A stretch of 64,000 nucleotides of DNA. Source: Methylophilaceae bacterium LSUCC0665 (GTDB lineage: Bacteria; Pseudomonadota; Gammaproteobacteria; Burkholderiales; Methylophilaceae). The stretch is taken from assembly GCA_024919215.1 (NCBI GenBank), contig CP103437.1, positions 372,001-436,000 on the forward strand. Direction: 5' to 3'. Each line of letters begins with the position of its first letter. Positions within the stretch are counted from its first letter, which is position 1. The notes under the pieces were generated by a model. The model worked only from the letters and a program-made list of their open reading frames with translations, was not told the DNA's origin and did not search any database. The translations under genes were made by a program, and so were the position numbers. This document shows positions 1 to 64,000 of the stretch, in pieces.

Positions 1-408
1 AATTTCAATAGGCTCGCCAATATCCTCTTGAGATAATGGCTTTTGTTCAGCAATCACCTCTGAAGGCTCATCGTCAAGCCTTGCGATTTCAACATTGTCT
101 GATTTCATTTCATTACTTGCAGCTTCAGGATTATTGTCATTTCTAAGCAAATCAAAACGAATTTCTTCACCAACGCTGACCTTGTAAGGTTTTTTAATAT
201 TATTGACCGCTGCCACATCCTTATAATCAAATCCGCATTTAAGACTCAAGCTGAATATAGTATCCCCCTTTTTAACCTTATAAACATCAGGACATTTCTG
301 AATGATATTTTTGCTATTGTCGACGGGCACGGTTTCTGGAAACTTTGAGGCGCAACCTGGAAAGAGACTGATTATTAGCATAAGTAAAAATAATGGTATT
401 AATTTCAT
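1..408 (-). CDS. nlpD: LysM lipoprotein, NlpD-like (partial, C-terminus outside window)
   Basis: This is the N-terminal 136 residues of an outer-membrane lipoprotein; the gene runs off the left edge. The start at 408 gives a hydrophobic signal segment ending in a lipobox-like FPGC, with Cys at about residue 19. A LysM-type stretch follows at about residues 43-85 (VYKVKKGDTIFSLSLKCG ... VNNIKKPYKVSVGEEI), which in this family binds peptidoglycan. The missing part should contain the degenerate M23 (LytM) domain by which NlpD-type proteins activate amidases. Its ATG overlaps the surE stop as ATGA, so the two are co-transcribed; surE-nlpD-rpoS is a common proteobacterial order. The identification as nlpD rather than another LysM lipoprotein rests partly on this context. 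Confidence 0.75.
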   Translation of the reverse strand, partial: MKLIPLFLLMLIISLFPGCASKFPETVPVDNSKNIIQKCPDVYKVKKGDTIFSLSLKCGFDYKDVAAVNNIKKPYKVSVGEEIRFDLLRNDNNPEAASNEMKSDNVEIARLDDEPSEVIAEQKPLSQEDIGEPIEI

Positions 409-1139
409 ATTAAATTTTCTTTTAATAAATCCAGTTTATTGAAGTTTGTTAGATCAGATATTATAGGAGAAATTGATACTTTTTCATTTTTAATTGCAAA
501 AAAGTCTGTCCCAGGACCACCATCGTTTGGTTCTCCCGCGGCTCCGACCCAATACATTAACTTATCGTTTTGATTGGGGTGGTGGATGATGGGTTCTGCC
601 TTATGACGTTTACCTAGTCGTGTAATTTCAGTTCCTTGAAGTTGGTTGTATGGTATATCTGGAACGTTAATGTTCAGTAACATGGATTGTTGTAAATTTT
701 TTATTTTAGGAATCAGATCAAGCACTACCTGACCAGCCGTTGAGTAGTGTTTTGGGTCGTACTGGGACATGGAAATCGCGAGTGATGGAATATCTAAAAG
801 ATAACCCTCCATAGCAGCTGCTACTGTGCCAGAATAAATCGTGTCATCACCCATATTAGGCCCATCATTAATTCCGGATATCACCATGTCGGGTTTAAAT
901 TTTAAAAAACCAGACAATGCAATATGCACGCAATCAGTTGGCGTACCATTAATAAAGTAGATATTTTCTTTATATTCCGTGATGGTGAGTGGATTTTTAA
1001 GAGTCAATGAGCTACTAGACGCACTTTTATTTTCCTCGGGAGCAACAATCACGACCTCACCAATTGTCGACAGGGTATGGGCTAATTCATTTATTCCGGG
1101 AGCTTGGTACCCATCGTCATTAGATAGCAAAAATTTCAT
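405..1139 (-). CDS. surE: 5'/3'-nucleotidase SurE
   Basis: This metal-dependent nucleoside monophosphate phosphatase is thought to act in stationary-phase survival. The N-terminal LLSNDDGYQAPGI carries the Asp8-Asp9 metal ligands, and SGINDGPNMGDDTIYSGTV at about residues 88-106 is the family signature with further ligands. The length of 244 residues is normal. The start overlaps the stop of the DUF2069 gene by 4 bases and the stop overlaps the nlpD start by 4 bases, so it sits inside a tightly coupled minus-strand operon. The pcm gene that often lies between surE and nlpD in relatives is absent. Confidence 0.95.
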   Translation of the reverse strand: MKFLLSNDDGYQAPGINELAHTLSTIGEVVIVAPEENKSASSSSLTLKNPLTITEYKENIYFINGTPTDCVHIALSGFLKFKPDMVISGINDGPNMGDDTIYSGTVAAAMEGYLLDIPSLAISMSQYDPKHYSTAGQVVLDLIPKIKNLQQSMLLNINVPDIPYNQLQGTEITRLGKRHKAEPIIHHPNQNDKLMYWVGAAGEPNDGGPGTDFFAIKNEKVSISPIISDLTNFNKLDLLKENLI

Positions 1140-1450
1140 TTTTTAAAAATTAATATACTGGTAAAGAAAAAAACTACAGTGAGCATAACCTCGGAAATCG
1201 CAAACAACTGGCTTGGCATGGTCTCAGACCATGCCCTGACCACACCCTCAATAAAAAATAAGATGATTATAAAGTTAATCCATTCGAGGGTGTATAAGTT
1301 TTTTTTGATTAATTGTCTCAGTGGTAAAACTAAAATCACTGCCTTAATAACCATCCACGATGATTCCCCGGAGGGGGTATAAAAAAGCTCCCACAACAGG
1401 GTGGTGAATATTAAGGCGATGTAAGATAAAAGATTGATCCAAGTGATCAT
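1136..1450 (-). CDS. DUF2069 family inner-membrane protein
   Basis: This is a 104-residue protein made almost entirely of hydrophobic segments (about residues 5-20, 33-46, 57-70 and 84-101), so probably four membrane helices. Sequence character and position beside wrbA match the DUF2069 (COG3308) family, which commonly accompanies wrbA in beta- and gammaproteobacteria. Its function is unknown. It overlaps both neighbours by 4 bases (ATGA), implying translational coupling with wrbA upstream and surE downstream. Confidence 0.8.
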   Translation of the reverse strand: MITWINLLSYIALIFTTLLWELFYTPSGESSWMVIKAVILVLPLRQLIKKNLYTLEWINFIIILFFIEGVVRAWSETMPSQLFAISEVMLTVVFFFTSILIFKK

Positions 1451-2007
1451 GATCGAAGTTTGATGGTTAATTCAGCCAGTCTTTTACCTTGAGCATAAGC
1501 TATTTTTTCTTCCACAGCAGTCACTGGCTGATCACCAACATGGCTGGCGCCATAGGGAGTCCCGCCGTCTTTCGTGGTATTTAATTCTTTGATTGAATAT
1601 GGAATTCCCATGATCAACATCCCAAGATGCTGCAAGGGTATTTGCATACTGAGCAAGGTAGCTTCATTGCCGCCATGCAGCGAATGCGATGAAGTGAATA
1701 CAGTACCCACCTTGGATTCAAGACTGCCTTTAAACCAAAGAGGGGTCAGCTCATCAATGAAGTTTTTCATTGCTCCTGACATATTGCCAAAGTGAGTTGG
1801 ACTGCCAAGAGCCAGTCCATCACATTCTTCTATTTCAGAGAGTTTGATTTCAGGGGCAAATAAATTATTTTTAGGTTGTTTGTTGTCAGGGACGGATCTT
1901 AATTTAGCCTCAGCACCATTCACAGAATTCACTCCACGTGCAATTTGTTGAGCCAATTTATGAACCGAACCATCTTGCGAACAATAGAGAACTAATATAT
2001 CGACCAT
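1447..2007 (-). CDS. wrbA: NAD(P)H:quinone oxidoreductase, flavodoxin-like WrbA family
   Basis: This 186-residue flavodoxin-fold protein is expected to bind FMN and reduce quinones by two electrons. The phosphate-binding loop is visible at the N-terminus (LVLYCSQDGSVHKLAQQIARG). A GSPTHFGNMSGAMKNFID segment at about residues 67-84 and a SSHSLHGGNEATLLSM segment match the WrbA pattern around the flavin. It lies 3 bases after purB and overlaps the next gene by 4 bases. WrbA from E. coli is about 198 residues, so the length is slightly short but complete. Confidence 0.9.
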   Translation of the reverse strand: MVDILVLYCSQDGSVHKLAQQIARGVNSVNGAEAKLRSVPDNKQPKNNLFAPEIKLSEIEECDGLALGSPTHFGNMSGAMKNFIDELTPLWFKGSLESKVGTVFTSSHSLHGGNEATLLSMQIPLQHLGMLIMGIPYSIKELNTTKDGGTPYGASHVGDQPVTAVEEKIAYAQGKRLAELTIKLRS

Positions 2008-2010
2008 CTT

Positions 2011-3378
2011 TTAAGATTTTTTTGCCAATTTATTGGCTAACCCAATATAGGTTTCCGGCCTTAATTTCATGAGATCTTTTTTTGCCTTTTGCGGAATATC
2101 CAAGTTTTCAATAAATGTGTGCAATACTTCCTCATTAATGCCTTGGTTGCCCCGGGTTAATGCTTTTAATTTTTCGTATGGTTCAGCAATACCGTATCGA
2201 CGCATCACGGTTTGAATTGGTTCTGCTAGCACTTCCCAAGAATGATTAAGGTCATCATCAATGACTTGCTTATTAATTTCTAGTTTATTCAGGCCTTTCA
2301 TACACGAATTTATGGCCAAGGCGTGATAACCAAAACCCACCCCGATATTTCTGAGAACGGTGGAATCACTTAAATCTCTCTGCCATCTAGAAATTGGTAA
2401 TTTTTCGCTCAAGTGATTTAGGATCGAGTTACTCAGACCTAGGTTACCTTCAGCATTTTCAAAATCGATCGGGTTAACTTTATGCGGCATGGTGGATGAG
2501 CCAACCTCATTTTTCTTTAACTTTTGTTTAAAATAACCCAGTGAAATATAGCCCCATAAGTCACGATTGAAATCGATCAGAATGGTATTCATTCGCGTTA
2601 GGGCATTAAAAATTTCTGATAAAAAGTCATGCGGCTCAATTTGAGTTGTCATCGGGTTGTATGTCAGCCCCATAGATTTGATGAAATCCCTGGAGTGTTG
2701 TTCCCAATTGACCTCAGGGTAAGCAACAATATGGGCATTGAAGTTACCGACGGCCCCATTAATTTTTCCTAAGTATTCTTGTTTTGCTAGATGATTAATT
2801 TGTCTTTTCAACCTCGCTGTCACGTTTGCAAATTCTTTGCCCATGGTAGTTGGGCTCGCCGATTGTCCGTGGGTTCTTGCCAGAATTGCAATGGCCGCAT
2901 ACTGTTTGGCACAGGATTGAATCTTGACATACATCTCATTCATTCCAGGCAGAATATTTTCGTTGACAGCTCGCTTTGTCATTAATGCGTAAGATAAATT
3001 ATTGATGTCTTCTGAGGTGCAGGCAAAATGAATAAATTCTAAATACGGGGCAATATCTTTCTGTTTTTTTAAAGTTTTTTTCAGCCAGTACTCTACTGCC
3101 TTCACGTCATGGTTGGTGATAGATTCAATCTGCTTGATTTCAGCAGCGTCTTTTTCAGTAAATTGATCAATAATAGACCGAAGTTTTTTTTGAACGCTTA
3201 CATTGAATTTTTTTACCTCTTTAATTTTTGGATTATCACCCAGGCTGATCAACCAAAGAATTTCTACTTCGACTCGAGTCTTAATTAAAGCAAACTCACT
3301 TAAGTGATTGCGTAATGAATCAATTTGCTTAGCGTATCTTCCATCAAGAGGAGAGATATTCAAAAGAGGTGTCGCCAT
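2011..3378 (-). CDS. purB: adenylosuccinate lyase
   Basis: This fumarase/aspartase superfamily enzyme cleaves SAICAR and adenylosuccinate in purine synthesis. The diagnostic GSSTMPHKVNPIDFENAEGN, around residue 300, contains the flexible signature loop. TSEDINN near residue 120 and ARTHGQSASPTTMGKE near residue 170 supply other active-site residues. The length of 455 matches the gammaproteobacterial-type PurB. It is the first gene of the minus-strand operon and is divergent from acnB, with 145 bases between the two starts. Confidence 0.97.
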   Translation of the reverse strand: MATPLLNISPLDGRYAKQIDSLRNHLSEFALIKTRVEVEILWLISLGDNPKIKEVKKFNVSVQKKLRSIIDQFTEKDAAEIKQIESITNHDVKAVEYWLKKTLKKQKDIAPYLEFIHFACTSEDINNLSYALMTKRAVNENILPGMNEMYVKIQSCAKQYAAIAILARTHGQSASPTTMGKEFANVTARLKRQINHLAKQEYLGKINGAVGNFNAHIVAYPEVNWEQHSRDFIKSMGLTYNPMTTQIEPHDFLSEIFNALTRMNTILIDFNRDLWGYISLGYFKQKLKKNEVGSSTMPHKVNPIDFENAEGNLGLSNSILNHLSEKLPISRWQRDLSDSTVLRNIGVGFGYHALAINSCMKGLNKLEINKQVIDDDLNHSWEVLAEPIQTVMRRYGIAEPYEKLKALTRGNQGINEEVLHTFIENLDIPQKAKKDLMKLRPETYIGLANKLAKKS

Positions 3379-3523
3379 AATAATTTAATTAAGTATCAGT
3401 TTTAAAGTGTTATTTTACCTCACTTGATTAGTGATGAGCTATTGAAGATAAAGAAAGTTTTTGGGAAATCAAAATATTTGCTCTAAAATGATGTTTTGAC
3501 ACGTGAACTTAATAGATTTTTAT

Positions 3524-6091
3524 ATGATTTTAGATACCTATAAAACCCATACCAATGACAGAATCAAAGAACAACTCCCCCCTTTACCCCTTAACCCCCA
3601 GCAAACTGCAGAATTAATAGAATATATAAAAGATGAGACGCATCAAAATCTAGATGAAGCGCTTAATCTTCTTTTGCATAAAGTTCCAGCAGGTGTCGAT
3701 CAGGCGGCCTATATTAAAGCTGGGTTTTTGAATGACATTGCAAATAAAAAAATAACTTCAAGTGTTCTATCACCAGAAAAAGCAATTCAGGTATTAGGGA
3801 CCATGCTGGGTGGATATAACGTGCAAGCTTTAGTCCCGTTATTAGATAGTGAGTTTGCTGATGAAGCAGTTAAAGCATTGGCAAAGATAACTTTAGTGTT
3901 TGATGCATTCCATGATGTAGTAGAAAAACATAACTCAGGAAATAAATATGCAACCGCATTACTTGAGTCATGGGCCAGGGCGGATTGGTTTACTAGTAAA
4001 AATGAATTATCTAACGAAATTAAATTAACTGTATTTAAGGTGGATGGTGAAACTAATACGGATGATTTATCTCCCGCACAAAATGCATGGTCACGTGCAG
4101 ATATTCCTCTGCATGCACAATCTATGCTTATTAATAAAATGCCCGAGGGCTTGCAGTTAATTGAAGACCTAAAAAAATTAGGGAATCCTTTGGTATATGT
4201 CGGAGATGTAGTCGGTACAGGCTCGTCAAGGAAATCTGCAATTAACTCATTGCAGTGGCACATGGGAAATGAAATTCCATTTATCCCGAATAAACATACG
4301 GGAGGGTATGTTTTTGGAAGTAAGATTGCGCCAATTTTTTTCAATACAGCAGAAGACTCCGGAGCATTCCCAATTGAATGCGATGTCACAAACTTGAATA
4401 ACGGTGATGAAATTATTTTAAAGACTAATGACAAAATAATTTGCGATCTTTCAGGAAAGATTCTTGCTACATTTGAACATAATCCACCTACAATTCTAGA
4501 TGAGGTGAGATCTGGTGGAAGGATACCGCTCATCATAGGTCGTGGTCTATCTGACCGATCTGCCGATGTTTTAGGGATTGAAAAACCTACAATTTTTGTG
4601 AGCAATATTAGCGAAAAGACGAATACACAACATGGTTACTCGTTAGCACAAAAGATGGTGGGCAGAGCATGTGGGGTAGAGGGGGTATTGCCGGGCACTT
4701 ATTGTGAACCAAAAATTACCTCGGTCGGCTCTCAAGATACAACCGGGGCGATGACTCGAGATGAATTAAAAGAGTTGGCTTGTTTAGGCTTTAGTGCCGA
4801 CCTTGTTATGCAAAGTTTTTGCCATACGGCAGCCTATCCAAAACCAGTAGATATTGATTTACAACATACGTTACCCGACTTCATGAGTAGTCGCGGAGGA
4901 GTGTCTTTAAAAGCAGGTGATGGGGTTATTCATTCTTGGTTAAATCGAATGATTCTTCCCGATACAGTTGGTACGGGTGGCGACTCCCACACACGCTTTC
5001 CAATTGGGATTTCATTTCCGGCAGGTTCTGGGCTAGTTGCATTTGCTGCAGCACTTGGAGTTATGCCTCTGGATATGCCCGAGTCTGTCTTGGTGAGATT
5101 TAAAGGAACAATGCAGCCAGGGATTACTTTGAGAGACTTGGTGAATGCGATTCCATATCAGGCAATTAAAAATGGTGAACTAACAGTCGCTAAACAAGGG
5201 AAGAAAAATATTTTCAATGGTAGGATTTTAGAGATCGAGGGATTACCTGACTTAAAAGTTGAGCAGGCTTTTGAGTTTGCTGATGCTTCCGCTGAGCGCT
5301 CTGCCAATGGTTGCACTGTAAGGCTCAATAAAGAACCTATTATTGAATATCTCGAGTCTAATATTGCACTAATGCAAAACCTCATTGCGCAAGGCTATGA
5401 AGATCAACGCACGCTTAAGCGACGAATACAGAGCATGCAAGATTGGTTGAAAAATCCAGAACTCCTTCAGCCTGATGAGGATGCACAGTATACTTCAATT
5501 ATTGAGATTGATTTGAATGAGATTAAAGAGCCCTTAATTGCCTGTCCGAACGATCCAGATAATATTAAACCCTTATCCGAAATTGAAAACAATAAGATAG
5601 ACGAGGTGTTTGTTGGAAGCTGCATGACAAATATTGGGCACTATCGTGCCGCGGGCAAGGTGTTGGAAAACCAAGGAGCAATATCGACAAGATTATGGGT
5701 TGCGCCTCCTACCCGAATGGATGAAGTTCAGTTAAGAAAAGAAGGTTACTACTCAATATTTGGTCAGGCCGGAGCACGAACAGAGTTACCTGGATGTAGT
5801 TTGTGTATGGGGAATCAGGCCCGTGTTGAAAATGATGCTCATGTCTTTTCGACTAGTACACGAAACTTTGATAATCGTATGGGCAAGGGCGCACAGGTGT
5901 ATTTAGGTTCAGCAGAACTTGCAGCTGTTTGTGCATTGTTGGGAAAAATTCCAACGGTTGAAGAGTATCATCAGATTGTTAAAGAAAAGATAACACCCAT
6001 TGAAGACAATATTTATCAATACTTAAATTTTCATTTAATGGAAGATTATATCGGTGATAAAAAAGTCATTGGGATTGCAGCAGCAAGTTAA
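3524..6091 (+). CDS. acnB: aconitate hydratase B (bifunctional aconitase / 2-methylisocitrate dehydratase)
   Basis: This TCA-cycle enzyme interconverts citrate and isocitrate through a [4Fe-4S] cluster. I chose the ATG at 3524, seven codons inside the longer frame that opens with GTG at 3503, because [12 protein letters not shown] aligns with the known AcnB N-terminus. The HEAT-like N-terminal domain (about 1-160), the swivel domain with [13 protein letters not shown], and the catalytic body with [14 protein letters not shown] are in the AcnB order. Cluster cysteines are visible in [10 protein letters not shown] and [10 protein letters not shown]. The result is 855 residues, close to E. coli AcnB at 865. 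A uracil-DNA glycosylase gene follows after 8 bases. Confidence 0.97.
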
Positions 6092-6099
6092 TTGAAACG

Positions 6100-6729
6100 A
6101 TGCAATTTGATCTTAATTGCAAACAGTGTCCAAGGTTAGCAAACTTTTTAGACAAAGTCAGTCAGTCTAATCCAGATTATCATTGTCGCCCAGTAGCCCC
6201 TTTTGGGGCTATCAATCCTCAGTTTTTAATTGTCGGACTCGCTCCAGGAATGCATGGCGCCAATAGAACTGGCCGGCCTTTCACAGGCGATTATGCAGGG
6301 ATTCTGTTGTATCAGACCCTGAATAAATTCGGCTTTTCTTCGTCATCAGAATCTATTTCTTTGAAAGATGAGTTGCAACTTTATGGGGTTCGCATCACGA
6401 ATGCTGTGAAATGTTTACCACCAGAAAATAAACCTACGACTCATGAAATTAAACAATGCAATAATTATCTAGCTTCTGAGATTAAGCAAATTAACAATAA
6501 ATTAATAATTTTGGCACTAGGAAAAATTGCCCATGAGGCGGTGTTGATGTCTCAACATTTAACAAAAAATCATTTTAAATTTAGTCACGGCGCACGACAC
6601 ATGATTTCAGATAAGCAAATATTGTATGATAGTTATCACTGTAGTCGTTATAACACGCAAACAAAAAGATTAACTCAATCAATGTTTGAAGATGTTTTTT
6701 TTAAAATTAAAAGAGAAATGGAGAACTAA
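6100..6729 (+). CDS. uracil-DNA glycosylase, family 5 (UdgB-like)
   Basis: This is a base-excision repair enzyme of the Fe-S-containing uracil-DNA glycosylase group. Motif 1, GLAPGMHGANRTGRPFTGD at about residues 46-64, has the family-5 form, which lacks the Asp or Asn found in families 1 and 4. Motif 2, HCSRYNTQTKRLT near residue 183, is the DNA-intercalating loop. Four candidate cluster cysteines are C8, C11, the one in KCLPPENKPT and the one in QCNNYL. The length of 209 is normal. It lies between acnB and a tautomerase gene and is separated from uvrC by one gene, which gives a loose DNA-repair neighbourhood. Confidence 0.88.
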   Translation: MQFDLNCKQCPRLANFLDKVSQSNPDYHCRPVAPFGAINPQFLIVGLAPGMHGANRTGRPFTGDYAGILLYQTLNKFGFSSSSESISLKDELQLYGVRITNAVKCLPPENKPTTHEIKQCNNYLASEIKQINNKLIILALGKIAHEAVLMSQHLTKNHFKFSHGARHMISDKQILYDSYHCSRYNTQTKRLTQSMFEDVFFKIKREMEN

Positions 6730-6730
6730 A

Positions 6731-6910
6731 ATGCCTTACATAAATGTGAAGTTAGCTGGATCAATTAATAAAGAGCAAAAAGCAGAAATTGCTAAAGAAA
6801 TAACGGACACAATGTCTAGAATTGCGAATAAGCCAGCATCATATACTTATGTTGTATTTGATGAGGTTGCTACAGAAGATTGGGCAATTGGGGGTAACTT
6901 GCTCGGCTAA
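6731..6910 (+). CDS. 4-oxalocrotonate tautomerase family protein
   Basis: This tiny 59-residue protein starts MPYINVKLAG, so after removal of Met the catalytic Pro1 typical of the tautomerase superfamily is exposed. The length and the terminal WAIGGNLLG match 4-oxalocrotonate tautomerase monomers, which form hexamers. Its ATG is one base after the glycosylase stop. The start was set at the ATG giving Pro at position 2; a longer reading from 6686 would bury the catalytic proline and overlap the previous gene. The physiological substrate is unknown. Confidence 0.88.
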   Translation: MPYINVKLAGSINKEQKAEIAKEITDTMSRIANKPASYTYVVFDEVATEDWAIGGNLLG

Positions 6911-6914
6911 CAAT

Positions 6915-8711
6915 GTGGAAGACATAAAAAATTTTATTAAAACATTGCCAACACATCCAGGCATCTACCGCATGGTGGATGAAAAAGATAAGGTGATTTA
7001 TGTTGGCAAGGCTAAGAATTTAAAAAAAAGAGTAGCTAGCTATTTTAATAAAAATATTCCTAGTCCTCGAACTAGGTTGATGGTCTCGCATATTCAATCA
7101 ATTCAATATACAGTCACTAACACTGAGGCTGAAGCATTAATTCTGGAAAATAATTTAATTAAGGAGTGGATGCCTCGTTACAATGTTATCTTTAGAGATG
7201 ATAAATCCTATCCTTATTTAATGATGACATCTCATGCTTTTCCAATGCTCAAGTTTCATCGCGGAGTGCAAAAAAAAGGAAATAAATATTTTGGACCTTT
7301 CCCAAATTCCAATGCCGTTCGTGAAAGTATTCAGTTGCTGCAAAAAGTTTTTTTATTGAGAAACTGTGACGACTCAACTTTCAGTAATCGGGTTCGACCA
7401 TGTTTACAACATCAAATCAAGCGTTGTACAGCCCCATGTGTAAAGTTGATTGATGAGAAATCGTATGCTGAGGATTGTCGTCAAGCAGAGCTGTTTCTTT
7501 TAGGAAAAGATAATGAAGTGATTGAACAAATGACGGAGCACATGAATCTGGCTGCAGAAAACGAGGAATATGAAAGGGCGGCTGTTTTCCGTGACCGAAT
7601 TCAAAGTCTCAGACAGGTCCGATTAAAACAGCTCGTTAGTGATTTTAGTGAAAATGATGCTGACATTATTGCCCTGGCTGAGGAGTCAGGCATAGTGTGT
7701 ATCAATTTAGTTATGATCCGAGGAGGAAGACATTTGGGCGACAAGACCTTCTTTCCAAGAAATGCGAGTGACTCTGAAATTAATTTTACTGAGATTTTTT
7801 TATGTCAGCATTATGATGAGCAGATGCCACCTCCGGTAATTGTCACAGAAGGAAATTTTGACAAAAATTTAGTCAGCTCATTCTTTAACCTTAAATTTCC
7901 TGATAAAAAATTCAAGATTATTTCCAAAGCAACTGGTGATAAAAGGATGTGGCTAAAGATGGCAAAAAGAAATGCCATGATCAATGTAAGACAAAAAAAT
8001 CTGCTTGAGTCTGGCAAAGCCGACAAAATCGAGTCTTTACGAAAGCTTCTTAATATGCCTGATTTAAATCGTGTTGAATGTTTTGATATTAGCCACACCA
8101 TGGGCAATCAAACGATTGCTTCATGCGTGGTTTATGATGATTTAGCAATGCAAAATAAGGAGTACAGAAGGTTCAATATCAATGATATTACCCCAGGAGA
8201 TGATTATGCTGCTATGTATCAAGTGTTGGAGAGGCGAGTGAAAAGAATAATTAATGAGGAGCAGGCAAAGCCAGATATGATGTTAATCGATGGTGGTAAA
8301 GGGCAACTCAAAATGGCTCTTGATGTTTTTGATAAATACAATGTAGTGGGTATTCGGCTTGTTTCGATTGTAAAAGGAGAGGGAAGAAAATCAGGACTGG
8401 AGTCATTAATTCTTGATGATGGAGAAATTCTAAAAGATATTCCAAACAATAACATCGGGTTTCACTTGTTACAACACATCAGAGATGAAGCGCATCGTTT
8501 TGCAATTACTGGACACAGGCAAAAAAGAGCCAAGACCAATCTTTCCTCATCTTTAGAGGAAATTGAAGGCATAGGACCAAAGAAAAGAAAAGCTTTGCTA
8601 GTATATTTTGGCGGTCTTGATGGTATTAGAAATGCTTCAGTTGAGGAGCTGTCTCAGGTTACTGGCATTGATCAAAAGCTTGCTGAGATTGTTTATAACT
8701 TTTATCATTAG
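6915..8711 (+). CDS. uvrC: excinuclease ABC subunit C
   Basis: This nucleotide-excision repair nuclease makes both incisions with UvrB. The GIY-YIG domain (PGIYRMVDEKDKVIYVGKAK, about residues 15-34) cuts on the 3' side. The UVR motif at about residues 205-240 contacts UvrB, and the RNase-H-like C-terminal nuclease shows FDISHTMG and LIDGGKGQL. Helix-hairpin-helix repeats end the protein (IEGIGPKKRKALL). I set the start at GTG 6915 (MEDIKNFIKTLP), which gives 598 residues, the normal size, and lies 4 bases after the tautomerase stop. The ATG at 6822 would overlap that gene and add residues with no family counterpart. Confidence 0.95.
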   Translation: MEDIKNFIKTLPTHPGIYRMVDEKDKVIYVGKAKNLKKRVASYFNKNIPSPRTRLMVSHIQSIQYTVTNTEAEALILENNLIKEWMPRYNVIFRDDKSYPYLMMTSHAFPMLKFHRGVQKKGNKYFGPFPNSNAVRESIQLLQKVFLLRNCDDSTFSNRVRPCLQHQIKRCTAPCVKLIDEKSYAEDCRQAELFLLGKDNEVIEQMTEHMNLAAENEEYERAAVFRDRIQSLRQVRLKQLVSDFSENDADIIALAEESGIVCINLVMIRGGRHLGDKTFFPRNASDSEINFTEIFLCQHYDEQMPPPVIVTEGNFDKNLVSSFFNLKFPDKKFKIISKATGDKRMWLKMAKRNAMINVRQKNLLESGKADKIESLRKLLNMPDLNRVECFDISHTMGNQTIASCVVYDDLAMQNKEYRRFNINDITPGDDYAAMYQVLERRVKRIINEEQAKPDMMLIDGGKGQLKMALDVFDKYNVVGIRLVSIVKGEGRKSGLESLILDDGEILKDIPNNNIGFHLLQHIRDEAHRFAITGHRQKRAKTNLSSSLEEIEGIGPKKRKALLVYFGGLDGIRNASVEELSQVTGIDQKLAEIVYNFYH

Positions 8712-8714
8712 GTT

Positions 8715-9266
8715 ATGAATCTTCCCAATTACATTTCTTTATTTAGAATTATTCTTATTCCTTTTTTAATACTTATTTTTTATCTACCTCATTCTGTGAT
8801 TGGCAATTTTGATAAAAATCTAATTGCTACCGGCTTGTTTATCCTTGCTGGAATTAGTGATTGGTTGGATGGATTCTTAGCTAGAAAGTTACAATTAGAA
8901 TCCAAGTTTGGTGCTTTTATTGATCCAGTTGCAGATAAATTAATAGTAATCGCATCATTAGTTTTATTGGTTGAACTGAGTCGGATTAGTGCATTGATTG
9001 CAATTATCATTATTGGCAGAGAGGTTGCTGTCAGTGCTTTAAGAGAATGGATGGCTGGTGTTGGAAGCGCGGGAAGCGTTGCTGTTGCTTTTGTCGGTAA
9101 AGTAAAAACAACCATTCAGTTTATCGCCATAACTCTTTTGTTATATTTTGAGGATATTTATTTTCTCCCAACACAATTGCTTGGAGAGGTAGCAATTAAT
9201 CTTGCTGCAATTTTAACCATTATTTCTATGTTGTATTATCTGAAAAAAGCATTTATCAGGGATTAA
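8715..9266 (+). CDS. pgsA: CDP-diacylglycerol-glycerol-3-phosphate 3-phosphatidyltransferase
   Basis: This integral membrane enzyme commits CDP-diacylglycerol to phosphatidylglycerol synthesis. The CDP-alcohol phosphotransferase signature D-x2-D-G-x2-A-R-x8-G-x3-D-x3-D is fully present, from SDWLDGFLARK to KFGAFIDPVADKL, at about residues 53-79. Hydrophobic helices fill the rest of its 183 residues. The gene starts 3 bases after uvrC; the uvrC-pgsA pair is widely conserved in proteobacteria, followed as here by a tRNA cluster. Confidence 0.95.
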   Translation: MNLPNYISLFRIILIPFLILIFYLPHSVIGNFDKNLIATGLFILAGISDWLDGFLARKLQLESKFGAFIDPVADKLIVIASLVLLVELSRISALIAIIIIGREVAVSALREWMAGVGSAGSVAVAFVGKVKTTIQFIAITLLLYFEDIYFLPTQLLGEVAINLAAILTIISMLYYLKKAFIRD

Positions 9267-9289
9267 ACCAAATCATTTCCTTGCTGAGA

Positions 9290-9317
9290 TTGACATCAAT
9301 TAAAAAAAAGCTAAAAT
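9290..9317 (+). promoter_or_regulatory. sigma-70-type promoter of tRNA-Gly
   Basis: A perfect TTGACA (9290-9295), a 16-base spacer and TAAAAT (9312-9317) sit 13 bases before the first base of tRNA-Gly. The match and spacing are those of a strong housekeeping promoter. Confidence 0.75.
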
Positions 9318-9330
9318 ACTGCTTCTGTTT

Positions 9331-9406
9331 GCGTGAATAGCTCAGCTGGTAGAGCGCAACCTTGCCAAGGTTGAGGTCGCGAGTTCGAACCTCGTTTCAC
9401 GCTCCA
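9331..9406 (+). tRNA. tRNA-Gly(GCC)
   Basis: The cloverleaf closes with acceptor GCGTGAA (9331-9337) against TTCACGC (9396-9402). The anticodon loop is TTGCCAA between CAACC and GGTTG, giving anticodon GCC. The T-loop is TTCGAAC, and CCA is encoded at 9404-9406. Confidence 0.97.
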
Positions 9407-9416
9407 AATTTTTTTA

Positions 9417-9449
9417 AAAAGGGGAGATATTACTCCCCTTTTATATTTT
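9417..9449 (+). terminator. intrinsic terminator-like hairpin between tRNA-Gly and tRNA-Cys
   Basis: A 10-bp perfect stem AAAAGGGGAG (9417-9426) / CTCCCCTTTT (9433-9442) with a six-base loop runs into a T-rich tail. It lies directly after tRNA-Gly, so it should end that transcript or act as a processing signal before tRNA-Cys. Confidence 0.7.
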
Positions 9450-9450
9450 C

Positions 9451-9524
9451 GGCGCGTTAGCAAAGTGGTTATGCAGAGGCCTGCAAAGCCTTAGACGCCG
9501 GTTCGATTCCGGCACGCGCCTCCA
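9451..9524 (+). tRNA. tRNA-Cys(GCA)
   Basis: Acceptor GGCGCGT pairs with ACGCGCC (9514-9520). The anticodon loop CTGCAAA gives GCA. The T-arm GCCGGTTCGATTCCGGC is perfect and CCA is encoded at 9522-9524. Confidence 0.97.
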
Positions 9525-9563
9525 TTCTTTTTTATAGAGGATGATGATAGAATACGTTTCTTT

Positions 9564-9650
9564 GCCCGGGTGGTGAAATTGGTAGACACAAGAGACTTAA
9601 AATCTCTCGATCTTACGATCGTGCCGGTTCGATTCCGGCCCCGGGCACCA
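9564..9650 (+). tRNA. tRNA-Leu(UAA)
   Basis: This is a class II tRNA of 87 bases with a long variable arm (CGATCTTACGATCG). Acceptor GCCCGGG pairs with CCCGGGC. The anticodon loop CTTAAAA between AGAGA and TCTCT gives TAA. CCA is encoded. Confidence 0.97.
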
Positions 9651-9660
9651 CTTTTAAACT

Positions 9661-9807
9661 ATGATTGTCATGAGTGAAAAAGAATTAAAGAAAATTAATC
9701 AAAATTTACAAGCTATTTTAAAAACTTTAAAAACAGTTTTCATCCTGATCGCTTTTTTTGCATTCTTATATTTTTCATTATTAATTTACTTATTTGTTAG
9801 TGGATAA
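9661..9807 (+). CDS. small single-pass membrane protein, 48 residues
   Basis: The frame opens at ATG 9661, with an alternative ATG at 9670 giving MSEKELKKINQ. It encodes a charged, amphipathic N-terminal half and one strongly hydrophobic helix (about residues 25-46, VFILIAFFAFLYFSLLIYLF). Its stop is immediately followed by the TTG start of the next gene (TAATTG), so the two appear coupled. I recognise no family. The tight packing and the charged-then-hydrophobic pattern argue for a real gene, but no homology was checked. Confidence 0.5.
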   Translation: MIVMSEKELKKINQNLQAILKTLKTVFILIAFFAFLYFSLLIYLFVSG

Positions 9808-10644
9808 TTGAAGAGCTTTGTTTTAATCAATCAACCCTCACCAGAAATAATCCATACTCTTTATCATTGGCACAATAGATTTCAAATGAAAAAAATCTCT
9901 GCCGATTTATTTACTATCTATTCTGATTTATTCATAGAAAATAAAGCAGGATTGTTACCAGCTGGAATTATTCAAGATCCTGATGTTGAAAATCATTGGG
10001 TTTATTTGGCTATACCCGCAAACTTTGAACTGCAGAGAGATTCATTTATTTTTACTGGCTTAAGGAGTGTGCCAAAAAATGTATTGGTAACATATTCTCA
10101 GCTTATAAAAAATGAATTGGATAGAAATCAGTATGACTTTAAACATTTTGGTAAATTTATGTTTTTGTTATCTAAAAATAATTTAGATTTTTGTTATGAC
10201 TCAATTCATGCTTTAACAAATAATCCATATTGTATTAATGAGCATAGCTCTATGATCCATAAAGTTTTTTTTAATAACATTTCAATGCTCACTCATGCCT
10301 TTTTTTCTAACAATGAAAAGGATGAGCTTTTTAATAATTTAATTTTTTTAAAAGTAGGCCTTCATTCAAATCAAAATAATAAGATGGCCGTGTTTTCAGA
10401 TGATAATGATTTTCCTGGCTTTGATTACTCTCATGTCAGCGATAAAGAATTTGAAAATTCAGAAAAATTTATGATATTTGGAAAGCATTCCAAAGTACAG
10501 ATCGAAAACTATTTTAAAAAAAATATCAATGATATTGATAAAGTAATTTTACTTGTTGATGATAGGTCATACACATTAAAAAAAACAAATAGCTTTATTA
10601 ATTTTTTCAACAGATCAAGTAAAGTCTGGAATGAAATTAATTAA
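9808..10644 (+). CDS. uncharacterised protein upstream of recJ
   Basis: This is a 278-residue soluble protein starting at TTG 9808, directly after the preceding stop. It has no recognisable catalytic motif, and its C-terminus overlaps the recJ start by 14 bases, so it is co-transcribed with recJ. In related betaproteobacteria the gene in this position encodes an RpfE-type or phosphoglycerate-mutase-like protein of similar size. That equivalence is inferred from position only, as I cannot see conserved metal-binding residues. The sequence is rich in Asn, Lys and Phe like other fast-drifting genes of this genome. A later ATG at about residue 27 is an alternative start. Confidence 0.6.
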   Translation: MKSFVLINQPSPEIIHTLYHWHNRFQMKKISADLFTIYSDLFIENKAGLLPAGIIQDPDVENHWVYLAIPANFELQRDSFIFTGLRSVPKNVLVTYSQLIKNELDRNQYDFKHFGKFMFLLSKNNLDFCYDSIHALTNNPYCINEHSSMIHKVFFNNISMLTHAFFSNNEKDELFNNLIFLKVGLHSNQNNKMAVFSDDNDFPGFDYSHVSDKEFENSEKFMIFGKHSKVQIENYFKKNINDIDKVILLVDDRSYTLKKTNSFINFFNRSSKVWNEIN

Positions 10645-12322
10645 TAAAAAGATAAATGAAGCAATCAAACAACAACTCATTGATGCTGGACGTCATCCTG
10701 TTCTCGCACAAATATTGGCAGCAAGAAAAATTTCCTCCTCTCAGGATGTCGAATATCCAATTGAACTGCTTCTTTCACCAAATGAACTTTTAAACTGTAA
10801 CGAAGCAGCAGTTTTTTTATCTCATGCTATTCGTGATCAAAAAAAAATAACCATTGTCGGTGATTATGATGCAGATGGAGCCTCAGGATCATCAGTAGCA
10901 ATATTGGGTTTCAGACTGCTAGGAATTGAAGTGGATTTTTTAATTCCATCACGTTTTAAAAATGGTTATGGATTATCTAGCGAAATTGTCGATATCGCAC
11001 ATACAAAAAAGTCAGATATCATTATCACTGTCGACAATGGAATTGCTAGCTTTGAAGGAATAAGTCACGCTAATGGTCTTGGGATCGATGTCATAGTGAC
11101 AGACCACCATTTACAAGCAGAAAATTTACCCAGTGCAAAATTTATCATCAATCCTAATCAAAAAAAATGTAGCTTTCCAAGTAAAAACTTATGTGGAGCA
11201 GGAGTTGTTTTTTATTTATTGATTGCTTTAAGAAAAAAGTTACGTGATCAGGACTATTTTGATAATTTGAATTTAAAAGAACCAAACTTCTTGCAACTGC
11301 TTGATCTGGTTGCATTGGCTACCATTGCCGATATGGTAAAAATGGATTTTAACAATCGCTTACTTGTCCATCACGGATTAAAGGTGATTAGATCTCAACA
11401 GTGCAATTTAGGCTTAAAAAAAATTTTTCAACTCACTAATAAATCACACCTAAATGCATTAACTAGTGATCTCAGTTTTGTGATTGCACCAAAAATAAAT
11501 GCAGCAGGAAGAATGGATGATATGAGTCTTGGAGTCGCCTGCTTAACAGCAACAAATGAATATGAGGCACATCACTATGCTAAGCAGTTAATTGAGTTTA
11601 ATTTTCAAAGAAAAAAAACTGAAGCTGATATGCAGGATGATGCACAAGCAATTATGCAAGGATTTAATAAGAGCAACAAAACAATTTGTTTATTTAATGA
11701 TAAATGGCATCAGGGTGTCATAGGCATTCTCGCATCTCGTTTAAAAGAAAATTTCTATCGGCCAGTGATTATTTTTGCTCAAGACGACTCAGGACAGCTC
11801 AAAGGATCTGCTCGATCAATTGATGGATTTCATATTAGAGACGTGATTGATCTGGTGGCAAAAAAAAATCCTGAAATCATTCTCACTTTTGGGGGTCACG
11901 CTATGGCCGCTGGATTGACTATTAAACAAGATAGTTTTGACACTTTCGTACAATCTTTTGAGGAAGTCGCTGGTTCTATTTTAAAGCCTGAAGATTTAAG
12001 TGAAATTGTTGAGGTGGATGATAGTATTTTACAAGATGATATTAATGTACATATTATTGATGAAATTAACCAGCTAGAGTGGGGAAATGGTTTTCAAAGG
12101 CCATTGTTTGTAGATGCATTTGATTGTGTCGGCCAAGAAGTCATTAAAGGTCTTCACACAAGATTAATTTTAGCTAAACAGAGGCATACATTTGAGGGTA
12201 TTTATTTTAACTATCATGAATTAATACCAGATAGAGTAAAATGCTTGTATACAGTTGAGAATAATAAATTTAATAACACAAATAAATTAACCTTAAATAT
12301 AAAAAAAATAATCCATGAGTAA
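10631..12322 (+). CDS. recJ: single-stranded-DNA-specific exonuclease RecJ
   Basis: RecJ is a 5'-3' exonuclease that processes single-stranded ends in recombination and mismatch repair. DHH-family motifs are clear: VGDYDADGASGSS at about residues 76-88, TVDNG, and VTDHH near residue 156. The DHHA1-type domain contains FGGHAMAAG near residue 425. The length of 563 is normal for this enzyme. It overlaps the upstream unknown gene by 14 bases and tpiA by 8 bases, forming one transcription unit. Confidence 0.95.
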   Translation: MKLINKKINEAIKQQLIDAGRHPVLAQILAARKISSSQDVEYPIELLLSPNELLNCNEAAVFLSHAIRDQKKITIVGDYDADGASGSSVAILGFRLLGIEVDFLIPSRFKNGYGLSSEIVDIAHTKKSDIIITVDNGIASFEGISHANGLGIDVIVTDHHLQAENLPSAKFIINPNQKKCSFPSKNLCGAGVVFYLLIALRKKLRDQDYFDNLNLKEPNFLQLLDLVALATIADMVKMDFNNRLLVHHGLKVIRSQQCNLGLKKIFQLTNKSHLNALTSDLSFVIAPKINAAGRMDDMSLGVACLTATNEYEAHHYAKQLIEFNFQRKKTEADMQDDAQAIMQGFNKSNKTICLFNDKWHQGVIGILASRLKENFYRPVIIFAQDDSGQLKGSARSIDGFHIRDVIDLVAKKNPEIILTFGGHAMAAGLTIKQDSFDTFVQSFEEVAGSILKPEDLSEIVEVDDSILQDDINVHIIDEINQLEWGNGFQRPLFVDAFDCVGQEVIKGLHTRLILAKQRHTFEGIYFNYHELIPDRVKCLYTVENNKFNNTNKLTLNIKKIIHE

Positions 12323-13094
12323 AAAAATTATCATTGCTAATTTAAAAATGCATGGTTCATCTTCATTTTATGAGGATTTATTTGCACAAGTGAAATCGAC
12401 TCAAAAGCACATAGCGGTAAGCGATGTTGAAATTGTAATGTGTATTCCATACCCATACCTTTTTTTAGCTGAAAAATTTTTTGCACATAGCGGTATCTCT
12501 TGGGGTTCGCAAAATGTTGCTAAAGATCTTGCGGGACCATTTACTGGTGAAGTGAGTGTGACAATGTTGACAGACTTTGCCTCACAATATGCCATTATTG
12601 GTCACTCGGAAAGAAGTACAGCCTATTGTGAATCAGATTTAAATATTGCAGAAAAATTTAAAAGATTAAAAGAACACAATGTCAGACCAATTTTGTGTGT
12701 TGGTGAAACTTTCATTGAACGAGAAGCCGGTATGGAAAAAAAAGTAGTGCAAGCTCAGTTGGAGACAATTTTAAGTAATGGATCGGAAATATTTGCGGAT
12801 TCTGTCATTGCTTATGAGCCGATATGGGCAATTGGGAGTGATATGGCTGCATCCCCCGAGCAGGCACAAAATATGTGTTCTTTTATTAAAGATTTTATTC
12901 ACAGTGAAGGTAAGCAAAGTGGTAACAATGATCAGAAAAAAATACCTTTAAAAGTAGTGTATGGAGGCAGCGTAAATGAAAAAAATACGTTACAATTACT
13001 ATCTTTAGATGAGGTTGATGGGGCACTCATAGGTAGGTGTTCATTAAGTGCCGATAAATTCATTCAGATCTGTAACTTGGCTCATCAAATTTAA
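12315..13094 (+). CDS. tpiA: triosephosphate isomerase
   Basis: This glycolytic TIM-barrel enzyme interconverts dihydroxyacetone phosphate and glyceraldehyde 3-phosphate. The electrophile His lies in IIGHSERS near residue 95, the catalytic Glu in VIAYEPIWAIG near residue 167, and the phosphate loop in VVYGGSVNEKN. The length of 259 is slightly long because of an extra stretch (HSEGKQSGNNDQKK) before the last barrel strands. It overlaps recJ by 8 bases and is followed by secG, as in most betaproteobacteria. Confidence 0.97.
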   Translation: MSKKIIIANLKMHGSSSFYEDLFAQVKSTQKHIAVSDVEIVMCIPYPYLFLAEKFFAHSGISWGSQNVAKDLAGPFTGEVSVTMLTDFASQYAIIGHSERSTAYCESDLNIAEKFKRLKEHNVRPILCVGETFIEREAGMEKKVVQAQLETILSNGSEIFADSVIAYEPIWAIGSDMAASPEQAQNMCSFIKDFIHSEGKQSGNNDQKKIPLKVVYGGSVNEKNTLQLLSLDEVDGALIGRCSLSADKFIQICNLAHQI

Positions 13095-13112
13095 ACTTTT
13101 TAAATATATTTT

Positions 13113-13469
13113 ATGGAAACAATTTTAATTATTTTGCACTTATTAGCAAGTATCGGTGTGATTGGGTTAGTTTTACTGCAAAATGGTAAAGGTGCAGATG
13201 CTGGCTCAGCCTTTGGTGGAGGAAATTCAAGTGGTTCTTTTGGTATCCAAGGCTCGTCGAACTTTATGACCAAAGCGACTGCTTTTTGCGTGACTCTATT
13301 TTTTATTACCAGCATTAGTCTTGCTCTGGTTGCAAGCAACAAGCATGGTGATCGAAGTGTTGTAGATGCATCTTCTATAGACACATTTGATTCTTTGGAC
13401 GATGGAAACTCTTTTGATGATGTTCAGTCAGAAGACTTGAGCGAGGAGCTCTCAGACATCCCTGATTAG
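13113..13469 (+). CDS. secG: Sec translocon subunit SecG
   Basis: This small accessory subunit of SecYEG has two hydrophobic segments (about residues 2-22 and 52-70) flanking the conserved LLQNGKGADAGSAFGGG loop. The tail is acidic (VQSEDLSEELSDIPD). Its position between tpiA and tRNA-Leu/nuoA is the standard betaproteobacterial arrangement. Confidence 0.95.
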   Translation: METILIILHLLASIGVIGLVLLQNGKGADAGSAFGGGNSSGSFGIQGSSNFMTKATAFCVTLFFITSISLALVASNKHGDRSVVDASSIDTFDSLDDGNSFDDVQSEDLSEELSDIPD

Positions 13470-13474
13470 TTTTT

Positions 13475-13559
13475 GCCGTCGTGGTGGAATTGGTAGACAC
13501 GCTATCTTGAGGGGGTAGTGACGAAAGTCGTGAGAGTTCGAGTCTCTCCGACGGCACCA
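13475..13559 (+). tRNA. tRNA-Leu(GAG)
   Basis: This class II tRNA of 85 bases has acceptor GCCGTCG paired with CGACGGC. The anticodon loop TTGAGGG between CTATC and GGTAG gives GAG. A long variable arm and encoded CCA are present. It lies 5 bases after secG. Confidence 0.96.
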
Positions 13560-13581
13560 TTAAATTAAACGATAGGTTTTG

Positions 13582-13938
13582 ATGTTAGATTCATATTTTC
13601 CGATTTTATTATTTATTCTTGTTGGCTTGGGTGTTGGCATAGGACCCCTTGTCCTTGGTAAAATCCTCGCACCCCACAAACCTGATGATCAAAAAAACTC
13701 ACCCTACGAATGTGGCTTTGAAGCATTTGAGGATGCAAGAATGAAGTTTGATGTTCGATACTACTTAGTCGCTATTTTGTTTATTCTTTTTGATTTAGAA
13801 ATTACCTTTCTATTTCCCTGGGCAGTTGTACTCGACACATTAGGTCTTCAAGGATTTATAGTGATGATGATTTTTTTGGGCATACTGGTTGTTGGATTTA
13901 TCTATGAATGGAAAAAAGGTGCATTGGATTGGGAATAA
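13582..13938 (+). CDS. nuoA: NADH-quinone oxidoreductase subunit A
   Basis: This is the first gene of the complex I operon; its product is a three-helix membrane subunit at the quinone end. It shows [43 protein letters not shown]-type sequence (conserved Cys-Gly-Phe-Glu loop near residues 47-50). I chose ATG 13582 over the adjacent TTG at 13579, giving 118 residues. It is 3 bases from nuoB. Confidence 0.95.
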
Positions 13939-13941
13939 GTA

Positions 13942-14418
13942 ATGAGTCTTGAAGGGTTATTAGAAAAAGGGTTTATCACCACAAATCTTGACACTCTAAT
14001 CAATTATACGCGCACAAATTCAATGTGGCCTATGACCTTTGGCTTGGCATGTTGTGCTGTTGAAATGATGCATGCTGGTGCAGCACGATATGACTTGGAT
14101 CGTTTTGGCATGGTTTTTAGACCAAGCCCACGTCAGTCAGATTTAATGATCGTTGCAGGAACCTTGGTTAATAAAATGGCACCTGCATTAAGAAAAGTAT
14201 ATGACCAGATGCCTGATCCTAAATGGGTAATATCGATGGGCTCTTGTGCTAATGGCGGGGGTTATTATCACTACTCTTACTCGGTGGTGCGTGGTTGCGA
14301 CCGAATTGTTCCAGTTGATGTATATGTTCCGGGATGCCCCCCTACTGCAGAGGCGCTAATGTTTGGTCTACTTCAACTACAAAAGAAAATTAAAAGGACC
14401 AATACAATCGCGCGATGA
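13942..14418 (+). CDS. nuoB: NADH-quinone oxidoreductase subunit B
   Basis: This peripheral-arm subunit holds cluster N2, the last electron donor to quinone. The tandem cysteines of [11 protein letters not shown] (about residues 34-44) and those in [20 protein letters not shown] and [12 protein letters not shown] complete the four ligands. The length is 158 residues. It overlaps nuoC by 4 bases. Confidence 0.97.
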
Positions 14419-15002
14419 GTGATCTAAATAAATTAATATCTAATTTAAAATCAACCTTTCCTCAAGCTACTGTAAACAAAAAATTTGATGAGGTGACCTT
14501 ATCGGTTCATGGAAATGCAGTCATTAAGATATTAAAAAAATTAAAAACAGGATCACATTTTAAGTTTATCCAGTTAATTGATATTGCTGCAGTTGACTAT
14601 TCACAATATCCTCAAAATCCTTTTGATGAGAGTCGTTATGCTGTTGTTTATCATTTATTATCTCTAAAAAATAATCAGCGTCTTCGAGTCAGAGCATTTA
14701 TTGAAGATAATCATTTTCCTGTTATAGAGACAGCCACAACCATTTATGCCAATGCTGATTGGTACGAGCGAGAGGCTTTTGATTTGTTCGGAGTCATGTT
14801 TTTAAATCATCCAGACCTTCGCAGAATTCTGACGGATTATGGGTTTATTGGACATCCGTTTAGAAAAGATTTTCCAATGATCGGTAATGTTGAGATGCGT
14901 TATGATCCTGAACAAAAAAGAGTTATTTATCAGCCAGTCACCATAGAGGCGCGTAATAATGTACCTCGTGTAATTGACGAGGAGGGGTTCCGTAATGGCT
15001 GA
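14415..15002 (+). CDS. nuoC: NADH-quinone oxidoreductase subunit C
   Basis: This 30-kDa-type subunit of the hydrophilic arm contributes to the quinone pocket with NuoD. The conserved [20 protein letters not shown] block and the [10 protein letters not shown] block are at about residues 116-157. It is separate from nuoD, unlike the fused NuoCD of E. coli, and overlaps the nuoD start by 8 bases. Confidence 0.96.
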
Positions 15003-16248
15003 AATAAAAAATTACACCATGAACTTTGGCCCTCAACACCCAGCTGCGCATGGAGTACTTAGGCTTGTTTTGGAATTGGATGGGGAAGTCATTCAAAGGG
15101 CTGATCCCCATATTGGTTTATTACATCGAGCGACAGAGAAACTTGCAGAAAATCGAACATATATTCAATCAGTTCCATACATGGATCGATTAGATTATGT
15201 ATCCATGATGATGAATGAGCATGCTTACGTCATGGCAATTGAAAAAATGTTAAATCTAAAGGTTCCTATTCGTGCTCAATACATCAGAGTCTTATTCGAT
15301 GAAATTACAAGGTTATTAAATCACTTATTATGGCTTGGCTGTCATGCACTCGATGTTGGAGCGATGTCTGTTTTCTTATATACCTTCAGAGAACGTGAAG
15401 ACTTGTTTGATTGTTATGAGGCTGTCTCTGGAGCTAGAATGCATGCGGCCTATTATCGTCCGGGTGGAGTCTACAGAGATTTGCCAGATCATATGCCTCA
15501 GTATCAAAATTCCCGTTTTACAAGACCGTCTGAGACACATAGGCTTAATGAAAATCGGCAAGGATCTCTGCTTGATTTTATTGAGGATTTTGCCACTCGC
15601 TTCCCAGGATACATTGATGAGTATGAAACACTATTAACGGATAATCGTATTTGGAAACAAAGAACTGTTGGAATTGGAGTGGTATCTCCTGAGCGAGCAA
15701 TTGAGCTTGGTTTTACTGGACCTATGTTGAGAGGTTCTGGGATCGAGTGGGATTTAAGAAAAAAACAACCCTATGAAGTTTACGATAAGTTAGATTTTGA
15801 TATCCCTGTGGGCGTTGAGGGCGATTGTTATGATCGCTATTTGGTTAGAATTGAAGAAATGAGACAGTCTGTACAACTTATAAATCAGTGCACAAAGTGG
15901 CTGAGAGATAACCCTGGTCCGGTTATTTCAGATAATCAAAAATTTGCACCACCGAAACGGACAGACATGAAAGAAGATATGGAGTCCATGATTCACCATT
16001 TTAAATTGTTTACTGAAGGGTTTCATCTCCCAAAAGGTGAAGCATATGCTGCGGTAGAGCATCCTAAGGGAGAGTTTGGAATTTATATGGTTTCTGATGG
16101 GGCAAATAAACCATACCGTCTAAAAATTAGAGCACCAGGTTTCGCTCATCTTGCCTCTTTAGATGAGATGACTAAAGGTCATATGATTTCTGATCTGGTA
16201 GCAATTATTGGAACTCAAGATATTGTTTTTGGGGAAATTGATCGATAG
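14995..16248 (+). CDS. nuoD: NADH-quinone oxidoreductase subunit D
   Basis: This 49-kDa-type subunit lines the quinone-binding cavity. I set the start at ATG 14995 ([20 protein letters not shown]), preceded by the Shine-Dalgarno sequence GGAGGGG at 14981-14987; the TTG/ATG frame can be read 7 codons earlier but would be unusual. [15 protein letters not shown] is the quinone-site His/Gly motif, and [13 protein letters not shown] and the C-terminal DIVFGEIDR are family hallmarks. The length is 417 residues. Confidence 0.97.
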
Positions 16249-16250
16249 GT

Positions 16251-16721
16251 ATGAATGTAAAATTAAAAAAGTTAATCGATAAAGAGTTAAAAAAATATCC
16301 ATCCGATAAAAAACAGTCGGCTGTAATTGCTGCTCTGGCAATCATGCAAAATGATAGGGGTTGGCTATCTAAAGAGGATATTAGTGAGGTGGCTCTATAT
16401 TTAGGTATGCCTGAAATTGCTGTGCTTGAGGTCGCTACTTTTTATAATATGTTTGATTTAAAAGCAGTTGGTAAATACAAGTTATCGATATGCACTAATA
16501 TTTCTTGTATGTTGAGAGATGCCGACCATATTGTGAATCATTTAAAAGAAAAATTAAAAATTGATTTTAATGAGGTAACAAAAGATGGCAAATTTTGTTT
16601 AAAAGAGAGTGAATGTATGGGCGCGTGTGGAGGGGCTCCATTATTGACTGTTAATAATCAAAAGATGCATGAGCATTTAAACATTGATAAAGTTGATCAG
16701 CTATTAAAAGAACTTAAATAA
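16251..16721 (+). CDS. nuoE: NADH-quinone oxidoreductase subunit E
   Basis: This 24-kDa-type thioredoxin-fold subunit carries the [2Fe-2S] cluster N1a. The four ligands are in CTNISCM (about residues 83-88) and [13 protein letters not shown] (about residues 122-127). It starts 2 bases after nuoD and its stop overlaps the nuoF start by one base. Confidence 0.96.
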
Positions 16722-18034
16722 TGAATGATGTAATAGACAAAAATATGGAGTTAAAAAATAACAATAAGCAGTTATTTAATATCTGTTTAAGGACCTCATC
16801 TCTCAAAAATCCAGGCTCAATAAAAACCTATCAATCCATTGGCGGCTACGAGCAGATTAAGAAAATTTTAAAAAACAAGATTGATCCCCAACAATTAATT
16901 GATGAAATAAAAATTTCAGGCTTAAGGGGGAGAGGTGGAGCTGGTTTCCCGACCGGAATTAAATGGTCATTCATGCCTAGAGATTACGATGGCACCAAAT
17001 ATATTGTGTGTAACAGTGATGAAGGAGAACCAGGTACATTTAAGGATAGGGACATCATTCGCTACAACCCCCATCAACTCATCGAGGGAATGATAATCGG
17101 TGCTTATATTATGAATGCGCAGGTGGGTTTTAACTACATTCACGGCGAGATCTGGGAAGATTATATATCTTTTGAAAAAGCAATCGAAGATGCATGCAAG
17201 GCCGGTTTTTTAGGAAACAATATACTGGGGTCGGGTTTTGATTTTGAGTTGCACGCTGTTCACGGTTATGGCGCTTATATCTGTGGCGAGGAAACTGCTT
17301 TAATTGAATCTATTGAAGGCAAGAAAGGTCAACCACGCCATAAACCTCCTTTTCCAGCAACCTATGGAATTTACGGGAAGCCTACGAATGTGAATAACAC
17401 AGAAACGTATGCTTCAATTCCATGGATTATAGAACATGGCGGTCAAGAGTTTATGAATCAGGGCGTTCCAAATTCTGGGGGGACTAAAATTTTTTCAGTT
17501 TCTGGCCATGTGGAGAAGCCTGGTAATTATGAGATTCAGTTAGGGATGCCCTTTAGACAATTACTTACTGAAGCTGGCGGGGTATGGAAAAACAGACAAC
17601 TTAAAGCAGTTATTCCTGGAGGACCATCAACACCGGTAGTGCCGGCCGAGATCATTATGAATGCGACGCTTGATTATGATGGGCTTGTTCAAATCGGATC
17701 CAGTGTTGGGGCCGGCTCGATGATTATCATGGATGAAAGTACTTGTATGGTTCAGGCCCTGAGGAGACTATCTTACTTCTTTTATGAGGAGTCATGTGGA
17801 CAGTGCACGCCATGTAGAGAAGGAACAGGGTGGGTATATCGAATTATTGATCGAGTTTTTAAAGGTCAAGCCACATTAGCTGACCTTGATCTGCTGACGG
17901 ATGTGAGTAAAAAAATTTCTGGAAGAACTATTTGTGCATTAGGTGATGCAGCAGCAATACCAGTGCTTAGCTTTATAAAGCACTTTAGAGGCGAGTTTGA
18001 AAATTTTATTAAATATGGAAAATCGGCAACCTAA
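16721..18034 (+). CDS. nuoF: NADH-quinone oxidoreductase subunit F
   Basis: This 51-kDa-type subunit binds NADH and FMN and carries [4Fe-4S] cluster N3. The nucleotide-binding loop [16 protein letters not shown] lies at about residues 68-83. The FMN-site sequence [15 protein letters not shown] follows, and the cluster motif [12 protein letters not shown] (about residues 352-363) has a distal Cys in [11 protein letters not shown]. The length of 437 is normal. Confidence 0.97.
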
Positions 18035-18039
18035 TTAAG

Positions 18040-20082
18040 ATGGTAAAAATTAAAATCAATGGCAAAACATTTAAGGCTCCTGAAAAAAGTACGATTATTC
18101 AGGTGGCCGACGACAATGGAATAGATATACCGAGATTTTGTTACCATAAAAAACTAAGTATTGCCTCTAATTGTCGAATGTGTCTGGTAGAGGTAAAAAA
18201 TATTCCTAAGCCACTTCCTGCATGCGCAACTTTTGTTAATGATGGAATGGAAATATTTACCAAATCAAAACAAACAAAAGACTGTCAGCAAAGCGTGATG
18301 GAGTTTTTACTCATCAATCACCCTCTAGATTGCCCAATCTGTGATCAAGGGGGTGAGTGTGACCTTCAAGATACAGCGATGGCCTACGGAAGTCCAAAAT
18401 CAAGGTATCAGGAAGAAAAGCGTGTGGTTCTTAATAAAAATCTCGGCCCCTTGGTGTCAACAGATCTAAATCGATGCATTCAATGTTCTCGGTGTGTTCG
18501 CTTTCTAAAAGAAGTTGGTGGAATGCAAGAACTTGGGTTAATTGGACGTGGTGAACATGCAGAAATATCAGCTTATGTTGAAAAATCAGTAGATTCAGAA
18601 ATTTCAGGAAATATTATAGATTTATGTCCAGTGGGTGCATTAACCTCAAAACCCTTCCGATATTCTGCGCGGACTTGGGAAATGGTCAGAAAATCAACTA
18701 TATCGCCCCATGATAGTCTGGGGTCACATTTAGAAGCTCATGTAAAGGATGGGAGCGTCATGAGAGTCTTGCCTAAAGAAAATGAGGAAATCAATGAGTG
18801 CTGGATATCTGACAGGGATCGTTTTTCATACATAGGGATTAATAGTGAGGATCGAGTTAAAACACCATTATTAAAAACTGGATCAAATTTTAAACCCATT
18901 AGTTGGGATGAAGCATTTCATAATCTTGAAAGAGTTTTTCATCCATCTTTAAATAAATTTAACCAAGATGATGTCGTTATCTTTTCTTCTAATCAAATGA
19001 CTCTAGAAGAGGCTTATTTACTAGAGAAGTTAGCGGACTATGTTGGAACAAAGCAGGTTAAGTTTGATGCTGCTAATAACTCAAGCTTCATTGCACATCC
19101 ATCATTAAATGGCACGATCAGCGATGTTGAAAATTTTGAAAATATTATTCTTTTGGGATCACAATTAAGAAATGAAAACCCGTTATTATTGCAACGTCTT
19201 CGCAAGATGGGGAATACTGGTAAGACAATTAATATAATTAATACAGTTGATTTTGATCTGCAATTAAGTGTTGCAAATAAAATTATTCAACCCGTAAAAG
19301 ATTTCCAAAAAACCTTTGAACACATTCATAAGATCATATCCACTAAAGTGGCGAAAAAAGAAAATTCAACTGAAAAAAATATTGCAAATTTATTATCGAA
19401 AAATACTTTGCTATTAGTGGGTGAAGATGTTTACACCAATCCTGCTTTTATAAATTTAACAAACATCATTAATCAATTGATTGATATAACAAGCATGAAA
19501 ATTGGTTGCCTGCCAACAGGGGCGAATTCAGTTGGTCTTCAACAGGTTTTTAGGAACTATACTAATGATATTGATGATAAGAAATATCAAGCATTAATTA
19601 GTATTAATTTGGAATCAGAAGATGTCAAAGATAAGTTATTATTCGAAAGACTGTTAAAAAAATCAACATTTAAAGTTGGAGTTACGCCTTTTTTAAATAA
19701 TAATAGCAAACAGTTTGATTTGATCTTGCCGTCAACAACACATTTTGAAAATGAAGGAACATTCGTTAATCTTGAAACTCGTGTACAAAGTTTTAGCCAG
19801 GCCATAAGCCCAAAATTTGAATCAAAACCTCTTTGGAAAATATTACGTGTTCTTGGTAACTTTATTGATTGTCCTGATTTTACATTTGAATCATGCAGTG
19901 AGATTAAAGAAAAAGTCGTTCAGAAACTTTCCAAAAGTAAATTAAAAAGGTTTAATTTAATCAATCAGCAAGTGAAACCTCATACCAATGATTTTTGGTT
20001 AAAAGATATTAACAATAGTGATGCGTTAGTAAGAAGATCGACGTCATTGCAAAATACCAAGCGTCTAAGGAGTGAAAAGTAA
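18040..20082 (+). CDS. nuoG: NADH-quinone oxidoreductase subunit G
   Basis: This large Fe-S subunit has an N-terminal [2Fe-2S] ferredoxin domain (RFCYHKKLSIASNCRMCLVE, about residues 32-50). A His-Cys motif around HPLDCPICDQGGECDLQD and a two-cluster region, NRCIQCSRCVRFLKEVGG to IIDLCPVGALTSK, follow. A molybdopterin-oxidoreductase-like fold without a cofactor makes up the rest. At 680 residues it is markedly shorter than E. coli NuoG (about 900), the missing part being in the C-terminal fold. The late segment is Asn/Lys-rich and poorly conserved. Confidence 0.95.
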   Translation: MVKIKINGKTFKAPEKSTIIQVADDNGIDIPRFCYHKKLSIASNCRMCLVEVKNIPKPLPACATFVNDGMEIFTKSKQTKDCQQSVMEFLLINHPLDCPICDQGGECDLQDTAMAYGSPKSRYQEEKRVVLNKNLGPLVSTDLNRCIQCSRCVRFLKEVGGMQELGLIGRGEHAEISAYVEKSVDSEISGNIIDLCPVGALTSKPFRYSARTWEMVRKSTISPHDSLGSHLEAHVKDGSVMRVLPKENEEINECWISDRDRFSYIGINSEDRVKTPLLKTGSNFKPISWDEAFHNLERVFHPSLNKFNQDDVVIFSSNQMTLEEAYLLEKLADYVGTKQVKFDAANNSSFIAHPSLNGTISDVENFENIILLGSQLRNENPLLLQRLRKMGNTGKTINIINTVDFDLQLSVANKIIQPVKDFQKTFEHIHKIISTKVAKKENSTEKNIANLLSKNTLLLVGEDVYTNPAFINLTNIINQLIDITSMKIGCLPTGANSVGLQQVFRNYTNDIDDKKYQALISINLESEDVKDKLLFERLLKKSTFKVGVTPFLNNNSKQFDLILPSTTHFENEGTFVNLETRVQSFSQAISPKFESKPLWKILRVLGNFIDCPDFTFESCSEIKEKVVQKLSKSKLKRFNLINQQVKPHTNDFWLKDINNSDALVRRSTSLQNTKRLRSEK

Positions 20083-21105
20083 GTGCAAGAGTTTTTCTCT
20101 CAATTTTTTAGTTCAGACGTTGCGCTAACGCTATCTTATCTTTTTAAGATCATCTTAATTGTCATACCGGTAATGATTTCTGTCGCTTATCTTACCTACT
20201 TTGAAAGAAGAGTGATTGGGTTCATGCAATCTCGAATTGGACCAAATAGGGTCGGTTATTTTGGTTTGCTCCAGCCAATTGCGGATGCCTTAAAATTGAT
20301 GTTTAAAGAAATCGTATTACCAACAAAGTCTAATAACTTTTTATTTTTTCTTGCACCATTATTATCGATTGCACCTGCTCTAGCGGCCTGGGCAGTCATT
20401 CCATTTGATTATGAAATGGTATTAGCTGACATTAATGCTGGTCTTTTATATGTGTTAGCTATGACATCAATTGCAGTTTATGGAGTCATTATTGCAGGGT
20501 GGGCATCTAACTCAAAGTATGCCTTTTTAGGAAGTTTACGATCTGCGGCTCAAATCGTGTCATACGAAATCGCAATGGGATTTACCCTTGTCGGAGTGTT
20601 GATGTGTGCCAATAGCCTAAATCTTGGAGATATCGTGATAGCTCAAGAGGGAGGTATTTCACAATGGTACTGTTGGCCATTATTCCCATTGTTTATTATT
20701 TATTTTATTAGCGCTGTTGCAGAAACCAATCGTGCCCCATTTGACGTGGCTGAGGGTGAGTCAGAGATCGTAGCAGGTTTTCATGTTGAATATTCAGGTA
20801 TGGCATTCGCCTTATTCTTTTTAGCAGAATATGCAAATATGATTTTAGTCAGTATCTTGGCTGTCATTATGTTTTTGGGAGGCTGGTTGTCACCAGTTTC
20901 TTTTATCCCAGATGGTATATTCTGGTTAATTATTAAGGTAGCCTTTGTGCTGTTTTGCTTTTTATGGTTAAGAGCGACATTCCCTCGCTACCGTTATGAT
21001 CAAATAATGAGACTTGGGTGGAAGGTGTTTATTCCTCTCACTTTGGTATGGATTATTTTTGTGGGCGCTATGATGCAAACTCGTTATGCAGGATACTTTC
21101 ATTAA
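20083..21105 (+). CDS. nuoH: NADH-quinone oxidoreductase subunit H
   Basis: This membrane subunit links the peripheral arm to the proton-pumping arm and forms part of the quinone tunnel. Family blocks are visible: [20 protein letters not shown] at about residues 40-59, [20 protein letters not shown] near residue 220, and [18 protein letters not shown] near the end. It starts with GTG immediately after the nuoG stop. The length is 340 residues, with about eight hydrophobic helices. Confidence 0.97.
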
Positions 21106-21596
21106 TGAAAAAACTAATTTTAAATATTTCAAAAAGCCTGTCTCTTTTCGAGCTTCTAAAAGGCATGAAATTAACTTTAAGTTATTTTTTTGCAAAGAAG
21201 GTCACGATCCAGTATCCCGAACAAAAAACACCTCAATCTCCACGATTTAGAGGTCTCCATGCATTGCGACGTTATCCGAATGGTGAAGAGAGATGTATTG
21301 CATGTAAGTTGTGTGAAGCAGTGTGTCCCGCAATGGCAATTACAATTGAATCTGAATTAAGGGAAGATAATTCCAGAAGAACAACTCGATATGATATTGA
21401 TTTAACTAAGTGTATCTTTTGTGGTTTTTGTGAAGAGTCATGCCCGGTAGACTCAATCGTCGAAACGCGAATATTTGAATACCATGGGGAAGAGAGAGGT
21501 GATTTGCTTTATACCAAAGACATGCTTTTAGAAGTGGGTAAAAAGTATGAAAAACAAATTGCTAAAGACCGCAAACAAGAGGCGAAGTACCGTTAA
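21105..21596 (+). CDS. nuoI: NADH-quinone oxidoreductase subunit I
   Basis: This ferredoxin-like subunit holds clusters N6a and N6b. Two CxxCxxCxxxCP motifs are visible: [12 protein letters not shown] and [12 protein letters not shown]. The start was placed at ATG 21105, which overlaps the nuoH stop as TAATG and gives 163 residues, the usual size. A reading from 21018 would overlap nuoH by 88 bases and is rejected. Confidence 0.96.
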
Positions 21597-22192
21597 TGAT
21601 TTTTACAGATTATCTTTTCTATCTTTTTAGCAGTATTTTGGTATTAGCATCTTTGCGAGTTATTACTGCAAATAATCCTGTTTATTCCGCTCTTTCATTA
21701 GTCCTTGCTTTTTTTAGTGCAGCAGGCATCTGGTTGCTGTTACATGCTGAATTCTTAGCTATTGCGTTGGTGTTAGTTTATGTTGGCGCAGTAATGGTGT
21801 TATTTCTATTTGTTGTGATGATGTTAGATATTAATATTGAAGCCCTTAAACAAAGATTTTGGAGTTATTTTCCAGTCGCACTCTTGATTGCTTTGTTATT
21901 TATTTTCGAGATCTATTTAGTGGTAACGGATAAGTTTTTTAGCTCTTTAGATCCAGTTGGAATACCTTTAGAGAAAAGCAACACCCACTCAATAGGAAGT
22001 GTGTTATACACCGACTATTTGCTGCCATTTCAGGTTGCGGCAGTAATTTTATTGGTCGCTATCATATCCGCTATTGTTTTGACTATGCATGGCAAGAAGT
22101 CGCATAAAGCGATCGATCCTAAAGATCAAATTAAAGTGAACAGAAATGATCGAGTCAGAGTAGTCAAAATGAAATCGGAGAAAAAGAAGTAA
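21596..22192 (+). CDS. nuoJ: NADH-quinone oxidoreductase subunit J
   Basis: This is a membrane subunit of the proton-translocating arm. Five hydrophobic helices occupy about residues 5-165, with the conserved [20 protein letters not shown] block (about residues 48-67) containing the broken helix. The C-terminus is basic and soluble. Both ends overlap the neighbouring genes by one base (TAATG), showing tight translational coupling. Confidence 0.95.
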
Positions 22193-22497
22193 TGGTAACT
22201 TTATCTCACTATCTATTTTTAGGAGGAATTCTATTTGCCATAAGTATTCTAGGAATTTTTTTAAATAGAAAAAATATTATTTTAATTCTTATGGCGATCG
22301 AATTGATGTTGCTAGCAGTAAATATAAACTTTATTGCGTTTAGTCATTTTCTCGGTGATCTATCTGGCCAAATTTTTGTTTTTTTTATTCTGACTGTTGC
22401 TGCTGCGGAGTCAGCTATAGGTTTAGCTATCATTATTTTGATTTTTAGAAACTATAAATCAATTAATGTAGCAGATGTGAATAGGTTAAAAGAATGA
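22192..22497 (+). CDS. nuoK: NADH-quinone oxidoreductase subunit K
   Basis: This 101-residue, three-helix membrane subunit has the two glutamates of the proton path visible in [15 protein letters not shown] (helix 2) and [17 protein letters not shown] (helix 3). It starts at the nuoJ stop and overlaps nuoL by 4 bases. Confidence 0.96.
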
Positions 22498-24476
22498 CGT
22501 TAATGAAACTATATAGCTTGGTTCCAATGATGCCTCTTGTTGCATCAATCATCATCGGTCTATTTGGTCGTCAATTACCAAGAGCATTTTCACATTTAGT
22601 CCCTATTGTTTTAGTGTTAGGAAGTTTTCTTTTATCTTTATACGCCCTATACATTTCCTATCATGGTTATGTGTTTAATGAGAATCTCTTTAGGTGGATG
22701 ACTGTTGGACAGTATGATTTAAATATTGGTTTCATGGTCGACAATCTGACAGCATTAATGATGACGGTAGTCACATTTGTTTCATTAATGGTGCATATTT
22801 ATACCATTGAATATATGAAAAAGGACCCTGGTTACAGTCGCTTCTATAGTTTTATTTCATTATTTACTTTTGCCATGCTGATGTTGGTGATGAGTAATAA
22901 TTTTTTACAGCTATTTTTTGGCTGGGAAGCAGTCGGTCTAGTCTCTTATTTACTGATTGGATTCTGGTATAAAAAACCAACGGCTATTCATGCCAATATG
23001 AAAGCTTTTTTGGTGAATAGAGTTGGTGATTTTGGCTTTCTCTTGGGAATCGCTCTAATAATGTTTTACTTTGGAACCCTCGATTATCAAGAAGTTTTTT
23101 CAAGAGTAAATTCTTTCGCTGATCAAGAATTTATTCTGATGGGCTCTTCTGTTTCTCTAGTCACGTTAATTTCAATTTTATTATTTATAGGCGCAATGGG
23201 TAAGTCTGCACAAGTGCCTTTACACGTCTGGTTACCAGATTCTATGGAGGGTCCAACCCCAATATCAGCTCTGATTCATGCAGCAACCATGGTAACGGCA
23301 GGAATCTTTCTTGTAACGCGAGTATCTCCAATAGTGGAATTATCAAATACAGCACTATCCGTTATTCTGATTGTGGGTAGCATTACCGCTTTATTCATGG
23401 GTATTTTAGGTATTTTTCAAAATGATATAAAACGGGTTGTGGCATACTCTACCTTATCTCAACTTGGTTATATGACGATTGCCTTGGGTGTCTCAAGCTA
23501 CTCCTTAGCAATGTTCCATTTATTTACGCATGCGTTTTTTAAGGCTTTATTATTTTTAGGTGCTGGATCAGTAATAATTGGTATGCATCATGATCAAAAT
23601 ATTATGAACATGGGAAATCTAAAAAAATATATGCCAATTACTTGGATAACATTTTTACTTGCCACTTTAGCTTTGGTTGGTATGCCATTTTTCTCAGGAT
23701 TTTATTCTAAGGAATCAATCATCGAGGCGGTAAAATACAGTGAAATTGTTGGCTCAAGTTTTGCATATTTTGCTGCTGTATTTGGCGTTTTTATTACCTC
23801 GCTGTATAGCTTTAGATTATATTTTATTGTCTTCCATGGGCAGGAGAGGTGGAGAGATAAGTCTTCATCAAACAATCATCATGACCACGGCTTGACTGCA
23901 AATCAATCTCCCCATGAGACAACCTGGGTAGTAACGATGCCTCTCATTTTGCTGGCTATTCCATCGGTCCTCATTGGATTTTTTACGATTGAACCAATTA
24001 TTAAAAGTAATTTTCTATTAAAAGATATCTTTATTTTGGATACACATCTTGCGCTAGAGCAGGTCACTGAACATTTTCATGGCTCTATAAATATGGCTCT
24101 GCACGCATTAGCGACGTTACCATTTTGGCTAATGGTATTAGGCTTTATCATTGCATATCTCTTGTATTACAAAAATATTAATTTTATAAAGACACCGAAG
24201 GTTGTAAAAAAAGTCATAGATTCTAAATATGGTTTTGATAACTTTAATGAATACGTTTTGGCACCACTAACAGTCAGACTTGGAAATGCTTTATGGAAAT
24301 ATATGGATATAAAAATAATTGATAATTTCTTTGTCAACGGCGCCGCTAGAACAATTAATCTTTTCTCACACATTACTAAAAGAATACAAACTGGTTTTAT
24401 TTCTCAATATGCCTTTGTGATGGTGATTGGATTGTTGCTTTTCATAAGCTATTTTATTTTGGGTGGTAAGTCATGA
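22494..24476 (+). CDS. nuoL: NADH-quinone oxidoreductase subunit L
   Basis: This is the distal antiporter-like proton-pumping subunit with the long lateral helix. The Mrp-type core is visible: [19 protein letters not shown] with the conserved Glu at about residue 144, and [20 protein letters not shown] near residue 235. [16 protein letters not shown] and the lysine helix follow. The length of 660 is standard. It overlaps nuoM by 4 bases. Confidence 0.97.
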
Positions 24477-25948
24477 CCGGTATCTTGTCATTAGTAATTT
24501 GGACTCCGATTGTACTTGGCTTAGTTTTATTGCTGATACAAAATAAATTATCAACTACCCTAACATACCGATTAGGCAATTTTTTTGGATTTATTTCTTT
24601 TCTTGTCACACTGCCTTTGTATATTTATTTTGATAAAGGATTTTCCGGTTTTCAATTTCAAGAAATGTACCCATGGATTAATCATTTTTCGATAAATTAT
24701 CATCTTGGTTTGGATGGGATTTCTTTACCGCTTGTTCTTTTAACAAGTTTTATTTCTTGGCTTGTGATTTTTATTTCATCTAATTCAATACAGCGGGCTA
24801 TTGGTTTCTATATTTCTGTCTTCTTAATTCTTTCTGGTCTAATGATTGGTGTTTTTCTGGCCCTTGATGCAATCCTATATTATGTGTTTTGGGAAGCGAT
24901 GCTTATTCCGATGTTTTTACTTATTGGCATCTGGGGTGGTCCAAATCGTGTTTATGCCTCCATCAAGTTTTTTCTGTATACGGTGCTTGGCTCGTTGTTA
25001 ATGTTGGTAGCATTTATATACCTCTATAACCAAACGGCAAGCTTTTCAATTTTAGATTTTTACTCGAAACCTTTATCACTCAATATCCAGGTATTGATTT
25101 TCCTGGCCTTTTTCATGGCATTTGCAGTCAAAATTCCCATGTGGCCTGTTCATACTTGGTTGCCTGATGCGCACGTGGAAGCTCCAACAGGAGGTTCGGT
25201 CATTTTAGCTGCGATTATGTTGAAATTGGGTGGGTATAGTTTTATTCGGTTTGCAATGCCAATTAGTCCTGATGCATTAATCTTTTTAAAGCCTTTTTTA
25301 ATTGGTCTGTCTTTAATCGCAATTGTTTATATTGCCTTGGTTGCAATCGTGCAAACAGATATGAAAAAATTAATTGCTTACTCATCAATATCTCATATGG
25401 GTTTTGTGACACTTGGCTTATTTATTCTAAACCCATTGGGATTTGAAGGTGGATACGTTCAGATGATTTCTCATGGGTTTATTTCTGCAGCACTATTTTT
25501 TGCAATTGGCGTTCTCTATGACAGAATGCATTCGAGAAACATCAGTGACTATAGGGGTGTGATGAATAGCATGCCTATTTTTGGCTCTTTCTTTGTCTTA
25601 TTTGCTATGGCTAATTCTGGGCTACCAGGAACATCAGGATTTGTTGGTGAATTTCTTGTCATTTTAGGGGCTATGCAAGATCATTTTTGGATTGCTTTCT
25701 TTGCTAGCCTGACCCTTATTTTTGGTGCCACATATTCCTTGTGGCTTGTGAAAAGAATTATTTTTGGTGAGGTGAAGAATAAAAAAATTGCTGCACTTAA
25801 AGATTTAAATGGAAAAGAGTTTTTTGTGATGAGCGTATTAGCTTTGATGACCTTGGCTATTGGAATATATCCAGCACTTATTACCGATATTACGAATCAG
25901 TCATCCCAAGTGATGTTGGGATTAATTCAACAATCAAAAATTTTATAA
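24473..25948 (+). CDS. nuoM: NADH-quinone oxidoreductase subunit M
   Basis: This is the second antiporter-like proton-pumping subunit. YYVFWEAMLIPMFLLIGIWG around residue 145 carries the conserved Glu. KIPMWPVHTWLPDAHVEAPT around residue 225, KLIAYSSISHMGFV and SNSGLPGTSGFVGEF-type sequence (here ANSGLPGTSGFVGEF) are family hallmarks. The length is 491 residues with about 14 hydrophobic helices. It ends 4 bases before nuoN. Confidence 0.97.
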   Translation: MTGILSLVIWTPIVLGLVLLLIQNKLSTTLTYRLGNFFGFISFLVTLPLYIYFDKGFSGFQFQEMYPWINHFSINYHLGLDGISLPLVLLTSFISWLVIFISSNSIQRAIGFYISVFLILSGLMIGVFLALDAILYYVFWEAMLIPMFLLIGIWGGPNRVYASIKFFLYTVLGSLLMLVAFIYLYNQTASFSILDFYSKPLSLNIQVLIFLAFFMAFAVKIPMWPVHTWLPDAHVEAPTGGSVILAAIMLKLGGYSFIRFAMPISPDALIFLKPFLIGLSLIAIVYIALVAIVQTDMKKLIAYSSISHMGFVTLGLFILNPLGFEGGYVQMISHGFISAALFFAIGVLYDRMHSRNISDYRGVMNSMPIFGSFFVLFAMANSGLPGTSGFVGEFLVILGAMQDHFWIAFFASLTLIFGATYSLWLVKRIIFGEVKNKKIAALKDLNGKEFFVMSVLALMTLAIGIYPALITDITNQSSQVMLGLIQQSKIL

Positions 25949-25952
25949 CACT

Positions 25953-27398
25953 ATGACGCTCTCAACATTATTGACTATTGCTGTTCCAGAAATCATTATC
26001 TTGATTGCTGCTATGAGCGTTCTTTTGCTTGGGGTATTTTATAAAAATACCACTTCTCTATTTGGTATTACGCAGCTCACTTTGCTGATAGCTGCTTACT
26101 TCACTGCACAATTACCTATTGATGTTAAGTTAACGGCATTTAATGACATGTTTATTGTTGACAGTCTTTCTATGTTTCTTAAGCTACTCAGTTATTTTGC
26201 TTTGTCGTTGGTATTAATTTATAGCCGTAGCTTTTTGCAAATTCGTAATTTACATAATGGTGAATTCTATGCCCTGACGCTTTTTGCATTGTTAGGAATT
26301 AATCTGATTATTTCTTCCTATCATTTATTAAGTTTATACATGGGCCTTGAGCTCCTTTCTTTAAGTTTGTATACCTTAGTGGCATTTGATAGAAACCGAC
26401 CAGAAGCTACCGAGGCAGCAATGAAGTATTTTGTTCTTGGCGCCGTTGCTTCAGGATTTTTATTGTATGGTTTTTCAATGTTGTATGGTATTACTGGAAG
26501 TTTGCAGATTGCAGAAATTTCATCCAAGCTAACAGATGCTTCAATCAATCCGGTGGTCTTATCATTTGCATTGGTATTTGTTGTTGTAGGAATTGCCTTT
26601 AAGTTTGGTGCAGCCCCATTCCAATTATGGGTGCCTGACGTGTATCAGGGAGCAGCAACTCCCATTACCATGTTTATTGGTTCGGTACCAAAATTTGCAT
26701 CTGTGGCTATGTTGATACGGCTATTATTTCAAGGTTTAGATCACATGGTATTAGATTGGCAAGCAATGCTTCTTATCATGGCTATTGTATCTATGTTGTT
26801 TGGAAACATCACAGCGATAGCGCAAACAAAAATTAAAAGACTGTTAGCATATTCAGCTATTTCTCATGTGGGTTTTATGTTTTTAGGCTTAGCAACTGGA
26901 ACGATTACTGGAATAGCATCTGCATTGATGTACATCGCTGTCTATGTTCTTATGACGCTTGCATCATTCGGGTTAATAATCCATTTAAGCAACCAAGGGA
27001 AAGAGCTTGATCAGATTACTGACCTCTCAGGCTTGGGAAAACAAAAACCATGGTTAGCTTTTTTACTGTTGCTCATATTTTTAAGTTTGGCAGGAATTCC
27101 TCCAACTATCGGTTTTTATGCGAAGTTTTCAATTATCCAGGCAACAGTTCAATTTGGTTGGATCTGGCCAGCAATCATTGCAGTTATGAGCGCTCTCATT
27201 GGAATATTTTATTATTTGAGAATTATCAAAGTCGCTTATTTTGACGAACCTGTAAAAAATTTAGACCAAGTCTCAAAATCATCGAACAATGAACTGAGTG
27301 TCACTTTATCAATCAATACTCTTGCTTTGTTGATTATTGGATTGTTTCCGTCCTCATTAATGGATATAGCGACACTTACTTCAGCACTTATATTTTAA
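25953..27398 (+). CDS. nuoN: NADH-quinone oxidoreductase subunit N
   Basis: This third antiporter-like subunit joins the pumping arm to NuoK/J. GLELLSLSLYTLVAFDRNR near residue 130 and KFGAAPFQLWVPDVYQGAAT near residue 217 match NuoN. KRLLAYSAISHVGFM and SLAGIPPTIGFYAKF are further hallmarks. The length is 481 residues. The stop overlaps the DUF2818 start by one base (TAATG), so the operon continues. Confidence 0.97.
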   Translation: MTLSTLLTIAVPEIIILIAAMSVLLLGVFYKNTTSLFGITQLTLLIAAYFTAQLPIDVKLTAFNDMFIVDSLSMFLKLLSYFALSLVLIYSRSFLQIRNLHNGEFYALTLFALLGINLIISSYHLLSLYMGLELLSLSLYTLVAFDRNRPEATEAAMKYFVLGAVASGFLLYGFSMLYGITGSLQIAEISSKLTDASINPVVLSFALVFVVVGIAFKFGAAPFQLWVPDVYQGAATPITMFIGSVPKFASVAMLIRLLFQGLDHMVLDWQAMLLIMAIVSMLFGNITAIAQTKIKRLLAYSAISHVGFMFLGLATGTITGIASALMYIAVYVLMTLASFGLIIHLSNQGKELDQITDLSGLGKQKPWLAFLLLLIFLSLAGIPPTIGFYAKFSIIQATVQFGWIWPAIIAVMSALIGIFYYLRIIKVAYFDEPVKNLDQVSKSSNNELSVTLSINTLALLIIGLFPSSLMDIATLTSALIF

Positions 27399-27676
27399 TG
27401 ATTTTTTTACTCATACTTATTTTAATGATTTTTTTAGCTAACCTGCCTTGGATGACAAGTAATTTTATGCTTCTTTTTCCTGCTAAAAAGTCCTTACCCA
27501 TTATTGTTCTTGAAGTCCTCTTGTATTTTTTGATTTTTAGATTAATCACCTATGCACTGGAGTGGACCATGATAGGATCAGTACATAATCAAGATTGGCA
27601 ATTTTACGCAGCACTTCTATCTTTATTTATCGTATCCAGCTCACCTGGGTTTGTGGTCAAAGTATTGTGGAAATAG
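27398..27676 (+). CDS. DUF2818 family membrane protein
   Basis: This 92-residue protein has two to three hydrophobic helices (about 2-25, 32-50, 70-88). It matches the DUF2818 family, which follows nuoN in betaproteobacteria, and the position here is exactly that. The role is unknown, but constant association with nuo genes suggests a part in complex I assembly or stability. It overlaps nuoN by one base and the next gene by 10 bases. Confidence 0.85.
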   Translation: MIFLLILILMIFLANLPWMTSNFMLLFPAKKSLPIIVLEVLLYFLIFRLITYALEWTMIGSVHNQDWQFYAALLSLFIVSSSPGFVVKVLWK

Positions 27677-28530
27677 CAAAACCCAAAGTTATTATCGTAG
27701 GCTGTGGAAATTTAGGAAAAAAAATTGGTGATATTTTTGCTCAGCACGAAAATTTTCAAATTCTGGGTGTAAAAAGAAATCCAAGCGGGCAAAGCAATTT
27801 TCCGATTCTAGCCAAAGATATTTTTGCCAATGATTTCTCTGCATGGATTGTTGCTGAAAATCCAAACTATATAATTTATTCAGCCACGCCAGCTAGCTCT
27901 AATTCAAAAGATTATGAAAAAATTTATGTTGAAGGCTTAAGAAAGATAACAGGTATTATTGAAAGCCAAAAGCTGCAGACCAAAGTATTTTTTATTTCTA
28001 GTACCAGGGTATTCAACGGCAATGCTAATTTAGAGGCGCTTGATGATCATGATGAAATCAACCCAAATGATGAACAAGGTCGAATTCTAGGGCAAGCTGA
28101 ATGTATCGCCACCAAGAATGATAAAGGCTTCGTTTTTCGTTTAACAGGAATTTATGGTGTTGATAGAACCATGATGATTCGTTTAGCTCAAGATCAACAA
28201 TCGTGGCCAGAAAATCGATTTACTAATAGAATTTATGATGAAGACGCAGCTAATATTATTGTAAATATTATTCTTAATAAACATTTAGATCCCAAATTCA
28301 ACTTACCTTTAACTATTAACATAACTGACTCGCGCCCTGTTGAGCTTTATTTAGTTCTAAACTTTATTAGAAAAAAATTAAACCTTCCTGAAGTGTTCCT
28401 TGAACCGATAGGTAGTGTTGTGGGAAAAAAAATTATTTCAACTTTTGTGTCTAAACAGTTAAATTATCAATTCAAGCATCCAAGCTTTGAGAGTGGTTAT
28501 ACAGAAATTATTCAAAAGATGGCGAGATAG
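27667..28530 (+). CDS. NAD(P)-dependent sugar epimerase/dehydratase-like protein (extended SDR fold)
   Basis: This is a Rossmann-fold protein with a nucleotide-binding VIIVGCGNLGKKIG near the N-terminus. The SSTRVFNG motif resembles SDR active-site strands, and FRLTGIYGVDRTM follows. The usual catalytic YxxxK is not obvious (a GRILGQAE sequence occupies the place), so it may be an atypical member like E. coli YeeZ. I chose GTG 27667, which gives 287 residues and overlaps the DUF2818 gene by 10 bases; a longer frame from 27595 would overlap far more. It is the last gene of the nuo transcription unit. The substrate is unknown. Confidence 0.75.
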   Translation: MEIAKPKVIIVGCGNLGKKIGDIFAQHENFQILGVKRNPSGQSNFPILAKDIFANDFSAWIVAENPNYIIYSATPASSNSKDYEKIYVEGLRKITGIIESQKLQTKVFFISSTRVFNGNANLEALDDHDEINPNDEQGRILGQAECIATKNDKGFVFRLTGIYGVDRTMMIRLAQDQQSWPENRFTNRIYDEDAANIIVNIILNKHLDPKFNLPLTINITDSRPVELYLVLNFIRKKLNLPEVFLEPIGSVVGKKIISTFVSKQLNYQFKHPSFESGYTEIIQKMAR

Positions 28531-28537
28531 TTATAGA

Positions 28538-28566
28538 TTGCTGTTGATCGAGCGATGATATAAAAT
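28538..28566 (+). promoter_or_regulatory. promoter of tRNA-Val
   Basis: TTGCTG (28538-28543), a 17-base spacer and TAAAAT (28561-28566) lie 20 bases before tRNA-Val, just downstream of the preceding coding sequence. Confidence 0.6.
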
Positions 28567-28586
28567 AGTCGCTTATTTTTGACTTC

Positions 28587-28663
28587 AGGCGCGTAGCTCA
28601 GTTGGTTAGAGCACCACCTTGACATGGTGGGGGTCGTTGGTTCGAATCCAATCGCGCCTACCA
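28587..28663 (+). tRNA. tRNA-Val(GAC)
   Basis: Acceptor AGGCGCG pairs with CGCGCCT. The anticodon loop TTGACAT between CCACC and GGTGG gives GAC. The T-arm is GTTGGTTCGAATCCAAT, and CCA is encoded at 28661-28663. Confidence 0.97.
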
Positions 28664-28673
28664 ATTTAAAAAC

Positions 28674-30581
28674 ATGATAAAAATTTCACTTCCAGACGGC
28701 TCAATTAAAGAATTTGAGAGCACTATTACTTTATCTGATGTTGCATATGACATTGGTGAAGGTCTGGGTCGGGCTGCATTGGCGGGTCATGTTGACGGCA
28801 AATTGGTAGATTTATCTCACGAAATATCCTCAGATGTAGCAGTTTCTATCGTGACTGCTAAGAATGATGAGGGGTTGGATATTTTAAGACATTCCACAGC
28901 TCACCTGCTGGCATATGCCGTTAAAGAATTGTTTCCTGAAGCACAGGTGACCATAGGACCTACGATTGACGATGGATTCTATTATGATTTTTCATATCAT
29001 CGAACTTTTACTCCAGAAGATTTAAATGCCATTGAAAAAAAGATGACTGAATTGGTAAAAGAAGATCACGTTGTTACTCGAGAAGTGATGAAGCGTGATG
29101 ATGCGGTTAAGTTTTTTCTTGATCAAGGGGAAAAGTATAAGGCTGAAATTATTAAGTCCATCCCTCAGAATGAGGAAGTGACGGTTTACCATGAAGGAAA
29201 GTTCTCTGATTTATGCCGTGGCCCTCACGTTCCATCGACTGGAAAATTAAAAGTATTCAAGTTGATGAAAGTGGCTGGCGCTTATTGGAGAGGAGATTCC
29301 AACAACGAGATGCTGCAACGAATCTATGGAACGGCGTGGGCGACCAAAGATGATCTTAAAGATTATCTGCATCGTCTTGAGGAGGCTGAAAAAAGAGATC
29401 ACCGAAAACTTGGAAGGCAGTTAGATTTATTTCACATTCAAGATAATGCTCCCGGGATGGTGTTCTGGCATGCCAAAGGGTGGTCTCTATGGCAAGAAAT
29501 AGAAAACTACATGAGAAAAAAATTTGTTGATTACGGATATCAAGAAATTAAAACCCCAACCGTGCTTGATAAAACACTATGGGAAAAATCAGGGCACTGG
29601 GACAATTATCATGAAAACATGTTTGTGACAGCTTCTGAAAATAGAGAATATGCGGTAAAGCCAATGAATTGCCCTGGTCATGTTCAAGTTTTTAATCACC
29701 ACTTGCATAGCTATCGTGATCTGCCTTTAAGGTTAGCTGAATTTGGCTCATGTCATCGGAATGAACCATCAGGCGCATTACATGGATTAATGAGAGTAAG
29801 AGGTTTTACTCAAGATGATGCTCATATTTTCTGCACTGAGCAACAGATTCTTAGTGAGGTAGTTGATTTCAATAGAATGCTTATGGAGACCTATAAAGAT
29901 TTTGGTTTTAATGATATTGAGGTCAAGCTTTCTACTCGACCAGAGAAAAGAGTGGGGAGTGATGATGTATGGGATCAGTCTGAAAAAGCCTTGGAAGAAG
30001 CTCTTAAGGCGACAAGACTCGAATATGAGATACAACCAGGCGAAGGCGCTTTTTATGGCCCAAAAATTGAATATGTCTTACGTGATAGCTTGAATCGATT
30101 ATGGCAGTGTGGCACCATTCAACTAGATTTTAACCTGCCGGTTCGTTTAAATGCTGAGTACGTGGATGAAAACAGCAATAAAAAACATCCAGTGATGCTG
30201 CACAGAGCGATTGTAGGATCTATGGAAAGATTTATAGGAATTTTGATTGAACACTACGCCGGCAAGTTTCCGACATGGCTTGCACCAGTCCAGGCTGTGG
30301 TGATGAATATATCGGACTCCCAGGCCAAATATCTTGGCGATGTTATTGATTTTCTTAAGAAAAATGATATTAGATGCGAATCAGACTTGAGAAATGAAAA
30401 AATAACCTATAAAATACGCGAACATAGCATTTCTCGCATACCGTATTTGTTAGTTATAGGTGATCGAGAGATGGAAAACAAACAAGTTGCCGTTCGTACT
30501 CAACAAGGTGAAGATTTGGGTGTAATGACTCTAGAAGAGTTTGTGGAAACAATGAACACACAAATTACAGCCAAAAGTTAA
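28674..30581 (+). CDS. thrS: threonyl-tRNA synthetase
   Basis: This class II synthetase charges tRNA-Thr. It has an N-terminal TGS domain (about residues 1-60) and an editing domain with [19 protein letters not shown] and a second metal site [10 protein letters not shown]. The catalytic core contains the zinc-ligand sequence [13 protein letters not shown] and [19 protein letters not shown], and a C-terminal anticodon-binding domain ends the protein. The length of 635 is standard. It begins 10 bases after tRNA-Val and leads into infC, the usual thrS-infC-rpmI-rplT order. Confidence 0.97.
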
Positions 30582-30621
30582 AAAGTGAGTTAACGGCTTT
30601 ATTTTTTTTTAGGGGTTAAGC

Positions 30622-31185
30622 ATAGCACAATCAAAAGACGCACGAATTAACGGAGACATAACAGCCCAAGAAATTCGTTTAGTAGGTATGGAAGGAGAAG
30701 CTCTAGGAATTATGAGCTTATCGGAAGCTTTAGGAAAAGCGGATGATTTTGATACCGATTTAGTTGAGATTGCACCAAAAGCTGAACCACCTGTGTGTCG
30801 CTTGATGGATTATGGGAAATTTAAATATGCCCAAAGCAAAAAGCTCCATGAAGCACGAATGAAAACAAAGAATGTACAGGTTAAAGAAGTCAAATTTAGA
30901 CCTGGTACAGACGAGGGTGACTACAACGTCAAATTGCGTAACTTAATTCGCTTTTTGACCGATGGCGATAAAGCTAAGGTGACCTTGCGTTTTAGAGGGC
31001 GAGAAATTGCCCATCAACAACTCGGCATGGATTTATTAAAACGAGTTGAAACAGATCTTGAGGAATACGCAGTAGTTGAGCAGTTTCCAAAGATGGAAGG
31101 CCGTCAAATGGTTATGGTGTTATCACCAAATAAGAAACCTAAGAAGGTCGAAAAAAAGAAAGAAGAAGACGATACGGCTAATTAG
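30622..31185 (+). CDS. infC: translation initiation factor IF-3 (apparent AUA start codon)
   Basis: IF-3 binds the 30S subunit and rejects non-standard start codons. The conserved N-terminus ([19 protein letters not shown]) begins upstream of the first in-frame ATG (30688), and the only initiator in the right place is AUA at 30622. It is preceded 5 bases earlier by the strong Shine-Dalgarno AGGGG (30611-30615), and an in-frame TAG at 30610 excludes longer forms. This gives 187 residues containing [20 protein letters not shown] and [15 protein letters not shown]. The rare start fits the known self-repression of infC by start-codon discrimination (AUU in E. coli). Confidence 0.9.
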
Positions 31186-31222
31186 GCATGCCTAGGCGTC
31201 TCTTAATAATAAGGAGAAAAAA

Positions 31223-31420
31223 ATGCCAAAAATGAAAACAAAAAGTGGAGCGAAAAAACGCTTCAAATTTCTAGGAAGTGGTGCGATCAAAAGAACGCAT
31301 TCACATCTTCGTCATATCTTGACCAAGAAAACAACTAAACAAAAAAGACATCTTCGTGGTACCGAGATCATATCTTCTACTGATGTGAAACGTGTACGCG
31401 CCATGATGCCTACTCAATAG
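31223..31420 (+). CDS. rpmI: 50S ribosomal protein L35
   Basis: This 65-residue, highly basic ribosomal protein starts [19 protein letters not shown], the L35 hallmark. It is preceded by a clear AAGGAG ribosome-binding site and sits between infC and rplT as expected. Confidence 0.97.
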
Positions 31421-31442
31421 TTAAAGATATAAGGAGAAGATT

Positions 31443-31802
31443 ATGCCTAGAGTAAAACGTGGCGTTACTGCCAGAGCCAAACATAAAAAAGTATTAGATG
31501 CTGCTAAAGGTTATAGAGGAAGACGAAAAAATGTATTTCGTGTAGCTAAAGAAGCGGTAATGAAAGCGGGACAATATGCTTATCGCGATAGAAGACAAAA
31601 GAAAAGAGTATTCAGAGCATTATGGATTGCACGTATTAATGCCGGTGCTAGAGAATTTGGTTTAACTTACAGCCGTTTAATCAACGGTTTGAAAAAAGCT
31701 TCAGTAGAGGTGGATAGAAAAGTTCTAGCTGATCTAGCGGTATTTGATAAAGCTGCATTTGAAAAATATGCAGAATTAGCTAAATCAAATATTGAAGCCT
31801 AA
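31443..31802 (+). CDS. rplT: 50S ribosomal protein L20
   Basis: This 119-residue basic ribosomal protein shows [18 protein letters not shown] and [19 protein letters not shown], the conserved L20 N-terminus. It has a strong AAGGAG site and is followed by an intrinsic terminator. L20 is the usual autogenous repressor of this operon. Confidence 0.97.
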
Positions 31803-31820
31803 TTTAAAAATATGTTTTTA

Positions 31821-31854
31821 AAAAGGGGCTTTTAAGAAAGCCCCTTTTTTATTT
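31821..31854 (+). terminator. intrinsic terminator after rplT
   Basis: A hairpin AAAAGGGGCTT / AAGCCCCTTTT with a short loop is followed by a T-run (31845-31850). It separates the infC-rplT operon from pheS, which starts 8 bases further on, so pheST either has read-through or a promoter within this short region. No Phe-rich leader peptide is visible. Confidence 0.85.
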
Positions 31855-31861
31855 AAATATT

Positions 31862-32845
31862 ATGGACCAATTAAATCAACTCATTGATCAGGCAAAAAAA
31901 GATTTTGCTAGTTGCTCGAAGCTGGCGGAGCTTGACCATATCAAATCCAAATTTCTTGGCAAGAGCGGCCCAATTACCGAGGCGATGAAATCATTAGCCA
32001 GCCTTTCACCTGAAGAGAAGCCTAAAAAAGGTGCAGAGATTAATCAAGTTAAAAAACAAATCGAATCTTTATTAGAGACTCGTAAAGAAGAAATTTCAAA
32101 TCTTGAGTTGAATGAAAAATTAGAAACAGAAAAAATTGATGTCACACTTCCATCTCGACCGAAGATGAAAGGGTCACTCCATCCAGTCATGAATACCATC
32201 GATGAAATTAGCACCATTTTTCATGGGATCGGGTTTGATGTGGCTGATGGTCCAGAAATTGAAGATGATTTTCATAACTTTACTGCATTAAATATTCCTG
32301 AGTTCCACCCAGCTAGAGCGATGCATGATACTTTCTATGTTAATAAAGAGCATGTATTAAGAACGCATACTTCGCCTGTGCAAATTAGGTACATGGAAAA
32401 TAACACGCCACCTATCCAAATCATTTCACCAGGTCGAGTGTACCGTGTCGATTCTGATGCAACCCACTCACCAATGTTTCATCAGGTGGAAGGATTAGTG
32501 ATTAATGAGGATGTGAACTTCGCTAATTTAAAGGGGGTGGTGCAGTCATTTTTACAAAGTTTTTTTGAGGATGAAAATTTAACTATTCGTTTTAGACCTT
32601 CATACTTCCCATTCACAGAACCTTCTGCAGAGATTGATATGAGTTGGAATGATGGCTGGTTGGAGATTGGTGGTTGTGGAATGGTTCATCCGAACGTATT
32701 AAAGCATGTGAATATTGATCCAGAAATGTATCAAGGGTTTGCTTTTGGCCTTGGTGTTGAAAGGTTGACGATGCTGAAATACGGCATTAATGATCTTAGA
32801 CATTTCTTTAATCACGACCTCAGGTTCTTGGAGCAATTCAAATGA
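31862..32845 (+). CDS. pheS: phenylalanyl-tRNA synthetase alpha subunit
   Basis: This class II catalytic subunit has an N-terminal coiled-coil region (about residues 1-85) that binds tRNA. The core motifs [37 protein letters not shown] (motif 2) and [15 protein letters not shown] (motif 3) follow. The length is 327 residues. Its stop overlaps the pheT start by 4 bases. Confidence 0.97.
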
Positions 32846-35199
32846 AATTCTCTTATGCGTGGTTAAATCAATTATTTGCAAATAAATTAAATCTCAATGA
32901 GTTGGCTGATGACTTAACGATGGCAGGTCTCGAGATTGAGTCTATAAATAATCCTGGCGACTCTCTTCAGAATATCGTTGTAGGGGAAATTGTTAGCATT
33001 GAAAAACATCCTGATGCGGATCGATTAAATGTTTGTCAGGTCGATGTAGGTTCCGAAAACCTACAAATTGTTTGTGGTGCTCCTAATGCCAGAGCAGGCA
33101 TTAAAGTTCCATGTGCACTCATTGGCACAAAATTTCCAGAATTTACGATCAAGAAGTCAAAACTTCGGGGCGTTGAGTCTTTTGGGATGTGTTGTTCGGC
33201 AAAAGAAATTGGATTGTCTGAAGAGACTGATGGGTTAATGGAACTCAGTCTTGACCTCATAAATGGTGAGCCCATTGCAAAAGTGCTTAATTTAAATGAT
33301 TCGGTGATTGAGGTGTCACTCACTCCCAATCGTGCAGATTGTTTAAGTATTTTAGGTCTCGCAAGAGAAGTTAGGTCAATTAAAGGCTTACCTTTTGATA
33401 TGCCTAAAATAAATCAGCTTACCTCGAAAGATCAATGCAAAATTACTCCAAACGTGATAAATATAGAGGCCTGTCCGATATATAGTTATGCATCCATTTC
33501 CCAGCTCAACAACTCAGCTCAGCTTCCAGATGAGATTATTCATCGACTGGACAGTGCTGATATTAAATCAATCAACCCTGTCGTTGATTTAGTGAACTAT
33601 GTGATGTTAGAGACTGGTCAGCCAATGCATGCCTTTGATCTAAATAAAATTAAGGGAAATGTGGTTATCCGAAATGCATCTAAACAAGAAAAGATGATCT
33701 TGTTAAATGATCAAACAATTGAGGTGATAGAAAATGATTTGGTGATCGCTGATGATAATGGTCCACTCGCTTTAGCTGGAGTGATGGGTGGATTAGATTC
33801 TTCTGTTGAGACTAATACCACTGATATTTTTATTGAGTCCGCATTTTTCACTCCAGTATCTATGGCAGGTAAAGCCAGAAGATATGGATTGAATACAGAC
33901 TCGTCTCATCGTTTTGAAAGAGGTGTTGATTTCTCTCAGACAGAGCATGCGCTAACCCGTGTCATTAATCTCATCAATGAATACTGTGGTGGACAAACAA
34001 GCCGAGTTTCAAGCGTCAGCCATGACTTACCTCAAAGACGCCCAATTCAATTAAGGCCAAGTAAAGTTACTAGAATCTTAGGAAGAGACGTCAGTCAAGA
34101 TGAGGTAGCTCAGATACTAAATAATTTAGATTTGTCATTCACTTTGGGTGATGGCGTTTTCACAGTTACGCCTCCAGCTTATCGATTCGATCTGGAGATT
34201 GAAGAAGACTTGGTGGAAGAGGTGATCAGGATTGCAGGCTATGACAATATTGGTGCAATGAACCCGAAAATGATGCTTAACCCCAGATCAAGCAAGAATA
34301 GCCACTCTGATATGCATAAGATAAGACACACAATGTCAGGCCTTGGGTATTCTGAATTGGTTAGTTATAGCTTTATCGATGAATCTATGGAGTCAATTCT
34401 TCACGGTAATGATCATATTATTAAGCTCGAAAACCCAATCGCTGAAAACATGAATACCATGCGAAGTCATTTATGGTCGAGCCATATCGATGCATTAAAA
34501 TTTAATATCAATCGTGGCCGTACTCAAATAAAATTTTTTGAGATTGCTAACAAATTTTCCCAAGACAACTCAAATTTCTCAGAGGAGCAAGTTTTAAGTG
34601 GACTGGTTTCAGGTGAAGTAATCCCTAAAAATTGGATAGAAAAAAATAGAGCCCATGACTTTTATGATGTGAAATCTGATCTTGAGCAATTATTAGGTGA
34701 CGGGATTACGATGAAACAATCAGCAGAGACCATCGGCGCATTTCATCCTGGACAGTCAGCAGATATATTCAGAGATAATAAAAAGATTGGATGCTTAGGA
34801 AAATTACATCCATCCCTACAAAAACAATTAGTCGTGGATCAGGAAGTGTATCTATTTGAAATTGGTTTAAATCATTTGTCTCAAAATGATTTTAAACTGA
34901 ATACCGAGATTCTTAAATCTGTTCCATTACAAAGGGATATTGCAGTCTTGGTGGATGAAGATGTGGTTGCAGGTGATATGGTTGATGTGGTCAGAAAAAG
35001 AAACATTAACTTCATCAAAGACTTCAGAATTTTTGATGTTTATCAGGGTCAAGGGATTACTGAAGGGAAAAAAAGCCTTGCATTTCTGATACTTATGCAA
35101 GATACTTACAAAACACTTGAGGAAAAAGACGTCGAAAAAAGTGTGACAGAAGTAATTAATTTATTAAAAAAAGAGTTTAATGCTGAATTAAGATTGTAA
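32842..35199 (+). CDS. pheT: phenylalanyl-tRNA synthetase beta subunit
   Basis: This structural and editing subunit has an N-terminal OB-fold (tRNA-binding domain, [20 protein letters not shown] near residue 55). The B3/B4 editing region ([20 protein letters not shown]), B5 domains and a C-terminal ferredoxin-fold anticodon-binding domain ([15 protein letters not shown]) follow. The length of 785 is standard. It precedes ihfA by 5 bases. Confidence 0.97.
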
Positions 35200-35204
35200 T
35201 TAAC

Positions 35205-35501
35205 ATGACATTAACCAAAGCTAATTTATCAAATTTATTATTCGAACAAGTGGGTTTGAATAAGACAGAATCTAAGGAAATGGTAGAGGCTTTCTTTGAG
35301 CAAATTAAAATTGCTCTAGAAAATGGTGAAAGTGTTAAATTATCTGGTTTTGGAAATTTTGAATTAAGAACCAAATCAGAGAGGCCCGGAAGAAATCCAA
35401 AAACTGGGGAAGCAGTTCCTATTAAAGCCAGACGAGTAGTCACTTTCCATTCTAGCCAAAAATTAAAGTCTAGTGTAGATGGTGGTTCTTCTGGAAAATA
35501 A
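35205..35501 (+). CDS. ihfA: integration host factor alpha subunit
   Basis: This is a DNA-bending nucleoid protein of the HU/IHF family. [20 protein letters not shown] (about residues 46-65) is the DNA-binding arm signature with the intercalating Pro. Its position behind pheT identifies it as the alpha subunit. The length is 98 residues. It overlaps the following MerR gene by 23 bases. Confidence 0.96.
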
Positions 35502-35904
35502 TAAAACCAATATAAATTTACCTCCACTACCTCAAAAAAGATATTTCGCAATCGGTGAGGTAAGTAAGTTATGTGACGTTAAACCTCATGTTTTGAGATA
35601 CTGGGAACAAGAGTTTCCTAATTTATCTCCAAATACCCGCAGGGGTAATCGAAGATATTACCAACCTGAGGAAGTGCTTCTTATCCGTAAAATAAGAGAG
35701 CTGTTGTATGAAGAAGGTTATACGATTCAAGGAGCAAAGCAAAAGTTATCTAATAAACAGTTTGTTAAAGAGACAACATCACAAGAACAAATACAAAAAG
35801 CTCAAGCAGAACTTCCTTTGTCGAATGAGCCATTAAATAGCAATGTTCCTGTAACTAACCTTAAAAATCAATTAGCAGAAATTTTAAAGATACTCAAAGG
35901 ATAA
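35479..35904 (+). CDS. MerR-family transcriptional regulator
   Basis: The N-terminal winged helix-turn-helix has the MerR form: [20 protein letters not shown] at about residues 22-41, followed by the [20 protein letters not shown] wing. The C-terminal part is short (about 50 residues) with no metal-binding cysteines, so it is one of the small regulators that follow ihfA in most beta- and gammaproteobacteria and whose ligand is unknown. The start at 35479 overlaps ihfA by 23 bases; a slightly later start is possible. tRNA-Pro follows one base after the stop. Confidence 0.9.
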
Positions 35905-35905
35905 T

Positions 35906-35982
35906 CGGGGCGTAGCGCAGTCTGGTAGCGCACTTGTATGGGGTGCAAGGGGTCGTGAGTTCGAATCTCACCGTTCCGACCA
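35906..35982 (+). tRNA. tRNA-Pro(GGG)
   Basis: Acceptor CGGGGCG pairs with CGTTCCG (two G-U pairs). The anticodon loop ATGGGGT between CTTGT and GCAAG gives GGG. The T-arm is GTGAGTTCGAATCTCAC, and CCA is encoded at 35980-35982. Confidence 0.96.
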
Positions 35983-36003
35983 AAATTTAAAAAATTAAAT
36001 AAG

Positions 36004-37212
36004 TTAATTATTTAATTTTTTAGTAGTAAACAAGTTATTCTTGGAGTGATTTTTTGAATAATTATTTTCCACAGCTTCATAAAAACCGATAAGTTTTTCT
36101 GTTTGTGCTCTGGAGCTCCATTTTTCTTTTGCTTCTTTTTTGCCTTGAATAGCCATTTCGGACATTTTTTTCCTATTATTTAGAAGCTTGCAACAAGCTT
36201 GAGCAAACTGTATTGGGTCATCCTTTCCAATAATTGCTCCAGGATTATTTTCCAGTATTGATTTTGTTCCATTTTCGGCTAAAGCAATAACAGGTAACCC
36301 TTGAGCCATGGCCTCAATCAGAACAAGGCCTTGCGTTTCAGTTTTTGAACTAAAAATAAAAAGATCTGAGGATGCGTAACAATTTAATAGTTCATTCTCA
36401 GCTTCTAGGTACCCGGTAAGTATTACAGATTTTTCTATATTTAATTTTTTTATAAGTTTCTGAATGTGGGAAAATGCTGGACCTTCGCCAGTAATCAGGA
36501 ATTTTACTGTACGGTTTTGTTTCAGAATATTTTTAAATGCATATAATAAGAAGTCAATGTTCTTCTCATGAGCAACTCGTCCAACAAACAATAACAATTT
36601 ATCATTAGGCGAGATATTATATAATTTACGGAAAGTATATTTATTAGTTTTCCTGAAAGAATTTTCCGATAATCCAGTCGGGACAACCTTTATAGGCTTG
36701 TTAACGTCATATCCTTCTAAAACATCCTTTAATTGTTCAGAGGGAGAGATAATACCATCGCAATGATTACATAAATATTTAGCTATATTTCTTGATAACC
36801 ATCGAGCGAAGCGCTCTGGAAGTATCGGTAAATAAAGATGAAGATAATCCTCGAAGGAGGTATGGTAAGTCTCAATAATTGGTATATCAAGAATCTTGGC
36901 TATTTTTTTTCCATAATAATGAGCAATAAATGGAGTTTGGATATGAATGAGATCAAATTTCTGTTTTTTAATCCAATCAGTTTGTTTGTTTAACTCTTTC
37001 CATGACATCAAATGGTCTTCTGGATCAAAAAAGATTGGTTTGGATTTAATTGTAGTAATGTTTTTTGATTTTGTACTTTTTTCATTATATGCCGGGCATA
37101 TTAAATGTACCTCATGATCTAATTTTTGTAGATCTTCAATAAATATCTTTATCGAAGTAGAGACACCATTGACTCTAGGAAAGTAGACATCAGATAAAAA
37201 TAAAATTTTCAT
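36004..37212 (-). CDS. GT4-family glycosyltransferase, diacylglycerol-glycosyltransferase-like
   Basis: This is a 402-residue GT-B fold enzyme. The N-terminal MKILFLSDVYFPRVNGVSTS is the form seen in lipid and phosphatidylinositol glycosyltransferases, with ETYHTSFEDYLHLY following at about residue 117. The C-terminal donor domain shows LLFVGRVAHEKNI, GEGP and the E-x7-E pair in TETQGLVLIEAMAQG. It is downstream of and overlaps a PAP2 phosphatase gene by 23 bases, which suggests use of diacylglycerol as acceptor. The donor (UDP-glucose or UDP-glucuronate) and the lipid acceptor are inferred from the surrounding lipid-modification genes, not shown by the sequence. Confidence 0.75.
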   Translation of the reverse strand: MKILFLSDVYFPRVNGVSTSIKIFIEDLQKLDHEVHLICPAYNEKSTKSKNITTIKSKPIFFDPEDHLMSWKELNKQTDWIKKQKFDLIHIQTPFIAHYYGKKIAKILDIPIIETYHTSFEDYLHLYLPILPERFARWLSRNIAKYLCNHCDGIISPSEQLKDVLEGYDVNKPIKVVPTGLSENSFRKTNKYTFRKLYNISPNDKLLLFVGRVAHEKNIDFLLYAFKNILKQNRTVKFLITGEGPAFSHIQKLIKKLNIEKSVILTGYLEAENELLNCYASSDLFIFSSKTETQGLVLIEAMAQGLPVIALAENGTKSILENNPGAIIGKDDPIQFAQACCKLLNNRKKMSEMAIQGKKEAKEKWSSRAQTEKLIGFYEAVENNYSKNHSKNNLFTTKKLNN

Positions 37213-37750
37213 ACTGTTGTTTATATATTAAAAATAGTTGGAAGATAAGATAGCCAATAATAGCCCCAATAAATACATCTGATGGAAAATGCATTCCAAG
37301 GATTACTCTTGATAAGGCAATTAAAAACGTAAAGATAATAAAAACTTCAGTTACTAAAGGGAAGTAAAATATTAGGATCATTGAAAAAATAACTGCATGA
37401 AGTGTATGACCAGATGGAAAACTGAATTGATCCAATATTTTTCCACCAAGAATGATAGATTGATTTACTTTATATGGTCTTGGGCGATTGATTTTAGATT
37501 TCAAGAGCTTATAAATTAAAGTACCTGCTAATCCGAAAAAGATCATCTCAAGAGATATTTTAATGCCATCAGCATGAAAGAATGGGATTAAAAATATAAT
37601 GAAATACCATATCTTTCCGTTACCTAGCCAGCTGATAAAGTTAAAAAAATAAAGAATCATCTGATTTTTTGAAAGCTTATTTAGCTTCACACAAAAGTCT
37701 GTATCAGCTTTATTGCAATGTAATAGAATTGTTTTTAATCCTTTGGGCAT
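37190..37750 (-). CDS. PAP2-family membrane phosphatase
   Basis: This integral membrane lipid phosphatase has all three motifs: K-x6-RP (KSKINRPRP, about residues 85-93), PSGH in SFPSGHTLHA (about residues 111-120) and SR-x5-H-x3-D in SRVILGMHFPSD (about residues 156-167). About five hydrophobic helices fill its 186 residues. Enzymes of this class dephosphorylate phosphatidic acid or isoprenoid pyrophosphates. Coupling to the downstream glycosyltransferase favours diacylglycerol production. The start is ATG 37750. Confidence 0.85.
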   Translation of the reverse strand: MPKGLKTILLHCNKADTDFCVKLNKLSKNQMILYFFNFISWLGNGKIWYFIIFLIPFFHADGIKISLEMIFFGLAGTLIYKLLKSKINRPRPYKVNQSIILGGKILDQFSFPSGHTLHAVIFSMILIFYFPLVTEVFIIFTFLIALSRVILGMHFPSDVFIGAIIGYLIFQLFLIYKQQYENFIFI

Positions 37751-37756
37751 GTTTTC

Positions 37757-37790
37757 AATATATTAGTGGTTTGTTAAACATTTATGACAA
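37757..37790 (-). promoter_or_regulatory. weak PhoB-like box and -10 of the PAP2-glycosyltransferase pair
   Basis: Reading the minus strand, a perfect half-site TTGTCAT (37790-37784) is followed by a 4-base spacer, a poor second half-site GTTTAAC, a 10-base gap and TATATT (37762-37757). The spacing equals that of classic pho promoters, but the second half-site matches only 3 of 7 positions. Confidence 0.3.
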
Positions 37791-37873
37791 TTTTGAGATC
37801 ATTTTTAATGATAATTAGGGTTATTTCCTTTTGTCATATAAATGAAACAATTTGATGAAAAAATCACAGATGT

Positions 37874-38857
37874 ATGAAAAATATCTTAATTGCAACAGAT
37901 ACATTTGAACAAGTAAACGGCGTTTCAACAACTTACAAAAATATTTTTGAATTCTCTAACAATAAAATAAAAATAATTCATCCAGCATTATTCAAATACA
38001 AATCTTTTAATGCTTATCCAGAAATCCAGTTTTGTTTTCAGTTTTTCAAGGTGTATAAGGAAATTAAAAAACATAATCCCACCCATATTCATATAGCCAC
38101 AGAAGGACCAATTGGTTTGGTAGCCAGAATTTACTGCAAATTTAATAAATTACCTTTTACATCGGCGTACCATACTCGATTTCCTGAATATTTAGAATCA
38201 TATTTTGGACGATTTAAAAATATCGCCTACTTCTATTTGAAAATATTTCATAAGAAATCGAAAATGATTTTTGTTCCAAGCAAATCTTGTCTAGATGATT
38301 TAAAAAAATTAGGATTCACAAATCTTCATTTATGGACTCGGGGTGTATCTAAGGATTTAATTATTGATGCTCCTTTTAAGAGAAAAAATAAAAATAAGAT
38401 CAAAGTCCTATATGTTGGCAGAGTATCCAAAGAGAAAAATCTGATGAAATTATGTGAATTACATAATTATTTTGAGATAACTATTGTCGGTGATGGTCCA
38501 ATTAGAAATGAATTAGAAAACAAATATAAAAGTATCAATTTTGTTGGCTATAAATTTGGTAAAGATTTAGCCAAATATTATCATGCGAATGATGTATTTT
38601 GTTTTCCAAGCTTAACTGATACTTTTGGAATAGTTATTATTGAAGCTCTTTCAAATGGCCTTCCTGTTGCTGCCTATAATGTTACTGGACCTAAGGATAT
38701 AGTTACACATGGAGTGGATGGTTTTCTTGGAAAAAATTTAAAAGAAAATATTGAGCTTGCATTTGGTTTAAATCGTAACCAAATTAGGCGTCAATCATCC
38801 AGAAAATGGTCTTGGCAAGAATGTCATGATATTCTAATTTCAGGTTTAACTCATTGA
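37874..38857 (+). CDS. GT4-family glycosyltransferase, Agt-like (glycosyl-diacylglycerol synthesis)
   Basis: This 327-residue GT-B enzyme has the acceptor-domain block IHIATEGPIGLVAR at about residues 74-87 and FTSAYHTRFPEYLES at about residues 96-110. To my knowledge this block is characteristic of Agt-type transferases that make glucosyl- or glucuronosyl-diacylglycerol in phosphate-starved proteobacteria. The donor domain shows VLYVGRVSKEKNL and the E-x7-E region TDTFGIVIIEALSNG (Asp replacing the first Glu). It is coupled to UDP-glucose dehydrogenase: the TTG of that gene overlaps this stop as TTGA. UDP-glucuronate is therefore a likely donor. The role is inference from family and context. 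Confidence 0.75.
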   Translation: MKNILIATDTFEQVNGVSTTYKNIFEFSNNKIKIIHPALFKYKSFNAYPEIQFCFQFFKVYKEIKKHNPTHIHIATEGPIGLVARIYCKFNKLPFTSAYHTRFPEYLESYFGRFKNIAYFYLKIFHKKSKMIFVPSKSCLDDLKKLGFTNLHLWTRGVSKDLIIDAPFKRKNKNKIKVLYVGRVSKEKNLMKLCELHNYFEITIVGDGPIRNELENKYKSINFVGYKFGKDLAKYYHANDVFCFPSLTDTFGIVIIEALSNGLPVAAYNVTGPKDIVTHGVDGFLGKNLKENIELAFGLNRNQIRRQSSRKWSWQECHDILISGLTH

Positions 38858-40023
38858 AGATTGCTATTGTTGGTATAGGTTATGTTGGATTAGCAAATGC
38901 CATAATGCTTGATCAACTGCACAATGTTGTATTGGTTGATGTTGATGAGAGTAAAGTAAAAAAAATTAATCAGAGGAAATCACCAATTAGTGACTCAATG
39001 ATCGATGATTATTTGATTAATGTAAGTAAAGATTTTGCAGCAACTAAAAATTTTGAAAAAGCTTATAAAAGCCGAGAGTTAATCATCATTGCTACACCAA
39101 CAAATTATGATGTAGATAATGATTCTTTTGATACATCTTCAATTGAAAAATCTATTCAAAATATTTTAAAAGTTAACAAGGATTGCATAATATTAATTAA
39201 ATCAACGATACCTGTTGGTTATACGAATTATTTAAGAAAAATTTTTAAATATGAAAAGATTTATTTTTCACCAGAGTTTCTCCGGGAGGGCACGGCGCTG
39301 TATGATTGTTTAAACCCCTCAAGGATAGTGGTCGGTGGAAAAGACCAATATGCAAAAAAAATTGGCAAGATATTCAAAAAACTTTCTCTAAATAGAACAG
39401 CCCCATTAATATTTACTAATGAATTAGAGGCGGAATCAATAAAATTGTTTGCAAATACATACCTTGCCATGAGAGTAGCATTTTTTAATGAATTAGATAC
39501 ATATGCAATTAAATTGGGTATGGATACAAAAGATATATTAGATGGAGTTTGTACAGATTCCAGAATTGGAAATTTTTACAATAATCCTTCTTTTGGCTAT
39601 GGTGGGTATTGCTTACCAAAAGATACCAAACAGTTATTATCTTCTTATAAGCAAATTCCTAATAATCTGATGAAGGCTATAGTAGATAGTAACCAGACAA
39701 GAAAACAATTTATAGCAAATAAAATTATTGAAAAAAAGGTAAAAACAATTGGTGTATATAGATTGGTTATGAAATCAAAATCAGATAACTTTAGAGAATC
39801 AGCCATTATTGACGTAATTAAGATTTTGAAACAGGAAGGCCAAAAAATTATTATTTATGAACCATTGCTTGATCAACAAAAAAGTATAATGACTTTTGAT
39901 ATTGAAAAATCTTTTAAAAAATTTACTGATAATTCTGATTTGATTATTGCAAATCGCATTGATACGAAAATAAAACCTTTTGAAAAAAAGATTTTCTCTC
40001 GCAGTATTTCTGATGAAAATTAA
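38854..40023 (+). CDS. ugd: UDP-glucose 6-dehydrogenase
   Basis: This enzyme oxidises UDP-glucose to UDP-glucuronate with two NAD+. The Rossmann loop is MKIAIVGIGYVGLANA. STIPVGYT and FSPEFLREG follow at about residues 116-145, and the catalytic Cys is in FGYGGYCLPKDTKQ at about residue 253. The length of 389 matches the E. coli-type Ugd. It starts with TTG inside the stop of the upstream glycosyltransferase, so the two form a two-gene operon. It converges on the acyltransferase gene with no gap. Confidence 0.93.
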   Translation: MKIAIVGIGYVGLANAIMLDQLHNVVLVDVDESKVKKINQRKSPISDSMIDDYLINVSKDFAATKNFEKAYKSRELIIIATPTNYDVDNDSFDTSSIEKSIQNILKVNKDCIILIKSTIPVGYTNYLRKIFKYEKIYFSPEFLREGTALYDCLNPSRIVVGGKDQYAKKIGKIFKKLSLNRTAPLIFTNELEAESIKLFANTYLAMRVAFFNELDTYAIKLGMDTKDILDGVCTDSRIGNFYNNPSFGYGGYCLPKDTKQLLSSYKQIPNNLMKAIVDSNQTRKQFIANKIIEKKVKTIGVYRLVMKSKSDNFRESAIIDVIKILKQEGQKIIIYEPLLDQQKSIMTFDIEKSFKKFTDNSDLIIANRIDTKIKPFEKKIFSRSISDEN

Positions 40024-40797
40024 TTACTTTAGAAAATGAGCTTTATATTTACTGGGCAAATTTTCTAAATCGAGTAAAGTAAGAAAATCAGCAGTTTGAA
40101 ACTCTGGATCCCAAGCAGGTTTACCAATAATTTTTGCTCCGAGTCTAATATAGCCATTTAACAATGGAGGTATATTACCTTTTTCATCATTGCATAACTT
40201 TTCAACAGGTAATGGGTGAAGTGGATAAACATCATCTAAGTCAAGAAATTGTTTATGCGACTTCAGTTGATTATATAAATTGGCAGCATTAAATCCTCCA
40301 TCTTTCACTGAAACACTTGAACAGCCAATCAGGTATCGAAATTTATTGGTAACCATAAATTTTGCAATTTCAGCCCATAACATCATGATCACTCCGCCAG
40401 TTCGATATTTTTTATCAATACATGCTCTTCCAAGCTCTATCATCTCATTTTTTATTGAAGCAAGACTTCCAATATTGAATTCACTTTCAGTGTAGAGAGA
40501 GCCATACTCTTTAGCTTTATAAGGGGTAAGAATTCTATACGTACCAACAGGTTGGTTATTAATTGCATCTTTAATAATTAGATGTTCGCAGTAATCATCA
40601 AGTGTATCCTTGTCGAGTGATCCTTTGATATTTGCTCCCATTTCCTTTTTGAAGATTTTATAACGAAGTTTTTGTACCATTTGTAAATCTTTTTTATCTC
40701 TTACCCAATCTGCTATGATTAATGGGTTTGCAGATGATTTATTTATTCTTTTAGCACTTTGGATATTTTGCTGAATTTGCAGATTTGTAATTTTCAT
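40024..40797 (-). CDS. GNAT-type N-acyltransferase, OlsB-like (lyso-ornithine-lipid synthesis)
   Basis: This 257-residue protein belongs to the acyltransferase family of OlsB and the so-called hemolysin acyltransferases. LRYKIFKKEMGANIKG at about residues 43-58, DDYCEHLIIKD, and ELGRACIDKKYRTGGVIMML to YLIGCSSVSVKDGG at about residues 121-165 follow the OlsB pattern. OlsB transfers a 3-hydroxyacyl group from ACP to ornithine, giving a phosphorus-free lipid precursor. It lies 14 bases downstream of plcP on the same strand and close to a PlsC/OlsA-like gene, which supports this. The amino acid acceptor cannot be read from sequence. Confidence 0.7.
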   Translation of the reverse strand: MKITNLQIQQNIQSAKRINKSSANPLIIADWVRDKKDLQMVQKLRYKIFKKEMGANIKGSLDKDTLDDYCEHLIIKDAINNQPVGTYRILTPYKAKEYGSLYTESEFNIGSLASIKNEMIELGRACIDKKYRTGGVIMMLWAEIAKFMVTNKFRYLIGCSSVSVKDGGFNAANLYNQLKSHKQFLDLDDVYPLHPLPVEKLCNDEKGNIPPLLNGYIRLGAKIIGKPAWDPEFQTADFLTLLDLENLPSKYKAHFLK

Positions 40798-40811
40798 ATT
40801 AACTCCTTTGG

Positions 40812-41549
40812 CTATTTAATTTCTTTCCAATATATTAATTTTATATTTCCATTTTTGTCTTCTACTAAAGCTGAAAGATGCTCAACCCAGTCTCCGTCAT
40901 TGTAGTAATTGATTCCATCAATAGTTTCTATTTCAGGATGATGAATATGACCACAAATAACCCCGTCACACTTACTTCTTCTTGCTTCATTTACCATAAA
41001 TAATTTATAGTTTTTTATGTATTTTTTTACGTTTTTAGACTTCATTTTTACCTGAGTTGCAAATGACCAATGGGGGAGATTTCTTGAATTTCTCCAGTCA
41101 GTAATTTTTGTTGAGATGAATATAAAAAAAGAATAAAGAAGGTCACCAAGTTTGTTCATTAAGACTGATACATTTCTGACACTATCGAATTGATCTCCAT
41201 GTGTCACTAATATTCTTTTTTTTTGTTTAGTTAAATGAATTGTATTTTTCTTAAATGAAATTGAGGAAAATTTAATCAAGCTTATAAAATTCCTTAAAAA
41301 TGAGTCATGATTTCCTGGGACATAAATGACTTTAGACTTTCTTGAAATTTTTAGAATTACCCTGATGAATTGATTATGGGATTTTGGCCAGTACCATTTT
41401 TTGTTTAATTCCCAGCCATCAATGATATCTCCTACTAAATATATTTTATCTGCGGTATTATGCTTAAAGAAATTAATGAGATGCTTAACATTGGAAGACT
41501 TTGTTCCTAGGTGAGTATCTGATATCCAAATGGTACTAAAGTGATTCAT
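40812..41549 (-). CDS. plcP: PlcP-type metallophosphoesterase (phospholipid phospholipase C)
   Basis: This calcineurin-like phosphoesterase has all metal-site blocks: WISDTHLG (about 8-15), VGDIIDGWELNKKWYWP (about 39-55), PGNHDSFLRN (about 74-83), VTHGDQFDSVRN and CGHIHHPEIETIDG. The WYWPKSHN and HGDQFD variants are those of PlcP, which hydrolyses phospholipids to diacylglycerol under phosphate limitation, rather than LpxH, which it superficially resembles. It leads an operon with the OlsB-like gene and carries a PhoB-box-like promoter. The start is ATG 41549. Confidence 0.75.
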   Translation of the reverse strand: MNHFSTIWISDTHLGTKSSNVKHLINFFKHNTADKIYLVGDIIDGWELNKKWYWPKSHNQFIRVILKISRKSKVIYVPGNHDSFLRNFISLIKFSSISFKKNTIHLTKQKKRILVTHGDQFDSVRNVSVLMNKLGDLLYSFFIFISTKITDWRNSRNLPHWSFATQVKMKSKNVKKYIKNYKLFMVNEARRSKCDGVICGHIHHPEIETIDGINYYNDGDWVEHLSALVEDKNGNIKLIYWKEIK

Positions 41550-41572
41550 GAAAATCTATCAAAGTTTTAGTA

Positions 41573-41606
41573 ATCTTATTTTATGAATATGAAAAAAATA
41601 TGACAG
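41573..41606 (-). promoter_or_regulatory. PhoB box and -10 element of plcP
   Basis: On the minus strand CTGTCAT (41606-41600), a 4-base spacer ATTT and TTTTCAT (41595-41589) match the PhoB consensus CTGTCAT-N4-CTGTCAT at 12 of 14 positions. Exactly 10 bases further is TAAGAT (41578-41573), the -10 spacing of phoA-type promoters; an alternative -10, TAAAAT, lies at 41583-41578. The box ends 39 bases before the plcP ATG and overlaps the first codons of the divergent acyltransferase gene. Confidence 0.55.
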
Positions 41607-42337
41607 TTTTAAGTTTAGTAAAAATTTTGCAATTATTTGTTCATGTTCTGTTTGGACTCTTTTTGGTCATTACATTTCCTGTAATAACAAAAAAAATGAG
41701 AACTCAATTTATAAAATCTTGGTGCCTTTTTTTATTAAGGATTCTTAAGGTAAAAGTAGAAATATCTGGCATAAATTTACGTTTGTTAAGAAATAATTTT
41801 TTTGTTGCAAACCATATCTCTTGGTTAGATATTATAGTTATCAACAGTATTATGCCTGTTGTATTCGTTGCCAAATCATCAGTAAAAAGCTGGCCGATTT
41901 TTGGATTAATGGCTAGGTTTACTAATACAATTTTTTTAGATCGCTCATCAAAAACCTCAATGTTAAGAGCTTACCAACAAATTAAAGAAACATTAAATGA
42001 CTCATCTATTTTTATTTTTCCAGAAGGTACTTCTACAGTTGGTAAACATGTTGAACCGTTTCATAGTAATTTTTTTCAAATTCCAGTTGATTTAAAAAAA
42101 TCGACTTACCCAGTTTCTATCGAATATTTTAAAGATAATCAATTTACAAATATTCCAGCATATGTCGGTAATGACACCTTGGTTGAATCAATTCTAAGAA
42201 TAGTTAGAAACCCTGGTTTTGAGGTTATGGTTACATACTTTAATGGTATAAACAGTAGCAATAAAAGTCGAAAAGAGATTGCTCTTAAAGCAAATGAGAT
42301 TATTAATACACAAATAGCTAAGAAGTTACAATCTTAA
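41600..42337 (+). CDS. PlsC-family 1-acylglycerol-3-phosphate / lyso-lipid O-acyltransferase (OlsA-like candidate)
   Basis: This membrane-associated acyltransferase has the NHISWLDI (H-x4-D) motif at about residues 71-78, an arginine-containing FLDRSSKT block and FPEGTSTVG at about residues 139-147. An N-terminal hydrophobic helix anchors it. Its 245 residues and pairing with an OlsB-like gene suggest OlsA function (acylation of lyso-ornithine lipid), though a general PlsC role is possible. It is divergent from plcP by 50 bases, and its 3' end overlaps the converging ppx gene by 20 bases. Confidence 0.8.
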   Translation: MTVLSLVKILQLFVHVLFGLFLVITFPVITKKMRTQFIKSWCLFLLRILKVKVEISGINLRLLRNNFFVANHISWLDIIVINSIMPVVFVAKSSVKSWPIFGLMARFTNTIFLDRSSKTSMLRAYQQIKETLNDSSIFIFPEGTSTVGKHVEPFHSNFFQIPVDLKKSTYPVSIEYFKDNQFTNIPAYVGNDTLVESILRIVRNPGFEVMVTYFNGINSSNKSRKEIALKANEIINTQIAKKLQS

Positions 42338-43901
42338 AATAACTATTTATTTTTTTCCAATATGAATTTTCTTTTTTTAATCTGTAGGAAAGATAGGGGT
42401 TTTGCCTTAACCATTCTTTTTTGAAGCTAATGATGATTTTTTTAGTTGTCTTCTCAATTTTTATATTAGAAAAATCGAATAATTCTCTATTTTTACATAA
42501 AATATAACTTAGCCTTAGCGTGAACAACATAACCCAGTCGATATATTTTTTATTAAAATTATAAGTGTTTAATGATGCTCTATGGGCATGAATGAGAGTG
42601 GATAGCCTTACCTTTTGTTTATTGGTAAATCCATGAAGTTCACTATTGCTGACAATGTAACTTGAATATATATGATAATTTTTGAGGTTTATTGATTTAC
42701 CTATTTCCAATAATCTTGATGCCCATAATAAAAGTTTTCGATCTTCTTCTTTGGTAATTAAGCGTTCCGACATTGATAGGGCAGTTAAGTAAACTCTATT
42801 AGATTGTTTAGCGTCGGAATAAAATTTTTCCTCAAGAATTTTTATTTCTTCTTCACATTGATCTTTGATCTTATCAGACACATCTAACGGAATAATTTTT
42901 TTATATGCTCCAATAGCATTATTTGGATTCTCAATTAAATTAAATAATCTTTTATGAATAGATCCATATAAAAGAGCTGATTCTGTAACTTCCATTTGTT
43001 TAATTTTTAAGTGCTCAAAAATAGCTAATAAAATCGATAACCCGCTTGCAATCACTGCTTTTCGTTCACTTTTTATTCCGCTGAGATTTGATTGATTAAC
43101 ATTTCCGGCCTGTATGAGCTCAGTTTTTATTGCCTTTAGTCCTTTGAGTGTTATAAAACCTCCAATTTCATCAATGGGACTATTGGTGGTTGTATCAAGG
43201 TTATTGAGTAAAATAATATCAGCTACGGCTCTGCATGTTCCAGATGTGCCAATTACATTTGCCCAGTTATTAAAATTTTTATTTAAGTTTTTTTCTAAAA
43301 TCTTTTTTGCATGAACTACAGCATTATCAAAAGTTTTTTTGGTGACTTTGGTTCCATCAAAAAAGCTCACCGCAGAGGTAACACAGCCCATGGAAAGTGA
43401 TAATGAATCTTTAATTTTTTTTCGATCACCAATAATGATTTCTGTGGACCCTCCACCAATATCAATAATTAATTGTTTGCCACTTAGCTCCGGTGAAACA
43501 TGCATGACGCCTTGGTAAATAAATTCAGCCTCATCAGTGCCAGATATAATCTCAATATCAAAACCTAAAAGCTTTTGAGCATTGTCGATGAAATTTTTAT
43601 TTTTTATTGAGCGGAGCGTATAGGTTCCGACTGCAGTGACAGATTTTTTATCAAATCTACGAAGGCGATCACCAAATCTAATGAGGGTTTCGTAAGTCTT
43701 TTTGACATATTTTTCTGAGAGAAAACCTTTATCGTCCAATCCGGAGGCAATTTTAATTGACTCTTTGATAGTATCGAGTTCTTCAATGTGAAGAATTCCG
43801 TTATGGGATATGATTTTAGCAATCATTAATTTGAAGCTGTTGGAGCCTAAATCAATAGCAGCTACTAAGTTCTCTGTTTTATTCGATATAAAAGGATCCA
43901 T
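42318..43901 (-). CDS. ppx: exopolyphosphatase (Ppx/GppA family)
   Basis: This processive hydrolase removes terminal phosphate from polyphosphate or converts pppGpp to ppGpp. The ASKHA phosphate loops are clear: VAAIDLGSNSFKLMIAK at about residues 13-29 and LIIDIGGGSTEIIIGDRK at about residues 142-159. The HD-type C-terminal domain is present, giving 527 residues. It lies at the end of the lipid-remodelling block and, with ppk1 at 53714, completes polyphosphate turnover in this window. Its 3' end overlaps the acyltransferase gene by 20 bases. Confidence 0.92.
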   Translation of the reverse strand: MDPFISNKTENLVAAIDLGSNSFKLMIAKIISHNGILHIEELDTIKESIKIASGLDDKGFLSEKYVKKTYETLIRFGDRLRRFDKKSVTAVGTYTLRSIKNKNFIDNAQKLLGFDIEIISGTDEAEFIYQGVMHVSPELSGKQLIIDIGGGSTEIIIGDRKKIKDSLSLSMGCVTSAVSFFDGTKVTKKTFDNAVVHAKKILEKNLNKNFNNWANVIGTSGTCRAVADIILLNNLDTTTNSPIDEIGGFITLKGLKAIKTELIQAGNVNQSNLSGIKSERKAVIASGLSILLAIFEHLKIKQMEVTESALLYGSIHKRLFNLIENPNNAIGAYKKIIPLDVSDKIKDQCEEEIKILEEKFYSDAKQSNRVYLTALSMSERLITKEEDRKLLLWASRLLEIGKSINLKNYHIYSSYIVSNSELHGFTNKQKVRLSTLIHAHRASLNTYNFNKKYIDWVMLFTLRLSYILCKNRELFDFSNIKIEKTTKKIIISFKKEWLRQNPYLSYRLKKENSYWKKINSYFKIVTS

Positions 43902-43971
43902 TTTTGCTAAACTATACTCAGTATTTATTACATTATTATGTCATTAATTTTTTATTTATAAGATTTAATTT

Positions 43972-44706
43972 ATGGATCTCTTCATAGATGTTGGTAATAC
44001 AAAAACAAAGTGGTGTTTAACATCCAATAAAGGTATTGAAAAAACTGGATCTATTTTTAATACAGAGTTAATAGATTTATCTATTAACTCTGAGGAAATC
44101 GAAACAGTCTTCATTTCAAGCGTAAATTCTGAAAACCTTGAAAAACAAATTGTCGAAAAAATAAAACCACTATGTCCTCATATTTATTTTGCTAAAGTTA
44201 ATAAACAATTCTTAGAAACTAATTATTCTGATGAGTTAGGTGTTGATCGTTGGTTAGGTGTATTAGCATTGACTGAAAAAACAAAAAAAAATGCGATCAT
44301 TATCGATTCAGGCACTGCTTTAACTATTGACTTATTGCTTATTGAAAATGATTCATTTCTACACAAAGGTGGATTAATCCTTCCAGGTTTCCATCTTTTC
44401 AACCAGTCTCTAATGCAAAATTCTGCTGCTATAAGATTAAAAAACAAAGATATTACAATAGATATTAATAATTCTGATATGGCATTGCTGCATGGATTTT
44501 TGATGTCTGTGTCAGGCGCGGTAGAAAAATTTATTATGCACCATCATCTTAATTTTAATGAAATCGATATTTATCTTACCGGTGGTGATGCCACTATTAT
44601 TTTTGATTCCCTTGAGGAGCAATTGCAGCTGAAATATCACAGAATCGAAAATGCTGTGATTGAGGGTTTAAAAATTTACAAAAAACTAGCGCTTGCGGAT
44701 AAATAA
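43972..44706 (+). CDS. coaX: type III pantothenate kinase
   Basis: This enzyme catalyses the first step of coenzyme A synthesis with an ASKHA fold. DVGNTKTKWCL at residues 6-16 is the first phosphate loop, DELGVDRWLGVLAL at about residues 84-97 is a CoaX hallmark, and IDSGTALTIDLL is the second loop. HKGGLILPGFHL follows. The length of 244 is normal. The birA gene that often precedes coaX is absent. Its 3' end overlaps the converging lpdA by 21 bases. Confidence 0.93.
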   Translation: MDLFIDVGNTKTKWCLTSNKGIEKTGSIFNTELIDLSINSEEIETVFISSVNSENLEKQIVEKIKPLCPHIYFAKVNKQFLETNYSDELGVDRWLGVLALTEKTKKNAIIIDSGTALTIDLLLIENDSFLHKGGLILPGFHLFNQSLMQNSAAIRLKNKDITIDINNSDMALLHGFLMSVSGAVEKFIMHHHLNFNEIDIYLTGGDATIIFDSLEEQLQLKYHRIENAVIEGLKIYKKLALADK

Positions 44707-46404
44707 GTCTGTAATCGTTCCTTCATACACTTCAGAAGCCATAGCAACAGACTCTGATAGGGTAGGGTGAGGATGAATAGTTAGCCCTATATCTTGAGCA
44801 TCTGCACCCATTTCAATAGCCAGACAGGCTTCAGCGATTAATTCACCAGCATTCACTCCAACAATACCTGCGCCAATGAGTCGTTTATTCTGTTTATCAA
44901 ATATGAGCTTGGTCAATCCTTCCGTTCTGTTATTTGACAACGCTCTACCGCTAGCAGCCCATGGAAAAACAGATTTTTCAATTTCTAGATTATTTTGTTT
45001 TGCTTCATTCTCGGTGACACCTACCCAAGCAACCTCAGGATCAGTATAGGCCACTGATGGGATGACGTTTGCTTGGTATTCGACTTTTTCGCCAGCAATC
45101 ACTTCGGCAGCAATTTTCGCTTCATGGGTTGCTTTGTGGGCAAGCATTGGTTGGCCGATCACATCCCCAATCGCGTAAATATGAGGTATATTTGTCTTGA
45201 ATTGCTGATCAACATTAATGAATCCTCTATCATCAACCTTGACTCCAGCTAATTCGGCATCGATTAATTTTCCATTCGGAGTGCGTCCAACTGAAATCAG
45301 TACTTTATTAAAGGTATCTTCGAACTGACCATCTTTATTTTCAAACGAAACTTTGAGACTATCTCCATCGGCCTTAATCTGAACCACTTTCGTATTAAGG
45401 TGAATATTTTCAAAGCGTTTTTCCATACGTTTTTGTAATGGACGAACAAGATCGCGATCACATCCTTGAATTAATCCATCAGCAAGTTCAACAACTGTAA
45501 TTTTTGATCCAAGAGCATCATAAACTGTTCCCATTTCTAAACCAATAATACCCCCACCGACAATCAGCATTCTTTCAGGAATATCCTTAAACTCTAGAGC
45601 GCCAGTAGAATCAATTATATTAGGATGATCTGGAGTATTTGGGATGACAATAGGTTTGGAACCCACTGCTATGATGGCTGAATTAAAATTAACTTTGGTT
45701 CTTTTTTTATCTTTACCTTCAACTTCAATGGAGTTTGATCCAGTAAATTTCCCATAGCCTTCAATCACGACCACTTTTCTTTGACCAGCCATTTGACTCA
45801 AACCCCCTGTGAGTTTGCCAACGACATCATTATTTTTCCACTCACGAATTTTTTCAAGATCAATCTCGGGCTTATTGAATTTAATTCCATGATGACTAGC
45901 ATCTTCAGCTTCGGTTATCACTTTTGCCATATGCAGCAAAGCTTTTGAAGGAATACAACCTACATTTAAACATACCCCACCAATCGATGAGAATCGCTCA
46001 ATTAAGGCAACCTTCATACCAAGGTCTGCAGCTCTAAATGCGGCTGTGTAGCCTCCTGGACCGGAGCCTAGCACAACAATATCGTATGCATCTCCGCTAC
46101 CATTAGAAGGTTCAGGTGGTTTGGTTGGTCCTGATTTTGTCTCAGCAGGTTGAGTTTCTTTGGCGCCGAGGATGTCATAACTGAGAATATTGTCACCTTG
46201 CTTTACTTTGTCCCCAACTTTTAAAAGTAATTCTTGAACTATTCCATTAAAAGTTGCCGGGATGTCCATCGATGCTTTTTCAGATTCAAGTGTGATTAGG
46301 GCATCATCAGTGTTAACTGCATCGCCAGGCTTAACATGAATTTCAATCACTTCAACCGTGTCAAAGTTACCAATATCTGGGATAGTAAATGTTTTATTAG
46401 CCAT
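44686..46404 (-). CDS. lpdA: dihydrolipoamide dehydrogenase (E3) with N-terminal lipoyl domain
   Basis: This flavoprotein reoxidises the lipoyl groups of pyruvate dehydrogenase. Residues 1-80 are a lipoyl domain with the acceptor Lys in ESEKASMDIP. A linker follows, and then the E3 body starts at about residue 108 (DIVVLGSGPGGYTAAFRAAD). The redox disulfide is in GGVCLNVGCIPSKALLH and the active His in HPHPTLSE near the end. Its 572 residues reflect the added domain, a form typical of betaproteobacteria. It is the last gene of aceE-aceF-lpdA, 7 bases after aceF. Confidence 0.96.
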   Translation of the reverse strand: MANKTFTIPDIGNFDTVEVIEIHVKPGDAVNTDDALITLESEKASMDIPATFNGIVQELLLKVGDKVKQGDNILSYDILGAKETQPAETKSGPTKPPEPSNGSGDAYDIVVLGSGPGGYTAAFRAADLGMKVALIERFSSIGGVCLNVGCIPSKALLHMAKVITEAEDASHHGIKFNKPEIDLEKIREWKNNDVVGKLTGGLSQMAGQRKVVVIEGYGKFTGSNSIEVEGKDKKRTKVNFNSAIIAVGSKPIVIPNTPDHPNIIDSTGALEFKDIPERMLIVGGGIIGLEMGTVYDALGSKITVVELADGLIQGCDRDLVRPLQKRMEKRFENIHLNTKVVQIKADGDSLKVSFENKDGQFEDTFNKVLISVGRTPNGKLIDAELAGVKVDDRGFINVDQQFKTNIPHIYAIGDVIGQPMLAHKATHEAKIAAEVIAGEKVEYQANVIPSVAYTDPEVAWVGVTENEAKQNNLEIEKSVFPWAASGRALSNNRTEGLTKLIFDKQNKRLIGAGIVGVNAGELIAEACLAIEMGADAQDIGLTIHPHPTLSESVAMASEVYEGTITDLFIRKR

Positions 46405-46411
46405 AAATATT

Positions 46412-47728
46412 TTAAAGAAGTAGTCGTCGAACGTCAGACAACATCATGCGTAAATGGGAGGTAAATCTTGCACCATCTGCACCATCAATCACACGGTGGT
46501 CGTATGACAATGAAAGCGGTAATATTAATCTTGCCTCAAATCCTTTGGAATTGTTGTCGTAGATGGGTTGCATCTCAGCTTTGGAAACACCCAAGATCGC
46601 AACTTCAGGACAGTTAATGATAGGGGTAAATTTAGTTCCTCCAATACCTCCTAGGCTGGATATAGTAAAACATCCCCCTTGCATTTCATCAATCGTGAGT
46701 TTTCTTTCACGAGCCTTTGCAGATAAGATGGATAAATCCTGAGCAATTTCAAGAACATCTTTCTTTTCCACACCCTTCACAACAGGAACAACTAATCCGT
46801 CCGGTGTATCGCACGCAAAGCCAACATTAAAATAATTTTTAAAAATTAAACTCTCACCATCTGCTGCCAAAGAGGTATTGAAAATTGGATAGGCTCTAAG
46901 AGCATTTACTGCAGCTTTCATGAGAAAGGCTAATAGCGTTAACTTGGTCCCACGTTTTTCTGCCTCAGCCTGCATTGATTTTCTAAAGGCCTCTAAGTCC
47001 GTGATGTCTGCATTATCAAACTGAGTTACATGTGGCGCAGACACCCAGTTTCGATGGAGGTTTGATCCTGAAATTTTTTTAATTTTAGAAAGTGGTTTAG
47101 TCTCATTAGAACCAAATTGATCAAAATCGATTACAGGCATCGGGCTTGGCGCAAAATTAGCCCCCATATTTTGTGAGCGGGGCTTACTTAACTCACCCTT
47201 GACATAGTTCTGCACATCTTCCATGAGGATTCTATTTTTTCGTCCAGAACCATTGATGAAGGATAAATCAACCCCAAGCTCACGGGCAAATCTTCTGATC
47301 GAGGGTGAGGCATGACTTTTTTTCGTTGGTTCAGAGATAATACTTTCAGCCACAGGCATGGGTTTATTTTCAGGTTGAATTGTTTGAGGTGGCTCTGGGG
47401 CTGGACGTGAAGGTTCGCTAATAATTTTTTCTTTTACATCATCAACCACTTCTTTTTTTATAGCTGGTTTTGTCTCCATCTTTTTTTCATCGCCGGACGC
47501 GCTTTCGAAGGTTGCAATAGCACTCCCTTCTTTTACCTTATCACCCACGCTCACTTTAATCTCTTTGATGATTCCAGATTCGGTCGCAGGAATATCCATT
47601 GAGGCCTTATCTGACTCAAGGGTGATAAGAGGATCATCTTTATTGACCTTATCACCTGGTTTTACTAAGATCTCGATGACGTCGACACTATCAAAATTAC
47701 CAATATCAGGAATTAAAATTTCGCTCAT
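46412..47728 (-). CDS. aceF: pyruvate dehydrogenase E2, dihydrolipoamide acetyltransferase
   Basis: This core subunit of the pyruvate dehydrogenase complex has one lipoyl domain (residues 1-76, Lys in ESDKASMDIP) and a Pro/Glu-rich linker. A peripheral subunit-binding domain (HASPSIRRFARELGVDLSFI, about residues 141-160) follows. The acetyltransferase domain ends in SLSYDHRVIDGADGARF, with the catalytic H-x3-DG. At 438 residues it is short because other E2 proteins carry two or three lipoyl domains; the third partner's extra domain sits on lpdA here. It is 2 bases from aceE. Confidence 0.96.
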   Translation of the reverse strand: MSEILIPDIGNFDSVDVIEILVKPGDKVNKDDPLITLESDKASMDIPATESGIIKEIKVSVGDKVKEGSAIATFESASGDEKKMETKPAIKKEVVDDVKEKIISEPSRPAPEPPQTIQPENKPMPVAESIISEPTKKSHASPSIRRFARELGVDLSFINGSGRKNRILMEDVQNYVKGELSKPRSQNMGANFAPSPMPVIDFDQFGSNETKPLSKIKKISGSNLHRNWVSAPHVTQFDNADITDLEAFRKSMQAEAEKRGTKLTLLAFLMKAAVNALRAYPIFNTSLAADGESLIFKNYFNVGFACDTPDGLVVPVVKGVEKKDVLEIAQDLSILSAKARERKLTIDEMQGGCFTISSLGGIGGTKFTPIINCPEVAILGVSKAEMQPIYDNNSKGFEARLILPLSLSYDHRVIDGADGARFTSHLRMMLSDVRRLLL

Positions 47729-47730
47729 AA

Positions 47731-50385
47731 TTAACTCAATGCAGGATTGATTTTAGAAGGATTAATGTTGTATTTTTTAATCGCTTCGCTCATAATTTTT
47801 TTATCAATTTTGCCTTGATCCTTCAATGCTTTCAAAGCAGCAAGAGCAATATAATATCGATCAACTTCGAAAAATGATCTCAATGCTTCACGGCTATCTG
47901 ACCTTCCAAACCCATCAGTTCCAAGCGAGGTAAATGAGTTTGGAATAAAGTTAGCAATTTGATCTGAAAACGATTTCATATAATCTGTCGATGCAATAAT
48001 CGGTGATTCAGTATCAATAATTTGTTCTTGGATAAATGATCGTTGTTCATCGTCTGGATTTAATAGGTTGTGCCTTTCAATATCTAAAGCATTTCGACGC
48101 AATTCAGTAAAGCTAGTCACACTCCAGATATCGGATTCAATACCCCAGTCATTTTCAAGCAACTGTGCTGCTTCAATTACCTCTCTTAAGATTACTCCTG
48201 AACCCATGAGCTGAACTTTATTTTTGACCTTGCCAGATGCCTTGCTGAACTGATACATACCCTTAATGATCTGATCTTCAACCCCTTTTGGCATATCAGG
48301 GTGAGAATAGTTTTCATTCATTATCGTGATGTAATAATAAACATCCTCCTGATTCTCTATCATGCGATAAAGACCATGTTGAATAATCACAGCCAACTCA
48401 TAAGCGAAACAAGGATCGTAAGATACACAATTAGGAATGGTTGCTGATAGTAAATGACTATGACCATCTTCGTGTTGCAGCCCCTCACCATTCAGAGTCG
48501 TTCGACCCGCCGTTGCACCCAGAAGGAAACCTCTCGTTCTCGAATCACCTGCTGCCCATGCTAAATCACCAATTCTCTGGAAGCCAAACATAGAATAGAA
48601 AATATAAAAGGGTATGGTTTGTATCCCTGTGGTGCTGTATGAGGTCCCAGAGGCAATCCACGATGAAAACGAACCAGCCTCATTAATCCCTTCTTCAAGA
48701 ATTTGACCATCTTTCTGTTCCTTGTAAAACATGACTTGGTCAGCATCTTGTGGTTCATATAATTGACCTACTGATGAATAAATTCCCAATTGTCTAAACA
48801 TGCCTTCCATGCCAAATGTTCTAGCTTCGTCAGGAACAATTGGCACCACATATTTACCGATCTCCTTATCTTTCACCATGGTTGTCAACATGCGAACAAA
48901 TGCCATAGTAGTTGATATTTTTCTCTCACCTGTCGATGTTAGTAGATTTGAAAAACTATCTAATCTAGGAACGGTCAATGAGTTACCTTTAGTTTTTCGT
49001 TGAGGGAGTGATCCACCTAGGGCTTCTCTTCTTTCGCGCATATATGTCATCTCTGGAGAGTCTGGCTCCGGCTTATAGAATTTCAAATTTTCTACCTCTT
49101 CGTCCGTGATAGGAAGATCGAACCTGGATCTAAATTTTTTCAGCGATTCAATATCCATACTTTTTTGCTGATGGGTAATGTTTTGTCCCTCGCCTGCATC
49201 TCCCATTCCATACCCTTTGACTGTTTTGGCAAGAATGACTGATGGCTGACCTTTGTGTGATGTGGCAGCAGCATAAGCAGCATAGACTTTATGAGGGTCA
49301 TGTCCTCCACGATTTAATCTCCATATGTCATTGTCTGACATCGCGGATACCATCTCTTTTAATTCAGGATATTTACCAAAGAAATGTTCTCTGGTGTAAG
49401 CTCCACCTTTAGCTTTAAAGTTTTGGAATTCACCATCTACACATTCTTCCATACGCTTTTTAAGGAAACCATCTTTATCCAAATTAAATAGAGGGTCCCA
49501 GTAAGAACCCCAGATTACTTTAAGAACGTTCCAACCTGAGCCTCTAAAATCTGATTCTAGTTCTTGAATTATTTTTCCATTCCCTCTGACCGGACCATCT
49601 AAGCGCTGCAGGTTACAGTTCACGACGAAAATAAGGTTGTCTAATTTTTCTCGAGCAGCAAGAGATATAGCGCCTAGTGATTCAGGTTCATCCATCTCAC
49701 CGTCACCACAAAAAACCCAGACTTTACGATCACTAGTATCAGCAATCCCACGGTCATGAAGATATTTAAGGAAGCGAGCTTGGTAAATTCCCATAATAGG
49801 ACCTAAACCCATGGATACCGTTGGGAATTGCCAAAACTCAGGCATTAGCCAAGGGTGAGGGTAGCTAGATAATCCTTGCCCTGTTGATTCAAGCCTAAAA
49901 TTACTGAGTTGATCTTCAGTTAGTCGACCCTCTAAAAAAGCTCTTGAATAGATACCTGGTGAACTATGACCTTGAAAAAAGATTAAATCACCGTCAAAGT
50001 TTTCATTGGGCGCACGAAAAAAATGATTAAAACCTACATCGTATAGGGTTGCTGATGACTGAAAGCTTGCAATATGTCCACCAATGCCTGGAGATTTTTC
50101 GTTAGCTCTCAATACAGTCATGACAGCGTTCCAACGAATAATTGCCCTGATTTTTCTTTCCATGTCAGGATCGCCAGGATGTTTTTGTTGTAAATGGGTC
50201 GGTATGGTATTTACATATGAAGTAGTGGCGTTGTAAGGTAAATTAGATCCTGATCGCCGAGCCTGATCAATCATCATCTCGATCAAGTAATGTGCTCGTT
50301 CAGCGCCGTCTGATTCGATGACTGAATTAAGTGAATCTACCCATTCCTGAGTTTCTTGAATATCTGTATCTGGATACAACTCCAT
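47731..50385 (-). CDS. aceE: pyruvate dehydrogenase E1 component, homodimeric type
   Basis: This thiamine-diphosphate enzyme decarboxylates pyruvate and acetylates the E2 lipoyl group. The cofactor motif KVWVFCGDGEMDEPESLGA is at about residues 222-240. FFQGHSSPGIYSRAFLEGRL, LNGEGLQHEDGHSHL and NENYSHPDMPKGVE are hallmarks of the single-chain E1. The length is 884 residues. It is the promoter-proximal gene of the operon, with 158 bases to the divergent aminopeptidase gene. Confidence 0.97.
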   Translation of the reverse strand: MELYPDTDIQETQEWVDSLNSVIESDGAERAHYLIEMMIDQARRSGSNLPYNATTSYVNTIPTHLQQKHPGDPDMERKIRAIIRWNAVMTVLRANEKSPGIGGHIASFQSSATLYDVGFNHFFRAPNENFDGDLIFFQGHSSPGIYSRAFLEGRLTEDQLSNFRLESTGQGLSSYPHPWLMPEFWQFPTVSMGLGPIMGIYQARFLKYLHDRGIADTSDRKVWVFCGDGEMDEPESLGAISLAAREKLDNLIFVVNCNLQRLDGPVRGNGKIIQELESDFRGSGWNVLKVIWGSYWDPLFNLDKDGFLKKRMEECVDGEFQNFKAKGGAYTREHFFGKYPELKEMVSAMSDNDIWRLNRGGHDPHKVYAAYAAATSHKGQPSVILAKTVKGYGMGDAGEGQNITHQQKSMDIESLKKFRSRFDLPITDEEVENLKFYKPEPDSPEMTYMRERREALGGSLPQRKTKGNSLTVPRLDSFSNLLTSTGERKISTTMAFVRMLTTMVKDKEIGKYVVPIVPDEARTFGMEGMFRQLGIYSSVGQLYEPQDADQVMFYKEQKDGQILEEGINEAGSFSSWIASGTSYSTTGIQTIPFYIFYSMFGFQRIGDLAWAAGDSRTRGFLLGATAGRTTLNGEGLQHEDGHSHLLSATIPNCVSYDPCFAYELAVIIQHGLYRMIENQEDVYYYITIMNENYSHPDMPKGVEDQIIKGMYQFSKASGKVKNKVQLMGSGVILREVIEAAQLLENDWGIESDIWSVTSFTELRRNALDIERHNLLNPDDEQRSFIQEQIIDTESPIIASTDYMKSFSDQIANFIPNSFTSLGTDGFGRSDSREALRSFFEVDRYYIALAALKALKDQGKIDKKIMSEAIKKYNINPSKINPALS

Positions 50386-50543
50386 AAACTACAACTCCAA
50401 AGTAAAACAAAATTTAAAAAATAAGGCTTAAATCTGCTTAAATAAAATATTAAGAACTTTAAGCAGGAAACTTGTCTCGAAGAGTATAATTCTACGATAA
50501 TTTACCATTTTTTTATAAAAAAATTACCGGGCGGGGTCTAAGC

Positions 50544-51983
50544 ATGAAAGTAAAAATTAATCTTCAAACAAATTCGGCTAAAATGTCGTTAAAATCTGTT
50601 AAATATAGTTTAAATGTCCTTAAATCTGAAAATTTAGAAATTTTTTCTGATCTTGCAAAAGCTAAATTAAAACGATTGAAGATGAAATTTAATGACCTAG
50701 AGAGTAAGTTTTTAAGTCTCGACGGAGATAATGCTGGACATCATGTGTTCTTAAAACACTCAACTAGTAATACTTTTAAAATACAAACACATGTAAGAAA
50801 AGGGTTAAAAAATTTATTAAGTGAAAATCCAGAAACAATCAATTTATTTTGTGAAGACGACGATCCTTTATGGAATCGTGAATTACTTTATACGGCTCTT
50901 TTAAATTCTCAAGATCTCCCTTCAAGAAAAAGTAAGATCGAAAAAAAGCAACTGAAAGTGATTAATTTCTTTGGTAATTTATCTGCAAAAGAGGTTGTCG
51001 AAATTGAAGCAATAGTGTCGGGAAATACTTTATCAAGACAGCTGACAATGACACCACCCAATGACTTAACCCCAACACATTATCGTCAAGAAATAAAAAA
51101 ACTGGCTTCCAAAAGAAAGTGGAAATTTAAAGAATACAATATGAGTCAGTTGAAAAGAATGGGGGCTGGAGCTTTTGTAGCTGTGGGGCAGGGTTCAGAC
51201 CCTCAAGATGCAGCCATTGTTCACCTAACTTACCAACCTAAAACATTTAAAAAAACAATAACCCTGGTTGGAAAGGGTATCTGTTTTGACACTGGTGGAC
51301 ATAACTTAAAGCCATCCAAATATATGTTTAGTATGCATGAGGATATGAATGGTTCCGCAACCGCCTTAGGAATCTTGGAGGCGGCTTCTCTAAATAAACT
51401 ACCGGTAAAAATTGATTGCTGGCTTGCGATTGCTCAAAATCATATTGGACCAAAAGCTTACAAACAAAACGATGTTGTAAAAGCGTTAAATGGAAAAACT
51501 ATTGAAATTATCCATACAGATGCTGAGGGTAGAATGGTATTGGCAGACACCTTAACATTGGCTACTAGAACCAAATCAGATGCAGTCATTGATTTTGCAA
51601 CATTGACTGGTTGTATGGCAGTCGCAATGGGAGATCGCTACAGTGGAATATTCAGCAATAAACCTGAACTAGCCTGTCTGGCTGTTGGTTCCGGTCAAAA
51701 GTCAGGAGAAAGAGTGTGTAGCTTTCCATTTGATGAGGATTATGAAGAAGACATTGAAAGCGATATAGCTGATATCAAACAATGCACATTAGAAGGTGGC
51801 CCGGACCACATTCACGCAGCACGATTTTTAAGTCAATTTTTAACTGATCCCAAACAGCCCTGGCTTCATGTGGATTTATCCTCCAGCAATACTAAGGGTG
51901 GCTTAGGAGCAGCTATGTCTGATGTAAATGGTTTCGGAGTAAGGTTCGGCTTTAGCTTGATACAAGATATTTTACAAAAATAA
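50544..51983 (+). CDS. M17 leucyl aminopeptidase family protein
   Basis: This is a dinuclear-metal cytosolic aminopeptidase of 479 residues. Metal and catalytic residues lie in LVGKGICFDTGGHNLKPSKY (about residues 240-259), MHEDMNGSATAL (about residues 265-276) and the signature HTDAEGRMVLADTL (about residues 325-338). The N-terminal half is Lys-rich and divergent, as in the PepA/PepB-like group. HIHAARFLSQFL and WLHVDLSS occur near the end. The specific name (pepA or another) cannot be settled from sequence alone. The gene reads divergently from aceE and ends one base before a converging small gene. Confidence 0.9.
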   Translation: MKVKINLQTNSAKMSLKSVKYSLNVLKSENLEIFSDLAKAKLKRLKMKFNDLESKFLSLDGDNAGHHVFLKHSTSNTFKIQTHVRKGLKNLLSENPETINLFCEDDDPLWNRELLYTALLNSQDLPSRKSKIEKKQLKVINFFGNLSAKEVVEIEAIVSGNTLSRQLTMTPPNDLTPTHYRQEIKKLASKRKWKFKEYNMSQLKRMGAGAFVAVGQGSDPQDAAIVHLTYQPKTFKKTITLVGKGICFDTGGHNLKPSKYMFSMHEDMNGSATALGILEAASLNKLPVKIDCWLAIAQNHIGPKAYKQNDVVKALNGKTIEIIHTDAEGRMVLADTLTLATRTKSDAVIDFATLTGCMAVAMGDRYSGIFSNKPELACLAVGSGQKSGERVCSFPFDEDYEEDIESDIADIKQCTLEGGPDHIHAARFLSQFLTDPKQPWLHVDLSSSNTKGGLGAAMSDVNGFGVRFGFSLIQDILQK

Positions 51984-51984
51984 A

Positions 51985-52149
51985 CTAGAAAGTTTTCCAG
52001 GTTTCATCAAATTCAAAATGATCTCTATGCTCAGAGCGTAAGGTTAATAAACAATTTTGACAGAGATACACCCAATCTTTTTTGCCACCGTATCGACAGC
52101 GATACATGATTCTCTCTTTTATAGCGCACTCAAAACAAGCATTTTTCAT
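51985..52149 (-). CDS. small zinc-ribbon-like protein, 54 residues
   Basis: This short frame starts at ATG 52149 and has two Cys pairs plus one more Cys: CFEC (residues 5-8), C18, and CQNC (residues 30-33), spaced like a treble-clef or zinc-ribbon site. KKDWVYLCQNCLLTLRSEHRDHF resembles single zinc-binding modules that read nucleic acid or act as protein adaptors. It ends one base from the converging aminopeptidase stop, with no spare sequence, which supports a real gene. I do not recognise the family. Confidence 0.6.
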   Translation of the reverse strand: MKNACFECAIKERIMYRCRYGGKKDWVYLCQNCLLTLRSEHRDHFEFDETWKTF

Positions 52150-52282
52150 AAATAAATATTAACTTAAATTGATTATAATTTTTTAAAAATAAAACAAGAC
52201 ATTATAATTTATTTTATTTTATGTCTTTATTATAATTAAATAATTGTTTATAATAATATTTTTTAATATATGGAGAAGATAA

Positions 52283-52471
52283 ATGGCGAAATCGTTGAAG
52301 AAAAAAGTATTGGTGAAGGTTGCAAAAAAAGCTGTTAAAAAAGCTGATGTGAAGAAAAAGAAAGTAGCCAAAGTTTTGAAATTTGCTAAAAAAGTTGTTT
52401 CAAAAAAAGCTCCTTCGAAGTTAAAGGTAGCAAAAAGAATTGTGAAAAAAGCAGTCAAAAAAGCTGCTTAA
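52283..52471 (+). CDS. Lys/Ala-rich histone H1-like protein
   Basis: This 62-residue protein is built from AKK/VKK/KKA units (MAKSLKKKVLVKVAKKAVKK and onward) with no acidic stretch, like bacterial H1-type nucleoid proteins. It has a strong GGAGA ribosome-binding site 7 bases before ATG and its own intrinsic terminator. The reverse-strand frame over the same bases encodes a Phe-rich sequence and is not credible. A DNA- or RNA-compacting role is inferred from composition only. Confidence 0.75.
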   Translation: MAKSLKKKVLVKVAKKAVKKADVKKKKVAKVLKFAKKVVSKKAPSKLKVAKRIVKKAVKKAA

Positions 52472-52483
52472 AAATATCGAACA

Positions 52484-52516
52484 AAAAAAACCCGCCAGAT
52501 GGCGGGTTTTTTATTT
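52484..52516 (+). terminator. intrinsic terminator of the H1-like gene
   Basis: CCCGCC (52491-52496) and GGCGGG (52501-52506) form a GC-rich stem with an AGAT loop, preceded by an A-run and followed by TTTTTT. A-tails on both sides make it usable from either strand. Confidence 0.92.
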
Positions 52517-52521
52517 ACTTA

Positions 52522-52641
52522 TCACTGAAATAAATAAAATATTAATAATGCTAAAGCGGTAATGTTAAGTATAAAAATAACTAACTTGTTTATTTTAACT
52601 TGCTTCTTTTTCGCTAGTTTTTTTTGATTTTTCTTTTTCAT
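52522..52641 (-). CDS. small Lys-rich single-pass membrane protein, 39 residues
   Basis: The frame starts at ATG 52641 with a good GGAAGGAAG ribosome-binding site 5 bases upstream. The first 19 residues are strongly basic (MKKKNQKKLAKKKQVKINK) and the rest is one hydrophobic helix (LVIFILNITALALLIFYLFQ). It lies 13 bases downstream of the next minus-strand gene's stop, so the two may be co-transcribed. No family is recognised. Confidence 0.55.
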   Translation of the reverse strand: MKKKNQKKLAKKKQVKINKLVIFILNITALALLIFYLFQ

Positions 52642-52654
52642 TCGCGCTTCCTTC

Positions 52655-53491
52655 CTAATATCTTCCTGGAAAAACTCCTGAAGCAACATTTATTAATAGT
52701 TTATGGCCTTTTTGACGGTATCGATTAATATACCGCTTCACATTACTCATTTCCTTAATATCAATATTTTTTACAATTGCTCGAATGAGAGGATTTGATT
52801 TCTTCATATTTTCATACAATTCTTTGAATTTTAATAAAGAGGCTGGGGCTGTATCTTTATATTCAGGTTTATTTACAACCAGGCTGACTTGGTATGCTAA
52901 TTCTTGTTTATCTTCAAACTTCTGATCGAAGACTGTTTTATTTAGCTCAAGTAGCAACTTAATATTGATTGGCTTAAGTCCTTTGTTAATAGTCGGTGAA
53001 AATTTGTGTTTAATGATTACCTCTTGAGCCTTCGTTTTATCCAGGATTGGTTTCATGACTTTTTTGAATTGGTTAATCAGTGTATCCATTGATTTGTTAG
53101 TTGGGATACTTAAATTAACCGCTGTTTTTGATTTATCTAATTTGCTTATCTCTTCGACAGTAGAAGTATCTTCGAATAAATAAGCTTTCTCTTTCCACCA
53201 AGCGGTAAAGTTTGTTGCATCTGCTTTCCACTCTTTATAAAACTTCTTATGTTTTTTGTAAGCCTGATGAATTTTTTTATCTGAGGATATTGCGACTTGT
53301 TGATAAGCTTCAAACCATAACTGATAAGTTGATTTAGGGGCGATTAAATATTCTGGTATTGGCATTACTTTAGGAGCAGTTTTTTTTACTACTTTTTTTG
53401 ATGAAGTGGGTGCAAGAGAATTATGCTTCTTGATATAAGCATCGACCGAAGTTAATTTAGTTTTCGTTACTCTTTTATTATTTTGAGCCAT
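52655..53491 (-). CDS. uncharacterised Lys-rich protein
   Basis: This 278-residue protein is predicted soluble. It has a basic, low-complexity N-terminus (NNKRVTKTKLTSVDAYIKKH, then KKVVKKTAPKV), a Trp/Lys-rich middle (WFEAYQQ, KKHKKFYKEWKADA, FTAWWKEKAYLF) and a basic C-terminus. The SYQLWFEAYQ-like and YKEWKADATNFTAWW repeats of aromatic residues hint at a helical bundle. No signal peptide, membrane segment or catalytic motif is visible. The composition recalls proteins acting on nucleic acid. The upstream 180 bases are AT-rich and lead to the ppk1 Pho promoter on the other strand. Confidence 0.65.
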   Translation of the reverse strand: MAQNNKRVTKTKLTSVDAYIKKHNSLAPTSSKKVVKKTAPKVMPIPEYLIAPKSTYQLWFEAYQQVAISSDKKIHQAYKKHKKFYKEWKADATNFTAWWKEKAYLFEDTSTVEEISKLDKSKTAVNLSIPTNKSMDTLINQFKKVMKPILDKTKAQEVIIKHKFSPTINKGLKPINIKLLLELNKTVFDQKFEDKQELAYQVSLVVNKPEYKDTAPASLLKFKELYENMKKSNPLIRAIVKNIDIKEMSNVKRYINRYRQKGHKLLINVASGVFPGRY

Positions 53492-53671
53492 TTTTTTTGA
53501 TCCTTAAACAAAATGAAATTAGTCCGGACATATTAACAAAAAAATAATAATGTCTCAAGACATTATTAAAATATTTTCTTACTGTCTTTGTAATAAGAAT
53601 AAGATTGGACTCGTTTTGAAGATGTCAATTGTTTATATATAATTTAAAGCCAAAACATACACTTATGACAT

Positions 53672-53705
53672 TTGTCATAATTTTGTCATTTTAATTTATT
53701 ACTAT
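53672..53705 (+). promoter_or_regulatory. PhoB box and -10 element of ppk1-arsC-acr3
   Basis: Two identical half-sites TTGTCAT (53672-53678 and 53683-53689) are separated by 4 bases (AATT), the exact 11-base period of PhoB sites. Each differs from CTGTCAT by one base. Ten bases downstream is TACTAT (53700-53705), a fair -10 at pho-promoter spacing. An inverted copy ATGACA lies just upstream (53665-53670). Confidence 0.7.
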
Positions 53706-53713
53706 CCAAGCTG

Positions 53714-55753
53714 ATGAGCTTTACATATAATGACCGAGAACTAAGTAATTTAGATTTTATATCTAGAGTTCTTACTATTGCATCAAATCCAAAAGTTCCT
53801 CTAATTGAGCGTTTTCGGTATGTCTGTATTTGTTGTTCCTTGTTAGATGAATTTTTTGAAATACGATTCTCAAGCGTGCTTGAAGAAGCCAAGAACACAA
53901 AAAATCAGAAAAATATTCAAAAGAAGATTGATTTAATTCAAAAAAAATCAAAAAAAATTGAAAAAGAGATTCAAGCTGAGCTCTTCGGAAAAATTATTCC
54001 CGAGCTAAGAAACAATGAAATAACATTATTCATAGACAACGACTGGCCTGAAAAGTATAGCAAGACAATTAAACGTATTTTTACTCAACAGGTCAAGCCT
54101 TATCTCAATTTGATTGTTTTAAATGTGAATAGACCATTTCCAAAAATGATTAATAAATCAACTGGTTACTTCGTTGAGCTGCAGGAAAAAGATACGAAGC
54201 AAACTCGATATGCCATTGTCCAGATCCCAAGAATGTTTCAAAGAGTCTACGAGCTTCCTAAGCAGACTACGGGAGCAAAAAAATATGGTTTTGTTTTCCT
54301 GGTGGCAATGATGCGCGAGTTTGCCAGTATATTATTCCCTGATCATAACTATATAGATGAATACCAATTTAAGGTTACCAGGAATTCAGATTTGTTATTA
54401 TCAGCAGAAGATATGGATGATCTCAGGGATTCAATATCAGGTAAATTAATGACCAGGCAAACAGGTGAGCCAGTTAGAATTGAAACATCGACCAGAATGC
54501 CTAAAAATATTGTTAAGTTTATTGCAGACAATCATGATGTTACAACAAACTTTGTTCACCCTTTCAGGGGCACCCCTTCATTAGCGAATTATATAGGCCT
54601 ATTGGATCATATCAACAACCCAAGCTTCTTTTTTCCGAAACATCAGCCGAGAAAAATTAATTTTGGGGAAGATATTTTTCAATGGATAAAAGAAAAAGAT
54701 CGACTTGCACATCACCCCTATGAGAGTTTTGATATTGTGAATCAGTTTGTAAAATCTGCTGCTACTGATCCGAATGTGGTATCGATTAAACAAACAATTT
54801 ATCGAGCAGATAAAAAATCCAAACTTATTCAGTCTTTAATGGAGGCATCAATTAACGGGATTGATGTGAATGTTGTTATTGAATTGCAAGCAAGGTTTGA
54901 TGAAGAGGCGAATTTAAAGTGGGCTGAAAAACTAGAGAATGTTGGAGCGCACGTAGTTCATGGAAAACCCAATTTTAAATGCCATGCCAAATTATTAATA
55001 ATTAGTCGAAAAGAAATAAACCCAAACAATAAAAAGCCGTATATTCAGCATTATGCGCATTTGGGTACAGGAAACTATAGTGCTGGCAATGCAAGCTCCT
55101 ATACAGATTTTGGGCTTTTTACTGCGGATAAAACAATATGTAGTGATATCTTGATGACCTTTGATTTTTTATCAGGTGTGCGCAAGGAGCTTAAACCCAA
55201 GGAGATAATAAATTCACCAGAGAGGCATATATTGTTTTTAAAAAGAATGATATCTCATGAGATCAAACAAGCTAGGCTTGGAAAAACTGCTGAAATGATT
55301 ATTAAGGTCAATTCATTAACGGATACTAGAGTGATTGATATGCTTTACAGGGCTTCAAATAGTGGGGTAAGGATAACCATGATTATTCGTGGCGTATCAA
55401 GATTAATTCCGGGAATAAAAGGGCAATCAGAAAACATAAGGGTCTTATCCACTGTTGGGAGATTTTTAGAACACCACAGAATATTCTATTTCTACCATGG
55501 AGGAAAAGAACTCGTGTATTGTTCTTCGGCCGACTGGATGGAGAGAAATCTGTCTAGAAGAACTGAAGTGACCTTTCCAATCAAAAATCAGAGATTGAAA
55601 GAAAGAGTCATTGATGAAGCTCTTTATCCTCATATCGACTCTAAGCACACCTATTGGCTTTCAAAAAAATTGGACTACTCACTGAAAAATAAAAAAGGCG
55701 ATGCACGCCACCCGAACGAGATTGCTCTTGAAAAATCTATCATAACTAATTAG
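53714..55753 (+). CDS. ppk1: polyphosphate kinase 1
   Basis: This enzyme polymerises the gamma-phosphate of ATP into polyphosphate. The N-terminal domain begins NDRELSNLDFISRVL and includes SLLDEFFEIRFSSV. The catalytic PLD-like domains contain the autophosphorylated His in AHLGTGNYSAGNASSYTD near residue 455 and the second His in FLEHHRIFYFYHGG near residue 590. The length of 679 is standard. If the proposed -10 is used, transcription would start only a few bases before the ATG. It is followed after 23 bases by arsC. Confidence 0.95.
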   Translation: MSFTYNDRELSNLDFISRVLTIASNPKVPLIERFRYVCICCSLLDEFFEIRFSSVLEEAKNTKNQKNIQKKIDLIQKKSKKIEKEIQAELFGKIIPELRNNEITLFIDNDWPEKYSKTIKRIFTQQVKPYLNLIVLNVNRPFPKMINKSTGYFVELQEKDTKQTRYAIVQIPRMFQRVYELPKQTTGAKKYGFVFLVAMMREFASILFPDHNYIDEYQFKVTRNSDLLLSAEDMDDLRDSISGKLMTRQTGEPVRIETSTRMPKNIVKFIADNHDVTTNFVHPFRGTPSLANYIGLLDHINNPSFFFPKHQPRKINFGEDIFQWIKEKDRLAHHPYESFDIVNQFVKSAATDPNVVSIKQTIYRADKKSKLIQSLMEASINGIDVNVVIELQARFDEEANLKWAEKLENVGAHVVHGKPNFKCHAKLLIISRKEINPNNKKPYIQHYAHLGTGNYSAGNASSYTDFGLFTADKTICSDILMTFDFLSGVRKELKPKEIINSPERHILFLKRMISHEIKQARLGKTAEMIIKVNSLTDTRVIDMLYRASNSGVRITMIIRGVSRLIPGIKGQSENIRVLSTVGRFLEHHRIFYFYHGGKELVYCSSADWMERNLSRRTEVTFPIKNQRLKERVIDEALYPHIDSKHTYWLSKKLDYSLKNKKGDARHPNEIALEKSIITN

Positions 55754-55776
55754 ATATATTTTTTACTTAAAAAATA

Positions 55777-56244
55777 ATGAATATTGCATTTATCTGTACA
55801 CATAACAGTTGTCGAAGCATTATGGCTGAGGCCATAGCGAAATCAATAAACTCTAATAATTTTAATGCTTATAGTGCGGGAAGCACTCCAGCTGGAGTGA
55901 TTTATACAAAAGCTTTAGAAACTTTAAAAGCTAACAATATCAGCATTAATGACTTATCCTCTAAGTCGATTGATGATTTATCTCATATTAGATTTGATGC
56001 CGTCATCACGCTGTGTGGTAATGCTCATAAGGAACCATGCCCTATATGGGTTGGCGATTGCATTAAAGATCATTGGGGCTTTGAAGACCCTTCTGCTTTT
56101 ACTGATGGTCCTGAAAAGGATAAGGCGTTTCAAGATTTATTCGATAAATTGAAGAGAGTTATTTCGAGACTTGATGAGTTAATTCAAAATAATCCTGAAT
56201 CAATAGCAACACATATCAAGCACATAAAGGAGACTTTGGTCTAA
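55777..56244 (+). CDS. arsC: arsenate reductase, low-molecular-weight phosphatase type
   Basis: This thioredoxin-coupled arsenate reductase has the phosphatase-like loop C-x5-R in CTHNSCRSIMAEA (residues 8-14) and the resolving cysteines in LCGNAHKEPCPIWVG (about residues 81-91). Together they mark the Staphylococcus pI258-type ArsC rather than a tyrosine phosphatase. WGFEDPSAF is the Asp loop. Its last base is the first of acr3, so the reductase and the arsenite exporter are translationally coupled. Confidence 0.9.
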   Translation: MNIAFICTHNSCRSIMAEAIAKSINSNNFNAYSAGSTPAGVIYTKALETLKANNISINDLSSKSIDDLSHIRFDAVITLCGNAHKEPCPIWVGDCIKDHWGFEDPSAFTDGPEKDKAFQDLFDKLKRVISRLDELIQNNPESIATHIKHIKETLV

Positions 56245-57248
56245 TGGGAATTTTTGAGAAATATTTAAGCGTTTGGGTTTTTCTAGCAATTGTCATAGGT
56301 CAATCATTGGGTTTGGTTTTTCCTCAGCAATTCCAACAAATCGCAATTCTTGAATATCATAATATTAATCTAGTGATTGCCATTCTTATCTGGGCAATGA
56401 TCTTCCCAATGATGTTGCAGATTGATTTTACAAAAATTAAAGACTTGTCTAGAAATACTGGTGGATTATTTCTAACATTGTCAATTAACTGGCTAATCAA
56501 GCCTTTCACAATGTTTTTTTTCGCGACTTTGTTTATGACATACATTTTCAGCAATTATATTCCTGCGGAACTGGCTCAAGCATATATTGCTGGCATGATT
56601 TTACTTGGAGTAGCTCCATGTACTGCGATGGTATTCGTATGGAGCCATTTAATGAAAGGTGATTCTAACTACACACTTATTCAGGTTTCAGTGAATGATT
56701 TAATTATGCTTTTTGCCTTTGCACCAATTGCTGGATTCCTGTTACAGGTCTCTGATATTGTCGTACCGTATGAAACTTTATTTACATCAGTACTATTATT
56801 TATTGTTATGCCATTGATTGCATCAATTTTTATTCGTCAATTTTTTAAAAAAAATATTATTAATATTATTCAAAAGCTCAAACCATTTTCCATTTTTTCC
56901 TTATTGCTAACCATAGTGATATTGTTTGGCTTGCAATCGAATAATATTGCGAATAATTTTTTCCACATGGTTTTGATAGCAATTCCTTTAATTTTACAAA
57001 CATACCTCATATTTTATCTGGGTTATTTTATCTCCAAAAAAATAAGGCTAAATAAAAAAATTGCTGGTCCAGCATGTTTAATTGGTACTTCTAATTTTTT
57101 TGAGTTAGCAGTTGCCGTTGCAATAACTTTATTTGGTTTAAATTCACCTGCTGCATTAGCTACCATTGTTGGGGTTTTGGTTGAAGTTCCAGTGATGCTT
57201 CACTTGGTAAGTATTATCAATAAAAAATACAAACCCTCCTTTAAGTAA
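56244..57248 (+). CDS. acr3: ACR3-family arsenite efflux transporter
   Basis: This 334-residue membrane exporter has about ten hydrophobic helices. The ACR3 hallmark LLGVAPCTAMVFVWSHLMKG (about residues 121-140) contains the essential Cys, and MIFPMMLQIDF near residue 53 and LIGTSNFFELAVAVA near residue 276 match the family. It expels the arsenite produced by the upstream ArsC and completes the ppk1-arsC-acr3 transcription unit. tRNA-Arg lies 29 bases downstream. Confidence 0.93.
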   Translation: MGIFEKYLSVWVFLAIVIGQSLGLVFPQQFQQIAILEYHNINLVIAILIWAMIFPMMLQIDFTKIKDLSRNTGGLFLTLSINWLIKPFTMFFFATLFMTYIFSNYIPAELAQAYIAGMILLGVAPCTAMVFVWSHLMKGDSNYTLIQVSVNDLIMLFAFAPIAGFLLQVSDIVVPYETLFTSVLLFIVMPLIASIFIRQFFKKNIINIIQKLKPFSIFSLLLTIVILFGLQSNNIANNFFHMVLIAIPLILQTYLIFYLGYFISKKIRLNKKIAGPACLIGTSNFFELAVAVAITLFGLNSPAALATIVGVLVEVPVMLHLVSIINKKYKPSFK

Positions 57249-57277
57249 TTATCAAGTTAAAATATCTTTATTAATAT

Positions 57278-57353
57278 GCCCTCGTAGCTCAGTGGATAGA
57301 GCATCCCCCTCCTAAGGGGAGGGTCGCACGTTCGATTCGTGCCGAGGGCGCCA
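57278..57353 (+). tRNA. tRNA-Arg(CCU)
   Basis: Acceptor GCCCTCG pairs with CGAGGGC (57343-57349). The anticodon loop CTCCTAA between TCCCC and GGGGA gives CCT. CCA is encoded at 57351-57353. Its D-arm sequence recurs at 60227-60246, marking this tRNA as a probable recombination or insertion point. Confidence 0.97.
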
Positions 57354-57511
57354 TTACTCGAACGTGGCTCTACCACTGTGCGTGTGGTCTCCCAGTGTTT
57401 CCTAAAGGAAAACTGGGCGATACGAGGGCTTACAAAATATCCACTTAAAGCTATCCCAACTGCTAAAAATAAACCCATTAATCCTTGACTGATTCCTGCT
57501 AAATTTTTCAT
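57354..57511 (-). pseudogene. truncated gene start, membrane-anchored protein remnant
   Basis: An ATG at 57511 opens a frame coding a plausible N-terminal membrane segment of about 28 residues (MKNLAGISQGLMGLFLAVGI then ALSGYFVS). It resembles the anchor of SIMPL-domain proteins, but that is a weak impression. After this the frame runs into an unrelated hairpin-containing spacer and then antisense through tRNA-Arg, so the rest of the gene is missing. It directly follows the stop of the small lipoprotein gene (TGAATG), as an intact operon partner would. Confidence 0.45.
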
Positions 57512-57646
57512 TCAATTTTCCTTGCTTGCTGTCATTACTGGCTCATAAATAATTCTTGCTTCACCAACTTCAACTTTTGATCTTGTACATGCCTGAATAA
57601 ACATCAGCACGACGAGTAACAAGATAATTGTGAGGAGCTTATTCAT
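57512..57646 (-). CDS. short lipoprotein, 44 residues
   Basis: The ATG at 57646 starts a signal peptide (MNKLLTIILLLVVLMFIQAC) with a lipobox ending at Cys20. Only 24 residues of mature protein follow (TRSKVEVGEARIIYEPVMTA...). The small size suggests either a true micro-lipoprotein or the 5' partner of the truncated gene that follows. A 9-bp perfect hairpin lies about 20 bases upstream in its leader. No family is recognised. Confidence 0.5.
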   Translation of the reverse strand: MNKLLTIILLLVVLMFIQACTRSKVEVGEARIIYEPVMTASKEN

Positions 57647-57665
57647 AATTCAAACCTTTGATGGT

Positions 57666-57691
57666 GGCTATCCACTTACCGCTGGATAGCC
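57666..57691. repeat. inverted repeat with an alternative pairing
   Basis: GGCTATCCA (57666-57674) and TGGATAGCC (57683-57691) form a perfect 9-bp stem with an 8-base loop. The loop and right arm (CCGCT, 57679-57683) can instead pair with AGCGG (57694-57698), so two mutually exclusive hairpins are possible. The position is the 5' leader of the minus-strand lipoprotein gene. There is no T-run. Confidence 0.6.
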
Positions 57692-57744
57692 TTAGCGGAA
57701 GAGGATCCTATGGAATGAAAGGAGAGATGCCTCTTAGTTAAAAG

Positions 57745-58008
57745 ATGATTAGTTTTAAAATAGTCAGGCTTTTTTGCTATTATTTTTTTATGAGTCAGTT
57801 CATAATTTATTCAGCTGCTAAATTTATTGCGTTATTTGCTTATGCAAAGATAATTTTTATCATTTTGAAACTGGATCGATTTGTAGAGTTATTTGGCAAA
57901 CCAACCCAAACTCTATTGAAGTATTTTTTTATTTGCTTAATTAGTTATAAGGTTATTGAAGTTTCTAATGGTTTAATTGAGCAATTTGAACTTCTTAATA
58001 CAAAGTAG
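57745..58008 (+). CDS. small hydrophobic protein of unknown function
   Basis: This 87-residue frame has hydrophobic stretches at about residues 5-45 and 60-75, consistent with two membrane helices. An internal ATG at 57790 (MSQFIIYSAAKF) gives a 72-residue alternative with a more usual start. It precedes the repeat-protein gene by 15 bases in the same direction. No family is recognised, and the AT-rich composition means it could be spurious. Confidence 0.4.
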   Translation: MISFKIVRLFCYYFFMSQFIIYSAAKFIALFAYAKIIFIILKLDRFVELFGKPTQTLLKYFFICLISYKVIEVSNGLIEQFELLNTK

Positions 58009-58023
58009 TATCTTTATAAATAC

Positions 58024-58302
58024 ATGAAGTACATGCTTCTTATCTCTTTTTTTATATCCTCATTTCTTTTTGCAGAGGGCAACCCCTTTTTGGATGGATA
58101 TTATCAAAGAGACAATCCCTTCTTAGATGGGTATGTCCAGGATACTAACCCATTTCTTGATGGATACATTCAAAGAGATAATCCATTTCTAGATGGTTAT
58201 GTACAAGACACAAATCCCTTTGCTGATGGATATATTCAAGACTCCAATCCTTTCTTAGATGGTTATGTCCAGGATAAGTCCGTCTTTGGATTTGATGAAT
58301 GA
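58024..58302 (+). CDS. secreted tandem-repeat protein, 11-residue NPFLDGY repeats
   Basis: This 92-residue protein consists of a signal peptide (MKYMLLISFFISSFLFAEG) and six back-to-back 11-residue repeats of the form NPFLDGYxQxx (residues 20-85), then SVFGFDE. Repeat ends alternate between QRD and QDT in the first four copies. The gene overlaps the next repeat-protein gene by 4 bases (ATGA), so the two are produced together and probably both exported by Sec. I know no characterised function. The regular Asn-Pro/Asp-Gly turns suggest a solenoid or calcium-binding repeat, which is inference. Confidence 0.8.
   Translation: MKYMLLISFFISSFLFAEGNPFLDGYYQRDNPFLDGYVQDTNPFLDGYIQRDNPFLDGYVQDTNPFADGYIQDSNPFLDGYVQDKSVFGFDE
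58081..58278 (+). repeat. six 33-bp in-frame tandem repeats
   Basis: Six consecutive 33-bp units each encode NPFLDGY[YVI]Q plus two variable residues (copy 5 has NPFADGY). Codons differ between copies at many silent positions while the protein is nearly unchanged. Confidence 0.9.
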
Positions 58303-58589
58303 AAAAACTTATATTAGCTTTAGCAGTAATCTCAACATCAGCATTTGCTGGAGTCACCTCTTGGGAAGACAGTCCTAACAATTGGGAAAATTCAGAGCAC
58401 AATTGGGATAACTCTTCGAATAACTGGGAGAACAGTCCAAACAATTGGGAAAATAATCCTAACAACTTGAATAGTGATCGTGTCATTCGTGATAATGATG
58501 GTAATGCGACTGGATATGCTGTGCCTAATTCCAATGGCGTGACTAATATTTATGATTTAGATGGAAATCGAGAAGGGTATGTGCGTTAA
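58299..58589 (+). CDS. secreted heptad-repeat protein, NNWENSP repeats
   Basis: This 96-residue protein has a signal peptide (MKKLILALAVISTSAFAG), five Trp residues exactly seven apart (W22, W29, W36, W43, W50) within NNWENSP-type repeats, and a C-terminal module (RVIRDNDGNATGYAVPNSNG, then VTNIYDLDGNREGYV) with two DxxGNxxGY units. Similar short exported proteins with xYNWxNS repeats and a GNxxGY tail occur in many proteobacteria, uncharacterised as far as I know. It is translationally coupled to the NPFLDGY-repeat gene. A strong stop region follows but no clear terminator. Confidence 0.8.
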   Translation: MKKLILALAVISTSAFAGVTSWEDSPNNWENSEHNWDNSSNNWENSPNNWENNPNNLNSDRVIRDNDGNATGYAVPNSNGVTNIYDLDGNREGYVR

Positions 58590-58788
58590 AAAAAATGATT
58601 AACATCGAATAAATACCAGAAAAAATATTCTTCATATCTATTTTTTCATAAACTGATCTAACAATAAGACTAAATTTTTCATAGATTTATATAATAAAAT
58701 CATACACTTAACTATATAGTTAATTTTACAATTAATACTTTTTAAAATTATTCATTAAAATACTTGTTTATTTTTAAAATAAGATTTA

Positions 58789-58804
58789 AAATAAGGCCTT
58801 ATTT
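58789..58804. promoter_or_regulatory. 16-bp palindrome upstream of the DGQHR gene (possible operator)
   Basis: AAATAAGG/CCTTATTT is a perfect palindrome ending 22 bases before the ATG at 58827 and just before the AAAGGA ribosome-binding site. Its position over the expected transcription start suits a repressor site. The base composition around it is very AT-rich, so a chance origin is possible. Confidence 0.4.
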
Positions 58805-58826
58805 AAAAAGTTATAAAGGAATATAA

Positions 58827-60083
58827 ATGGCTGATACTTTTGATTTCAAAATTAATCTCATAAAAGCTAGTAATTTTTTAGGCGAACAATTTTATACAGG
58901 AACAGTTAAATTAAAACATTTTTTGAAAACGGATTTTTACAAAGTCCCGATCTACAATTCGAGTTTACCATTTGATGATCCCGAATCTGGATATCAGAGA
59001 GCGGCTAAAGAGACAAGAATAAATCAAGTTTCTGAAAGATTAAAAAATAGTGATATGGAAGATTCAAATGCCCCTTTTGTTGATAATGTTAATCTAAACT
59101 TAAGAAACCCTGATATTGCTAAATACGTTCGTGCCAAAGATCCAAATAAGCAATCTTATGGTCATGTTTTCGAATTTCAATATATTAGCCAACTTGGGTC
59201 ATTTTATATAATTGATGGTCAGACTAGAATTAGAGGTGCTCAACGAGCTTACCAGTATGCTATTGATCATGGCGATTTTAAATTACGTGACCAAATAGAA
59301 AATACTCAAGTCCAAATAAGTTTAAGTTTTATTAGTGATGTATATAAAGAGGCATATTTATTTTATCTTATTAATAATCATTCAAAAGCAATTCCGGCTG
59401 ATGGCGCAGTTAGGCTTCTTCAAGAAGGAAAGAAAAGTGGAAGTGTAGTTTTCCAGAACGAAATAACTAACCAGAATAAGGAGCGTGAACTCTTAGCTTA
59501 TGGAATTGCTGAAAAATTAAATAATGATTCGACAGTGTGGGCTGGAAGAATGAAAGATTTTAATGATACCGGCCGCTCATTAGCAAAAACAACAATGAGA
59601 TCGGTAGCCAAAGTTGTTGAGAAGGTTTACGCTAGTGTTGATGATTATTATAGAGGCGATGATTCGAAATCTGATATAGATGAAAAAAATCTTACTAACA
59701 ATGTATACAATATAATTGAAGCATACTGGATTGGTGTTAAAAATGCTTTTAGAGAAATGTTTAAGCCTGATAGCGAAGATCAATATGCTGTCTTAAAAGC
59801 AGGCCCTTCTGAAATAATGTTTTTATTATTAATCGAGATAATTAAAGCAAAAAAAATTCTTAAAAATTCTGGTGTTGGAGATTTGGACAAGCCTGAAACT
59901 TACTATAACCTTGTTGAGAAACTTAAAAATCTGGAGGATATGACACCTGATGGTGCAAAAATTAGAGGTGTTAATGTATTTAAAATTGGATCTGCAGGCG
60001 CTATTGGTAAATACAGTAATACTGCAGCGAAAAAAAACATGGCAACAAAGATGAAGCATACAATATGGCCTAATTTAGCTTAA
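58827..60083 (+). CDS. DGQHR-domain protein (DndB-like), orphan
   Basis: This 418-residue soluble protein contains FYIIDGQTRIRGAQRAY at about residues 129-145, the DGQHR motif (here DGQTR) of the DndB family and related ParB-like proteins. INNHSKAIPADGAVRLL near residue 187 corresponds to the conserved N-x-x-K segment of that fold. DndB regulates or modulates DNA phosphorothioation, but no dndACDE or other defence gene is adjacent. The gene stands alone in the segment bounded by tRNA-Arg sequences and has a good AAAGGA site. A role in DNA modification or defence is therefore only a possibility. Confidence 0.75.
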   Translation: MADTFDFKINLIKASNFLGEQFYTGTVKLKHFLKTDFYKVPIYNSSLPFDDPESGYQRAAKETRINQVSERLKNSDMEDSNAPFVDNVNLNLRNPDIAKYVRAKDPNKQSYGHVFEFQYISQLGSFYIIDGQTRIRGAQRAYQYAIDHGDFKLRDQIENTQVQISLSFISDVYKEAYLFYLINNHSKAIPADGAVRLLQEGKKSGSVVFQNEITNQNKERELLAYGIAEKLNNDSTVWAGRMKDFNDTGRSLAKTTMRSVAKVVEKVYASVDDYYRGDDSKSDIDEKNLTNNVYNIIEAYWIGVKNAFREMFKPDSEDQYAVLKAGPSEIMFLLLIEIIKAKKILKNSGVGDLDKPETYYNLVEKLKNLEDMTPDGAKIRGVNVFKIGSAGAIGKYSNTAAKKNMATKMKHTIWPNLA

Positions 60084-60226
60084 ATTTTCAATTGGATTTT
60101 TTGGTTTTATCTTTAGTGTTAAATTTAATGGACATTTTGGGCACACTTGACACAATTTTCACCCCAAAATATACTGAATTTACATTTTATTAACCGCTTA
60201 AAGTGTAATAAAATCAATTATTTACT

Positions 60227-60246
60227 TAGCTCAGTGGATAGAGCAT
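60227..60246 (+). repeat. 20-bp copy of the tRNA-Arg D-arm
   Basis: TAGCTCAGTGGATAGAGCAT is identical to 57285-57304 inside tRNA-Arg(CCU). The flanking acceptor and anticodon sequences are missing, so it is a fragment and not a functional tRNA. It is fused directly to the remains of a protein gene. Confidence 0.9.
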
Positions 60247-60447
60247 TTTGGCAAAGGTCAAACAGAGGCTGTCATTGAATTACCGCCAGGAGAACACACA
60301 CTGCAATTAATGCTTGGGGATCATATGCATATTCCGCATGACCCGGTGGTTATTTCAAAAAAAATTAAGATAAATGTTGAAGATAATAAAATATCATCAC
60401 AAGAGGAAAAAAAATGTATTTCCAATGGGTATGGTGGCTGTAAATGA
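60244..60447 (+). pseudogene. DUF4399-domain gene, 5'-truncated
   Basis: The frame HFGKGQTEAVIELPPGEHTL (from 60244) then QLMLGDHMHIPHDPVVIS matches the C-terminal part of DUF4399 periplasmic proteins. There is no start codon or signal peptide upstream; the coding sequence begins exactly where the tRNA-Arg fragment ends. The reading frame then continues with an unusual Cys-containing tail (EEKKCISNGYGGCK) to TGA at 60445. The gene has lost its 5' end by recombination. Confidence 0.75.
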
Positions 60448-60457
60448 ATTTATATTT

Positions 60458-61078
60458 ATGAGATACCTATTTTTTACTAGTTTCTTTTTTATAAATATTT
60501 TTTTTAATCCTGCTATGGCCACTGAAGAACCAGAATTTAAACTCATTTTAGAAGAGGGTGAGTTTCAAATAAGAGAATATGAACCCAAAATAATTGCGCA
60601 AGTGGAGATAGATGGAGATTTTGACGAAGCTTCTTCAAAAGGATTTAAGCTGTTAGCGGATTATATCTTTGGCAACAATATACTGGAAGGCGATAGTCAG
60701 AAGATTAGCATGACAGCTCCAGTCGAGATGTCTCCGCTGGCTGAAAATTTATTAATGACCAGTTCGATTATGGATGACGATATTAATAACAAGTGGTCGA
60801 TTAACTTTGTTATGCCAAAAGAATACACTTTAGATACCCTGCCTATGCCAAACAACTCTGAAGTTAAAATTATTAAAGTGCCATCAGAAAAATATGTTGT
60901 GATCTTATTTTCTGGACTGGTTAGAGAGTCAAGTTATGCAGAGAAATCTGAATTGTTGAGTAACTATATAAAAGCAAATAATTTTATGGCGCAAGGCACT
61001 ATCAAGATTGCTCGGTATAACCCGCCTTGGACATTACCTTTCTTCAGAAGGAATGAATTGATGGTCAAAATTGATTAA
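60458..61078 (+). CDS. SOUL heme-binding family protein, exported
   Basis: This 206-residue protein starts at ATG 60458 with a signal peptide (MRYLFFTSFFFINIFFNPAM, cleavage after about ATA). The SOUL/HBP body begins EFKLILEEGEFQIREYEPKI, contains QKISMTAPVEM at about residues 87-97 and ends with ARYNPPWTLPFFRRNE. These are the conserved blocks of the family, whose members bind heme or porphyrins. An in-frame extension to 60374 is read through the DUF4399 remnant and lacks a signal peptide at its start, so I rejected it. Periplasmic location is inferred. Confidence 0.85.
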   Translation: MRYLFFTSFFFINIFFNPAMATEEPEFKLILEEGEFQIREYEPKIIAQVEIDGDFDEASSKGFKLLADYIFGNNILEGDSQKISMTAPVEMSPLAENLLMTSSIMDDDINNKWSINFVMPKEYTLDTLPMPNNSEVKIIKVPSEKYVVILFSGLVRESSYAEKSELLSNYIKANNFMAQGTIKIARYNPPWTLPFFRRNELMVKID

Positions 61079-61401
61079 TCAACTAATTACTTAAGTTATT
61101 GATTTATATCATTTTATTTTTATTAAACATCTGGATTTTTGTCAGCATTAATTGCCTATAAAAGAAGCAATCTCGATATATCTCGTCATTTCAAAGACTT
61201 AAAATTATAACTTCAATCTACCCACAGGTTAGTCCACAGGTTTTGTGGATACTATTTAAAAAAACTCTATTTAATCTAAGAAATAACTTCAGGTTCTTCA
61301 TTTTTTTAAATAGATTTTACTTATCATTATAATTTTTATAATTAATTATATTTATCAATTATTAACATCTAGACTATAAATATAAATATTAAGGAGTGGT
61401 T
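61079..61401. other. 323-base intergenic region
   Basis: This stretch is very AT-rich without a coding frame. It holds CCACAGGTT twice (61222-61230 and 61234-61242) and a 6-bp hairpin TCCACA/TGTGGA (61233-61238 and 61244-61249). The AT-rich end near 61330-61390 should contain the promoter of the following small gene. Nothing else stands out. Confidence 0.6.
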
Positions 61402-61527
61402 ATGAATAACAAAAAAATTAAGATGATAAGAAAATTAAAAACTGATAAATTAGTTGAGAACAACCCTTGTAAGAATGACAAGGTATGCCAAAAACGATTT
61501 TTTGAAGCTGTTAGTGATTGTGTATAG
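61402..61527 (+). CDS. microprotein of 41 residues with three cysteines
   Basis: An excellent AAGGAG ribosome-binding site (61391-61396) precedes ATG 61402. The product is basic at the N-terminus (MNNKKIKMIRKLKTDKLVEN) and ends NPCKNDKVCQKRFFEAVSDCV, with Cys residues 23, 29 and 40. A 13-bp perfect hairpin follows. The ordered ribosome-binding site, frame and terminator support a real gene. No family is recognised. Confidence 0.6.
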   Translation: MNNKKIKMIRKLKTDKLVENNPCKNDKVCQKRFFEAVSDCV

Positions 61528-61540
61528 GGGTGAAAAAATT

Positions 61541-61573
61541 ATAATCAGTACTAAGCAATATAGTACTGATTAT
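61541..61573. terminator. bidirectional hairpin between the 41-residue gene and the cold-shock gene
   Basis: ATAATCAGTACTA (61541-61553) and TAGTACTGATTAT (61561-61573) form a perfect 13-bp stem with a seven-base loop. It lies between two converging genes and has A/T tails on each side. Confidence 0.75.
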
Positions 61574-61585
61574 ATTTAAAGTGAC

Positions 61586-61798
61586 TTAGTCTTCAACACG
61601 AACATTCATCGCTGCAGGACCTTTTTGTCCTTGACCAACTTCGAATGTTACTTTGTCATTGTCAGTCAGATTAGGCTTATCTCCAGTTGGGTTTTTAAAT
61701 TCTGAGTAGTGAACAAATAAGTCTTTGCTTCCATCATTTGGCATAATGAATCCAAAACCTTTGTCTGTGTTAAACCATTTAACGATACCTGAAGGCAT
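61586..61798 (-). CDS. cold-shock protein (CspA family)
   Basis: This 70-residue single-domain RNA chaperone has RNP1 KGFGFI (about residues 13-18) and RNP2 LFVHYSEF (about residues 27-34), with the family start [23 protein letters not shown] ribosome-binding site precedes it. The 187 bases upstream contain no gene and may include the long leader typical of cold-shock mRNAs. Which paralogue it is cannot be told. Confidence 0.95.
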
Positions 61799-61985
61799 AT
61801 TATTTCCTTTATAAAAATTTTAGTAAGAATTAAATTTAGTGCTTAAAAATGAGAATACTTATTGAAAAATATTTGATTTGAAAAGTTGTAAAAATAATCT
61901 GAAATGGAACTATGCTTTAATTTATTCCAAATGTAAAGCTAATTGAGAAATAAATTAACTTCACTTTGAATGGACCCAGTTGTTA

Positions 61986-62105
61986 TTATTCTTTTTCAGA
62001 CTTATTTTTTTCGTATTCTTCCAGCTTTTGTTGATATTCTTCTTCAGATAGATTATGCCAGCCAATACATTCACCCGTTGGGCTTCTTCCGCAACCACAT
62101 TCCAT
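61986..62105 (-). CDS. Cys-rich small protein (CGCGRSPTG type), 39 residues
   Basis: The ATG at 62105 encodes MECGCGRSPTGECIGWHNLS followed by a charged helix (EEEYQQKLEEYEKNKSEKE). The three cysteines (C3, C5, C13) plus H17 could bind a metal. Short proteins starting with this CGCGRSPTG-type sequence recur in aquatic bacteria as I recall, without known function. It lies 83 bases from the methyltransferase-like gene's stop. Confidence 0.6.
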   Translation of the reverse strand: MECGCGRSPTGECIGWHNLSEEEYQQKLEEYEKNKSEKE

Positions 62106-62188
62106 ATTAATCTCCAAACATCATAGATGTTTTTAAGTATACATCTTCCTTTTTAATTTTTTAAATCTAATTGAAAAAAGTTTGGACC

Positions 62189-63001
62189 TTAGTCTTTTAC
62201 AAAGCGAAGTGTCATACGATCTGACTCACCAATATTGACCATTTTATCTTTATCTTCATCGGCAATATTTCGAAGGTTAGGGAGGAGATTCCAAACGCCG
62301 CCACTATAATCTTTCGTGTCTTTGGGGTTTGCATTAATTTCTGATTTGGCATCTAAACGAAAACCAACGCTTTCAGCCATTTGAATAACAAATTTTTCAG
62401 TCATATAGCCGCTCTTAATTTGATTTTCAAGTGGAGTGCCTGGTTTGGCGCGGTGCTCAACCAAGCCAAGTACTCCGCCTGGTTTTAAAACCTCATAAAA
62501 CCCCCTAAACATTGATTCTGTCGTTCCCGCTTGAGCCCAATTGTGAACGTTTCTGAAAGTTAACACAACATCAACAGGCCCATCTGGCGATAGCTGTGGA
62601 TTTTTAGCTTCAAAGTGGACCCAATTTAATTTGTTATACACGCTCGAGTGCTGCTGCATTTTTTCTTTGAAAGCATTTTCTACTTTTATAAAAAAAGGAT
62701 TTATTCCCTCATTTAATTTATATGAAGCGTAAATATAAATTCCATTTTCACGCAAGAGTGGAGCTAAAATTTCTGCATACCAACCGAATCCAGGTGTAAT
62801 TTCGACAACAGATTTTTCTGGAGTAATGCCAAAAAAATTTAAAGTTTCTTTCGGGTGACGATATCTATCTCTCATAGTAAACTTTGGATCACGATGCTCA
62901 CCCATAATTACCTGATCAATTAATTTTTCATTCGACAGTGCTGGCTGGGAAAAAATAAATCCTAGAAATAAATTTAAAAAAAGTATTGATGTTATTCTCA
63001 T
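62189..63001 (-). CDS. exported SAM-methyltransferase-like protein
   Basis: This 270-residue protein starts with a clear signal peptide (MRITSILFLNLFLGFIFSQP, cleavage around ALS-NE). A class I methyltransferase fold follows: VVEITPGFGWYAEILAPLL (motif I, about residues 64-82) and VLTFRNVHNWAQAG (motif IV region). YEVLKPGGVLGLVEHR is the post-IV strand. It resembles COG4798 predicted methyltransferases. An exported methyltransferase is puzzling because SAM is cytoplasmic, so the protein may be non-catalytic or act on another ligand. The start at 63001 was chosen to include the signal peptide. Confidence 0.8.
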   Translation of the reverse strand: MRITSILFLNLFLGFIFSQPALSNEKLIDQVIMGEHRDPKFTMRDRYRHPKETLNFFGITPEKSVVEITPGFGWYAEILAPLLRENGIYIYASYKLNEGINPFFIKVENAFKEKMQQHSSVYNKLNWVHFEAKNPQLSPDGPVDVVLTFRNVHNWAQAGTTESMFRGFYEVLKPGGVLGLVEHRAKPGTPLENQIKSGYMTEKFVIQMAESVGFRLDAKSEINANPKDTKDYSGGVWNLLPNLRNIADEDKDKMVNIGESDRMTLRFVKD

Positions 63002-63085
63002 AATTTTACTAAATCATTGCTTTCGGAGTTCGAATTTTAAGCCCTCATTATCAATGTCTAAAAAATGAGCTTTCCATTCATTTTA

Positions 63086-63352
63086 TTAATATCCTGCTTC
63101 TTTAGTATATCCGTATTTGTCTTTCAGTTCTCTATTGTATTTTTCCCACCAGTTATAGCATTGATAGTTAAATTTTAGGTATGGATAGTTATGCTCATCC
63201 AACACTCTTTGGTTGGCAATTTCTTTTAAAAGTTCACCAGCCATTTGACAATTTTCTATCGATGTAAATTTGTTATATTCGACTGTGGGTTCCCAAGTAC
63301 AGATATTTCCTATGCATACTCCAACTAAATACGTATAAAAAGCTAAATTCAT
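63086..63352 (-). CDS. small protein with four cysteines, probably exported
   Basis: The product has 88 residues. A short hydrophobic N-terminus (MNLAFYTYLVGVCIGNICTW) is followed by a hydrophilic, Tyr/Trp-rich body with further Cys residues (SIENCQMAG, NYQCYNWWEKY). The cysteine pattern would suit disulfides in the periplasm. It is preceded by a plausible GGAGAG ribosome-binding site. No family is recognised. Confidence 0.55.
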   Translation of the reverse strand: MNLAFYTYLVGVCIGNICTWEPTVEYNKFTSIENCQMAGELLKEIANQRVLDEHNYPYLKFNYQCYNWWEKYNRELKDKYGYTKEAGY

Positions 63353-63682
63353 GATCTCTCCTTTTAAACTATTTAATTCAGGATAGGCTTGATTTTCACA
63401 TATGTCAAGACAGTATATATTAAAATATATTATGTCTTTTATTATGGGTAAAATATAAGAATAGAATTAGTTTAGTGGTTAGGCAAGATATGATTTCTAA
63501 AAGTTTATCCTATAAAAATTTTGACTAGATTGCATATTTGTGACAGATAATTTTTAAGGTTCTAAATTTAAAAAATCGTTTTGATTATTTAGTTTTAAAA
63601 ATATTAAAAAATTTGATATTTTTTTTATAAAAAAATTAAAATAAGTGATGATAATTTTTATACTTATAAGTTGTGAGAAGAA
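63353..63682. other. 330-base intergenic region
   Basis: This is a very AT-rich region between divergent genes with no credible coding frame. It must contain both promoters, but no convincing -35/-10 pair stands out. A stretch at 63467-63485 looks a little like a tRNA D-arm but does not extend to a cloverleaf. Confidence 0.5.
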
Positions 63683-64000
63683 TTGTTAGCTAAAAGGATA
63701 GATAGTAAATTTTTTTTATTTTCTTTATTAATCTCAATTATTATTCATTTTTTTTTATTTTCAAATATATCCACATTGATCCATTCATCAAAAATTGATG
63801 TTTCAAAACATTTTTTAGATATTTATTTTTTTGAAAAAATAATTAATCTACCTAGTCAAGTTGACTCTATTTCCAAAGGCATTAAGAGTGATGACTTACA
63901 ATCAAGTAATCAAGAAATAGTCGAAAATAAATTATCCAATACTGCCTTAGAAATTGATGATAGCGATTTTGTGATGGCCAATCCTAACTTATGTGAAAAC
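63683..64000 (+). CDS. membrane-anchored protein, N-terminal part (cut by window end)
   Basis: A TTG at 63683 is the first possible start, since TGA at 63674 closes the frame upstream; GAGAAG lies just before it. The product begins with a hydrophobic helix (FFLFSLLISIIIHFFLFS, about residues 10-27) and continues as a soluble, Ser/Asn/Asp-rich region to the window edge. The arrangement resembles the N-terminal anchor of TonB-like proteins, but no Pro-rich spacer is visible in this part, so the function is open. Confidence 0.5.
   Translation, partial: MLAKRIDSKFFLFSLLISIIIHFFLFSNISTLIHSSKIDVSKHFLDIYFFEKIINLPSQVDSISKGIKSDDLQSSNQEIVENKLSNTALEIDDSDFVMANPNLCEN

Follow-up and report, generated by a model that had tools for sequence, protein, structure and literature searches.

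A predicted Pho-controlled operon joining polyphosphate kinase to arsenate detoxification genes in a small bacterial genome

The window analysed here, a 64,000-nucleotide stretch of a 1.31-Mb genome of 35% GC, carries ppk1, arsC and acr3 in succession on the plus strand. The gap between ppk1 and arsC is 23 nt and acr3 overlaps arsC by one base, spacings that an earlier note on this DNA had described and that the ORF coordinates confirm. The first gene, ppk1 (53714..55753), encodes a 679-aa polyphosphate kinase 1 that scored 684.6 bits against TIGR03705 (cut-off 465.9) and aligned over 649 residues (5-653) with the solved E. coli-type PPK1 1xdo, both catalytic-histidine regions being covered. 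The last, acr3 (56244..57248), encodes a 334-aa arsenite efflux transporter (TIGR00832, 355.9 bits; cut-off 282.8). Between them, arsC (55777..56244) encodes a 155-aa arsenate reductase of the low-molecular-weight (LMW) phosphatase fold (PF01451, 70.9 bits). The activities of all three products are predicted from these similarities.

ArsC scored under the NCBIfam equivalog cut-offs, falling short of the thioredoxin-type equivalog with 89.5 bits against arsC_pI258 (cut-off 174.3), and in a relative, G010, another phosphatase-like gene, of SixA type, is found at the same place. Both observations would suit a LMW phosphatase that acts in polyphosphate or protein dephosphorylation and is not an arsenate reductase. 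We consider this very improbable, however, because the best solved matches are arsenate reductases of the S. aureus type, and in the alignment with 2cd7 and 1ljl the protein retains the CX5R loop (CTxNSCRS), the second and third cysteines and the HWGFxDP motif. The one-base overlap with acr3, and the fact that arsC-acr3 adjacency is common elsewhere, argue in the same direction. We therefore place ArsC, by broad criteria, among the LMW-phosphatase-fold arsenate reductases, with its activity predicted.

The layout in a second relative, G001, is identical, with the same 23-nt gap and 1-nt overlap, at protein identities to the present genome of 90% for PPK1, 75% for ArsC and 87% for Acr3. Estimates of dN/dS, which are approximate because dS is saturated, were about 0.04 for ppk1, 0.12 for arsC and 0.06 for acr3; all three genes are intact and, by these estimates, under purifying selection. 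The earlier note had named a separate promoter or terminator between ppk1 and arsC as evidence that would speak against a single operon, and we looked for both: the gap contained no plus-strand terminator, and promoter-like matches across the region were no more numerous than chance would give (17, with 18.8 expected), although a 9-of-12 match spans the gap at 55751-55778. The absence of a visible arsR, also remarked on earlier, held in a genome search with PF01022. The search returned a single ArsR-type gene, 470 kb distant and adjoining an ORF that we read by eye as a BigR-type sulfide-response partner; we therefore see no arsenic-responsive ArsR, and no linked one of the kind found in a classical ars operon lies near ppk1-arsC-acr3 by this search. 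An ArsR family outside PF01022 could exist in the genome. These results bear on the alternative that arsC and acr3 answer to arsenite by way of a separate promoter and an ArsR encoded elsewhere, as with the unlinked arsR gene in Synechocystis, leaving the Pho box described below to drive ppk1 only. Unlinked arsR genes are a known arrangement (PMC4284471), and the match over the gap could be taken as the promoter required, but such matches are no more frequent than chance, the only PF01022 gene looks to be of BigR type, and the gap is merely 23 nt and conserved in length, all of which make arsenite control quite improbable. The evidence supports the view that ppk1, arsC and acr3 constitute a single unit both here and in G001.

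Upstream of ppk1 lies a candidate Pho box, TTGTCAT-AATT-TTGTCAT (53672..53689, plus strand), whose half-sites (53672-53678 and 53683-53689) are spaced by 4 nt; a -10 hexamer, TACTAT (53700-53705, plus strand), follows after a 10-nt spacer. Reading of the sequence confirmed this arrangement, on which the proposal of Pho control had originally been based. As the ATG at 53714 is only 8 nt downstream of the -10 hexamer, the ppk1 mRNA is predicted to be nearly leaderless. The exact pattern TGTCAT-N5-TGTCAT occurs twice in the 1.31-Mb genome, once in the promoter of pstS and once in that of ppk1, and 0-1 times in each random genome of the same composition. Allowing up to one mismatch to the double half-site gave 13 sites; those among them that were intergenic, scored well and had a TAxxAT-like -10 exactly 10 nt on precede ppk1, pstS, oprP and a gene for a PlcP-like metallophosphoesterase. 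The oprP and PlcP-like gene boxes are near matches, not exact ones, and have the same 10-nt spacing to the -10 as that of ppk1. A looser pattern (two mismatches) was not informative, since it was found 14 times in the window against 9.1 expected.

To score candidate boxes we used a matrix trained only on pstS and oprP sites, taken from this genome and from the relative G019, with the ppk1 sites left out. It gave the ppk1 box 21.3 bits, more than any other site in the window, and no site of 20 bits or more was present in a 1.31-Mb random genome. A box precedes ppk1 in all four species that carry this ppk1 type, with scores of 21.3 bits here, 26.4 in G001, 19.9 in G010 and 19.3 in G026. The G026 box consists of three overlapping half-sites. 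The matrix detected no box before phoB or before the G019-type ppk. A box before an agt-like glycosyltransferase gene scored 14.1 bits, which alone is not significant. AT-rich DNA contains many isolated half-sites, and the ppk1 box might on that ground be a functionless chance match; that four species share its position and its distance to the -10, and that its score exceeds anything in the random genome, renders this extremely improbable.

A PhoB-type gene at genome position 1051509 scored 282.7 bits, slightly under the equivalog cut-off of 296.2, as does PhoB in most of the control genomes, and is directly followed by a histidine-kinase-like (PhoR-like) gene; the genome also encodes an OprP-like porin and has a pstSCAB operon. 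Pho control of the ppk1 promoter, as predicted from these features, is strongly supported, and its extension to ppk1-arsC-acr3, as the earlier note had proposed, is supported by the PhoB/PhoR-like genes, the matching pstS and oprP boxes and the conservation of the box in four species.

The combination of genes is uncommon. Of the 31 genus genomes surveyed, four carried this type of ppk1, three arsC and four acr3, and by gene coordinates ppk1 and arsC were adjacent in none of about 60 further genomes from the family and order. No ppk was found near acr3, within up to 5-8 kb on each side, at any of 80 loci from named genomes, a sample comprising the best 80 of at least 588, or at any of 14 loci from viral contigs. 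Outside this genome, G001 and, in interrupted form, G010, the ppk1-arsC-acr3 unit was encountered in none of 91 relatives and at none of the 94 other acr3 loci, so the suspicion that the adjacency is unusual holds over that range. Upstream of the 80 other acr3 genes one Pho-like site was found against 0.4 expected, and Pho control of acr3 is therefore not general in that sample. We found no paper in the open-access literature describing ppk1-arsC-acr3 as a unit.

The three genes sit in a segment of approximately 5.1 kb (roughly 52155-57250) between pepA and a tRNA-Arg(CCT) gene (57278..57353, plus strand), which forms its downstream edge. The segment also contains a gene for a 62-aa lysine-rich protein and, divergent from ppk1, one for a 278-aa lysine-rich protein. 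In G003 and G015, whose pepA is 90% identical, the site is empty: a small Zn-ribbon-like ORF and then tRNA-Arg(CCT) follow within about 230 bp. G007 likewise is without the segment genes. In G003, G007, G010, G015 and G018 the tRNA-Arg gene is accompanied by integrases or by an additional, incomplete tRNA copy, which marks this tRNA gene, by its surroundings, as an insertion hotspot in the genus. Judged by this comparison, the segment is accessory and gained or lost as a block. G003 carries instead a PPK2 gene adjoining tRNA-Pro.

An accessory location raises the possibility that arsC and acr3 merely ride behind ppk1 on a common segment, co-expressed with it to no selected benefit. The patchy distribution of the segment, at a tRNA-Arg flanked in relatives by integrases or tRNA fragments, would fit this reading, as would the situation in G019, where acr3 and ppk1 are on different contigs and the linkage is therefore not obligatory. 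In G010 a 98-aa gene (TTG start) and the SixA-like gene separate ppk1 from arsC, indicating looser linkage there, and one of these two small genes has its own promoter-like sequence. We nevertheless regard simple hitchhiking as unlikely: the tight spacing and 1-nt overlap have been conserved in G001, whose proteins differ by some 10-25%, ppk1, arsC and acr3 are all under purifying selection, and the biochemical tie of phosphate uptake to arsenate is established.

Two neighbours of the operon within the segment, and a third gene elsewhere in the window, share an inverted repeat. The 62-aa protein (52283..52471, plus strand), 26 of whose residues are lysine (42%), is encoded downstream of a perfect copy of AAGACAT-N18-ATGTCTT (52196..52227, plus strand); a hairpin and T run resembling a terminator come after the gene. 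Before the 278-aa gene (52655..53491, minus strand) stand two tandem minus-strand copies, at 53525-53556 (three mismatches) and 53557-53588 (one mismatch). The third gene, encoding an 88-aa protein (63086..63352, minus strand), has a one-mismatch copy (63407..63438, minus strand) abutting a TTGACA -35 element, a placement suited to an activator. Genome-wide, the perfect repeat and all AT-rich one-mismatch copies are those before these three genes; one further one-mismatch site, with a GC-richer spacer, was taken as coding sequence. Random genomes contained no perfect repeat and 0-2 one-mismatch repeats, and the repeat is conserved before the orthologues in G001, G010, G026 and G019.

The two larger of these proteins occur, in the genomes surveyed, only alongside a ppk1. 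The 278-aa family was present in 5 of the 31 genus genomes, all five with ppk1 (hypergeometric p = 3.5e-5, relatedness ignored), and the 88-aa family in 4 of 91 relatives (G000, G001, G010 and G019 only), again all with ppk1. Homologues of the 62-aa protein occur in G001 and G026 and, by eye, in degenerate form in G010. In G019, homologues of 278 and 89 aa are again found at a phosphate locus, with the pst genes on one side and oprP on the other. No credible Pfam match was obtained for any of the three proteins, and a structure prediction for the 278-aa protein from four sequences yielded no usable model (mean pLDDT 40.8). AlgP of Pseudomonas aeruginosa is a histone H1-like protein associated with polyphosphate granules (PMC9239181); the 62-aa neighbour is similarly Lys/Ala-rich and polycationic and has a polyphosphate link, but it is only 62 aa long and without a shared domain or KPAA repeats, making the likeness one of composition only. 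Collectively, the three proteins and their shared repeat suggest an undescribed polyphosphate-accessory regulon. We treat them as leads, not proof, and as a more novel lead than the operon.

Arsenate enters cells via phosphate transporters, and phosphate-starved cells are therefore the most exposed to it. We consider it probable that ppk1-arsC-acr3 is a PhoB-activated operon in which arsenate defence is set in advance by phosphate need and not by arsenite sensing. At low phosphate, PhoR would phosphorylate PhoB, which would bind the two half-sites as a substitute for a -35 element, and transcription of a single message would start immediately ahead of the ppk1 ATG. PPK1 would make polyphosphate from ATP, holding scarce phosphate, while low phosphate would raise uptake through OprP and Pst, both of which would also admit arsenate. 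Co-induced ArsC would turn that arsenate into arsenite for export by Acr3. One phosphate switch for polyphosphate and arsenic genes would in this way turn on arsenate defence when uptake of phosphate and arsenate is strongest, which is where the benefit would lie. More tentatively, the operon might be the core of a polyphosphate programme in which a putative activator at AAGACAT-N18-ATGTCTT switches on the otherwise orphan 62-, 278- and 88-aa proteins as a second regulon. These would dress or organise polyphosphate granules, and arsenate detoxification would be bundled in because import of phosphate, and with it arsenate, is strongest in cells that are building granules.

The PhoB-activated operon that we favour has precedents in part. 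ppk is commonly Pho-induced, and the promoter described here resembles those of the known regulon in its tandem 7-nt half-sites, spaced by 4 nt and replacing the -35 (PMC4415409), but differs in that the ppk1 transcript is predicted to include arsenate detoxification genes. Lipid-remodelling plcP clusters with Pho boxes are likewise known in marine bacteria (PMC4796936). In Prochlorococcus, Acr3 has been classed among the low-phosphate genes together with PhoBR and PhoA, on the argument that arsenate is taken up along with phosphate (PMC3686209), and Crocosphaera arsB is induced by phosphate starvation (PMC4284471). Both cases tie arsenite efflux to phosphate scarcity in oligotrophic marine microbes, and the regulatory logic is therefore not new. 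Both, however, are cyanobacterial and, in the text consulted, come without a described ppk operon, whereas ppk1 here heads the unit in what we take to be a betaproteobacterial lineage. The cyanobacterial arsR-pstS-gap3-MFS-arsB-arsC clusters, which also set Acr3 and an arsenate reductase next to a phosphate-related gene (PMC4284471), are likely arsenic-regulated, some being headed by ArsR, in contrast to the Pho box and storage enzyme at the head of the present unit. On this comparison the ppk1-led operon would represent a new and uncommon form of Pho-linked arsenate detoxification.

The host is a small, free-living and probably marine bacterium; its genome size of 1.31 Mb, its 35% GC and the composition of the family suggest a marine, OM43-like member of the Methylophilaceae. 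Phosphate storage and arsenate removal under one switch would offer a concrete example of how a streamlined bacterium regulates genes in anticipation, and the patchy occurrence of the unit among close relatives makes it a possible genetic marker of low-phosphate adaptation. To our knowledge few bacterial polyphosphate granule proteins have been identified, and the co-occurring neighbours, together with the repeat they share, could provide an entry point to this class.

The start site predicted for ppk1 (53700-53714) lies no more than a few bases from the ATG, both in the genome of the window and in that of a congener (G001), a placement which suggests that the ppk1 mRNA is leaderless in these two genomes. 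Linked to ppk1 within the genus are three genes of unknown function, each preceded by the inverted repeat AAGACAT-N18-ATGTCTT (52196-52227, 53525-53588 and 63407-63438). One of them (52283-52471), encoding a 62-aa protein of 42% lysine and followed 3' by a terminator-like hairpin, falls below ordinary ORF cut-offs and is thus missed; the protein is kept in the relatives G001 and G026, and is degenerate in G010.

The tRNA-Arg(CCT) gene (57278-57353) is an island hotspot, 3' of which relatives (stretches L252, L253 and L254) have insertions: integrases, incomplete copies of the tRNA and a cluster with a CsoR-type metal regulator. Two small neighbouring proteins at 58024-58589, built from the short repeats NPFLDGYxQ and NNWENS, are probably secreted, and a relative is present in G007 (L254 12721-13014).

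A probable phosphate-scarcity cluster (36004-43901) comprises two glycosyltransferases, PAP2, a UDP-glucose-dehydrogenase-like protein, an OlsB-like GNAT acyltransferase, a PlsC-like acyltransferase, Ppx/GppA and a PlcP-like phosphoesterase, whose gene has a Pho box at 41573-41606 (-). In G003, a close relative without ppk1, a PPK2 gene adjoins tRNA-Pro (L257 3488-4339); the corresponding spot in the window, 35983-36003, holds no gene. PPK1 and PPK2 may possibly have been exchanged for one another.
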